Of a DNA stretch of 40,565 bases, positions 1-40,565 are shown one piece after another. Under the pieces are notes generated by a model that saw only the letters and a program-made list of their open reading frames with translations, had not been told where the DNA came from and did no database searches. Position numbers and translations under genes: made by a program. Location of the stretch: NCBI GenBank assembly GCA_945874455.1, contig CAMCHO010000020.1:1-40565 (forward strand), given 5' to 3'. The stretch is from Opitutus sp. GAS368 (lineage in GTDB: Bacteria > Verrucomicrobiota > Verrucomicrobiia > Opitutales > Opitutaceae). Within the stretch, counting starts at the first letter, position 1. Each line of letters opens with the position of its first letter.

Positions 1-173
1 CTGTGCGTGGCAGGAGGCAAGGATGACGAGGCCGCTGAAAAGCCAGGCAAGCGTCCGCGTGTGAAACGGGGGTGGCGAGCGGGAGGCGGTTCAACGAACC
101 CCGGCGTCACGGAATTGTAACAGCACGTCGCTTGACGATACGTGCCGCCCTTGGCGTGTTCGTCACTGAAAGC
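1..173. other. Window edge and pstC leader; no supported gene
   Basis: On the + strand, frame 1 is open from base 1 to a TAA at 118-120, so it could be the last 39 codons of a gene that starts before the window, but the translation is not recognisable. The - strand reads a lipoprotein-like stretch but has no usable start codon. I looked for a PHO box (two CTGTCAT-like repeats 11 bp apart) ahead of pstC and did not find a convincing one. The operon promoter may lie further upstream, especially if pstS precedes the window. Confidence 0.3.
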
Positions 174-1787
174 ATGAGCGAGCCAACTACAACCGCGGCT
201 CCCGCCGCACCCTCCGGATTCGCGATCCAAAAAAAGCGGCTGCGCCTACTCGGGTTAACGGTAGATGATACGATCAAAGCCTTTTTCGGGGGCAATGCGA
301 TCGTGGCAATCGTGGTACTGACCCTCATCACCGTTTTCCTGATGCGGGAGGGGCTCGGTTTTTTTGCCCAAAACAATCAGAGCCTGCAGGTTTACCGACA
401 GGCCGGGCTGGAGTATGTGGATTTCATTCGCGCACAGGTGGACGACCACACCGCCCTCACCCGCTATCTTTCGGATTTGCGGCTGCGGCAGCTCATCGCG
501 TTGACCGAAGGTCGGAAGCTTTCGCTCGACGAGGCCAACGCGGCGCTCGCGAAGTTTGACGAATTTTCCGACACGTTTTCAGGCACAGTCGATCCCGTGC
601 GGAGCCTATTGTCGGACCTCACCGAGCAAGCGACCGCAATCAAAACCAAGTTTATTGTTACCGGAGACAAAAAAGAAGAGCGGGCGCAGTTGCTGGCCGA
701 AGGTAAAACCGCCGAGGCAGCCGCAGTCAAAATCGAGGAAACGGATTTTGCGGCGGAGTTGAAACCGCTGCTGGCGACGCTGCCGGCTTTCAAGGAGGCC
801 AATCGGGAGTTTAGCCGAGCGTTGACGGCGAGCCTGGAGAAAGCGCCCGTGCTGCCGACGCCGGAACTCGTCGCGCGGATGGAGCGCCTGAAACAATTGA
901 CGCGCGACTACCTCGCGAGTTTGCCTGCCGTCGAGCGCAGCTTGGCGACGTGGGACTACACGCGGCCCATTCCCGCGTGGCAGACCGTATCGTCATTTGT
1001 GTTTGGTCGGCAGTGGCTGACGGCGAGTTTCTGGCAGGACTGGTACGGCGTGATCCCGCTATTCATTGGCTCGCTGATGGTCTCGATCGTGGCCTTGACC
1101 TTGGCTGTGCCGCTGGGCGTGGGCGCCGCGATTTACATCAACCAAATCGCGTCGTTGCGGGAACAACGCTTCATCAAGCCCTGTATCGAGTTTATCTCGG
1201 CCATCCCCTCGGTGGTGTTGGGTTTTTTCGGGATCGCCGTGCTCGGTCAGGCGCTCAGGGCACTCTCGCAGTTTTCCTGGCTGTCATGGGTGCCGGGCTT
1301 CCCTTACAGCGAGCGGCTGAATATTCTCACGGCCGGCTGCTTGCTCGCGCTCATCGCGGTGCCGACGATTTTCACGCTCGCCGAAGATGCCCTGAACAAC
1401 GTGCCGCGGGCTCTGAAAGAGGCGTCATTTGCGCTCGGGGCTTCACGTTTGCAGACGATCGTGAGGATCATCGTGCCCGCCTCGCTTTCCGGCATTATTT
1501 CCGCCGTGCTCTTGGGACTGGGACGGGTGATCGGCGAGACGATGGTGGTGCTGCTCTGCGCGGGCAACCGGATCGCCATTCCTGATTTTACAGACGGCCT
1601 TTCGGTGGTGACGCAACCGGTGCACACCATGACAGGCATCATCGCCCAGGAAATGGGGGAGGTGGTGCGGGGCAGTATCCACTATCGAGCACTGTTCGTG
1701 GTGGGTCTCGTGCTGTTTTTACTCTCTTTGATCATTAACTACGCGGCGCAAAAAATCGTCCGCAAGTATCGGATTTCCATCGGCTGA
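174..1787 (+). CDS. pstC: Phosphate ABC transporter permease PstC, with large periplasmic insertion
   Basis: Inner-membrane permease that forms the phosphate channel with PstA, powered by PstB. I chose the ATG at 174 (MSEPTTT) over an upstream GTG because the extra 34 residues look like translated leader. The protein is 537 residues, against about 320 in E. coli. A first membrane helix lies near residues 39-57. About 220 residues of mostly charged, helical sequence (roughly 65-285) follow. Then comes the normal five-helix permease core, starting near WYGVIPLFIGSLMVSIV. The core has the binding-protein-dependent permease signature EASFALGASRLQTIVRIIVP (EAA loop) that docks PstB. The insertion should face the periplasm, where PstS binds. 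pstA starts 3 bases after the stop, so the two are co-translated. Family assignment is firm; the role of the insertion is unknown. Confidence 0.93.
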   Translation: MSEPTTTAAPAAPSGFAIQKKRLRLLGLTVDDTIKAFFGGNAIVAIVVLTLITVFLMREGLGFFAQNNQSLQVYRQAGLEYVDFIRAQVDDHTALTRYLSDLRLRQLIALTEGRKLSLDEANAALAKFDEFSDTFSGTVDPVRSLLSDLTEQATAIKTKFIVTGDKKEERAQLLAEGKTAEAAAVKIEETDFAAELKPLLATLPAFKEANREFSRALTASLEKAPVLPTPELVARMERLKQLTRDYLASLPAVERSLATWDYTRPIPAWQTVSSFVFGRQWLTASFWQDWYGVIPLFIGSLMVSIVALTLAVPLGVGAAIYINQIASLREQRFIKPCIEFISAIPSVVLGFFGIAVLGQALRALSQFSWLSWVPGFPYSERLNILTAGCLLALIAVPTIFTLAEDALNNVPRALKEASFALGASRLQTIVRIIVPASLSGIISAVLLGLGRVIGETMVVLLCAGNRIAIPDFTDGLSVVTQPVHTMTGIIAQEMGEVVRGSIHYRALFVVGLVLFLLSLIINYAAQKIVRKYRISIG

Positions 1788-1790
1788 ACT

Positions 1791-2834
1791 ATGAGCGCGC
1801 CCACCGCCCATCTTTTTCAGAGCCAACCCAACGCCGCCCGCCGCTCGGAACGCGCGACGTTCTGGTTGTTTCGCTCAGCGACTTATCTGGTGCTCGCGTG
1901 CGGACTGGCCGTGTTCGGGACAATCTTCTTCAAGGGAGCGGGCACGGTGTTTAAGGCCGAGGCGCCGTTTATCAACACGACCTTTTTCACGGACGCGCCA
2001 GAGTCGCTCTACCTTTTCGAGTTCGAAGGGAAAAAATATGAAATGGGGGACCGTGAGTTCCGCGCCTTTAAAGAAAAACATCCGGCGGCGGCCACGGTGA
2101 AGTCCGAAAGTTATGTTTATTCGGCTGGTGGAATTTTTCCATGTATCGTTGGGACGGTCCTTTTGGTGGTGGGCTCGATGACCATCGCGCTCGTGCTTGG
2201 GGTTTGCGCGGCGATTTACCTCAACGAATACGCGCGGGACGGTCTATTTATCCGCTTTGTACGGCTCGCCATCTTGAATCTGGCCGGTGTGCCCTCGATC
2301 GTCTTCGGTCTCTTTGGTTTTGGCATGTTCGTGATTTATTTTGGCTGGAATGTCTCCCTGCTCGCCGGCTGGTTCACGCTCGCATTTATGGTGCTTCCGG
2401 TAGTGATCACGGCCAGCGAAGAGTCCCTGAAAGCGGTGCCCAAGGGATTTCGCGAAGGCTCCCTCGCACTCGGGGCGACGAAGTGGCAGACGATTCGACT
2501 GAATGTAGTGCCCTATGCGCTGCCGGGTATTTTGACATCGTCGATCCTCGGCATCGCGCGGGTGGCCGGGGAGACGGCTCCCATTATGTTCACCGCCGCG
2601 TATGTCGTGGGCGACAAGCTGCCATGGGACGTCGCGAAAGCAGGGGACTTCTTTTTTCAGGGCGTGATGGCGCTGCCTTATCACATTTATGTCGTGAGCT
2701 CGAAGATTCCGCAAAACGAATATACGGAACGCGTACAATACGGCACGGCCTTTGTCTTTCTTTTGGTCGTGGCCTTCATCGCCGCGAGTTCGATCATTCT
2801 CCGAAACAAGCTTCGCAGCCGCTACAAATGGTGA
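1791..2834 (+). CDS. pstA: Phosphate ABC transporter permease PstA
   Basis: Second membrane subunit of the phosphate importer. It has 347 residues, about 50 more than E. coli PstA. Helix 1 is near residues 25-48. A segment of about 55 residues ([18 protein letters not shown] region, about 52-107) separates it from the remaining helices and should be periplasmic, echoing the larger insertion in PstC. The EAA loop reads [20 protein letters not shown]. The C-terminal half carries the typical [15 protein letters not shown] stretch. The stop codon overlaps or abuts the candidate starts of pstB at 2828 and 2831. The gene sits in the order pstC-pstA-pstB-phoU usual for this operon. Confidence 0.94.
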
Positions 2835-2851
2835 ACGCCGCCCCCATTCTC

Positions 2852-3724
2852 ATGGACACACCTTCCTCCGCCCCCGCCAAGTCCTCGGCGTACAAGCCCA
2901 CCGTTCGCCTCTCGCCGGCATCTTTGCCCTCGGCCCACGCGCCCGGTGCCGCGGCTGCGCCGATGGGCGAGACCCTCGTGGATATTTCCCACTTAGATTT
3001 TTTCTACAACACGTCGCAGGCACTGCACGACATCAACCTGAAGATCGAGGCAAAGAATGTCACCGCGTTCATCGGTCCTTCCGGTTGCGGTAAGTCCACG
3101 CTCCTGCGGTGCTTGAACCGGATGAACGACTTGATTGACGGGACGCGCGTCGCCCGCGGCACGATCAAGATCCATGGCGTGGACATCTACCAGCCGGACG
3201 TCGATGTAATCGAATTGCGCAAGCGGGTGGGCATGGTGTTTCAGAAATCGAATCCCTTTCCCAAATCAATTTACGAGAATATCACCTTTGGCCTGCGGCT
3301 GCAGGGCATGAATGACCCCGCGAAGCTCGACGAAATCGTGGAGAAATCCCTGCGCGGTGCCGCCCTCTGGGACGAAGTGAAGGATCGTCTCGGTGCCAGC
3401 GGCATGGGACTGTCCGGTGGTCAACAACAGCGCCTGTGCATTGCCCGCGCCATCGCCGTGGAGCCCGAAGTGATCTTGATGGACGAGCCGTGCTCGGCGC
3501 TCGATCCGGTGGCGACGGCTAAAGTCGAGGAGCTGATTCAAGAGCTGCGCTCGCGCTTCACGATCATCATCGTGACGCACAACATGCAGCAGGCGGCGCG
3601 TTGCTCGGATAAGACGGCGTTTTTCTATCTCGGTAAACTCATCGAGTTCGCCGACACCCGCGACATCTTTACCAAGCCTGCCAATGCCCAGACCGAAGCG
3701 TATGTCTCCGGTCGCTTCGGCTAA
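2852..3724 (+). CDS. pstB: Phosphate ABC transporter ATP-binding protein PstB
   Basis: Cytoplasmic ATPase that drives PstCA. With the ATG at 2852 it has 290 residues. An ATG at 2828 and a GTG at 2831, both overlapping the pstA stop, are alternatives. The first 40 or so residues are a Pro/Ala/Ser-rich extension not needed by the family. The ABC domain then follows: Walker [10 protein letters not shown] at about 75-83, Q loop near [19 protein letters not shown], signature [16 protein letters not shown], Walker [14 protein letters not shown], and the switch histidine in VTHNMQQA. The [10 protein letters not shown] stretch and the final EAYVSGRFG are characteristic of PstB rather than other ABC ATPases. 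The frame is open far upstream through pstA, but that part is not PstB. Confidence 0.95.
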
Positions 3725-3742
3725 TTGCTTTGCTTTACCCGC

Positions 3743-4423
3743 ATGACCCACTACAGCCAAGAAATGATCCACCTCAAGGAGAGCCTGCTGGCGATGGCGA
3801 GCCATGCGGAATCTGCCGTCGCCCGGGCGATGCGCGCCCTGGTGGAGCGGGACGATGCGCTCGCCCTCCAAGTGCAGTCGGATGACAACATCCTCGATCA
3901 ATTCGAAATCGAGATCGATGACACGGCGCTCCACTTGCTTGCCAAGGCTCCGCTCGCGACCGAGCTCCGGCTGATTACCGCGGCGATGAAGATCTCGGGT
4001 AATCTTGAGCGGGTCGGGGACGAAGCGGTCACCATGGCGCGGCGCGCCATCGTGCTGGGCGCGGAGCCACAACTTAAAGCGTACATTGACCTGCCCCGGA
4101 TGGCCCACCTGTCGCTGGAAATGTTGCGCGATGCGATCACCGCGTTTGTGAGCCGTGAGCCGGAAAAGGCGCGAGCAGTGATTCCGCGGGATCACGAAGT
4201 TGATGACCTCAACCGGCAACTCCACCGCGAACTTTCGAGTTTTATGGCGGAGAGCCCGGCGACGATTACGCGTTGTCTCAATTTGATGGTGATTTCAAAA
4301 GCGATTGAACGTATTGCCGATCATGCTACGAGCATAGCTGAAGAAGTCGTCTATCTCTACGAAGCGAAGGACATCCGGCACTCCGGACAGAAAAATTATG
4401 AAACCGAAAATCCTGGTCGTTGA
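3743..4423 (+). CDS. phoU: Phosphate-signalling accessory protein PhoU
   Basis: PhoU links the Pst transporter to the PhoR kinase and damps Pho signalling when phosphate is plentiful. The ATG at 3743 (MTHYSQEMIHLKESL) gives 226 residues, the normal size for the two-repeat, six-helix family. Each half carries a metal-cluster motif of the E/DxxxD type: EIEIDDTAL and GNLERVGDEAVTMARRA in the first half, AIERIADHATSIAEEVVYL in the second. It starts 18 bases after the pstB stop, and its last 26 bases overlap the start of phoB, so translational coupling with the regulator is likely. Confidence 0.94.
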   Translation: MTHYSQEMIHLKESLLAMASHAESAVARAMRALVERDDALALQVQSDDNILDQFEIEIDDTALHLLAKAPLATELRLITAAMKISGNLERVGDEAVTMARRAIVLGAEPQLKAYIDLPRMAHLSLEMLRDAITAFVSREPEKARAVIPRDHEVDDLNRQLHRELSSFMAESPATITRCLNLMVISKAIERIADHATSIAEEVVYLYEAKDIRHSGQKNYETENPGR

Positions 4424-5084
4424 CGATGAACCCGATGCACTCGAAGTGCTCGGCTTCAAACTGAAGGAAGCCGGCTACCTGCCTATTTTCGCCAAGGACG
4501 GAGGCCGAGCCATCACCGCGACACGGGATGAGCGGCCGGCACTCATCGTACTCGACCTCATGTTGCCCGAAGTGGACGGCCTTGAGGTGTGCAAGATTCT
4601 CCGGCGGGATTTGGCGACTTCGATGATTCCAATCATTATGTTGACGGCGAAGGCCGCAGAGATGGATCGGGTGATCGGGCTTGAACTGGGTGCCGACGAC
4701 TACGTCACCAAACCCTTCAGTCCGCGGGAATTAGTTTTACGAATTAAGAAACTCTTGGCCCGGGTTAAGGCCTCGGACGAACCGGTGTCTCAATTACGTT
4801 TCGACGAACTGGAAATCGATGTGCCACGCCACTCGGTGATGATTTCCGGCAAACCGCTCGTGCTGACGGCCACGGAATTCAAGCTGCTCGAACTGCTTGC
4901 CCGCCGCCGCGGGCGGGTGCAGACGCGGGACCGTTTGTTGCAGGACGTGTGGGGTTACGACAATCCGATCGAGAGCCGAACGGTGGACACGCACATGCGC
5001 CGCCTGCGCGAGAAGCTCGGAGAGACGGCCCGTTTCCTCGAAACCATCCGCGGCGTGGGCTACCGGTTTTTGGCACAAGACTGA
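4398..5084 (+). CDS. phoB: Phosphate-regulon response regulator PhoB (OmpR/PhoB family)
   Basis: DNA-binding response regulator, 228 residues. The receiver domain (about 3-118) has the acidic pair D9-D10 in VVDDEPDAL, the phospho-acceptor D53 in LIVLDLMLPEVDG, T83 and K105 (DDYVTKPFSP). The C-terminal winged helix (about 130-226) has the family pattern LTATEFKLLELLARRRGRV and ends in ESRTVDTHMRRLREKLG with IRGVGYRF. Position between phoU and a PhoR-like kinase supports PhoB over other OmpR-family members. The start overlaps the end of phoU by 26 bases. It should bind PHO-box repeats, but I cannot point to its targets in this window. Confidence 0.92.
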   Translation: MKPKILVVDDEPDALEVLGFKLKEAGYLPIFAKDGGRAITATRDERPALIVLDLMLPEVDGLEVCKILRRDLATSMIPIIMLTAKAAEMDRVIGLELGADDYVTKPFSPRELVLRIKKLLARVKASDEPVSQLRFDELEIDVPRHSVMISGKPLVLTATEFKLLELLARRRGRVQTRDRLLQDVWGYDNPIESRTVDTHMRRLREKLGETARFLETIRGVGYRFLAQD

Positions 5085-5288
5085 GCCCCGGTGCGTGTTT
5101 CAGATGAGGCGAGCACTGGTTTTTTTGCAGGAGACTGGCAGCAATTCGCCCGCAAGCAGGCTCCTACCGCGAGGCAAATAATGCTACGAATTAACGCAAA
5201 TTGGACTACGCGCCGGAAGTTCGTCGCTTGAACAACTGAGGCGGCCGCGTTGACCTCCGAGCCTTTTTGCATTGCCGGTACTTTCCAC
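5085..5288 (+). other. phoB-phoR spacer, contains a REP-like palindrome
   Basis: A 204-base non-coding gap interrupts an otherwise tightly packed operon. I see no internal gene. The notable content is the palindromic element at 5145-5168, described separately. No T-tract terminator follows it, so phoR is probably still read from the pst promoter, perhaps at reduced level. Confidence 0.5.
5145..5168 (+). repeat. REP-like palindromic element
   Basis: An imperfect hairpin with GCC-C-GC and GC-A-GGC arms around AA (5148-5161) is followed by GCTCCTAC. The layout TTCGC, then a GCAAGC core, then a GCTCCTAC tail is the layout of the REP sequences I know from Pseudomonas. Placement between two operon genes is typical of REP elements. 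Identity as a repeat rests on resemblance, since only one copy lies in this window. Confidence 0.5.
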
Positions 5289-6473
5289 GTGAGCATCCGC
5301 GATTTTTTTCTCCTGACGGCTTTCGCCGTAGCCGCCGTAGCCGCTTGGCGGTTTTGGACGCGTTTACGCACGACGCACAGGCGCCATGAAGCCACCTTGA
5401 TCGAGCTGCGCGGCAGTCACGCTGAAGCCTTGCACGCGCACACTGCGCGGCTGGAAGCGATGCTGGACAGTATGATTGAAGGTTTGGTGGTCGTGGATGC
5501 TCGGGGCCGAATCGCGCTGGCCAACCGCGCCGCGGAGGATTTTTTCGCGTTTTCCCGCATGATGGTCGGCGGGACCCTGCTGGAGGTAATTCGCCACCAC
5601 GAAGTCGCGGCGCTGGCTGCGCGGGTGGTCGCCGAGGGTTCTTTCGCCGAACACGAAGTACGCCTAGAGGGTCCGTTGCCACGCGTACTCCGTCTCAGCG
5701 CGGTGGCGCTGCGCGATGCGGCGGGCGCGCCGGCCGGGGCGGTCCTCGTTTTTCACGACGTAACGCGAATCAGGGAGCTGGAAGGCGTGCGGCAGGATTT
5801 CGTCGCAAACGTCAGCCACGAGTTGCGCACACCGCTCTCCCTGATCAAGAGCACGGCTGAGACCCTCCTTGACGGTGCGAAGGACGATCCGGCGGTCGCG
5901 ACGCGTTTCCTAGAGATTATCGACAAGCACGCGAATCGTTTGACGCTGCTGATCGACGACCTGTTGTTGCTGGCCCGTTTGGATTCTGGCCGGGTCGCGC
6001 TGAACTTTCAGACACTCGCGCTGCGGGACTCGGCGCAGGATTCGCTCGACGATTTCGGGATCGTGGCCCGGGCCCGCGCCGTGACCTTGGAAAATACGGT
6101 GCCAGCCGGGTTGGTGGCGCGCGCTGATCCCGATCGTTTGCGCCAGGTGCTTTCTAACCTGATCGACAACGCGATCAAGTATGGTCGGCCCGAAGGGCGG
6201 GTTACGATCGCAGGCAGAGCTCTGGCTGGTGAGCGGATCGAACTGTCCGTGCGTGACGACGGTCCGGGCATTCCGATGGAAGCGAAGGAACGGGTGTTTG
6301 AGCGTTTCTACCGGGTGGACAAGGCGCGCTCGCGCGAGCAGGGCGGAACGGGGCTCGGGCTGGCGATCGTGAAAAATGTGATGCAAGCCCACGGAGGCGA
6401 GGTGCGGGTCGAGAGCTCGCCGGGTGCAGGCACGACATTTTTTCTGACCCTGCCGGCGATGAAAGTGAATTAG
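5289..6473 (+). CDS. phoR: Phosphate-regulon sensor histidine kinase PhoR
   Basis: Membrane histidine kinase that phosphorylates PhoB. I take GTG 5289 (VSIRDFFLLTAFAVAAVAAW) as start, giving 394 residues; a TTG at 5250 is possible. There is one membrane segment at about residues 4-22 and no periplasmic sensor domain, as expected for a PhoR that reads phosphate through Pst and PhoU. A short coiled linker is followed by a PAS domain (about 55-150, starting near LDSMIEGLVVVDARGRI). The HisKA box ANVSHELRTPLSLIKSTAET has the phospho-acceptor H177. The HATPase domain shows the N box NLIDNAIKYG, G1 RDDGPGIP, the F box FERFYRVD and G2 GGTGLGLAIVKNV. It stops 15 bases before the convergent esterase gene. 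Confidence 0.92.
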   Translation: MSIRDFFLLTAFAVAAVAAWRFWTRLRTTHRRHEATLIELRGSHAEALHAHTARLEAMLDSMIEGLVVVDARGRIALANRAAEDFFAFSRMMVGGTLLEVIRHHEVAALAARVVAEGSFAEHEVRLEGPLPRVLRLSAVALRDAAGAPAGAVLVFHDVTRIRELEGVRQDFVANVSHELRTPLSLIKSTAETLLDGAKDDPAVATRFLEIIDKHANRLTLLIDDLLLLARLDSGRVALNFQTLALRDSAQDSLDDFGIVARARAVTLENTVPAGLVARADPDRLRQVLSNLIDNAIKYGRPEGRVTIAGRALAGERIELSVRDDGPGIPMEAKERVFERFYRVDKARSREQGGTGLGLAIVKNVMQAHGGEVRVESSPGAGTTFFLTLPAMKVN

Positions 6474-6488
6474 GATTATTCTCTGAAC

Positions 6489-8018
6489 TTACCGGGCAGG
6501 TGTGGCGGCGACGAAATTAGCGGCGTCGTCTGTGCTGCCGGTGCCAGAGTATTTGGCGAACTGCGGATACGGGAAAAGAGGGCGAGTACGCAGCACCTTG
6601 CCGTCGTTGTCCTTCACCTGACCGAGGAGCTGGTCGGGTGCCATGCCCTCTTCCACCCAGCGGACGAGCGCAGCCTGCGTGCCGCTCGGCGTCGGCCCCG
6701 CGCCACGGAAACCGTGATCGACGCCAGGCACGAGAAACAGGCGCGCAAACTCCGCTGTCTTCTCCGCGCCACCCATGCGCTGCTGCACGCGTTCATAATA
6801 CTCGATCGTGCTTTGCGGCGGGATCAACTGGTCGGCGAGGCCGTGCGTCATGATCAGCTTCCCGCCGCGATTGCGGAAGCGAGTGAGGTCGGGATCGTCG
6901 GCACTGAAGACAGGGCCGAACTGTTCGGCCGACTGGCTGAAGAACAACTCGAACTCGTCGCGCTGCAGCGTGCGGCTGTCGTAGCTTGGGCTCTGCGCGA
7001 GAAAAAATTTCACCCACTCGAACGCGATGCCGAACGGCTTGCCGGTGAGCGGCGTGCCCTCGGTGCCCGCGACGGCAAAGAGGTTCGTGCCTCGCGTGTA
7101 ACCATGCCAGAGACGCTGGCCGTCGCGCGACCGCGCGCCGTCCCAAATCTGCCGCAGCACAGCCGCATCGGCGTCGGTGAACGTCTCAGGACCGACCCTC
7201 ATTCCAACGAGCACCTGCGGATCCCACGTAGCACGGATCGGATCGTCAATCACGCCGTCTGTCACGCCATCGGCGGCATCGCCCGCTGCGACTGCGGCGG
7301 TGGTGGCGGCGTCGAGTTTGGCTTTGGAAACGTAGTGGTTCGCCTCCTGCATCACGGCCTGCGCCCACAAACTGCCCGGCACCATGCGAGCCCAATTGAC
7401 CGCGGGACAACCGGAGAAAATGCCGTCATAGTCATCAGGATACCGCTGCGCTTCCATCAAGCCCTGGCGCCCGCCGGTGGAGCTGCCGATAAAATAGGAG
7501 TAGCGCGGAGACTTGCCGTAAAACGCCGTCGCGAGCGCCTTGCCGACGACGGTCATCTCGTGAATGCCGAGGTAGGCGTTATCGCGGATTTCCTGCCAGT
7601 TGAGCCGACCGTTGGCGTGGAGGGCGAACGCGCCGCTACCGCCCTCGTGGCCGGTGTCGGTCGCGGCGGTGGCAAACCCCTGGGCGACCGGACCCCGAAG
7701 GCTATTGGCGCTGCCGCCGTTAAAACCACCACCGCCGTTGCCCATGAATCGGCCGTTCCAGTTCTGCAACGGGAGGGCGACCCAGACGGTCACGCGGTCG
7801 GTCGCGGGCGGGTGCGTCACCACGGCGGTGATACGCACGGAGCCCTCGGCCTCGTTGACGACGATGGACGTGAGGGTGGTATGCGGGAGGAGGACCTTCC
7901 GCAGATCGTCCGGTGTGCGCACCGGCACGATATCCGGATAGAGTGACACCGGACGCTGGGCGAGCGCCGGGCTCGTGAGCAGCAGAGAAGCGAAAAAGCA
8001 GAGGAGCGGGGTTTTCAT
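6489..8018 (-). CDS. Secreted tannase/feruloyl-esterase-family protein
   Basis: Probably an exported carboxylic-ester hydrolase acting on aromatic esters such as feruloyl or galloyl groups. The ATG at 8018 gives 509 residues with a clear Sec signal peptide (about 1-20, ending SPALA). The alpha/beta-hydrolase core has the oxyanion region GRFMGNGGGGFNGG, the nucleophile elbow GSSTGGRQG with Ser180, a probable catalytic Asp396 (THGLADQLIPP) and His435 (PGVDHGF). In the fungal members of the family the serine follows a Cys and the histidine precedes a Cys, and the two form a disulfide. Here these positions are Ser179 and Gly436, and the mature protein has only one cysteine (C204). The gene is downstream of a sulfatase on the same strand with a 198-base gap. 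Family is clear; substrate is not. Confidence 0.85.
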   Translation of the reverse strand: MKTPLLCFFASLLLTSPALAQRPVSLYPDIVPVRTPDDLRKVLLPHTTLTSIVVNEAEGSVRITAVVTHPPATDRVTVWVALPLQNWNGRFMGNGGGGFNGGSANSLRGPVAQGFATAATDTGHEGGSGAFALHANGRLNWQEIRDNAYLGIHEMTVVGKALATAFYGKSPRYSYFIGSSTGGRQGLMEAQRYPDDYDGIFSGCPAVNWARMVPGSLWAQAVMQEANHYVSKAKLDAATTAAVAAGDAADGVTDGVIDDPIRATWDPQVLVGMRVGPETFTDADAAVLRQIWDGARSRDGQRLWHGYTRGTNLFAVAGTEGTPLTGKPFGIAFEWVKFFLAQSPSYDSRTLQRDEFELFFSQSAEQFGPVFSADDPDLTRFRNRGGKLIMTHGLADQLIPPQSTIEYYERVQQRMGGAEKTAEFARLFLVPGVDHGFRGAGPTPSGTQAALVRWVEEGMAPDQLLGQVKDNDGKVLRTRPLFPYPQFAKYSGTGSTDDAANFVAATPAR

Positions 8019-8216
8019 AAGTAAACATTCGACGGAGCGAATCGTGCGCTCGCGGTCATGCGAGCCCTGCGGCCAGCCCGTGCAGAGCATTTAACGGAAG
8101 CGGAAAATGAGGTGGCTCCTTCGGTTCGTTGATGACCCTCGGGCGTTTGTGCACACCGGCGAAGAGCGTGCGGAGCAGCGGATGTAACGGGAAGTGAAGT
8201 CCGTGATTGAGCAGCC

Positions 8217-9788
8217 TCACGGGAAATCTTTCAGCCAAGCAGTCTGCGGCCAGTCCGTGCCGACAGTGGCAGGCTGCGGGGTGCCCGGGGTGCTGCGGCC
8301 TCGCTCGATGTCGGCGCGCAGGAGGCGGCCGAGGCGTTGGACGATTTCGGGGTGCGCGCTGGCGACGTTGGTGGTTTCGGCCGGATCGGCGGATAGATCG
8401 TAGAGTTGGAACGGTGGGAGGGTGGCGAGATCCGTACGCGGGGTCTGGAGCCATTGGCTGGGGGCCGGCGTGGGGGAACTCCAGCCGCCGGAACCCGGCC
8501 AGAGGAGGAGTTTCCAACGGCCATCACGGATCGCGAAACGACCCTCGGCAGAGTGGCTGACGAGGGAGGTGCGGACGGGCGCTGTCACGGGCGAGACGCC
8601 CGGGCCACTCGGCATTGCGCCGCCGCCGCGCAGTAGCGGGAGAAAACTGATGCTGTCTTCGGCGGCGGTGGCGGCGATCTGGGTGTTAAGGATTTCGGCG
8701 CAGGTGGCGAAGAGGTCGAGTTGCTCGACGAGGGCGTGGGTCGTCGTGCCGGCTTTGATAGTCGCGGGCCAATGCGCGATGAACGGCACGCGGTGGCCAC
8801 CTTCGAAGAGATCTGATTTGTACCCGCGAAAGCCGGCGCTCGCATCGTGCTTGAATTTCGCGTGGGCAGGGACGTTGGCGGCGGGGGCGAAGCCGTTATC
8901 CGACGTAAAAATGATGAGAGTGTTTTTCGCGAGGCCGTGTTTCTCAAGGGCGGCGAGGAGGAGGCCGACGTCGGCGTCGACTTGGGTGACGAAGTCGCCG
9001 TAGGACGTGGTGTGAGTTTTTCCCGCAAACTCGCGCGTCGGCAGAATCGGCGTGTGTGGTGCGGCGAGTGGGAGGTAGAGAAAGAAGGGCTTGCCGTCGC
9101 GGGCGGCGGCGCGTTCAGCAAAGAACGCGAGGGACTTTTCGATGAGACGGGGCTGCACGTCTTCCATCTTAAAATCGGGCCCGATCGGGCCGCCGCGCCA
9201 CAGTTTGGGCACAGGGCTGTCGGCGATGGTAGCCGTGGGCACGGCGGTGGCGCGATCGTTGGCCAGCCACACGTACGGCGGCATATCGAGGGATGCGCTG
9301 ATGCCGAAGAAGCGGTCGAAGCCATAGGCGAGCGGGCCGTTGGCGAAGGGTTGGGAGAAATCGACGTTTTCGAGTTGAGTGCCCGTGCGCGTCCAATCGA
9401 GGCCAAGGTGCCATTTGCCGAAGACGGCGGTGGTGTAGCCGTGTTCGCGGAGGAAGCTCGCGACAGTGGGACGGTGCGCCTCGATGAGCGGTGGGTGGTA
9501 ACCTTGCAGCACGCCCTGTTTCAGACGTCCACGCCATGCATAGCGGCCGGTGAGGAGCGCGTAGCGGGCGGGAGTACAGAGGGAGGAAGCGGAGTGGGCG
9601 TCCGTGAAACGCAGGCCTCCACGCGCGAGGCGGTCGAGGTGCGGCGTTCGCCAGGCGCTTTGGGCATTGTAGCACGAGACGTCGCCGATGCCGAGGTCGT
9701 CGGCAAGGATGTAGACGATGTTTGGCGGCGGAGTCGCGGCCCGGGCGGCGAACGCGATAAGCAGGGCCCCAACGGCAGCGAGGATCAC
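8217..9788 (-). CDS. Exported sulfatase, type I (Cys-type formylglycine)
   Basis: Hydrolyses a sulfate ester, probably in the periplasm. The active-site motif CTPAR (C71-R75) is the Cys-type sulfatase signature, in which the cysteine is converted to formylglycine. Other family marks are the metal-binding pair D30-D31 in YILADDLG, GKWHLGLDW, APHTPILPT and IIFTSDNGF. The start is uncertain. GTG 9788 begins directly at a signal peptide (VILAAVGALLIAFAARA); ATG 9893 adds 35 residues and would place a strong palindrome inside the coding region, so I prefer 9788. Length is 523 residues, normal for S1 sulfatases. About residues 393-403 (GPGVSPV area) are encoded by a palindromic repeat element not expected in the family. 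No maturase gene is in the window. Confidence 0.9.
   Translation of the reverse strand: MILAAVGALLIAFAARAATPPPNIVYILADDLGIGDVSCYNAQSAWRTPHLDRLARGGLRFTDAHSASSLCTPARYALLTGRYAWRGRLKQGVLQGYHPPLIEAHRPTVASFLREHGYTTAVFGKWHLGLDWTRTGTQLENVDFSQPFANGPLAYGFDRFFGISASLDMPPYVWLANDRATAVPTATIADSPVPKLWRGGPIGPDFKMEDVQPRLIEKSLAFFAERAAARDGKPFFLYLPLAAPHTPILPTREFAGKTHTTSYGDFVTQVDADVGLLLAALEKHGLAKNTLIIFTSDNGFAPAANVPAHAKFKHDASAGFRGYKSDLFEGGHRVPFIAHWPATIKAGTTTHALVEQLDLFATCAEILNTQIAATAAEDSISFLPLLRGGGAMPSGPGVSPVTAPVRTSLVSHSAEGRFAIRDGRWKLLLWPGSGGWSSPTPAPSQWLQTPRTDLATLPPFQLYDLSADPAETTNVASAHPEIVQRLGRLLRADIERGRSTPGTPQPATVGTDWPQTAWLKDFP
8581..8611 (+). repeat. HGRDARAT-type palindromic element inside the sulfatase gene
   Basis: The core is CGGGCG-AGA-CGCCCG (8588-8602), a 6-bp perfect stem with a 3-base loop. 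One + strand frame reads CHGRDARATRH across it. I recognise HGRDARAT as a string that recurs in spurious translations from verrucomicrobial and related genomes, pointing to a dispersed DNA repeat. In the sulfatase frame on the - strand it encodes part of a Gly/Pro-rich loop, with the frame kept. Confidence 0.55.
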
Positions 9789-9830
9789 CCGGTGACATCG
9801 TCTGCCGAACCGCCCGATTTTTTCATAGGG

Positions 9831-9853
9831 AGTGTCACGTATTACGTGACACT
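9831..9853 (-). promoter_or_regulatory. 23-bp palindrome, candidate operator of the sulfatase gene
   Basis: Arms AGTGTCACGTA (9831-9841) and TACGTGACACT (9843-9853) are perfect 11-bp reverse complements around a single T. This is the size and symmetry of a dimeric repressor or activator site. It ends about 43 bases upstream of the GTG at 9788. A further ACGTGACA copy lies at 9879-9886, 35 bases from the right arm's ACGTGACA. The cognate regulator is not identifiable here. Confidence 0.5.
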
Positions 9854-10003
9854 TGATTTCGAGTATTTTTTGAGAAAAACGTGACAGGGTCATGGATGGA
9901 GTAGGGATGTCATTGGAGGGGCGTCGGATCTCTCGGTATGTTGCCAAAAATACGCTCGGATCAGAAAAAGCCGAGCGCGCGGGTCAGCGCGAAAACGGGG
10001 CGG

Positions 10004-10028
10004 GGGAGGCCGCCTCCCGCGAGGCGGG
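10004..10028. repeat. GC-rich double hairpin, REP-like
   Basis: GGGAGG and CCTCCC pair around CCG (10004-10018), and an alternative stem CCCGC/GCGGG pairs around GAG (10016-10028), followed by CTAC. Competing stems of this kind in a gap between genes suggest a palindromic repeat unit. No T tract follows on either strand, so I do not call it a terminator. Confidence 0.35.
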
Positions 10029-10183
10029 CTACGAGCCGCGCAAGAAATCGTGAAATCGGGCGCCGAGAATCGGGCATCTGGAAATTTTTGGGAAATAAAC
10101 CATTCATGACGTCACCTCAAATTTCTAGATACCCGCTGCCCGACCTCACGATCTCCGCGGCCATTTGCTCGGGGTAGGGCGCA

Positions 10184-11914
10184 CTAGGAAATCGTGAGCG
10201 TCGTCTTAAATGGAGTCAGGCCGGTGAGGTAAACGCTCTGGCCGTCCCATTTCGGGAGAGCGCCGCGAACTTGCTCGTAAGTGTGTTCGACGCGGCCGGG
10301 GCCGAATTCGATGGTGTCGTCACCGACGGTGTAGTTGCCGGTGCCGCTGCGGAGGAAAAAGGCGTCAGTGACGCGGGGCACAGGCTCGACCCCGGTGAGT
10401 TTTCCGCCGTGGCGGAAGGCGAGCTCGATGGAGACGGGGACGTCGGCTGTGCCGGTAAGGGAAATCGCGAGCGTAAATTTTCCGGAGATTTCGGTGACTT
10501 CGACGCTGGCTTCGAGGCGCTGGACGTTGCTCTGCTGGCGCATGGCCTTGCTATTGGTCGCGAGCGTGCCGTTGGGTGCCATTTTGGTGTGATCGCCAAG
10601 GGCGATCTGCGCGGCGGAGAGCGGCTGGAAGTAGGGGCCCTCGAGGGACTGGCGGAGAATATAGCTGCCGGCGCGGACTTCGAGGGTGTCGGCCGTGAAC
10701 TGGCCCTTGCCAAAAAACGCGGTCGCGAAACGCACGGCCTCGAGGGCGGCGGAGTTTTTGCGGAACGAAAACAGCGTGGTGTTGTTGGCGAGGATGGTCG
10801 CGCTCGCGGAGCCGCGGCGGATGCGCGCGAGCGTGGAGTAGGAAAAATGTTTCGCGTAGTCGGTGGGTAAAGGAGCGTCGGCAGGGAGCGCACGGAGGAG
10901 CGCGGGTTCGGTCAGAAATGCGGCGAGCTCGCCGATCTGGGCTCGGGCGGTACGTTCGATCTGGCGGCACATCGCGGCAAAGCGGCCGTTGTTGTCGTGC
11001 AACGCGAGGGTGCGATACGAGTAGTAGTAGCGGGCCATGCTACCGCGCTGATAGCGGTCTTGGCGGCGCGAAGCCTCGGTGACGACCTCACCGTCGGGGT
11101 GCACGTAGAAGATGGTCATTTCGAGATTGCGCCGCACGGACTCGAGTAGTGCGGGCCGCTGGAGATGCCGCGCGACGGTGATTAGCGCACGGTTCACAAT
11201 CGGCGAGTAGACGGTGGTGCTCTTCTCGGTGTATTGGCCGTCGGGATCGAGATCGACGGTCTCGGCGAGCCATTGGTCGATGCGCGCGACGTAGCTCGCA
11301 TTAGGGAAAAGGCCGTTGGCGGACGCGAGAGCGGCGCACACAACCCAGCGGTGGTTGGGTGTGTGGACACCACCGGTCACGAGGCCAGTGGCTCCGCGCG
11401 TGATGAATTTACCAAGTTCACTGGCAAGAGCAACGAACGCGGGCACAGGGCTCGCGCGGAGGAGAACGCAGGGGGGGCACACGACCTCCAAAATGAACGC
11501 CATATCAGGTGGCGAGTGGAAATTCGTGGCGAAGTAATCGACGGTGCCATCTTCGGGATGTTGCGCGGCGAGCAGGTAGGCGACGGCGAGACGCAACGGC
11601 TCCACGAGGTCGGTGGACTTGTAATATTTCGAGCCGGGTGCGCAGGCAGCGCACGCTAGGGCGGAGATAAACCCGGAGGTGTTTTGCGCGGTATGGAGTC
11701 CGTATTCGTTGACCTGGCCGCCGAGCCAACGATGGCCGCTGCGGCGCTCTTGTTTCGCGAGCAGCGCGGGGATGCCGGCGTCGTTGGCGCGGATGAATTC
11801 GCGGAGGAGCTCCTCGGAAGCCGCCGGTATCGCCTCGGCAGCGAAAGAGCGGGGGCCGAGCGCGGCGAGGGACGTGAGGGTGGCGGTGGAGGCGAGGAAG
11901 TGGCGGCGATGCAT
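10184..11914 (-). CDS. Tat-exported protein, probable alpha/alpha-toroid polysaccharide lyase-like enzyme
   Basis: A 576-residue protein that I do not recognise at family level. The N terminus is a twin-arginine signal (RRHFLAST at 3-10, then a hydrophobic stretch to SFAAEA). Residues about 35-330 are helical with repeated small-residue helices, and the C-terminal third (about 390-576) is beta-rich, an arrangement like several polysaccharide lyases (alpha/alpha barrel plus beta-sandwich). Polar clusters that could be catalytic are NFHSPPD at 131-137, GGVHTPNHRWV at 181-191, TTVYSPIVNRAL at 233-244 and ASRRQDRYQRG at 281-291; they resemble the Asn/His/Tyr/Arg sets used by toroid lyases. The gene begins 11 bases after the stop of the receptor gene, so the two form an operon. 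A glycoside hydrolase or a non-catalytic binding protein remains possible. Confidence 0.6.
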   Translation of the reverse strand: MHRRHFLASTATLTSLAALGPRSFAAEAIPAASEELLREFIRANDAGIPALLAKQERRSGHRWLGGQVNEYGLHTAQNTSGFISALACAACAPGSKYYKSTDLVEPLRLAVAYLLAAQHPEDGTVDYFATNFHSPPDMAFILEVVCPPCVLLRASPVPAFVALASELGKFITRGATGLVTGGVHTPNHRWVVCAALASANGLFPNASYVARIDQWLAETVDLDPDGQYTEKSTTVYSPIVNRALITVARHLQRPALLESVRRNLEMTIFYVHPDGEVVTEASRRQDRYQRGSMARYYYSYRTLALHDNNGRFAAMCRQIERTARAQIGELAAFLTEPALLRALPADAPLPTDYAKHFSYSTLARIRRGSASATILANNTTLFSFRKNSAALEAVRFATAFFGKGQFTADTLEVRAGSYILRQSLEGPYFQPLSAAQIALGDHTKMAPNGTLATNSKAMRQQSNVQRLEASVEVTEISGKFTLAISLTGTADVPVSIELAFRHGGKLTGVEPVPRVTDAFFLRSGTGNYTVGDDTIEFGPGRVEHTYEQVRGALPKWDGQSVYLTGLTPFKTTLTIS

Positions 11915-11925
11915 GGAGGGAAAAA

Positions 11926-14900
11926 TCAGCGTTCGATGTCGAGAGAGAGGAGGAACTCGCGGCCAGCTTGGCGGCCGTAGTTGCGGGGGACGCCGTTGGC
12001 GAAGGTGCGGGTGACGAAGACGCGCTCGGTGTTGAAGACGTTGTTGACGTTGAGCTGCACGCGGCAGGTGGAGTTGGCGAAACCGCGGAAGCGGTAGTTG
12101 GCCATCAGGCCGGTGAGAATGTAACGCTCGGAATAATACGGATTGTCACGGTCCGTGCGGACCTTGCCCTTGGCGTCGATTTTATTGGGGAAGCCGATCA
12201 CACTCGGAGCACGATAACGAAAATTTAGAGACATGCTTGCGCCCTTGAGGCGGCCCTCGGTGAAGCTGCGGGTGACGACGGCGTTGGAGCGCCAAGTCTG
12301 GGAGTTTCCGCCGGGGTTGCCGAGGCTCGCTTGGATGTCATCGAGCGGGCTCTGGATGAGTTGCGCGTGGGCGGCTTCGACGGTGCGCGTGGGGTCGTAG
12401 GCGGCGGTGGCCCAGCCGCCGCGGTAGGCGCGCCAGGTCGCGAGTTTGGCGTCGAGATAGTTATACCACGGTTGCGTGGAGAGGTCGTCGATTTCGGTGT
12501 CAGTACGGCCGGCGTTCATGAAGATCCGCCAGTGGCGGGTCGGGTTGAAGGTGACTTCGACTTCCAGGCCCTTGCTGCTCCGGTCACCGGGCAGACGGAA
12601 ATCGGCAGGGAGCGGATTGCGCGCCTGGACGAAGAGCGGGTTGAGCGGGTAGGTCGGATCGTTGAGGTAGAGTTGCTGCTCAAAGTTGATCAGATTCTGG
12701 CGGAGACCGGAGTCGCCGAGCGTGGTATTGCGATTGAGGGAATTGAAATAGTTGACCTTGAAATTGAGGCGGTCGTCGAGGAAGCGGAGACGCACGGAGT
12801 ATTCGTGAGACTCGCCGTAGTTGGGCTCGACGACGGTGCCGGTGACGTCGCGCACGACGGCGACCTCGTTGAGCGAGGCATTGCGCGAGTAGTCGTACCC
12901 GAAGGAGACCCAGCGCTCGAGCCATGGCGGGCGGACGATGAAGCCGTAGTTCCAGCGGGTGGCGGAGCGGTAGGGCGTCCAGACAGAGGCGGGTTCTTTC
13001 TCGCGAAAATCGGCGTAGGCGCGATAGCCGGTGCCGAGGGGATTTTGCGGCGTGATCGGGCCTTCGGTGAGGATGGGTTGAAACGAGCCGAAGTTGGAAT
13101 TGCGCACGCGATCGTAGCGCACGCCGATGTTGGCCACGAGATGGTTTTTGAAAAACACACTCGAGGTGCTCCCGGCGAGCGAGCCGCGCTGGAGATGGTT
13201 CGCGGATGGGTTGGTGCCGACGCCGCCCACGGGATTCTCGAACGACGTGACGCCGAAGCGCTCGCCGGCGGCGGTCGTGAACCAAAGTGTCTCCATCAAA
13301 TCGCCGTAGGCGGTCGGGGCGGCGAGGCCGTAGGCGCGGGGGTCGCTCGTGCTGCCGAACACCGGGAGGTATTGCCGCATGTTGATCTCGCGCTCGATGC
13401 TCAGCGGGTTGTTTTGCGCGGCGGCGGAGAGGAAACTGGGCTTACCGATGATGAGGTTGCGGAGCTGAGCGAGGGTGTAGGTCGCGGAATCCTCGTAGCT
13501 GGCGAAGACGCCGAGGCGGTGCAGGCCGAGGTGGCGGGTCCAGCTGGCGTTCTTCGTGAAGTCCTGCTCATGAGTACCGACGGCGCGCGCCTGATGGACC
13601 GCGAAGTCCGCCCAGTTGCCCTGGCCGGTGGAGCGATTCGACTCGAGGTAGGAGCGGCCGTAGAGCGGATTGGCGGTCACGCCGTCGGGCAGAAAGGCAT
13701 TGATGTCGACGAGGATGTCGTAGGCGTTATTGGCGAAGAGTTGCGTGGTTTGATTACGATAGGATTCAAAGGAGTAACCGAGCTCGACAAACGTCGTGCG
13801 GGCAATGCGCTGCTCAATCGTCGCGGTGACGTTGCGGCTGCGGCGGAAGTTGTAGCGGCTCCAGCCGGCGGGGTTCGTGTTCCACGGTAGGCCCGGATCA
13901 ATGAGTGTCTGGGTGTTGCCAGCCGTACCGGCGCCGTCGGCGATATTGACGAAGACAGTGTTGCGCACGTCCTGGAAATTCACAAACGCCGGACTGCCGT
14001 TTTGCGGGAAAACGAAGAGCTGCGACTTTGTGCTGAAGGCGTAGGCGCGCGTCGTGCCGTCGCTGAGTGCGAAGCTCGGCGCCGCCGGCCGGCCGGTGGT
14101 CGCGGCCGTGGCGGCGAAATTGCGATAGGTCTGCGGATTGCCGGCGCGCTGGGAGGCGAGCCAATGCAGGTAGCCGTTGTCGCGCGCCATGGTGGTCGCG
14201 GGGCGGGCGTCGCGGCGGTGGTGATACTCGCCCTCGACGCGGACCGTGGTGTTCTTGAACGGCTGCCACGTCGTCGCGATGAAAGCGCGGCGGCTATCGT
14301 CATAGCCGGGAGTGATGAAATACTCTTTGTTTTCGCGCAGCGTCACGAGACGTAGCGCGAGTTTTTTTGGAACGAGCACCTGGCTGATGTCGAAGACGGT
14401 GCGTTCGGAGCCGTAGCTGTCGGCGCGGAGCGAGAGCTTTTGTTTGTTGCGCGTGAGGTTTGCGCGCGCAGAGGTGCTTTCGGCGGTGCCGGCGGAACCA
14501 CCGAGACCGAATTGAACCGCATTGGCGCCGCTCACCAGTGAGAATCGCTCGGTATTGTAGGAGTCGGCTTCGATGGTCGTGCGAAAATAATTACGCGTCT
14601 TGTCGATGTTGCCGAGGCCGCGGGAATTGCCGGAATCGTCGGCGATGTTGCGCGAACCGGGGCGGGAGTCGGCATTGCCGTTGACGTTGTCGAAGTAGGT
14701 CTGGGTCGTGGCAGAGAAAAGAAACGCCTCGTCGGTCGTCGTCGCGCCGATGTCGTCGAGGAAATCCTTTGTGAAGACCTGCACCTGCCCGGCGACATCC
14801 GCGAGGTCGATCTTGCCGCGGCCGCCCTGCAAAATGGCGGTGGACTGGTAGCCGCGGACGGAGTCGGGTCCGACCTCGAAAGGTGAGAGGACGATGGGCT

Positions 14901-15030
14901 CGTCTTTCTGGACCGCGGTTGGCGCTGCGGGCGAATTCGCGGGAGCTCGTTGGGCGGCGAGGAATGGAGCGAGGGCGATCGCGAGCGAAGCGGTCAACCA
15001 CAGTCGGGCGGGGTTTGGGTTCATGGGCAT
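11926..15030 (-). CDS. TonB-dependent outer-membrane receptor (A)
   Basis: Outer-membrane active transporter, 1034 residues. A Sec signal peptide (about 1-26, ending APFLAAQ) is followed by a Pro/Ala linker and the motif LSPFEV at about 48-53. The plug domain follows (VQVFTKDFLDDIG, ERFSLVSGANAVQFGLGGSA). A long beta-barrel ends in REFLLSLDIER rather than the usual terminal aromatic residue. There is no N-terminal carboxypeptidase-like domain and no SusD neighbour. The two ATGs at 15030 and 15024 are equally good starts. The gene is divergent from receptor B across 156 bases and is co-directional with the lyase-like gene 11 bases downstream. Substrate is unknown; neighbours suggest a polysaccharide fragment or aromatic conjugate. 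Confidence 0.92.
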   Translation of the reverse strand: MPMNPNPARLWLTASLAIALAPFLAAQRAPANSPAAPTAVQKDEPIVLSPFEVGPDSVRGYQSTAILQGGRGKIDLADVAGQVQVFTKDFLDDIGATTTDEAFLFSATTQTYFDNVNGNADSRPGSRNIADDSGNSRGLGNIDKTRNYFRTTIEADSYNTERFSLVSGANAVQFGLGGSAGTAESTSARANLTRNKQKLSLRADSYGSERTVFDISQVLVPKKLALRLVTLRENKEYFITPGYDDSRRAFIATTWQPFKNTTVRVEGEYHHRRDARPATTMARDNGYLHWLASQRAGNPQTYRNFAATAATTGRPAAPSFALSDGTTRAYAFSTKSQLFVFPQNGSPAFVNFQDVRNTVFVNIADGAGTAGNTQTLIDPGLPWNTNPAGWSRYNFRRSRNVTATIEQRIARTTFVELGYSFESYRNQTTQLFANNAYDILVDINAFLPDGVTANPLYGRSYLESNRSTGQGNWADFAVHQARAVGTHEQDFTKNASWTRHLGLHRLGVFASYEDSATYTLAQLRNLIIGKPSFLSAAAQNNPLSIEREINMRQYLPVFGSTSDPRAYGLAAPTAYGDLMETLWFTTAAGERFGVTSFENPVGGVGTNPSANHLQRGSLAGSTSSVFFKNHLVANIGVRYDRVRNSNFGSFQPILTEGPITPQNPLGTGYRAYADFREKEPASVWTPYRSATRWNYGFIVRPPWLERWVSFGYDYSRNASLNEVAVVRDVTGTVVEPNYGESHEYSVRLRFLDDRLNFKVNYFNSLNRNTTLGDSGLRQNLINFEQQLYLNDPTYPLNPLFVQARNPLPADFRLPGDRSSKGLEVEVTFNPTRHWRIFMNAGRTDTEIDDLSTQPWYNYLDAKLATWRAYRGGWATAAYDPTRTVEAAHAQLIQSPLDDIQASLGNPGGNSQTWRSNAVVTRSFTEGRLKGASMSLNFRYRAPSVIGFPNKIDAKGKVRTDRDNPYYSERYILTGLMANYRFRGFANSTCRVQLNVNNVFNTERVFVTRTFANGVPRNYGRQAGREFLLSLDIER

Positions 15031-15186
15031 GGTCGTTGGAGCGGGTGGGGAGACTCTTCACCAAGTGGGCGTGAGACCGCAGCGCAAGAGTGAACTTACG
15101 CTTGTCGTTCGCCGGGGGATGAGTCCTTTTTTGGCGCGGTCGATTCCACTTTGGATTCGACCTGGCAAACCCTCACCCGAACTGAA
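15031..15186. promoter_or_regulatory. Divergent control region of two TonB-dependent receptors
   Basis: The 156 bases between the two receptor starts must hold both promoters. No clear -35/-10 pair stands out on either strand. The most ordered feature is the 25-bp inverted repeat at 15138-15162 close to receptor B. Confidence 0.5.
15138..15162 (+). promoter_or_regulatory. 25-bp inverted repeat, candidate operator or leader hairpin of receptor B
   Basis: Arms GGTCGATTCCA (15138-15148) and TGGATTCGACC (15152-15162) are reverse complements at 10 of 11 positions around CTT. It lies 24 bases before the ATG at 15187. It could be a dimeric regulator site or, if transcribed, a hairpin near the ribosome-binding region. 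It is unrelated in sequence to the palindrome at 9831-9853. Confidence 0.45.
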
Positions 15187-18100
15187 ATGCCCCCCTTGAT
15201 CTGCTGTCGTAGTGCCCGCGTTATTGGATTTCTCATGGCCGCCGTCGTCGCGTCCTTGTCGGCTCAAACCGCACCACCCAACCCGCCCGCCACACCGGCG
15301 CCGGCGGCAACCGCAGTCGTTGAGTTGAGTCCCTTCACTGTGAACACGAGTCGCGATGTGGGTTACCAAGCCGAGAATACGCTCGCGGGCAGTCGGCTGA
15401 ATACTTCGCTGCGCGACACGGCCAGCTCCGTTTCGGTGTTTACGCGGGAATTTCTCGACGACCTTGCGATCACCGATGTGCGCGAGCTCGTGCAGTATTC
15501 GATGAATGCCGAGATTAGCTCGAACGAGAACCAGGCGGGGAGCGGCCAGAATCCGGTCGTCAACGCTCAGAGCCTGACGCCGCTCGTCTTGATCCGTGGA
15601 GCGGCGGCCAGCGTCGGGATGGACTATTTCACGAGCATTACGCCTTCCGATGCTTATCGCGTCGGGCGGTATGAAGACAACCGCGGGCCGAATAGCATAT
15701 TATTTGGATTGGGTGCGCCGGGCGGGCTCATCAACGAAAGCTCGAAAATCGCGAGCACCGCGCGCGACAGCGCTCTGGTGCGCTATGGCGCGGGCTCCTT
15801 CGACCGGCATCGCCTCGAACTCGACGCTAACTGGGTGTTCCGGAAAGACCGGTTGGCGATGTCCGTCGCCGGCCTGCAGCAAGAGAACGGTGGGTGGCGC
15901 GCGTTTGATTACCAGGACAAGAAGCGCATTTTCTCGTCGATCACGGTTCGGCCGGTTCGCTCGCTGACCGTGACGGCGATGGGGGAAATTGGCCGCGACC
16001 TTACGGCGGTGATTCGCAATACGGTGGAAACGGACCAGGCGCTCGCGTGGTTGGACAATCGCAACGCGAAGGGTGTCAGCGCGGTGACGTTCGATCCAAA
16101 CAATGCAGTCCCGACCACCGCGATGTCTGCGCTGGGAGTCACGGCGCGCGACATCGCCGCTACCGGCAACAACCACAAGGTGATCTTTATTGAAAATGAT
16201 GGCACGATTTTTGATGCCCGCGGGAGCTTGCTTTCCGGCACCTACAACAACTCTGCCGTGCGCGCACCGGACGGCACGCCGGGGGTTACGTCGGGTGCAC
16301 TGAAGGTGTATGATCCGCGCATTTACCCCGGCAACGTCAACGCAGCGGGCCCAGGGATGTTTCGCCAGCAGACCCTGCGAAACTACACGATCACCGCCGA
16401 TTGGCAGGCTACACGCAAACTGGCGTTCAACTTCGGGCGCAACTATCAATATTCGCGAGCGCGCGTGACGCTCATGACGGGGGCCGACCCCACGTTGCGC
16501 GGCGATCCGAACCGCACGCTGGGAGTGGGCGGACCAGCGAATCCCTATGCCGGCCGACTCTACTTCGATGGCGAATGGCGGCGCGATGACCACGTCGGCG
16601 AAGTCGCCGAGACGCGTCTGGCCGCCTCCTACGCGCTCGACACCCAGTCAAAATGGTTCGGCCGGCATCGTTTCGCCGCGTTGGTTTCACAAACGGAGCA
16701 GTTCGACGCGCGGGCAAATTCTTGGCTGGCTTTCGCCGGCCGCCCCTACAACGCCACGCCCGCCAACGCCAACAACCGGATCACGGTGCGTAATTACATC
16801 ACCGAGGGCAGTTGGGCCACGTATCGCGTCGGCGACTGGCGCTCGTTGCCGTCGACGGTCAACTTCGACGGTCGGGCCTACACGCTGGCGTGGGCCAACG
16901 AAGTCGCCGGACCGAATAATAGCGGTGGCGAGCAGGAATCGACGACGCGGCTCGGCGCGGTGCAGAGTCATTTTCTGGCCGACCGACTGGTGACAACTTT
17001 CGGCTACCGGCAGGATAAAATCGAGGTGATCGAACTCGGATTCTACAACGATGCCGTGATCGGTGACGTTGTGGACCGCGACCGCAGCAAGAGCAAAACC
17101 ACGACCGCGACCGGCTTCACGGGCACAGCGGGCGCCGTCCTGCACGTGTTCAAATGGATGTCGCTGGTCGCGAATCGCTCCAGCAACCAAGGTGTGCCCT
17201 CGTTCGTGCGCACGACCTTTCCAAAGGGTGAACTCGCGCCGGCCTCGAAAGGCATCGGCGCCGACTACGGCGTGAGCTTCGACGTGCTCGGTGGTCGGTT
17301 GAATGCAAAGTTTGTTTATTTCTCGTCCACGGAACAGGGGCGGATCACGACGAACGGTCTCGCCGGCGCACCCGCTCGCAACACCCGCGTGATGGACGCA
17401 TTTGCGGGAGTGTTGACGGGGAACGGGCTGCCGTTTTCGACGAGCCAGTGGCAGCCGATTTACAGCGCCTACAATCCGCCTGTCACAGCGGCGTCCTCGG
17501 ATTCGCAGTCCAAGGGCTACGAAGCGAGAACCACGGCGAACCTGACGCGGAACTGGCGACTGGTGGCGAACTATTCCTACACGGATTTTATTCGTAAGAA
17601 TGTCGGTGCGGAAGTCGCGCAATGGTATGGGTTGAAAATGGCGGACGACCGTTTCGTGCAGGGCGTGCGACAGGATGCGACCGGTCGCTTCGTGGTTGAC
17701 CCGAGCGCGTTCGAGCCGGGCATGACGGTGGCAAAGTGGCTCGAACTGGGCGCACTGCGCGCACCGGCGAATGCATCGACGCTGACCACCTCGACCGGTA
17801 ATTCGGTCGCGCAGGAAATCTACAACCTCGTCGATACAATGAACGCGGAGCGCGACGACGAGGAGAAGCGCTGGGGACTGCGTCCGCACAAGGTCAGCCT
17901 GTTCACGGCCTATGATTTCAGGGCAGGACGCATGAAGGGATTCACCCTTGGCGGCGGCTGGCGCTGGCGCTCTGCCAACGTCATCGGCGCGGACTCCAAG
18001 GGGAATGAAATCACCGGGGAGCCCATCGTGGCGAACGATCTGATGATCGCCTACACGCGGACGTTTCAGCGGCTGCCCGGCCGCGTGCGCGTTCAGCTCA

Positions 18101-18267
18101 ATGTGTCCAACGTGTTTGATCACACCGATATTCTCCCCGTGCGGATTGCGACGGGCGCGAGTGTGCCGGATGGTTATATGGTGCCGGGCGGTCGCGGTCG
18201 CGCCTATGGTCGTTACGATCTGGTGGCCCCTCGCGAGTTGCGCTGCACGACGACGTGGACGTATTGA
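15187..18267 (+). CDS. TonB-dependent outer-membrane receptor (B)
   Basis: Outer-membrane active transporter, 1026 residues from the ATG at 15187 (MPPLICC); an upstream start at 15151 would add 12 residues that cross the inverted repeat. The signal peptide is about 1-27, ending ASLSAQ. A Pro/Ala linker and LSPFTV at about 47-52 match the position of LSPFEV in receptor A. The plug follows (SSVSVFTREFLDDLAITD, then NRGPNSILFGLGAPGGLIN). The barrel ends in RELRCTTTWTY with a terminal aromatic residue. The two receptors share layout but differ widely in sequence, so they are not a recent duplication. The next gene is 252 bases away. Confidence 0.92.
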   Translation: MPPLICCRSARVIGFLMAAVVASLSAQTAPPNPPATPAPAATAVVELSPFTVNTSRDVGYQAENTLAGSRLNTSLRDTASSVSVFTREFLDDLAITDVRELVQYSMNAEISSNENQAGSGQNPVVNAQSLTPLVLIRGAAASVGMDYFTSITPSDAYRVGRYEDNRGPNSILFGLGAPGGLINESSKIASTARDSALVRYGAGSFDRHRLELDANWVFRKDRLAMSVAGLQQENGGWRAFDYQDKKRIFSSITVRPVRSLTVTAMGEIGRDLTAVIRNTVETDQALAWLDNRNAKGVSAVTFDPNNAVPTTAMSALGVTARDIAATGNNHKVIFIENDGTIFDARGSLLSGTYNNSAVRAPDGTPGVTSGALKVYDPRIYPGNVNAAGPGMFRQQTLRNYTITADWQATRKLAFNFGRNYQYSRARVTLMTGADPTLRGDPNRTLGVGGPANPYAGRLYFDGEWRRDDHVGEVAETRLAASYALDTQSKWFGRHRFAALVSQTEQFDARANSWLAFAGRPYNATPANANNRITVRNYITEGSWATYRVGDWRSLPSTVNFDGRAYTLAWANEVAGPNNSGGEQESTTRLGAVQSHFLADRLVTTFGYRQDKIEVIELGFYNDAVIGDVVDRDRSKSKTTTATGFTGTAGAVLHVFKWMSLVANRSSNQGVPSFVRTTFPKGELAPASKGIGADYGVSFDVLGGRLNAKFVYFSSTEQGRITTNGLAGAPARNTRVMDAFAGVLTGNGLPFSTSQWQPIYSAYNPPVTAASSDSQSKGYEARTTANLTRNWRLVANYSYTDFIRKNVGAEVAQWYGLKMADDRFVQGVRQDATGRFVVDPSAFEPGMTVAKWLELGALRAPANASTLTTSTGNSVAQEIYNLVDTMNAERDDEEKRWGLRPHKVSLFTAYDFRAGRMKGFTLGGGWRWRSANVIGADSKGNEITGEPIVANDLMIAYTRTFQRLPGRVRVQLNVSNVFDHTDILPVRIATGASVPDGYMVPGGRGRAYGRYDLVAPRELRCTTTWTY

Positions 18268-18303
18268 GGAATAGAAACGCTCGAGCACTGGGGTAAAGAT
18301 CGC

Positions 18304-18317
18304 CGGGGCCAGCCCCG
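18304..18317. other. GC hairpin after receptor B
   Basis: CGGGGC and GCCCCG pair around CA, 36 bases after the receptor stop. It could help end transcription or protect the 3' end, but there is no T tract, so an intrinsic terminator is not shown. The rest of the 18268-18519 gap holds no gene that I can support. Confidence 0.3.
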
Positions 18318-18519
18318 AGCATTCACGAAAAATATGATCGTGAGTGCGGAAGCGAGCTTACTCGCGATGCATTCGCCGATCGGCGCGGGCAGAGTCGCTC
18401 CAGCACTGTCACACTCCCGCACGACGCCGAAGCCCATCCACCGCGCTGCATGGTCGGGCAGATGGTTCGGGTAGATTTGGATTGTTCACACACTCGGCGA
18501 TCCGGTTAAGTTGCGCGGA

Positions 18520-19989
18520 GTGGTTTTCTCTTCCGTTATCTTTCTCTTCTTCTTTCTGCCCCTGGTCTTGGCTGTGGGCCTAGCGTTGCAGGTGCTCGCC
18601 AACCGGCGGAGCGGCCAAGGCTCGGTGCTCGGTTGGGCCAATACGTGGCTGCTGTTCGCCAGCGTGGTGTTCTACGCTTGGGGCGAGGTCTACCTGGTGT
18701 GGGTAATGATCGCGTCGTGCTTGCTCAACTACGCGGGAGGATTCTGGTGCGAGCCGGGGAGGTCACGGCGTCGCGCGGCACTGATCGGGGTGGTCACCGC
18801 AAATCTCGTGTTGCTCGCATGGTTCAAATACAGCGGCCTCGCCGTGGAAATCGCCAATCGTGGCAACGCGGCACTCGGACACCTGTTCGGCGCCGACATC
18901 ACCTGGGTGGCGGTCGTGCTGCCACTTGGGATCAGTTTTTACACTTTTCACGGCATCAGCTATGTCGTCGACGTGTGGCGCGCAAAAATCACGCCGTGCC
19001 GCAGCCTCCGTGATTTTCTTTGTTACTCGACGTTATTTCCGCAATTGGTCGCCGGTCCGATCGTGCGGTACTCGGAAGTAGCCGATCAATTCGTGCGCCG
19101 AACGGTCGGGCGCGAGGATCTCGCGGAGGGTGCGCGCCGCTTTATCGCGGGTTTGGGTAAAAAGGTCCTGATCGCCAATCAGGTCTCGTTGTTGGCTGAT
19201 GCTATTTTTTTGCTACCCGATTCAGAACGTACGGCAGCCGCAGCATGGGTCGGCGTGACCGCTTATGCCCTCCAGATATTTTTTGATTTCTCCGGCTACT
19301 CGGACATGGCGGTGGGGCTCGGGCGAATGTTGGGGTTTCGGTTCCCGGAGAATTTCAACTACCCGTATTCGGCTGGATCGATGCGCGAATTCTGGCGGCG
19401 TTGGCACATGACCTTGTCGCGGTTCTTCCGGGACTACCTCTACATTCCAATGGGAGGAAACCGCCACGGTGCGCTGCGCACCGCGCTCAATCTGCTGGCG
19501 GTGTTCGCGCTGTGCGGACTCTGGCACGGGGCGAGCTGGAACTTTGTCGCGTGGGGATTGTTTCACGGACTTTTCCTCGCGGCGGAGCGTGTGCTCGAGC
19601 CAGTCACCGGACGCACGCCGGACTGGCTGCGGCCGGCCGGCCATGGCTACACGATCATTGCCGTGCTTTTGAGTTGGGTCATTTTTCGCTGTGATACGTG
19701 GGCGCAGACGATGGGTTACTTCCGTTCTATGGCGGGGCTGACGGCCAACGGTGGGCTTACGGCGATCCCTGCCAATGTAGTCACGACAGGCCTGTTGTAT
19801 GCGGGAGCCGCCGGATTATTACTGTGTTCCCCCCTCTGGCCGACGCTGCGCAGCCGCTGTGCGCAATGGGCTGTAGGCGACCGAACGTTGGAGGCAACCG
19901 AAGTTTGCGTCGCGCTCATCGTGTTATTTTTGTGCCTGATTTCGATGGGTGCGGGCACCCACAATCCGTTTATTTATTATCGGTTTTAA
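18520..19989 (+). CDS. AlgI-like membrane-bound O-acyltransferase (MBOAT)
   Basis: Multi-pass inner-membrane protein that passes acyl, usually acetyl, groups across the membrane for modification of an exported polysaccharide. GTG 18520 gives 489 residues and an N terminus VVFSSVIFLFFFLPLVLA that matches the usual MxFSS start of the family; TTG 18511 is an alternative. About a dozen hydrophobic segments are visible. MBOAT marks are FWRRWHMTLSRFFRDYLYIP and GLWHGASWNFVAWGLFHG, with the probable catalytic H336. The next gene, 3 bases later, is the AlgJ/AlgX-like partner. No polysaccharide polymerase genes are nearby, so the acceptor may be a cell-envelope polymer made elsewhere. Confidence 0.9.
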   Translation: MVFSSVIFLFFFLPLVLAVGLALQVLANRRSGQGSVLGWANTWLLFASVVFYAWGEVYLVWVMIASCLLNYAGGFWCEPGRSRRRAALIGVVTANLVLLAWFKYSGLAVEIANRGNAALGHLFGADITWVAVVLPLGISFYTFHGISYVVDVWRAKITPCRSLRDFLCYSTLFPQLVAGPIVRYSEVADQFVRRTVGREDLAEGARRFIAGLGKKVLIANQVSLLADAIFLLPDSERTAAAAWVGVTAYALQIFFDFSGYSDMAVGLGRMLGFRFPENFNYPYSAGSMREFWRRWHMTLSRFFRDYLYIPMGGNRHGALRTALNLLAVFALCGLWHGASWNFVAWGLFHGLFLAAERVLEPVTGRTPDWLRPAGHGYTIIAVLLSWVIFRCDTWAQTMGYFRSMAGLTANGGLTAIPANVVTTGLLYAGAAGLLLCSPLWPTLRSRCAQWAVGDRTLEATEVCVALIVLFLCLISMGAGTHNPFIYYRF

Positions 19990-19991
19990 AC

Positions 19992-21224
19992 GTGAATCCG
20001 CCGAACGAACACGCCACGCGCAGCTGGCATCTCACAACGTTTGTAGGGCTAGTGCTGCTACTGTGCGTGCCCATCTTTAGCGCGGCGCTGCGCGTGCCTG
20101 AGCTCAAGAATGTCCGAGAAATGCGCCCGCTTGCGACCTGGCCAGACTGGAAAAAAACAAAAATAGAAAAATGGCCAACAGCTTTTGAGAGCTGGCTGGG
20201 CGATCATTTCCCCTCGAGAACGCGTATCGTCCAATGGTATGGTCTGGTGCGTCACCGCTGGCTCGGGGAACCGTCGAGCCTCGTGGCCGTCGGACGGGAC
20301 GATTGGTTGTTCTACACCGGCGAGAGTACGGTGCCAGACTTGCTCGGCCGCGATCGGATGAACGAGTCCGAATTGGTGAACTGGCGACAAGCGGTGGAGG
20401 GTCGCCGAGCGTGGTGGCGTGAGCACGGCGCCGAATATCTCGTGGTGCTGGTGCCGAACAAGTCGACGATTTACCCGGAGCGGCTCCCGGCATTCTTACG
20501 CGCGCAGGCGCAGCCGGGTAAACTGGATCAAATCATCGACCATCTCCGCATTCACCAATCACCTGTCGCCGTGCTCGACTTGCGGCCCGCGTTGTTCGCG
20601 GCCAAGGCGAAAGGCACGGTTTACTGGCCGACCGACAGTCATTGGAACGGCGAGGGCCTCGCGGCGGGCAGCGCGGCGATTTTGACCCGCCTAGGGGAAA
20701 TGCGCGTGCCCCTGCGATCATCCGATGCATCGAAGTGGACGACGATCGAATCCGTAGCGCGTGAAGGCGATTGCATCGGTTTGCTCACCATGAACGGACG
20801 TTGGCCCCTCGTGCCGGTGTCGCAACTCCGGCTCACGTTTCCTCCAGATTTTCGCGCGGTGCCGACGCCACTCAGTGATTTTCCGGCGTGGAAAACAGTC
20901 GGGCCGTGGGGGACGCCGTTAGCGTTCGAACGGACCTCGGGCGTGGGCCGGGCGGTGATGATGTGTGATTCTTTCTTCCGAGTGGGTGGTCAACCCGGCG
21001 AGGTGAACTCGCAGTCACCGCTCGTTTTGAGTTTTCAGCGTTTTGTCAGCCTGTGGAGTTGGGTCTCGACGACGAATTTGGCGACCTACGAAATGGTGGC
21101 GGACATCGCGGAAAAGGAAAAGCCCACCGTCATCATCGAGCAATGGACGGAACGATACTTGCGTACTCCGGCGCCAGATCACCCGGAGTTTCAACGGGCA
21201 CGCTCGGCCGCGGCGGGCAAGTGA
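19992..21224 (+). CDS. AlgJ/AlgX-like SGNH O-acetyltransferase partner
   Basis: Probably the periplasmic transferase that takes acetyl from the MBOAT protein and places it on a polysaccharide. GTG 19992 gives 410 residues. A single N-terminal membrane anchor lies at about 13-34 (HLTTFVGLVLLLCVPIFSAA). The catalytic pair of the AlgJ/AlgX/DHHW family is visible as D215-S-H217-W-N in WPTDSHWNGEG. The nucleophile serine motif, normally GDSF, reads CDSFF with S327. The region VGRDDWLFYTGE is the typical start of the catalytic domain. It follows the MBOAT gene with a 2-base gap, so the pair is one operon. Acyl donor and acceptor cannot be read from sequence. Confidence 0.85.
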   Translation: MNPPNEHATRSWHLTTFVGLVLLLCVPIFSAALRVPELKNVREMRPLATWPDWKKTKIEKWPTAFESWLGDHFPSRTRIVQWYGLVRHRWLGEPSSLVAVGRDDWLFYTGESTVPDLLGRDRMNESELVNWRQAVEGRRAWWREHGAEYLVVLVPNKSTIYPERLPAFLRAQAQPGKLDQIIDHLRIHQSPVAVLDLRPALFAAKAKGTVYWPTDSHWNGEGLAAGSAAILTRLGEMRVPLRSSDASKWTTIESVAREGDCIGLLTMNGRWPLVPVSQLRLTFPPDFRAVPTPLSDFPAWKTVGPWGTPLAFERTSGVGRAVMMCDSFFRVGGQPGEVNSQSPLVLSFQRFVSLWSWVSTTNLATYEMVADIAEKEKPTVIIEQWTERYLRTPAPDHPEFQRARSAAAGK

Positions 21225-21624
21225 CGGCGCGGCCCCGCGCGGGCAATCGAAGCGAAAAAATTCAGCGGGCTAGAATCAGCCTACCTATTCCGAGCGCAAG
21301 AAACGGTGGGGGCGACACCGTGACGTCGTTACGACAACTCTGCTGGCGGGACTGACGTGGTCTGCGCTGCCGGCGTGAAGCGGCGAAAATGTCACATCAT
21401 ACCGACGTCTCGTGATATTTGGACGATAGGCGAAATACCACTCACCCACGCTCGCAGCTACAAGCAGTCACAAACTCAAATGGCCTTGGTATCATAGACC
21501 GGGATGCATTCGGGAGGGGTGAGCCGAATTTTCAGCCAATCTTGTGAGTGCTACGGCCGCAGGAACCGGCCAAGCCGTGCGAATCGGGGTCGCGCTTTCG
21601 ATGCGGATAACCAACGTGGCAGCG
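21225..21624. other. Intergenic region between the AlgJ-like and rhomboid genes
   Basis: About 400 bases with no convincing gene. GCGCGG-CC-CCGCGC at 21227-21240 forms a compact hairpin 3 bases after the upstream stop, but has no T tract. The remainder has no recognisable RNA gene, repeat or promoter. Confidence 0.4.
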
Positions 21625-22470
21625 ATGTCACTCATTGAGCCCGCTTCTCCCGTCGTGGAAGAGGAACTGCCCCCCGGATTGGTTGAGGTCGGGTTTTATC
21701 CGAGCGAACGCGCGGCGTCCGAGCATGGGCTCGTGGTGCTCGCGATGGGGCGACCGTATTGGACGGTCGCGACGGGCAGTGGACAGCGCCTGCTGATCGA
21801 AGCGGAGGTCGCGGTGCCGGCCAACGAACAACTCTTGAAGTTTGATCGTGAGAATTTGAACTGGCCGCCGCCAGCGTTCGTCGAGCGGGTAACTTACCCG
21901 ACGGATGTGATCACACCCTTACTGTGGGCTGCGTTGGTTTTGGGAATTTATCACCTGCAAGGGACGCGACCGGGTTGGACGGCGGCGGGCGCACTGGACT
22001 CGGAGGGCATCTTCGGGCGAGGGGAGTGGTGGCGGTTGGGCACGGCGCTGTGGCTGCACGGCGACGGCGCGCATGCGATCTCGAACGCGCTGAGCGGCGT
22101 GCTGCTTTTTACCGCCGTGGTAAAAACATTTGGCCGCGCAGCCGGGTGGGGGCTCGTCGCGCTGGCGGCGGTGCTCGCCAATCTCCTCGTCGCCGCGTTG
22201 GCGTTTCCGGTGGCCTACCGCTCGCTCGGGGCGTCGACGGCAATTTTCGCCGGCGTGGGTTTGTTGACGGGGCGTAGTCTGCGCGTGCTCACGCGGGCGG
22301 AGCATCCTCACCGCAACCGCGCGATCTTGGTCGCACTGGCTTCGGGTGTGACCGTCCTCGCGCTCTACGGCGCGGGTGGCGGAGCGCCGCAGGTGGATAT
22401 CGGCGCGCACGTCGCGGGGTTTGTCGTCGGCGTGGGTGTCGGCTTCGCGGCCGCGCGGCCATCAGACTAG
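21625..22470 (+). CDS. Rhomboid-family intramembrane serine protease
   Basis: Six-helix-type membrane protease. From ATG 21625 it has 281 residues; ATG 21601 is a close alternative. The first 90 or so residues form a soluble domain that I do not recognise (LPPGLVEVGFYPSERAASEH to FDRENLNWPPP). The rhomboid core begins near residue 95. The HxxxxHxxxN motif is present as WLHGDGAHAISN (H145, H150, N154). The catalytic serine is S204 in LGASTAIF, the family GxSG/GAS form, and the catalytic histidine is H262 in DIGAHVAGFVVG. Both catalytic residues are intact, so it should be active. Substrate unknown. It converges on the E2 gene. Confidence 0.88.
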   Translation: MSLIEPASPVVEEELPPGLVEVGFYPSERAASEHGLVVLAMGRPYWTVATGSGQRLLIEAEVAVPANEQLLKFDRENLNWPPPAFVERVTYPTDVITPLLWAALVLGIYHLQGTRPGWTAAGALDSEGIFGRGEWWRLGTALWLHGDGAHAISNALSGVLLFTAVVKTFGRAAGWGLVALAAVLANLLVAALAFPVAYRSLGASTAIFAGVGLLTGRSLRVLTRAEHPHRNRAILVALASGVTVLALYGAGGGAPQVDIGAHVAGFVVGVGVGFAAARPSD

Positions 22471-22513
22471 CGACGAGGGCCGTCTGAGCGGGTCCACCCC
22501 TCGACGACCTCCT

Positions 22514-22531
22514 CGTTCTCGACGTTCTCGG
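22514..22531. repeat. Short 9-bp tandem repeat between convergent genes
   Basis: CGTTCTCGA is followed directly by CGTTCTCGG, in a TC/GA-skewed stretch between the rhomboid and E2 stops. It is a minor simple repeat with no clear terminator structure around it. Confidence 0.35.
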
Positions 22532-22547
22532 TCTAACAAAGTCCCCC

Positions 22548-23846
22548 TCAGACTAAAAGTAGCGCGGGCGATTCCAAGAGCGTCTTGAGGGCGCCGAGGA
22601 ATTGAGCGCCAACAGCACCGTCGAAGACGCGGTGGTCGCACGACAGCGTGACCGTGAGTGTTTGACCGACGACGATCTGGCCGTTTTTCACGACAGGTTT
22701 GGTCACCGTCGTCCCCACGGCGAGGATGGCGGCATTGGGCGGGTTGATGATCGCGGTAAATTTCGGAATACCCATCATACCGAGATTGGAGACGCAGAAC
22801 GTGCCGCCCGTAAACTCGGCGGGCACGAGTTTCTTTTCCTTGGCTTTCTTACCGAGCGATTTCGCCTCGGTGCTGATCTGGAAAATGCTCTTCAGATGCG
22901 CGTCTCGGATCACGGGGGTGATGAGGCCGTCTTCCATGGCGACGGCAAACGCGACGTGCGCGGCGCCGTGGCGGCGGATATGCGTGGCTTCCCAGGAGGC
23001 GTTGACCGCCGGCACGCGGCGCAAGGCGTCGGCGCAGGCCTTGAGAATGAAGTCGTTGACGGAGAGTTTGACGCCTTCTTTTTCCAATCCGGTATTGAGT
23101 TGCTCACGGAGCGCCAAGAGCGGACCAGCATCCATCTCGATGTCGAGGTAGACGTAGGGGATCTGCGTAGTGGACTCGAGCATACGCTTGGCGATGACGC
23201 CGCGCATCGTGGATACAGGAACGAGACGTTCTTCTTGCACGGGGCCGCGGGACGAGAGGGCGCCGCCGGTGAACATGCTTCCCGATCCGGCTTTCGTGGC
23301 CGGAGGATTCTTTTCCGCAGCCAGGATGTCGGCGCGGACGATGCGTCCGCCGGGGCCTGAGCCGGTGACGCGAGTGACATCGATCTTCTTTTCCGCGGCG
23401 AGTTTCCGGGCGAGCGGGGAAATGCGCACGCGGCCGACGGCAGGAGATGTCGTCGGAGTCGGGGCCGATGAAGCGGCAGGCGGAGTCGGCTGCGACGCGG
23501 ACGCGGGTTCCGGCACGCGGGCGCTCGCCGCCACGGGAGCGGGAGAAACGACCGGAGCAGCGACTGCCGGTGCCGTTTTCTTGGGCGCAGGCATGCCGAC
23601 GACTTCGCCGGGCTTGCCGATCGCACAGAGCGGATCGCCGATGGCGACCTGTGCGCCGGCGGCAGAAAATATCTTCAGCAGCGTGCCGGCGAAGAAACTC
23701 TCCAGCTCCATCGTCGCTTTGTCCGTTTCAACCTCGGCGAGCATATCACCTGCGTTGATCACGTCGCCTTCCTTTTTCAGCCATTTGACCAGCGTGCCCA
23801 CCGTCATGGTGTCGCTGAGTTTCGGCATGTCGATGAATTGGGCCAT
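22548..23846 (-). CDS. pdhC: Pyruvate dehydrogenase E2, dihydrolipoamide acetyltransferase
   Basis: Core subunit of the pyruvate dehydrogenase complex; moves the acetyl group from the lipoyl arm to CoA. 432 residues. One N-terminal lipoyl domain (about 1-80) has the lipoylated lysine K43 in VETDKATMELES. A Pro/Ala-rich swinging linker is followed by the peripheral subunit-binding domain (ISPLARKLAAEKKIDVTRV). The catalytic domain ends with DHRVFDGAVGAQFL, carrying the active-site His and Asp. Last gene of the - strand operon E1 alpha, E1 beta, E2. A branched-chain 2-oxoacid complex is the main alternative, but the E1 sequences look like the pyruvate type. No E3 gene is in the window. Confidence 0.92.
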   Translation of the reverse strand: MAQFIDMPKLSDTMTVGTLVKWLKKEGDVINAGDMLAEVETDKATMELESFFAGTLLKIFSAAGAQVAIGDPLCAIGKPGEVVGMPAPKKTAPAVAAPVVSPAPVAASARVPEPASASQPTPPAASSAPTPTTSPAVGRVRISPLARKLAAEKKIDVTRVTGSGPGGRIVRADILAAEKNPPATKAGSGSMFTGGALSSRGPVQEERLVPVSTMRGVIAKRMLESTTQIPYVYLDIEMDAGPLLALREQLNTGLEKEGVKLSVNDFILKACADALRRVPAVNASWEATHIRRHGAAHVAFAVAMEDGLITPVIRDAHLKSIFQISTEAKSLGKKAKEKKLVPAEFTGGTFCVSNLGMMGIPKFTAIINPPNAAILAVGTTVTKPVVKNGQIVVGQTLTVTLSCDHRVFDGAVGAQFLGALKTLLESPALLLV

Positions 23847-23856
23847 GGGAAAGAAA

Positions 23857-23884
23857 GTAGCGAGGAGTGGGTAGCGAGGAGTGA
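23857..23884 (-). repeat. Heptamer tandem repeat between pdhB and pdhC
   Basis: The + strand shows GTAGCGA-GGAGTGG-GTAGCGA-GGAGTGA, four 7-bp units forming two 14-bp copies that differ at one base. It occupies 28 of the 78 bases between the E1 beta stop and the E2 start. On the transcribed strand it is T/C rich and lies just before the E2 start, so it is in the operon mRNA. Confidence 0.6.
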
Positions 23885-23924
23885 GCCGGAAAGCCGGTTA
23901 TGCGTGCGATTGGGTTGCGACGAC

Positions 23925-24902
23925 TTACGCCATTGCGGCGAGCACGGCTTTAATGACGCGTCCCGGGTTCGGGAGTTGTTCCGTTTCGACAGGGGGGCTG
24001 TAGATCGCGGGCGCGTCGATGGTGGCGAGCCGGTGGATCGGACCGTCGAGGTCGTCGAAAGCTTCACGCTGAATCATGTAGGCCAGCTGCGTCCCGACGC
24101 TCGCAAAGGGTTTCTGCTCTTCGACGATCAAAACGCGATTCGTCTTCTTGACCGAGGCGAGGACTGTATCGAAATCTAGGGGACGAATCGTTCGGAGGTC
24201 AACGACCTCGACTGAGATACCGTGATCTTTTTCGAGCACTTCGGCGGCCTTCAGCGAATGGATCACACAACGTCCATAGGTCACGATCGTGAGGTCGGCA
24301 CCAACGCGTTTTATATCAGCTTTGCCCAGCGGAATGACATATTCGGCTTCGGGAACCTCGCCCTTATCGCCGTAGAGAATGGTATTCTCGAGGAAGAAAA
24401 CTGGATCGTTATCGCGGATGGCTGACTTCAACAGACCCTTCGCATCATAGGCGGTGGCGGGCACGACGACCTTCACACCGGGGTGATTTGCGAGCACGTT
24501 TTCCGGAGTGTGTGAATGCGTGGCACCGACGTTAGTGCCGCCGTTGGCGGGGCCGCGGATGACAATCGGACAATTGATCTGGCCGCCGCTCATGTAGCGG
24601 ACGTTGGCGGCATTGTTGAGGATTTGGTCAAACGCGACCGAGTAAAATGACCAGAACATCAGCTCCATCACGGGGCGGATGCCGAGCATGGAGGCGCCCA
24701 CCCCGAGACCGATAAAACCGGCTTCAGAGATGGGGGTGTCGACAATGCGGGTAGGCCCGAATGTCGCGAGGAGGCCGTCAGTGACCTTGTAGGCACCGTT
24801 GAACTGGGCGACTTCCTCGCCCATCACGACAACGTTCGGGTCGCGGGTGAGTTCCTCGGCTAGGGCGTGGCGGATGGCTTCGCGGTAAGTGATCTGAGGC
24901 AT
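23925..24902 (-). CDS. pdhB: Pyruvate dehydrogenase E1 component, beta subunit
   Basis: With the alpha subunit it forms the thiamine-diphosphate-dependent decarboxylase that loads acetyl onto E2. 325 residues, the normal size for the beta chain. Family marks include TYREAIRHALAEELTRDPNVVVMGEEVAQFNGAYKVT at the N terminus (the glutamate that activates the cofactor lies in this region), then FIGLGVGASMLGIRPVMELM, GGTNVGATHSHTPENVLANHPG and EVVDLRTIRPLDFDTV. It is 59 bases downstream of E1 alpha and 78 bases upstream of E2. Confidence 0.94.
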   Translation of the reverse strand: MPQITYREAIRHALAEELTRDPNVVVMGEEVAQFNGAYKVTDGLLATFGPTRIVDTPISEAGFIGLGVGASMLGIRPVMELMFWSFYSVAFDQILNNAANVRYMSGGQINCPIVIRGPANGGTNVGATHSHTPENVLANHPGVKVVVPATAYDAKGLLKSAIRDNDPVFFLENTILYGDKGEVPEAEYVIPLGKADIKRVGADLTIVTYGRCVIHSLKAAEVLEKDHGISVEVVDLRTIRPLDFDTVLASVKKTNRVLIVEEQKPFASVGTQLAYMIQREAFDDLDGPIHRLATIDAPAIYSPPVETEQLPNPGRVIKAVLAAMA

Positions 24903-24961
24903 CGGACGGCGGAAAGTTGGGAGCGGTTAGTTGAGGGTGGAGAGCCAAACGGTGACTGGAC

Positions 24962-26077
24962 TCAATCGAAGAAAAGGCGGCCTTCCGATTTGCGTTGGGC
25001 GGGGTGATCGCTCTCCCAGTAAACGTCTTTCTGAATATCGTCGGGGGTCGGGTAGGGGCTCGCGTCAGCGAACTCCGCGGCGCTTTCGGCCTCGGCCCGG
25101 GCCTCAGCGTCGATCTGGTCGGCCAAGGTTTCGGTGAGGACGCCCTCGGCGAGGAGCTTGTGGAGAGAAACCTGAATCGGGTCCTTTTTATTCCGATACT
25201 CCTCGATCTCTGTTTTTGTGCGATAGGTGTTGTCGGGATCGGCGACGGAGTGGCCACGGTAGCGATACGTGTCGATCTCGACGGTGCTCGGGCGGGATTG
25301 TTCGCGAGCGAGCGTCAGATGTTTGTCCATCAACGCTCGCACTTCGTAGACGTCGTGACCGTCGCATTGGCCCCAAGTCATATTATAGCCCTCGGCTCGC
25401 TTGGCCAGTTGGCCCGCAGAGGAGCGTGCTTGGCTGGTGCCCATGGAGTAGCCGTTGTTTTCGATCACGAAAACGACGGGAAGATTCCACAGGGAAGCTA
25501 GATTGTAGGCCTCATGCACCGCACCTTGGTTGACAGCTCCGTCGCCCATGAAGGCCATCGCGGCGCCTTTCTTGCCCTGATATTTCAGCGCGTAGGCGAG
25601 ACCGGTGCCGAGCGGGATCTGGCCACCGACGATGCCGTGACCGCCCCAGAAATTCTTGTCGGGTGCGAAATAATGCATCGAACCACCCTTGCCCTTAGAG
25701 CAGCCGGTGATTTTCCCGTAGAGTTCGGCCATGAGCGGTTTCGTGTCCATCCCGACGGCGATCGCGTGACCGTGATCGCGATAAGCGGTGATGACGTGGT
25801 CGTTCTTGCCCATCAAGGAGCAGCATCCGACAGCCACTGCTTCCTGACCGATGTAGAGGTGAAGAAAGCCACCGATGTTGGTGCCACCGCTCGGATTCTT
25901 GCCCTGATACGCGCGCAACGAACGCTCCTCGAAGCGTCGGATGCGGATCATCGTACGATAGAGCTCAATCCTTTGCGTTGAAGAGAGCGCGGCGTTAATG
26001 GGCGCGAGGGCGTAATCGGTCGCCTTGACGGCTGACTCGGCTTTTATGTCGGCGATGGCGCTGGGTTTCTTGCTCAC
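24962..26077 (-). CDS. pdhA: Pyruvate dehydrogenase E1 component, alpha subunit
   Basis: Binds thiamine diphosphate and decarboxylates pyruvate together with the beta subunit. I prefer GTG 26077 (VSKKPSAIAD), giving 371 residues; a TTG at 26149 would add 24 residues of no family likeness. The cofactor-binding motif runs from GDG (178-180, in MGDGAVNQGAVHEAYNLASL) to NN (207-208, in VIENNGYSMGT). The phosphorylation-loop-like RYRGHSVADPDNTYRTK and the start TMIRIRRFEERSLRAY are typical of pyruvate E1 alpha. First gene of the pdh operon. Confidence 0.93.
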   Translation of the reverse strand: MSKKPSAIADIKAESAVKATDYALAPINAALSSTQRIELYRTMIRIRRFEERSLRAYQGKNPSGGTNIGGFLHLYIGQEAVAVGCCSLMGKNDHVITAYRDHGHAIAVGMDTKPLMAELYGKITGCSKGKGGSMHYFAPDKNFWGGHGIVGGQIPLGTGLAYALKYQGKKGAAMAFMGDGAVNQGAVHEAYNLASLWNLPVVFVIENNGYSMGTSQARSSAGQLAKRAEGYNMTWGQCDGHDVYEVRALMDKHLTLAREQSRPSTVEIDTYRYRGHSVADPDNTYRTKTEIEEYRNKKDPIQVSLHKLLAEGVLTETLADQIDAEARAEAESAAEFADASPYPTPDDIQKDVYWESDHPAQRKSEGRLFFD

Positions 26078-26350
26078 GGAAGGTGGTTCGTTTGTAGGAA
26101 AAACGAAAAGTGTTCGGCGGATAGCGGTGAAATCAAGCGTGGATTCCAAATGTGACGCAAGGAGGTGCCAAATCTTAGGTAATTCGGGGCAACTCCGATG
26201 ATCGACTGCGATCGTTGGTGATTTCGACGATCCAGGGATTTTTCAGATAACGGAAAACATCACATTAATTAACATAATTCTGATTGTACGAATAAAGAGC
26301 CGCTGATGTTTTCGACAAAAAACATGCTTTTAGCCCGGTTCAAACCTCGG
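26078..26350 (-). promoter_or_regulatory. pdh upstream region, AT-rich, probable promoter
   Basis: 273 bases between the response-regulator stop and E1 alpha. The part at about 26255-26300 is markedly AT-rich for this genome (contains TTAATTAA and, on the - strand, a TACAAT at 26282-26287 that could serve as a -10). I could not place a matching -35 at normal spacing, nor a sigma-54 -24/-12 element, so the promoter is likely but not defined. Confidence 0.35.
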
Positions 26351-27880
26351 CTACTCGGACAGACGCTTTGCGAGCGTCGCTTTCGTCAAGCCAAGATGTT
26401 TCGCCGCCATGGAGGCGTCTCCACCGCTGGCGACGAGGGCACGGCGTGCGAGTTCTCGTTCGATTCTGAACTGCATTAATTCGCCATCCTTACTGAGCGA
26501 CGCGTAAAGGAAATCAAACGCGACCTCCAGTGTCAGCGTCGGTGGGTTGGCACCAGCTGCCAGGCTGACTGCGCTCGCCCGCGCGCTCGCAACCGTCACG
26601 CTTTCCGGCAGCGCGGCCCGGGCGGCTTCAAACAGCGCCTCACTGGCACCAGCGCCCGGCGCGGCTGTGATCAGTTCCAGGAGCCCTGGCCCGCAGATAT
26701 CCGCGGGTAAATCTTTCACCAAGATCGCGTCCGTTTGGGCGATCACGGCGCTGCGATAAATAGCATTTTCCAATTCGCGGACGTTCCCCGGCCACTTGTG
26801 CCGAGTGAGCACGGCCATCGCCTCGGGAGAAACTTTCGTCACGCGTGATTTTTTCTGCTTCACGAGATTTTGCAGACAAAAATCGACGAGCTGCGGGACG
26901 TCGTCACCGCGGTCGCGCAACGGAGGCATGCGAATGCGCACGACGTTCAGCCGGTAGTAGAGATCTTCGCGAAACGTCTTCGTCCTCACCATCTCCTCAA
27001 GATCTTTGTTGGTCGCAGCAATGATCCGTACATCGACCCGGATGGTCTCGGTGCCGCCGACGCGCTGAATCTCACCTTGTTGCAGCACTCGCAGAATTTT
27101 GGTTTGGGTCGCGAGTGCCATGTCCCCAATTTCGTCGAGGAAAATGGTGCCGCGGTCGCACAACTCAAATTTACCCAGCCGCTGCACCGTGGCACCCGTG
27201 AACGAACCTTTCTCGTGACCGAACAGTTCGCTCTCAATGAGATTGTCGGGAATCGCCGCGCAGTTCACCGCGATGAAGGCTTTCGTCGCTCGGTGGCTAT
27301 GCTTCCAAATCGAGCGCGCGACCAGTTCTTTGCCCGTGCCGCTCTCGCCCGTGATCATCACCGTGACATCGCTCGCGGTCACCTGCCCGATGATCTTAAA
27401 CACGTCTTGCATCGCCGGCGAACTCCCCACGACGCCCTCGCGATAATCGTCCGCATTGATCGTGGGTTTGTAGTCGCCGACCGCCCGCATATCAGCGTGG
27501 GTCTTGAGGGCGTTTTCCGTCAGCGACAGCACTTTGGCTGGATCAAAAGGCTTCATCACATAATCGAACGCCCCATATTTCATCGCCTCGATCGCGGTCT
27601 GAGCGGTGCCAAAGGCCGTCATCAGCACCACCAACTGCTTCGGATTGACTGACCGGATATGTTGGAGGGCCTCGATGCCGCCCATGCCGCCCATACGCAC
27701 GTCGAGAAAAATGAGATCCGGTGCCGGCCCTTTCTTCACCATCGCGATCCCCTGCTCGCCGCTCGCGGCCTCAGTCACGAGATACTTTCGCGAGGTCAGC
27801 ACGCGGGAAAGTGAATAGCGAATCTCGTTGTCATCATCGATCACGAGGATTGTCGGTGGTTTGGCGGCGGGATCGGACAT
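26351..27880 (-). CDS. NtrC-family sigma-54-dependent response regulator
   Basis: Transcription activator that remodels sigma-54 RNA polymerase after phosphorylation. ATG 27880 ([20 protein letters not shown]) gives 509 residues. The receiver domain is about 10-125, with phospho-acceptor D60 in [10 protein letters not shown] and K110 in YVMKPFDP. The AAA+ domain has Walker A GESGTGKE (178-185), the sigma-54 contact loop GSFTGA (225-230, the common Ala-to-Ser variant) and Walker [13 protein letters not shown] linker of about 80 residues is followed by a Fis-type helix-turn-helix ([22 protein letters not shown]). No sensor kinase is adjacent. It is divergent from the M50 protease gene and upstream of the pdh operon on the same strand. 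Confidence 0.92.
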
Positions 27881-27975
27881 TGGAGAAATCATCGAGAGAC
27901 GGCTACAAATCGCGAACGAAGGCGCTGGCGAATTTTGCAGGCGGGCCTTTGTTAAGCCGCATGCTTGGATGGTCA

Positions 27976-28752
27976 ATGAACCTTTTCCGCATCCGGGGTA
28001 TTCGCCTCGAGGTGCATTTTTCTTTCTTCCTCTTGCTGGCGTTCGTCGCCCAAGAAGGCTGGAGCGACGCAGGCTGGTCCGGACTGCTCTGGAGCGTGGC
28101 CACGCTCGTCGCTTTTTTCGCCTGCGTCGTGCTCCACGAGCTCGGGCACTCCTTTACCGCGATGCACTTCGGCATTGGCGTGCGGCGCATTCTCCTGATG
28201 CCCATCGGCGGAATGGCGGAACTCGCGGACATCCCCCGCCAACCCATGCGCGAGTTTCTCATGACCATCGCCGGACCCGCGGTGAACTTTGTCATCGTGG
28301 GCGTTTTGTGGTTTCTGCCGCTGGGCGGCGGCGGTGACAGCGTGGCACCGCATTCCCTGGAGGGCTTAATCGAGCAGGTCTTCATCGCGAATCTGGTGAT
28401 GGGCTGCTTTAATCTCCTGCCGGCGTTTCCGATGGACGGAGGCCGGATTCTCCGGGCGCTACTGGCCACGCGCCTGCCGTATTTGCGCGCCACGTTCTGG
28501 GCGGCAACCGTGGGCAAGGTACTCGCCGGCCTCGGCGTTGTCGGGGCCCTCGCCGCGCCTGCCTTAAACTTGGGAACCGAGCCGTTTTATATGCTCGCCG
28601 TACTCTTCTCGTTTATCTTTTTCGCCGGAGAATCGGAATACCGGGCAGTCAAGCGCCGCGAGATCGCTGACGCCCACTGGCGAATGGTCCTGGCGCGGAA
28701 CTGCACCGTCGCCCCCCTACCCGTCGAACCGCCGCCCGCGCTGCAATCGTAG
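27976..28752 (+). CDS. M50-family (site-2-protease-like) membrane metalloprotease
   Basis: Intramembrane zinc protease without PDZ or CBS domain. ATG 27976 ([18 protein letters not shown]) gives 258 residues; ATG 27961 adds five. The zinc site is HELGH (H54, H58) in [16 protein letters not shown], with the third ligand D154 in [16 protein letters not shown]. Four to six hydrophobic segments surround these. The minimal architecture resembles the SpoIVFB-like group. The opposite-strand neighbour is the NtrC-type regulator, whose start lies about 95 bases away, so they share a control region. Substrate unknown. Confidence 0.88.
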
Positions 28753-28753
28753 C

Positions 28754-28786
28754 AAAAAAAGAAGGCCGCCTTTTACGGCGGCCTTC
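28754..28786 (-). terminator. Intrinsic terminator after tRNA-Ala
   Basis: A perfect 10-bp stem GAAGGCCGCC/GGCGGCCTTC (28761-28770 with 28777-28786) has a 6-base loop. On the - strand it is followed by seven T residues (A tract at 28754-28760 on the + strand), so it works for the tRNA-Ala transcript. On the + strand, the direction of the M50 gene ending at 28752, no T tract follows. Confidence 0.85.
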
Positions 28787-28790
28787 AAAA

Positions 28791-28866
28791 TGGTGGACCC
28801 TAACGGGATCGAACCGTTGACCTCCTCAATGCCATTGAGGCGCTCTACCAACTGAGCTAAGAGCCC
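28791..28866 (-). tRNA. tRNA-Ala (anticodon GGC)
   Basis: A complete 76-base cloverleaf with encoded CCA (28791-28793). The D arm reads TAGCTCAGTTGGTAGAGC. The anticodon stem CCTCA/TGAGG holds the loop ATGGCAT, giving anticodon GGC. The T arm contains GGTTCGATCC. The acceptor stem has two G-T type pairs. It lies 60 bases after the tonB stop on the same strand and ends at the terminator described above. Confidence 0.95.
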
Positions 28867-28926
28867 ATTCCCGCTGAACGGGAGGTCAGGAAAATCAAAG
28901 TTCCGCGCACGAATGCAAGGATTTTT

Positions 28927-29868
28927 TCAGCCTCCATCCAAATCCTTCGTTCGAAAGCGCGCGGTCTGCACCGAACTTTTGCCATCAGGGCGCGCCGGCA
29001 TCCGCACCCGCGAATAGGCTTCCAGCACCGCCCGATCAAATTCCGCGCTGCCAGAGGGACTGATAATTTTCGCTCCGCGGATGGAGCCGTCAGCACCGAT
29101 GCGAAATTCCGCCTCAGCCACCAGCGTGTCACTCAGCCCCGGCGGCTTGTCCAACGCCTTCAACAAACGATCACGCAGCATCCCGAAATAGGCTTCCATC
29201 ACCGGGCCATCGCTGCGCACGAGCGCCTTGCCGCCTGCCCCGCCTTCTTTGTTCGCCGTTGAACCACCCTGAACCCCCTTGACGATGCCCTCAACGTCAA
29301 CGCGGGGCGCGCTCGCAGCCGCAGCCTTGGCGACCTTAGCCTCCTGCTCGAGCCGTTTTTTCTCAGCGGCTTTATCGCGGGCGATCTGCGTTTTAATTTT
29401 CGATTCGCTCCGAATCGCCTCCCAGCGCATCTGCTCGGCCATAGTCTTGGTTTTGGAGGTCGTCGGCTTCGGCTCGGTCGGCGATTTTACCGGCTCCTGT
29501 TTTGGAACGGGAGGTGCCACCGGCATCGGCGGCTTCGGCACGGGCGGCGTCGGTATTGGCGGCGTGGGTACGGGCGGCGTCGGTATTGGCTTTTCTGGCA
29601 CGGGCTCGGGCTTCGTCACCTCGGGCGCCACCGGCTCCGGCCGCGGCACGGGCGGCGCGGGTACACTGAGCTTGATTCCACCCGGTGAGCCCAGTGCCGG
29701 CGCTTCCGTCGCCGCAAAATTATCGCCTTCACCCGCGACCAATTCGAAGATTTTCGTGGCCGGTTTCGATTCGAAACTCTTCGAATACGCCGCCAGCAGT
29801 AGCACCGCAACCACGAGGCCGTGGAGGACCACAGAAGTCACAAAGGCAGCGGGCATTCGGTCGCTCAT
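28927..29868 (-). CDS. TonB/TolA-like energy-transducing protein
   Basis: Spans the periplasm to pass proton-motive energy from ExbB-ExbD to outer-membrane receptors. 313 residues. One N-terminal anchor (about 8-27, with H16 in VVLHGLVVAVLLL, like the functional histidine of TonB). A Pro-rich region (about 70-125) has PTPPVP/PTPPIP repeats. A charged Lys/Ala/Glu helix (about 140-185) is more TolA-like. The C-terminal TonB-type domain (about 225-305) includes VAEAEFRIGADGSIRGAKII and FDRAVLEAYSRVRMPA. It is third in the operon after exbB and exbD. Because it mixes TonB and TolA traits, a Tol-type role is the alternative; no tolB or pal follows here. Confidence 0.85.
   Translation of the reverse strand: MSDRMPAAFVTSVVLHGLVVAVLLLAAYSKSFESKPATKIFELVAGEGDNFAATEAPALGSPGGIKLSVPAPPVPRPEPVAPEVTKPEPVPEKPIPTPPVPTPPIPTPPVPKPPMPVAPPVPKQEPVKSPTEPKPTTSKTKTMAEQMRWEAIRSESKIKTQIARDKAAEKKRLEQEAKVAKAAAASAPRVDVEGIVKGVQGGSTANKEGGAGGKALVRSDGPVMEAYFGMLRDRLLKALDKPPGLSDTLVAEAEFRIGADGSIRGAKIISPSGSAEFDRAVLEAYSRVRMPARPDGKSSVQTARFRTKDLDGG
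29541..29590 (-). repeat. Direct repeat coding the Pro-rich region of TonB
   Basis: A 20-base unit (29541-29560) recurs exactly at 29571-29590, giving a 30-bp period. On the - strand it encodes successive PIPTPPVPTP-type decads. The exact DNA identity points to recent slippage or recombination in the spacer that sets the reach of the protein. Confidence 0.7.
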
Positions 29869-29913
29869 GGTGCGGGGCGGTAGTGCAACGAAGACGGCCG
29901 AGGCGACGATTTC

Positions 29914-30342
29914 TTAGCCCGACACCTGAGTGTCGATCATGATGCGCGACAGGCCGTTTTTCTTCAGCTCATCCAGCACGACCACGAGATACTGCAAAAC
30001 CGCCTTGGCATCGCCGCGGATGCGAAAAACGGGCGGTTTGGGGAGTTTCGCGAACGTCGCCAACTCGCGGGAGAGTTGCGCCACCGTCACCGACTTGCTG
30101 CCCAGACTCAGGCTGCCGTCGGACTTGATGGTGATCGTCTCAAATTTATCCGTCGGGTCCGCTTTCGTCTGCAGGCTCTTAGATTCCAGCGGCAGACTCA
30201 CCGGCAACGATTGCTCCTGCTTCGAGACGGTCGCCACCACCATAAAAATGATCAGCAGCATGAACCCAAGGTCGATGAGGTTCGTGACATTCAGGTCCGC
30301 GATCGGCTGGGCGGAGCGTGGACGGCGAAAATTTCTGGCCAT
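29914..30342 (-). CDS. exbD: ExbD/TolR-family protein
   Basis: Proton-channel partner of ExbB. 142 residues with one N-terminal membrane helix (about 20-42, NVTNLIDLGFMLLIIFMVVA). The essential acid D24 sits near the start of the helix as in ExbD/TolR. The periplasmic domain follows, with the usual ending VVVLDELKKNGLSRIMIDTQ. Gene order exbB-exbD-tonB and short gaps (26 and 45 bases) indicate one operon. TolR is the alternative name. Confidence 0.9.
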   Translation of the reverse strand: MARNFRRPRSAQPIADLNVTNLIDLGFMLLIIFMVVATVSKQEQSLPVSLPLESKSLQTKADPTDKFETITIKSDGSLSLGSKSVTVAQLSRELATFAKLPKPPVFRIRGDAKAVLQYLVVVLDELKKNGLSRIMIDTQVSG

Positions 30343-30368
30343 GGTGTCGGGGTCGGAGAGAAGTCGAC

Positions 30369-31073
30369 TTACTTCGATTCAAGTTCGAGCCGGTCGGCGA
30401 GCGAACTCGCGTAGTTTTCGATCTCGATAGTCATCGTGCGCGTATTGCCGAGGAGGAAATTGTAACCAAACACCGAAGGGATCGCCACCACCAGACCGGC
30501 GATCGTTGCCAGCATCGCTCCGGAGACGCCCGGCGCGAGTTGCTGGATTCCCGCGGACTGCTGGGTCGCCACCGCACTGAACGCTTCCATCACGCCCCAG
30601 ACCGTCCCGAGCAAACCGATGAAGGGCGCACCGGACACGATCGAGGCCAAGAAGATCATGCTCGATTCGTAGCGCAGCGTCTGCCGTGCGATCGCTCGCT
30701 GAATGGCATTCTCAGCGTGCTCCAGTCGCGCGCGCGAATTCTCGATGCCCTGCTCCTTGGTAATCGCCGCAGCCCGCCAATAGCTCTCCACGGCATCTGC
30801 CAAAAGGTCGGCATAGGGGATCACGCGTTGGTTACGAAAAGACTCTGGCAGATCGAGCAGCGACTTTTGGTCGCGGAGGTGTGCGTCGAAGCGGTGGTTG
30901 AGCATGCGCAGTCGCTTTAACTCGAAGTGCTTTCCAAACATGATCGTCCAGGCGATCAAACTGAAGAGCGCCAGCCCGACGACGATGAGCTTGTCGACCA
31001 AGCCGCAGCGTTCGAAAATCTCAATGAGGTTGGCAGAAGCGAGGACGTGCGGAAGGGTAAACAACGCGAGCAT
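30369..31073 (-). CDS. exbB: ExbB/TolQ-family proton channel protein
   Basis: Inner-membrane motor subunit of the TonB system. 234 residues with three membrane helices: about 24-46 (GLVDKLIVVGLALFSLIAWTIMF), about 140-160 (SGAPFIGLLGTVWGVMEAF) and about 180-205 (GVSGAMLATIAGLVVAIPSVFGY). The last two carry the conserved MotA/TolQ/ExbB signatures. A long cytoplasmic helical loop lies between helices 1 and 2. First gene of its operon; 175 bases separate it from the divergent PfkB-family gene. Confidence 0.92.
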   Translation of the reverse strand: MLALFTLPHVLASANLIEIFERCGLVDKLIVVGLALFSLIAWTIMFGKHFELKRLRMLNHRFDAHLRDQKSLLDLPESFRNQRVIPYADLLADAVESYWRAAAITKEQGIENSRARLEHAENAIQRAIARQTLRYESSMIFLASIVSGAPFIGLLGTVWGVMEAFSAVATQQSAGIQQLAPGVSGAMLATIAGLVVAIPSVFGYNFLLGNTRTMTIEIENYASSLADRLELESK

Positions 31074-31248
31074 AGGTGTGAGTGCGTGAACAGTTGGCGG
31101 GTTTGAGCGACACGTTCAACGGAAATTCCCGCCGTGTTGATCACCATCATTTCGTTCCTGAAAAAAGTCCCGAAAAAATCCGCCGCGCACGAATCTGTTT
31201 GCCGCCGCCTGCTCACGATTTTCTGCTGTTTACCTTAATTCTTCATTT

Positions 31249-32355
31249 ATGTTTCGTCCCCGCGCCCTCCAAGAACTCCAAGCCAACCGCGCCCGCCTCG
31301 GCACCAAGTCCGCCGTCGTCGGTTTTGACGGCTTCGTCGATACCATCGTCACTCCCGTCGGTCTTCGTCGCGGCCAAGGCGAGGATTTTTCACCGATTTC
31401 CACCCTGACGGAATTTGGTCAGCGCATTGTCGCTGCGGCCGGCAAGAGCACTAACATCGAGCTCTTTCCCCGCATGGACAAACTCGGCGGCAATGGCCCG
31501 ATCATGGCCAACGCCCTCTTGGCGACCGGTGCCCGGGTCACCTACATTGGCGCACTCGGCCAACCGCAGGTGCACCCCGTGTTCGCCGACCTCGCCGCAA
31601 AGGCGCGGACGTTTTCGATCTGCGACGCTGCCCACACGACGGCGGTAGAATGCACCGACGGCAAGATCATGCTGGGGCAAATGAAATGCCTCGACGACAT
31701 CACCTATGCCCGCATCTGCGCGGTGATGGGCGAGAGCACGTTCCAGGCTGAACTCGCTGCGGCGGACCTCGTCTCGTTGATCAACTGGACGATGGTTCCC
31801 AATATGACGGCCATTCTCGTCGAACTGGTCGAGCGGGTCCTCCCGAAGTTGCCCGCTCACGACTGCATTTTCTTTTTTGATCTTTGCGATCCCGAGAAAC
31901 GTTCCGTCGAAGATCTCCGCGCCGCGCTCGCTGCCATGGCGAAGTTTGCGCGGTTCGGCCGCGTTACCCTCGGCCTCAACCTCAAGGAGGCCCAACAAGT
32001 TTACGTCGCGCTTGGTTTTGACGCCGTCGGCGAAGACGAGGCGAGCCTGCGCAAGATGGCCGCGGATATCCGCGCCAAGCTCGCGATCACTACGGTGGTC
32101 GTGCATCCGCGCGAGTGCGCCGCCTGCGCGACCGCCGATGGCACGTGGTGCGTTCCCGGCCCCTACACGACAAAACCTCTCATCACCACCGGTGCTGGCG
32201 ACCACTTCAATGCGGGTTTCAGCACCGGCCAGTTGCTCGGCCTCTCCCCTGAGGCGTGCCTCGCGATCGGCGTCTGCACCAGCGGTCACTATGTCCGCAC
32301 CGCCCAAAGTCCGTCGCTGGCCGATCTGGAAACGTTCCTCACTAACTGGCGCTGA
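31249..32355 (+). CDS. PfkB-family carbohydrate kinase
   Basis: Probable ATP-dependent sugar or nucleoside kinase of the ribokinase fold, 368 residues, cytoplasmic. The substrate-side start is GFDGFVDTIV, followed by LGGNGPIMANALLATGARVTYIGALG (the ribokinase GGN-type stretch). The anion-hole and catalytic-base motif is TGAGDHFNAGFS, with catalytic D318 in GAGD. Specificity cannot be read from these motifs. It is followed 17 bases later by tmk and then holB, which suggests shared transcription without implying a common pathway. Confidence 0.87.
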   Translation: MFRPRALQELQANRARLGTKSAVVGFDGFVDTIVTPVGLRRGQGEDFSPISTLTEFGQRIVAAAGKSTNIELFPRMDKLGGNGPIMANALLATGARVTYIGALGQPQVHPVFADLAAKARTFSICDAAHTTAVECTDGKIMLGQMKCLDDITYARICAVMGESTFQAELAAADLVSLINWTMVPNMTAILVELVERVLPKLPAHDCIFFFDLCDPEKRSVEDLRAALAAMAKFARFGRVTLGLNLKEAQQVYVALGFDAVGEDEASLRKMAADIRAKLAITTVVVHPRECAACATADGTWCVPGPYTTKPLITTGAGDHFNAGFSTGQLLGLSPEACLAIGVCTSGHYVRTAQSPSLADLETFLTNWR

Positions 32356-32372
32356 CATCATCACCTCCCCGC

Positions 32373-33020
32373 ATGCCGCTGAAACATAAAACCTCCGGTA
32401 AACTCATCTCATTCGAGGGCTCGGAGGGCTCTGGAAAATCCACGCAAATTGCGCGCCTCGCCGCGCATTTTCAAAAGACCCAACGCGAGGTCCTCACCAC
32501 TCGCGAGCCCGGCGGCACCGAGATCGGTGAACAGATTCGAAATATCATCGTCCATAATTCCAAGGGCGACGAGATGTGCGCTGAGACCGAGTTGCTGCTC
32601 TTCACAGCCGCCCGCGCCCAGCTTGTGCGTGAAGTCATCGCCCCGGCGATCATGCGTGGGGCCATCGTCCTCAGCGATCGCTTTCTCGATTCGTCAACCG
32701 TCTACCAAGGCATCGGCCGCAATCTCGCAGCTGATCCCGTGGCGCGGATCAATCGTTTCGCCGTCGGGAACGTCATGCCCGACCTCACCGTCGTCATCGA
32801 CGTTCCGACTGAGGTGAGTCTCGCTCGCCTGAAGCAACGCGCCTCCGATCTTCCCGATCGGATGGAGCGTGAAAACCTCGATTTCTATACCAAAGTCCGC
32901 GAAGGCTATCTCGTCCTCGCCCGGGGAATGCCCGAACGTTTTCTCGTCATTGACGGCACCAAAAGCGCCGAGTCGATCGAGAAAAAAATTTGGACCGAAG
33001 TTCAATCGCGGCTCACATAG
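32373..33020 (+). CDS. tmk: Thymidylate kinase
   Basis: Phosphorylates dTMP to dTDP. 215 residues, normal length. The P-loop is GSEGSGKST (16-24). The dTMP-binding motif is DRFLDSSTVYQG. The stretch LTTREPGGTEIGEQIR follows the P-loop as in other Tmk proteins, and the LID region lies near RASDLPDRMERENLDFYTKVREGY. The neighbour holB is a common tmk partner in bacteria. A gap of 79 bases separates them. Confidence 0.94.
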   Translation: MPLKHKTSGKLISFEGSEGSGKSTQIARLAAHFQKTQREVLTTREPGGTEIGEQIRNIIVHNSKGDEMCAETELLLFTAARAQLVREVIAPAIMRGAIVLSDRFLDSSTVYQGIGRNLAADPVARINRFAVGNVMPDLTVVIDVPTEVSLARLKQRASDLPDRMERENLDFYTKVREGYLVLARGMPERFLVIDGTKSAESIEKKIWTEVQSRLT

Positions 33021-33099
33021 GACCGAATTCTGATTCGAACCAGAGAACCTTCGTCTCGCCGCCCGTTCTGATGTCTCCCGTGCCGATTCGAAGCGCCGC

Positions 33100-34056
33100 A
33101 TGACCGCCGCCACGCCTTGGCCCCCCACCCTCGCCGGCACTCCGGCCGTCGTTGTGATCGAACAGGCCATCGCCCGCCAGCGCCTGTCGCACAGCCTGCT
33201 ACTCCACGGTGACGACCCCAATGTCCTCGTCGCCATCGCCCTCGCGATCGCTGACCGTTTGTTAAACGCCAAGGGTGCCTCCGCCCACTTCCCGCCGGAC
33301 CAGCACCCCGATTGTTTCGCTCTGCGGCCAGCAGGTAAGATGCGCCAGATATCCGCCGACGCGACCCGCGAGCTGATCGCCAAAGTCCAAGTCTCCGCCG
33401 CCGTCGCCCCGCGCAAAGTCGCCATCCTCCACGAGGTGGATCGCATGAACACCGCGGCGGCCAACGTCTTCCTCAAAACCCTCGAGGAACCACCCTCGAA
33501 TACCACGCTCCTTCTGCTCACGACGCGTCCTTACGCGCTGCTGCCCACCATCCGCAGTCGCGTCCTCCAGTTTCGTTTTCCATCGCTCGGCATTCCACTC
33601 GCCGCCGACGGATGGACGCCCTGGCTCGAAGATTACCGTGCTTGGCTCGGCCGCCTTTCCGCCGGGGTGTCCGATAAACGTGCCGTCGCTGACCACATCT
33701 TCACGGTCTACGGCCTTGTCGCCCGGTTCGGTGCCGTGCTTGATTTCGCAACCGACGAAGTCTGGAAGCAGCAAAAAGAAAAGCTCCCGCCCGACCTCGC
33801 GGATGATGAGCAGGTCGCGATCGAGACCGGTATCGCCAACGGCCTGCGGTCTCGCCTCTTCGCCGAAATTGAGCAAGCCACCCGCGCCTACGCCCTGCCC
33901 CGCCTCAGCGCTGGCGACGACGTCGCCCGCCGGGCCATCATCGGCGCCATCGAAAAAATTGAGCACAACGTCGGTTTACTGCGCCTCAATCTTAACGAGT
34001 CCGCCGCCCTCGAGGATTTCCTGCTCGCCTCGCTGCGGCTGTGGACGAAGCGGTGA
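33100..34056 (+). CDS. holB: DNA polymerase III delta-prime subunit
   Basis: Clamp-loader subunit, 318 residues. The clamp-loader fold is recognised from HSLLLHGDDPN, the region KVAILHEVDRMNTAAANVFLKTLEEPPSNTTLLLLTT (the box containing the sensor and LEEPP motif) and IRSRVLQFRFP (sensor-1/SRC-like motif, here SRV). The P-loop is degenerate (GDDPNVLVA), as expected for the non-hydrolysing delta-prime subunit. It is not DnaX, which would be longer and keep Walker A. It converges on the small-subunit gene at 34099. Confidence 0.88.
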   Translation: MTAATPWPPTLAGTPAVVVIEQAIARQRLSHSLLLHGDDPNVLVAIALAIADRLLNAKGASAHFPPDQHPDCFALRPAGKMRQISADATRELIAKVQVSAAVAPRKVAILHEVDRMNTAAANVFLKTLEEPPSNTTLLLLTTRPYALLPTIRSRVLQFRFPSLGIPLAADGWTPWLEDYRAWLGRLSAGVSDKRAVADHIFTVYGLVARFGAVLDFATDEVWKQQKEKLPPDLADDEQVAIETGIANGLRSRLFAEIEQATRAYALPRLSAGDDVARRAIIGAIEKIEHNVGLLRLNLNESAALEDFLLASLRLWTKR

Positions 34057-34098
34057 CCAGCGCGTTCGTCGCGGGAACACGCCGAGCGCAGGGGCCGG

Positions 34099-34752
34099 TT
34101 AAGCCAACCCCAAATGCTTCAGCGCTTCCGGCGTCGGTCCGGCGAAGTCTACGGTCGGCACGTTACCGACATAGCCGATGTCTTTCATCCCCTCGGGAGT
34201 AGAGTAAAATCCGCCTGCGGTCAGGTCGCGGAATTTACGAAAGAAGCTCGCCGCTTTCTTGAACTCAGACTTCGCCTTTCCGAACGCGCAAATGTCGTCG
34301 CAGATCGCGTTCTTTTGTTTGAGGACGAGATCGGCGAAATTGTTACCAAAGCGTTTTTGCGACTCCTCATCAATCCACGCGAGGCCTTCGAGGACGGTGC
34401 GTTTGTCGTCGGTGTGACCTGGATACGGCGCACTGATCCATTCGTCGATGAAGTCCGGCACGCCGACTTTCGAAGCTGCCGGTGACTTATCATCGGCTGG
34501 GATGATCGCGTCGCAGAGCGCCGTCGCGGTCCGGCGTTGGGGGTCCGTAAACGTCAGCGCCCACACGTCGCCTGGTTTGTATATCTTAACTAAGTCAGGA
34601 TCAGTGCCGTAACCGACACCGACCGTCGGCGCGCCCTCTGCGGCCATGCTCGCACGTTCCATAAGTGCAACGGAAGCGGTGGCCGCCAGCATCCACTTGA
34701 TCGCCGAGCGACGATCCAAGCGACGTGAGTCTGCAGGTTCTGGGGAATTCAT
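34099..34752 (-). CDS. Gluconate 2-dehydrogenase subunit 3-family protein, Tat signal
   Basis: Small partner of a GMC-type dehydrogenase, 217 residues from ATG 34752. The N terminus has a twin-arginine motif (DRRSAIKWMLAATASVAL) with a hydrophobic stretch. The family region starts near FTDPQRRTATALCDAIIPAD, with DFIDEWISAPYPG and LAWIDEESQKRFG further on. It begins one base after the stop of the GMC gene, so they are translated together. In characterised FAD-dependent glucose and gluconate dehydrogenases this subunit carries the catalytic subunit across the membrane; the same role is inferred here because the GMC protein has no signal of its own. Confidence 0.87.
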   Translation of the reverse strand: MNSPEPADSRRLDRRSAIKWMLAATASVALMERASMAAEGAPTVGVGYGTDPDLVKIYKPGDVWALTFTDPQRRTATALCDAIIPADDKSPAASKVGVPDFIDEWISAPYPGHTDDKRTVLEGLAWIDEESQKRFGNNFADLVLKQKNAICDDICAFGKAKSEFKKAASFFRKFRDLTAGGFYSTPEGMKDIGYVGNVPTVDFAGPTPEALKHLGLA

Positions 34753-34753
34753 A

Positions 34754-36553
34754 TCAAAGGTTTCCTTTCCGCATTTCTTCGAGGAGGTAATCGCTGGACC
34801 GCCATGCGAGCGCCATAATCGTGAGCGTGGGATTTTTGTCCGCGTTGGAGCAAAATGCCCCGCCATCGTTCACGAAGAGATTCTTCACCTCCCAAGTCTG
34901 ACACCACTGGTTCGTCACGGATTTCTTTGGGTCTGTGCCCATGATCGTCCCGCCGACTTCGTGGATGATCTTACCGCCCGGTTCAATCGCGGCCGCGCCC
35001 GTGGCCTCCGGTTTGCCTGCCTTGCCTCCCATTGACTCAATGATTTCGCCAAACGTTTTTTGCATGTGCGCCGCCTGTCGGGTCTCATGCTCGGACCATT
35101 TCCAATGAAAACGCAGCACCGGGATGCCCCATTTGTCTTTCACCGTCGGATCAAGTTCGCAGAACGAGTCGTCATTCGGAATCATCTCGCCCCTGCCGGC
35201 GAACCCCATGAAGGACCCATAATAGCGGCGCGCATCTGCTTTAAATTGCTGGCCGTAGACGCCGCCATTGATGCCCTCGAGACCACTGGTAGAGCCCATC
35301 CCGGGCATGCGTCGGCCTGATTCAAATTCGATGTGGTAACCGCGGGCAAAACCGAGCTTTCCGGCGTGCTGCTCTTTGTAGAGCCACCAGGGAACATAGA
35401 CGTGTGCGCCACCCGCGCCGTCCTCATTGTGCACCGGCAGATTTTCCAGCGCCGGGATTTGCCCGCCCAGCCGCGCACCGACGGTATCCATAATATATTT
35501 GCCGACGAGCCCGCTCGAATTCGCGAGACCATTCGGGAAACGCGGTGATTTTGAATTGAGCAGAATCCGCACGGACTCCGCAGAACTCGCCGCCAGCACC
35601 ACCACGCGCGCCTTCACCGTCCGCTCCTCGCGGGTTTTCCGGTCGATGTAGCTGACGCCGGTGGCCTTGCCGTTTTCGTCGACGGTGACCGCGCGCACCA
35701 TCGCGTCGGTGACGATGTCGAGATTGCCCGTGTCGAGGGCGGGCGGCAGATGCACCGTAGTCGATTGATAGTTCGCTTTGATCGAGCATCCTCGGCCGCA
35801 CGCGGTCGCCCAAAAACACGCCGCCCGCTCGCGCATCGCCTTCGCGATTAGCCGTTGAGCCTTGGCATTCTTCGGATGCAATTTAGCCGGTAAGTTTTCG
35901 GCATCCTGCTTCGCACTCAGCACGGCGCGGTGGATCGCCATCACCGGAATCCCGAGTTTCTTCGCGCGATGTTGAGCGAGTAATTCACCGGCGCGCATCT
36001 TCGGCGGAGGCAACAGACAACCGGCCGGCGAATTCGGCGTGTTTTCCAATCCTTCATTCGTGCCGTAGACACCGACCAGCATCTCGGTCTTGTCATAGTA
36101 CGGCGCGAGATCCTCGTAGGACATCGGCCAGTCGAACCCAAGCCCATCACGCGTATACGGCTTGAAATCATAGGGCCCGTTGCGCAGCGAGATTCGGCCC
36201 CAGTGATTCGTGCGGCCGCCGAGCATCCGCGCGCGCCACCACCAGAATTGTCGTGCCGGGTCGCTCGACGCACTCGTGTAGGGCTCCCCGGGCACTTGCC
36301 AGCCGCCATCGACCGTCGAGTCGTAGAAACCAAAGGGTTTATCCGGCGTGCTCGCACCGCGCAACGGGGCCTGATTGTTGGTCTGAAACATCGGCGTTTC
36401 CTTTACCGGGTCGTAGTTTCTCCCCGCTTCGAGCATGAGGACCTTCGCGCCCTCCATCGTGAGCGTGTAGGCCGTCTGGCCACCGCCGGCACCGGAGCCG
36501 ACCACGATCACATCGTAAACCGGCTGCGTCTTGCTGGAGCTAATGTGGGGCAT
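34754..36553 (-). CDS. GMC-family FAD oxidoreductase
   Basis: Likely catalytic subunit of a sugar, gluconate or alcohol dehydrogenase. ATG 36553 gives 599 residues. The FAD-binding Rossmann motif is VVGSGAGGGQTAYTLTMEGA near residue 18, followed by the ribose-binding E in LMLEAGRNYD. The GMC C-terminal catalytic histidine lies in HEVGGTIMGTDP and the second conserved segment in NPTLTIMALAWRSSDYL. A run of Cys (AACFWATACGRGCS) near residue 250 may hold a cofactor or disulfide. No signal peptide is seen. Substrate cannot be assigned, and no cytochrome c subunit is adjacent. Confidence 0.9.
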   Translation of the reverse strand: MPHISSSKTQPVYDVIVVGSGAGGGQTAYTLTMEGAKVLMLEAGRNYDPVKETPMFQTNNQAPLRGASTPDKPFGFYDSTVDGGWQVPGEPYTSASSDPARQFWWWRARMLGGRTNHWGRISLRNGPYDFKPYTRDGLGFDWPMSYEDLAPYYDKTEMLVGVYGTNEGLENTPNSPAGCLLPPPKMRAGELLAQHRAKKLGIPVMAIHRAVLSAKQDAENLPAKLHPKNAKAQRLIAKAMRERAACFWATACGRGCSIKANYQSTTVHLPPALDTGNLDIVTDAMVRAVTVDENGKATGVSYIDRKTREERTVKARVVVLAASSAESVRILLNSKSPRFPNGLANSSGLVGKYIMDTVGARLGGQIPALENLPVHNEDGAGGAHVYVPWWLYKEQHAGKLGFARGYHIEFESGRRMPGMGSTSGLEGINGGVYGQQFKADARRYYGSFMGFAGRGEMIPNDDSFCELDPTVKDKWGIPVLRFHWKWSEHETRQAAHMQKTFGEIIESMGGKAGKPEATGAAAIEPGGKIIHEVGGTIMGTDPKKSVTNQWCQTWEVKNLFVNDGGAFCSNADKNPTLTIMALAWRSSDYLLEEMRKGNL

Positions 36554-36596
36554 AGTGAAAACGTGAAGGAAAACTTCGCCGAGTTGCAATCACTGT

Positions 36597-37400
36597 TCAT
36601 GCTGGTCGCACGAGCGCCACAAATTTCTCCCGCGCCTCCATGTGCGGATTGTGACCGCTCTCGCCAATGGTTTCGATCCGCGCCGCCGGAAAATGCCGCC
36701 GAATCGTCGCCTCGTCCTCCGCGCCGATGTAGTCTGACTTTCCACCCGCAACAAAGAGCGCGGGTCCCTCGAAACGGTCACCCTGTTCGCCAGTCGTAAG
36801 CGAGTTTTTCTCCAACGCGCCCAACGCCGCGGTAATCGCCGGCAAATTGATCGACCACCTCCACTGACCGTCTTCGGCGCGCTCCAGATTCGTCACCAGA
36901 AATTTTCGCATCGCCCCACTCGTCACGCGGGCCTCCAGCCGCATTTCCGCCTCGGCGCGCGAGTGCACCGTCGCCAGATCAAGTTCGTTCATCGCCGCAA
37001 AATTCACCCGGTGCGCCACCCAGAAATAGTCCTTGGGCGCGATATCCGCGACGATGAGCCGCGCCACCCGCTCAGGATGACGGCAGGCGAGGAGCATCGC
37101 TGCTTTTCCCCCCATGCTATGCCCGAGCAACGCCACCTTCGCGATCCCCTGCGCGTCCAGCCATGCCACCACATCGGCCATCATTTCCGGATAGCTCATG
37201 CTTTCGGCATGCGGAGAGCTCCCGTGATTTCTCAAATCCGGTGCCAGCACGTGAAACGTGTCCGCGAGATCGCGCCCCGCCGTCTGCCAGTTGCGCGACG
37301 AGCCGAGCATCCCGTGCAGCAACACCAGCGGCGGTCGTCCCGCCCCACCCAAATCTCGATGAAAAAGCTTCACGCCAAATAGACGAACGACCCGCTCCAT
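36597..37400 (-). CDS. Alpha/beta hydrolase (YbfF-like esterase)
   Basis: Cytoplasmic hydrolase of 267 residues from ATG 37400 (MERVVRLFGVKLFHRDLG). Family marks are PPLVLLHGMLGSSRNWQTAG (oxyanion region HG), PDLRNHGSSPHAESMSY, and the nucleophile elbow GHSMGG with S95. The probable catalytic histidine is in IGESGHNPHMEAREKF. The LHGMLGSSRNW and DLRNHGxS patterns fit the YbfF/ABHD11 acyl-esterase group. The open frame extends to 38180 only as the antisense shadow of mutS. It is divergent from mutS with about 69 bases between starts. Confidence 0.85.
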   Translation of the reverse strand: MERVVRLFGVKLFHRDLGGAGRPPLVLLHGMLGSSRNWQTAGRDLADTFHVLAPDLRNHGSSPHAESMSYPEMMADVVAWLDAQGIAKVALLGHSMGGKAAMLLACRHPERVARLIVADIAPKDYFWVAHRVNFAAMNELDLATVHSRAEAEMRLEARVTSGAMRKFLVTNLERAEDGQWRWSINLPAITAALGALEKNSLTTGEQGDRFEGPALFVAGGKSDYIGAEDEATIRRHFPAARIETIGESGHNPHMEAREKFVALVRPA

Positions 37401-37469
37401 CCGAGCAAGCCTCCGGGAAATATTTTCGTGTATTCCCCAGGTTTCGTGGTTCCACTCCTCGTCCCTCCC

Positions 37470-40040
37470 ATGTCCGACGCCGTCAAACTCACGCCGATGA
37501 TGCAGCAGTATTTTGAGGTCAAGCGCGGCCTCCCGAAGGATACGTTGCTGCTCTTCCGTCTCGGAGATTTCTTCGAGATGTTCTTCGTCGACGCCGTCAT
37601 CGCTTCGCGCCTCCTCGGCCTCACCCTGACGAAACGCCAGGACCACCCCATGGCCGGGCTGCCGTCGCAGGCCCTCGACAACTACGTCACCAAGCTGCTC
37701 GCCGCCGGCAAAAAAGTCGCCATCTGCGACCAGGCCGAGCCCGCCAAAGCCGGCAAGCTGGTGCGCCGCCAACTCACTCGTATTCTTTCCCCCGGCACCA
37801 CGCTCGCCGCGAATCAGCTCGACGCTGCGCGCAACCATTACCTCTGTGCCCTGGCCCTCGATAAACAGGGTCTGCACGCCGCGTGGCTCGATCTCTCCAC
37901 CGGCGAATTCCGCGTCGCGACCGATACGCACATCGCCAACCTGCTCCCGGTGCTCACCGCCCTTGATCCCGCTGAACTGCTCGTGATCGAAAATGAACGC
38001 GAGCGCTGGCAAGCCGCCCCGCACGACCAGACCGAGGTCCACGCGCTGTACGCTTTTGCCGCCACCCGCCTTGTCACCGAACTCCCCGGCTACCACTTCG
38101 ACACCGCCACCGGTGCGAAAACCGTCATGGACACGCTTGGGGTCATGAATCTGCAGGGCTTCGGCCTCGTCCATTCGCATCCGGCCCTCGGCCCCGCCGG
38201 CGCCCTCGTCTACTACGCGACAGAGAATCTCTGCGCGAAACCGGAAAATCTCCGCGGCCTGCAGGAATACCGTAGCACGCGCACCCTGCTGCTCGACCCT
38301 GCCACGCTGCGTAACTTGGAGATTTTCGCCTCTAGCCGCGGGGCCCGCGACGGCTCACTGCTCACCGCTATCAACCGCACGGGCACCGCTGCTGGCGCCC
38401 GTCTCTTGGAACGTTGGCTCGCCTCCCCCACCCTCGATCTCGCTGAGATTAATCGTCGCCAATCCCTCGTGGGCGAGCTGCTCGCTCAGCCTGCGCGTCT
38501 CGCCTTGCTCCGCGAGTTGCTCGCCAGCGTCCGCGATATTCCGCGCATCCTGGGTCGTCTCCAAAATCGTCTGCGCAACCCGCGCGAACTCGGCGGCATC
38601 CGTGATACCCTCGCCCAGATCCCCGAGCTGCGTTCCTCCCTTTCCGCATTCGGTGCGGATTCTCAGCTCTCCACGCTCAGCTCTCAACTTCAGGAACTGC
38701 CGGCTTTGCGGCAGCTCCTGATCAGCTCCCTCGCCGACGAACTCCCCAACGATCTCGCTGACGGCAACTACCTCCGCGCCGGTTATGACCCCGAGCTCGA
38801 CCGTCTCCGGGATCTCACTACGAACAATAAAACTTGGATTTCCGATCTCGAACGCGGCGAGCAAGAGCGCACCGGCATCCGCAGCCTGAAGGTTAGGTTC
38901 ACAAATAATTTCGGTTACTACATCGAGATTACCAAAGTCAATCTGCACTTGGTCCCCGCCGATTATATCCGCCGACAGACGACGGTGGGCGGCGAGCGCT
39001 ATGTGACCGAATCCCTCAAGCAAAAGGAAAAGGAGATTTTTCACGCCGAGGAAAATGCCGCCACGCGCGAGCTCGCACTGTTCAATCAACTCGTCGCGTC
39101 CGTCCTCGACGACTCCATCGCCCTGTCCCATACCGCCGACGCCCTCGCTGAACTCGACGTCCTCGCGGGTTGGGCCTTGCTCGCGCGCGATTGGGACTAC
39201 TGCCGTCCGACCATCGACGAAGGAGACATCCTGGAAATCACCGAGGGGCGCCACCCCGTCGTCGAGCAAATGCTCCGCTCACCCGACACCGCCGTCGCGC
39301 GGGGCGCCAGTGCCGCTTTCGTCCCCAACGATACCTTACTCGCCTGCGACGATGCCCAAATCGTCCTCCTGACCGGCCCGAATATGGCCGGAAAATCCAC
39401 CTACATCCGCCAGATCGCGCTCATTACTCTCCTCGCCCAAGTGGGCTGTTGGGTGCCCGCGAAATCGTGCCGCGTCGGTCTCGTCGACCGCATTTTTTCC
39501 CGCGTCGGCGCCAGCGACGACCTCGCCCGCGGCAACTCCACGTTCATGGTCGAGATGAACGAGACCGCCAACATCCTCAACAACGCGACCGACCGTTCAC
39601 TCATTATCCTCGACGAAATCGGCCGCGGTACCTCGACCTATGACGGGCTCTCGATCGCTTGGGCCGTCGTCGAGCATCTCCACCGCGGCGACTCACGCGG
39701 GCCCCGCACGCTCTTTGCGACGCACTATCAAGAGCTCACGCAACTCGCGAAACACCTCCCGCGATTGCGTAACTTCTCCGTCGCGGTGAAAGACTGGAAT
39801 GACGATATCGTCTTCGTCCGCCGAGTCGTACCCGGCGCCGCCGACCGCAGCTACGGCATTCAAGTCGCGCGTCTCGCCGGCCTGCCCCTCAGCGTGATTA
39901 ATCGCGCGAAAACCATTCTAGCCAAACTCGAGAGCGACGACACCGATGTGACTCTTCCGACCGCTGCGGCCCCGCAAGCGAAGCCGAAGAAGAAAATCAC
40001 GGTGGTCGAAAGCGACGACTCGCAACTGAGTTTGCTGTGA
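37470..40040 (+). CDS. mutS: DNA mismatch repair protein MutS
   Basis: Recognises mismatches and starts repair. ATG 37470 (MSDAVKLTPMMQQYFEVKRG) gives 856 residues. The mismatch-reading motif is GDFFEMF (32-38, the Phe-x-Glu being F34-F35-E36). Walker A is GPNMAGKST near 636-644, Walker B LIILDEIGRGTSTYDG near 711, and ATHYQELTQL follows. The C terminus ends exactly with QLSLL, a sliding-clamp-binding motif; the tetramerisation tail that follows it in E. coli is absent. Residues 398-407 (SQLSTLSSQL) come from a 7-bp-periodic DNA block and look like an insertion. Firm identification; MutL is not in the window. Confidence 0.95.
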   Translation: MSDAVKLTPMMQQYFEVKRGLPKDTLLLFRLGDFFEMFFVDAVIASRLLGLTLTKRQDHPMAGLPSQALDNYVTKLLAAGKKVAICDQAEPAKAGKLVRRQLTRILSPGTTLAANQLDAARNHYLCALALDKQGLHAAWLDLSTGEFRVATDTHIANLLPVLTALDPAELLVIENERERWQAAPHDQTEVHALYAFAATRLVTELPGYHFDTATGAKTVMDTLGVMNLQGFGLVHSHPALGPAGALVYYATENLCAKPENLRGLQEYRSTRTLLLDPATLRNLEIFASSRGARDGSLLTAINRTGTAAGARLLERWLASPTLDLAEINRRQSLVGELLAQPARLALLRELLASVRDIPRILGRLQNRLRNPRELGGIRDTLAQIPELRSSLSAFGADSQLSTLSSQLQELPALRQLLISSLADELPNDLADGNYLRAGYDPELDRLRDLTTNNKTWISDLERGEQERTGIRSLKVRFTNNFGYYIEITKVNLHLVPADYIRRQTTVGGERYVTESLKQKEKEIFHAEENAATRELALFNQLVASVLDDSIALSHTADALAELDVLAGWALLARDWDYCRPTIDEGDILEITEGRHPVVEQMLRSPDTAVARGASAAFVPNDTLLACDDAQIVLLTGPNMAGKSTYIRQIALITLLAQVGCWVPAKSCRVGLVDRIFSRVGASDDLARGNSTFMVEMNETANILNNATDRSLIILDEIGRGTSTYDGLSIAWAVVEHLHRGDSRGPRTLFATHYQELTQLAKHLPRLRNFSVAVKDWNDDIVFVRRVVPGAADRSYGIQVARLAGLPLSVINRAKTILAKLESDDTDVTLPTAAAPQAKPKKKITVVESDDSQLSLL
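38662..38689 (+). repeat. In-frame heptamer repeat block inside mutS
   Basis: CTCAGCT-CTCCACG-CTCAGCT-CTCAACT is four 7-bp units, the first and third identical. Together with one base on each side (38661-38690) it makes 30 bases coding SQLSTLSSQL, so the reading frame is kept. The pattern resembles intergenic heptamer repeats rather than normal mutS codon sequence. Confidence 0.6.
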
Positions 40041-40471
40041 GTGCTGAATGCCGCTGGGCAGCGCGCATCGGGTGATACCATATCGGCCCCCGCCCAATCG
40101 GCCGGATTGAGCGTTTTCCTCTCAGTAAACACTCCTCGAGATTAGTCTTGGTGGATCACCGCCCGCCAGGTATCTGCGTCCGTTGAGCCGGTTTTTCGTG
40201 CCTCCTGCGAATTCCGAAGTGTCCCACTGGTTGCTGGACCCTGTAATTCCGCATGAACCCATGCTGTCGGCGTGTCGGATTCCATCTAGCCAGTTTAGCC
40301 CGATCTCCCCTGTCGTGTCCCCTGTTGTAGTCGAACGCTTGCGGCGAAGATGAACCGCCGTTATACACTGAGCACCGTGGAAAAATTTGCTATGAAGCAG
40401 CAACGCGAATGAGGGAAGAAGGGATTGACACTCACGGCGCGGCTCGCGAACTTTCGCGCTCCTCATTTTAC
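40041..40471. other. Intergenic region between mutS and tRNA-His
   Basis: About 430 bases without a gene that I can support. An open frame on the - strand runs through it into the antisense of the tRNA and is rejected. A TTGACA at 40425-40430, 41 bases before the tRNA, could be the -35 of its promoter; the matching -10 position (40448-40453, GAACTT) is weak. Composition is less GC-rich in 40120-40420 than in neighbouring genes, and nothing there is recognisable. Confidence 0.4.
40425..40453 (+). promoter_or_regulatory. Possible promoter of tRNA-His
   Basis: A consensus TTGACA (40425-40430) is followed after 17 bases by GAACTT (40448-40453), placing a start a few bases ahead of the tRNA at 40472. 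The -35 is perfect but the -10 matches poorly, so this is tentative. Confidence 0.35.
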
Positions 40472-40549
40472 GGCGGTCATAGCTCAGTTGGTTAGAGCAC
40501 AGGATTGTGAATCCTGGGGTCGCGGGTTCGAGTCCCGTTGGCCGCCCCA
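40472..40549 (+). tRNA. tRNA-His (anticodon GTG)
   Basis: A complete 78-base gene counting the encoded extra G at position -1 (40472) and CCA (40547-40549). Acceptor GCGGTCA pairs with TGGCCGC with one G-T pair, and the extra G faces C73, the identity pair for histidyl-tRNA synthetase. The anticodon stem CAGGA/TCCTG holds the loop TTGTGAA, giving GTG. The T loop contains GGTTCGAGTCC. Confidence 0.96.
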
Positions 40550-40565
40550 TTGTTTCGGTAAGCCC

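Follow-up and report, generated by a model that had tools for sequence, protein, structure and literature searches.

A 23-bp hairpin inside a sulfatase gene of the window, the 40,565-nt stretch of DNA from Opitutus sp. GAS368 analyzed here, is best explained as a GTGG-tagged REP, a non-autonomous mobile element inserted in the ancestor of three Opitutaceae species. We assign this reading, in which a RAYT (REP-associated HUH tyrosine transposase) would have moved the hairpin and the gene would have kept it as a tolerated addition, a probability of about 0.88. The features concerned are the following.

8586-8608, minus strand: GTGG-tagged REP copy of 23 bp, GTGGCCCGGGCGTCTCGCCCGTG, an imperfect palindrome with a TCT loop.
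8588-8602, strand not assigned: perfect 6-bp stem with a 3-nt loop, CGGGCG AGA CGCCCG on the plus strand.
8574-8624, minus strand: 51-nt segment with the REP, flanked by the conserved anchors CGCGGC and CGCACC; the insert-free L026 has 21 nt here.
8217-9947, minus strand: sulfatase gene (PF00884 Sulfatase, E=1.7e-55), 576 aa when counted from the earliest possible start.

The window copy, GTGGCCCGGGCGTCTCGCCCGTG, differs by one mismatch from the family consensus GTGGCACGGGCGTCTCGCCCGTG (22/23 bases match). An alignment of copies gave the consensus layout GTGGCACGGGCG TCT CGCCCGTG, in which a GTGG tag precedes a hairpin of 8-bp stem and 3-nt loop, with scarcely any conserved base in the flanks beyond the 23 bp. 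The tag, also present in the copy consensus, lies at 8608-8605 on the minus strand of the window. An A-to-C change in the window copy leaves the outer two pairs of the 8-bp consensus stem open, which is why an earlier note on this DNA, made from the letters alone, saw a stem of 6 bp. That perfect stem with its AGA loop is indeed there, as is the plus-strand frame CHGRDARATRH (through 8583-8615; read by eye, with the HGRDARA part given by six-frame translation of the 23-mer). The repeat falls within the 8581-8611 that the note had proposed, but the unit is the 23 bp at 8586-8608. Predicted folding of the window copy as single-stranded DNA gave -7.4 kcal/mol (z -2.9), a value equalled by 2 of 200 shuffles. 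All six frames of its 23 bp are free of stop codons; in one sense frame, an A directly after the element would complete a TGA. An Rfam search of window positions 8000-10000 found no family reaching its gathering score.

The host genome (333 contigs, 5.07 Mb) has 13 matches to the 23-mer at up to 3 mismatches, all of them inexact, so the further host copies for which the note had suggested a search do exist. The same search gave 30 copies in G003, 22 in G008, 22 in the genome of L172 and 295 in G011, which we take to be an Opitutus-terrae-like genome; the reversed-pattern control gave 0 in each of these genomes, and a chance palindrome was ruled out by these controls. At up to 2 mismatches the 23-mer was present in 55 of 252 family genomes (control, 0), among them 7 of the 9 genomes of the host genus. 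With shorter or longer patterns, the 15-mer core at up to 1 mismatch gave 19 matches versus 1 control match, the exact 17-mer occurred only twice in the host genome, and the window 27-mer at up to 3 mismatches matched only itself there; within the 40-kb window alone, the 17-mer at up to 3 mismatches gave 2 matches versus 0.82 expected, which is not significant. Copies were often paired in inverted orientation at distances of some tens of bases, and stem variants preserved the pairing (CATGGG...CCCATG; GGGCA...TGCCC).

These properties are those of GTAG/GTRG-tagged REPs: an unpaired GTAG-like tetranucleotide (GTGG) at the end of the palindrome; a length within 20-40 bp, with a stem within 6-13 bp and a short loop (here 23 bp, 8 bp in the consensus, and 3 nt); dispersal at high copy number (295 in G011, the 13 of the host being low for a REP family); and a mostly extragenic location, often as inverted dimers (39 of 230 deduplicated clusters lay inside an apparent gene, as judged on sampled loci by a coding-score rule). 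The note's description of a dispersed REP-type repeat was therefore borne out by the GTGG tag, the hairpin, the head-to-head and tail-to-tail pairs, and presence or absence at an orthologous site. Solitary REPs 3' of genes were in sense orientation in 27 cases and antisense in 1, and those 5' of genes were antisense in 10 and sense in 2; where coding sequence lay on one side only, the GTGG end nearly always faced that gene. The GTGGCCCGGG variant of the sulfatase REP, perhaps a subfamily, was also found at G003:C17:1982-2004 (L091) and at G005:C624:2603-2625 (L415), the latter in frame between two asparaginase domains.

In the sulfatase gene, the segment between the anchors is 30 bp (10 codons) longer than in L026 (51 versus 21 nt). 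The insert was carried by the host, G008 (L167) and G003 (L168), three species that were the only carriers among 21 aligned rows (host included) and that are identical over the 23 bp; the nearest insert-free relatives, G006, G004, G007 and G001, are congeneric with the host. The flanks of the insert have diverged, so its exact ends cannot be set, and the insert-free relatives are so far diverged (dS 0.64 to L169) that exact ends and target bases are unreadable. Counted in the homologue alignment, 52 residues separate the two anchors in the carriers, 39-44 in 91 other rows and 62 in L172. For this count 80 further loci from named genomes were added, a frame could be called for 98 of 102, and one row, L206, aligned wrongly; the 91 short-loop rows, which range from Opitutaceae to Paenibacillus over several phyla, include pairs that are one genome under two names. 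The solved sulfatases 7oze and 6s20 also show a gap at the insert in sequence alignments. The residues are thus, as the note had asked to be checked, an insertion missing from close homologues, and distant genera have the short loop too.

In L172 (JACMRG010000256.1), a more distant member of the Opitutaceae, the same sulfatase loop is occupied by two REPs in tandem at a spacing of 30 bp. On a quick maximum-likelihood tree (L206, L041 and L038 left out, together with the duplicates L024 and L025) the carriers and L172 need two changes, and strongly supported branches force two, so that the loop was most likely struck twice. To judge from the aligned sequences, the insert is a derived in-frame insertion and REPs were most likely gained independently in two lineages.

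The REP lies in a variable loop and encodes sulfatase residues 447-454, SGPGVSPV, between LPLLRGG and RTSLVSHSAEG. This is the Gly/Pro-rich loop that the note had recognized there, although it had placed it at about residues 390-405; the numbering given here counts from the start of the longest frame. The gene also appears intact, as had been claimed: its frame is open, the formylglycine-type motif CTPAR (residues 124-128) is kept and purifying constraint continues, perhaps a little relaxed, with dN/dS values of 0.28-0.36 among insert carriers compared with 0.15 when the host is paired with a relative that lacks the insert. Nine residues are invariant in 31 aligned sulfatase rows (D83, D84, C124, K178, H180, H298, D350, N351 and K377), and these are presumably active-site residues. 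The AlphaFold model has a mean pLDDT of 82.8, its best PDB matches being S1_15-type sulfatases, and pLDDT falls below 50 at the N-terminus (1-49, 66-70) and in the insert, where 444-457 is the sole such stretch beyond residue 70; the REP-coded loop is accordingly predicted by the model to be disordered. About 50 residues of the longest frame precede a signal-peptide-like helix (47-70 in the model), and the true start probably lies downstream of the listed TTG. A phage search with the sulfatase returned 28 records, all below 60% identity and with no bearing on the insert.

We propose that the three carriers, close relatives within the Opitutaceae, share a REP that entered the sulfatase gene of their common ancestor; a RAYT would presumably have excised the hairpin as single-stranded DNA, along with a few neighbouring bases, and inserted it there. 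Because the net gain was 30 bp, the frame was kept. The insert would have persisted because it brings no stop in any frame and because the loop would tolerate the small Gly/Pro stretch (consensus GTGV[S/P]PV) that the REP encodes when so oriented and read in this frame; copies in less tolerable frames or in structured parts would mostly have been purged by selection. The note's idea that such a repeat may generate new protein loops holds insofar as extra residues are tolerated; a benefit or function of the loop would go beyond that.

Two alternatives would dispense with a mobile insertion. That the loop is ancestral and was lost by the other sulfatases could draw on L172, a second and more distant lineage that is also long at this place, but the short loop in 91 homologue rows of several phyla, the need on the tree for one gain and about six losses versus two gains (a hand count), and the different arrangement in L172 (two tandem REPs of other variants) make it extremely improbable. 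Hardly less so is an origin in place by replication slippage or template switching, the likeness to a REP being accidental: the region is GC-rich, and the self-only match of the window 27-mer in the host genome at up to 3 mismatches would fit such an origin, but 22 of 23 bases agree with a dispersed family whose control count is 0 in 252 genomes, the GTGG tag is rightly placed, and the same family appears in the same loop of an independent lineage.

The remaining alternatives concern how the REP came in and what it does now. It might have been copied by recombination or gene conversion from another REP rather than transposed by a RAYT, as could be argued from the failure to find in the host a RAYT flanked by this REP and from the GTGGCCCGGG variant at a second place in G003 (C17:1982, L091). 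Conserved homology, however, ends at 23 bp, a very small target for recombination; the family does contain RAYTs with such REPs at their flanks; and the part of PMC8266576 used here describes TnpAREP of other bacteria cutting and joining single-stranded REPs in vitro; we therefore regard this route as unlikely. Co-option of the loop for substrate access, partner binding or control by an mRNA hairpin is improbable as well, since the insert is predicted to be disordered and since the identity of the 23 bp in the three carriers, which would speak for it, is weak evidence when carrier dS is just 0.18-0.26.

Transposition by a RAYT, as preferred here, is consistent with RAYTs flanked by this repeat class elsewhere in the family. 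The flanking REPs have 1 mismatch to the window-repeat consensus on both sides in G113, and 2-5 mismatches in G233, G013, G129, G032 and G131; the G113 case would tie the repeat class to a RAYT and so account for how it could move. For the host, RAYT-driven movement is inferred: 0 of its 4 Y1_Tnp loci were flanked by a GTGG-REP, and its copies are degenerate (0/13 exact), so that transposition of the family may have ceased in this genome. Three scans of Y1_Tnp loci for an adjacent REP, at up to 6 or up to 5 mismatches, gave four isolated matches. Of these, three carried 5-6 mismatches, and the remaining one, which has 3 mismatches and lies ~1 kb from a Y1_Tnp in G011 (L294), may be chance, given 295 copies per 6 Mb. 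The link between RAYT and REP surfaced only from weak Y1_Tnp matches with very long open frames.

The reading frames of in-gene copies were counted in 291 REP clusters with flanks, deduplicated to 230, from G000, G002, G003, G005 and G008 (host genus), G011, G272, G146, G233 and a few loci of G243 and G250 (ten loci were assigned to one or other of these two by list order only), with part of the REP copies of each genome entering the count. Coding frames rest on a codon score over the 210 bp to either side of each REP instead of a gene finder, and a REP with one match at up to 3 mismatches within 130 bp was termed solitary; L272, the second sulfatase, was so scored though a neighbour appears at up to 4 mismatches, and the peptides of L446, L469, L407 and L317 suggest extra degenerate neighbours. 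Two in-frame copies lie in other genes of the host.

L104, G000:C22:20139: host methionine synthase with an in-frame REP between the B12-binding and activation domains.
L086, G000:C1:23026: host DUF1549/DUF1553 protein with an in-frame REP between its two domains.

By these frame calls, solitary in-gene REPs appear mostly biased to one sense frame that adds a short Gly/Pro stretch. Nineteen of 23 were read in the sense frame xGT GGC ACG GGC GTC TCG CCC GTG, that is GTGV(S/P)PV (binomial P about 7e-12 against an expectation of 1/6, counting both members of a probably orthologous pair), and among sense copies the proportion was 19/20 (P about 1e-8 at 1/3). As L086 and L447 look like one orthologous insertion and were left unmerged, 18/22 is the safer count; at a stricter threshold of 0.2 it was 13/15. 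Arg-containing frames (HGRDARA, VARASRP, WHGRLAR, RARRPCH) accounted for 2 of the 23, and the other 2 read TGETPVP-like peptides. Of all 65 in-gene REPs, dimers included, the favoured frame took 39, two antisense frames took 11 and 10, and the three frames left over shared 5; in G011, G146 and G233, more than one frame is used in dimers and clusters. The favoured frame was found in 11/11 copies of the host genus (three genomes, first count; 13/14 with two more genomes) and in 8/17 of G011 (first count). Pfam supported the called frame in 20 of 21 scanned solitary in-gene loci, with none for L331 (sulfatases L078 and L272 apart). Two loci of G011 were odd: the called frame of L395 holds a stop in its peptide, and the REPs of L384 lie at the very end of the frame. 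A bias of this kind offers a simple, countable test of insertions kept by selection.

Certain loops were struck repeatedly. In a PF03190 protein, the stretch between EDADS and EGAFYVW holds REP peptides in three genera (G008, L102; G146, L482; G233, L501), with eight in-frame REPs of alternating orientation in G233. The linker of isochorismate synthase was struck by REPs in at least 10 genomes, of which G116, G106, G136 and G146 have REPs there and no transposase. Other genomes have an entire RAYT open in frame within this enzyme.

L432 584-3052 (G233:C2:275583-278051), minus strand: isochorismate synthase with an in-frame RAYT (PF00425, E=2.7e-76; TIGR00543 above cut-off).
L512 849-3248; L513 1017-3326, minus strand; L533; L534; L536: further in-frame RAYT loci in isochorismate synthase.

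The G233 frame, 823 residues long, runs through the first part of isochorismate synthase, a REP cluster, the RAYT, a second REP cluster and the chorismate-binding domain. Its RAYT was matched by NF047646 (E=2e-20) at 73.1 bits, below the cut-off of 80, and by PF01797 at 25.4, above the cut-off of 23; NF047646 likewise scored just below its cut-off inside isochorismate synthase of G013 (74.1) and G129 (78.7). The same layout, at the same linker, stands open in G013, G129, G032 and G131, and in G113 it is open to the contig edge. Across the best 30 loci examined, isochorismate synthases with an uninterrupted in-frame RAYT come from at least 6 of the 252 genomes of the family, in six genera; among loci examined from those genera, linkers are plain in G231, G235 and G238, and hold REPs without a RAYT in G106, G116 and G136.

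Three long frames were set aside. The RAYTs of G243 (L516) and G146 (L517) have no REP of the GTGG class at up to 4 mismatches and may be chance long frames; L515 953-3184 (G128:C1:2077252-2079483), a 744-residue frame with a RAYT and then a creatininase-like domain, also has none and may be a chance long frame or involve another REP class. These three give no support to the isochorismate synthase case.

Stop-free hairpins, the frame SGTGV(S/P)PV, the recurrent loops and a transposase in frame with REP-coded linkers on both sides together hint that the Opitutaceae REP/RAYT might live partly as translated DNA, its unit shaped for read-through as a protein insert, like an intein without splicing. 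We offer this tentatively, at a little under even odds. The RAYT within isochorismate synthase makes it directly testable whether REP systems are adapted to translation. A few literature searches returned nothing relevant on RAYT with isochorismate synthase, on RAYT in frame or as a fusion, or on the peptide GTGVPPV.

Comparable repeats have been described. The portion of Di Nocera et al. 2013 (PMC3733652) drawn on here presents the GTAG-20 repeats of O. terrae as tagged short palindromes, in most of which the tag is mutated to GTGG, within a class that forms dimers, has stems mostly of 6-9 bp and in many families has 2-3 bases in the loop; it credits O. terrae with the highest number of intragenic GTAG repeats and names loops and linkers as REP-tolerant places. 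In our data, a GTGG-REP lies inside a UvrA-like frame of G011 (L380). To judge from the description of that family, the window REP likely belongs to GTAG-20. The Group 3 TnpAREP/REP system REPtron Sm of Stenotrophomonas maltophilia, as given in the portion of PMC8266576 used, has a 16-nt perfect palindrome split by 3 nt directly behind the tag, which corresponds to 8 + 3 + 8, but the tag is GTAG there and GTGG here. Rickettsia palindromic elements (RPE) resemble the present case by description, as palindromic repeats in frame in protein genes (PMC3733652, in part), but they belong to another lineage, and the same source puts the intragenic R. conorii RPE-4/6 in the CGTC, not the GTAG, superfamily and reports no associated transposase found for CGTC repeats.

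Since tagged REPs, RAYTs and intragenic REPs were already described, the sulfatase insert is not new in kind. It offers a clear-cut example, set against insert-free congeners, of a mobile hairpin that lengthens an enzyme loop while the gene survives, and the second, independent hit on the same loop repeats it. The portion of PMC3733652 drawn on does not contain the sulfatase insert, the frame bias or a RAYT inside isochorismate synthase, and neither frame bias nor an in-frame RAYT is stated in that portion, in the corresponding portion of PMC8266576 or in what a limited literature search returned. Judged on sequence comparisons, what would go beyond print is the frame bias, the same loops struck in several genera, and the in-frame RAYT in isochorismate synthase.

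The host has a RAYT of its own at L527 1292-2215 (G000:C166; NF047646, E=5e-25, above cut-off), with repeated GSAGVPAG/DVGAPR peptides on either side of its frame; these apparently represent a different REP class that is also read in frame.
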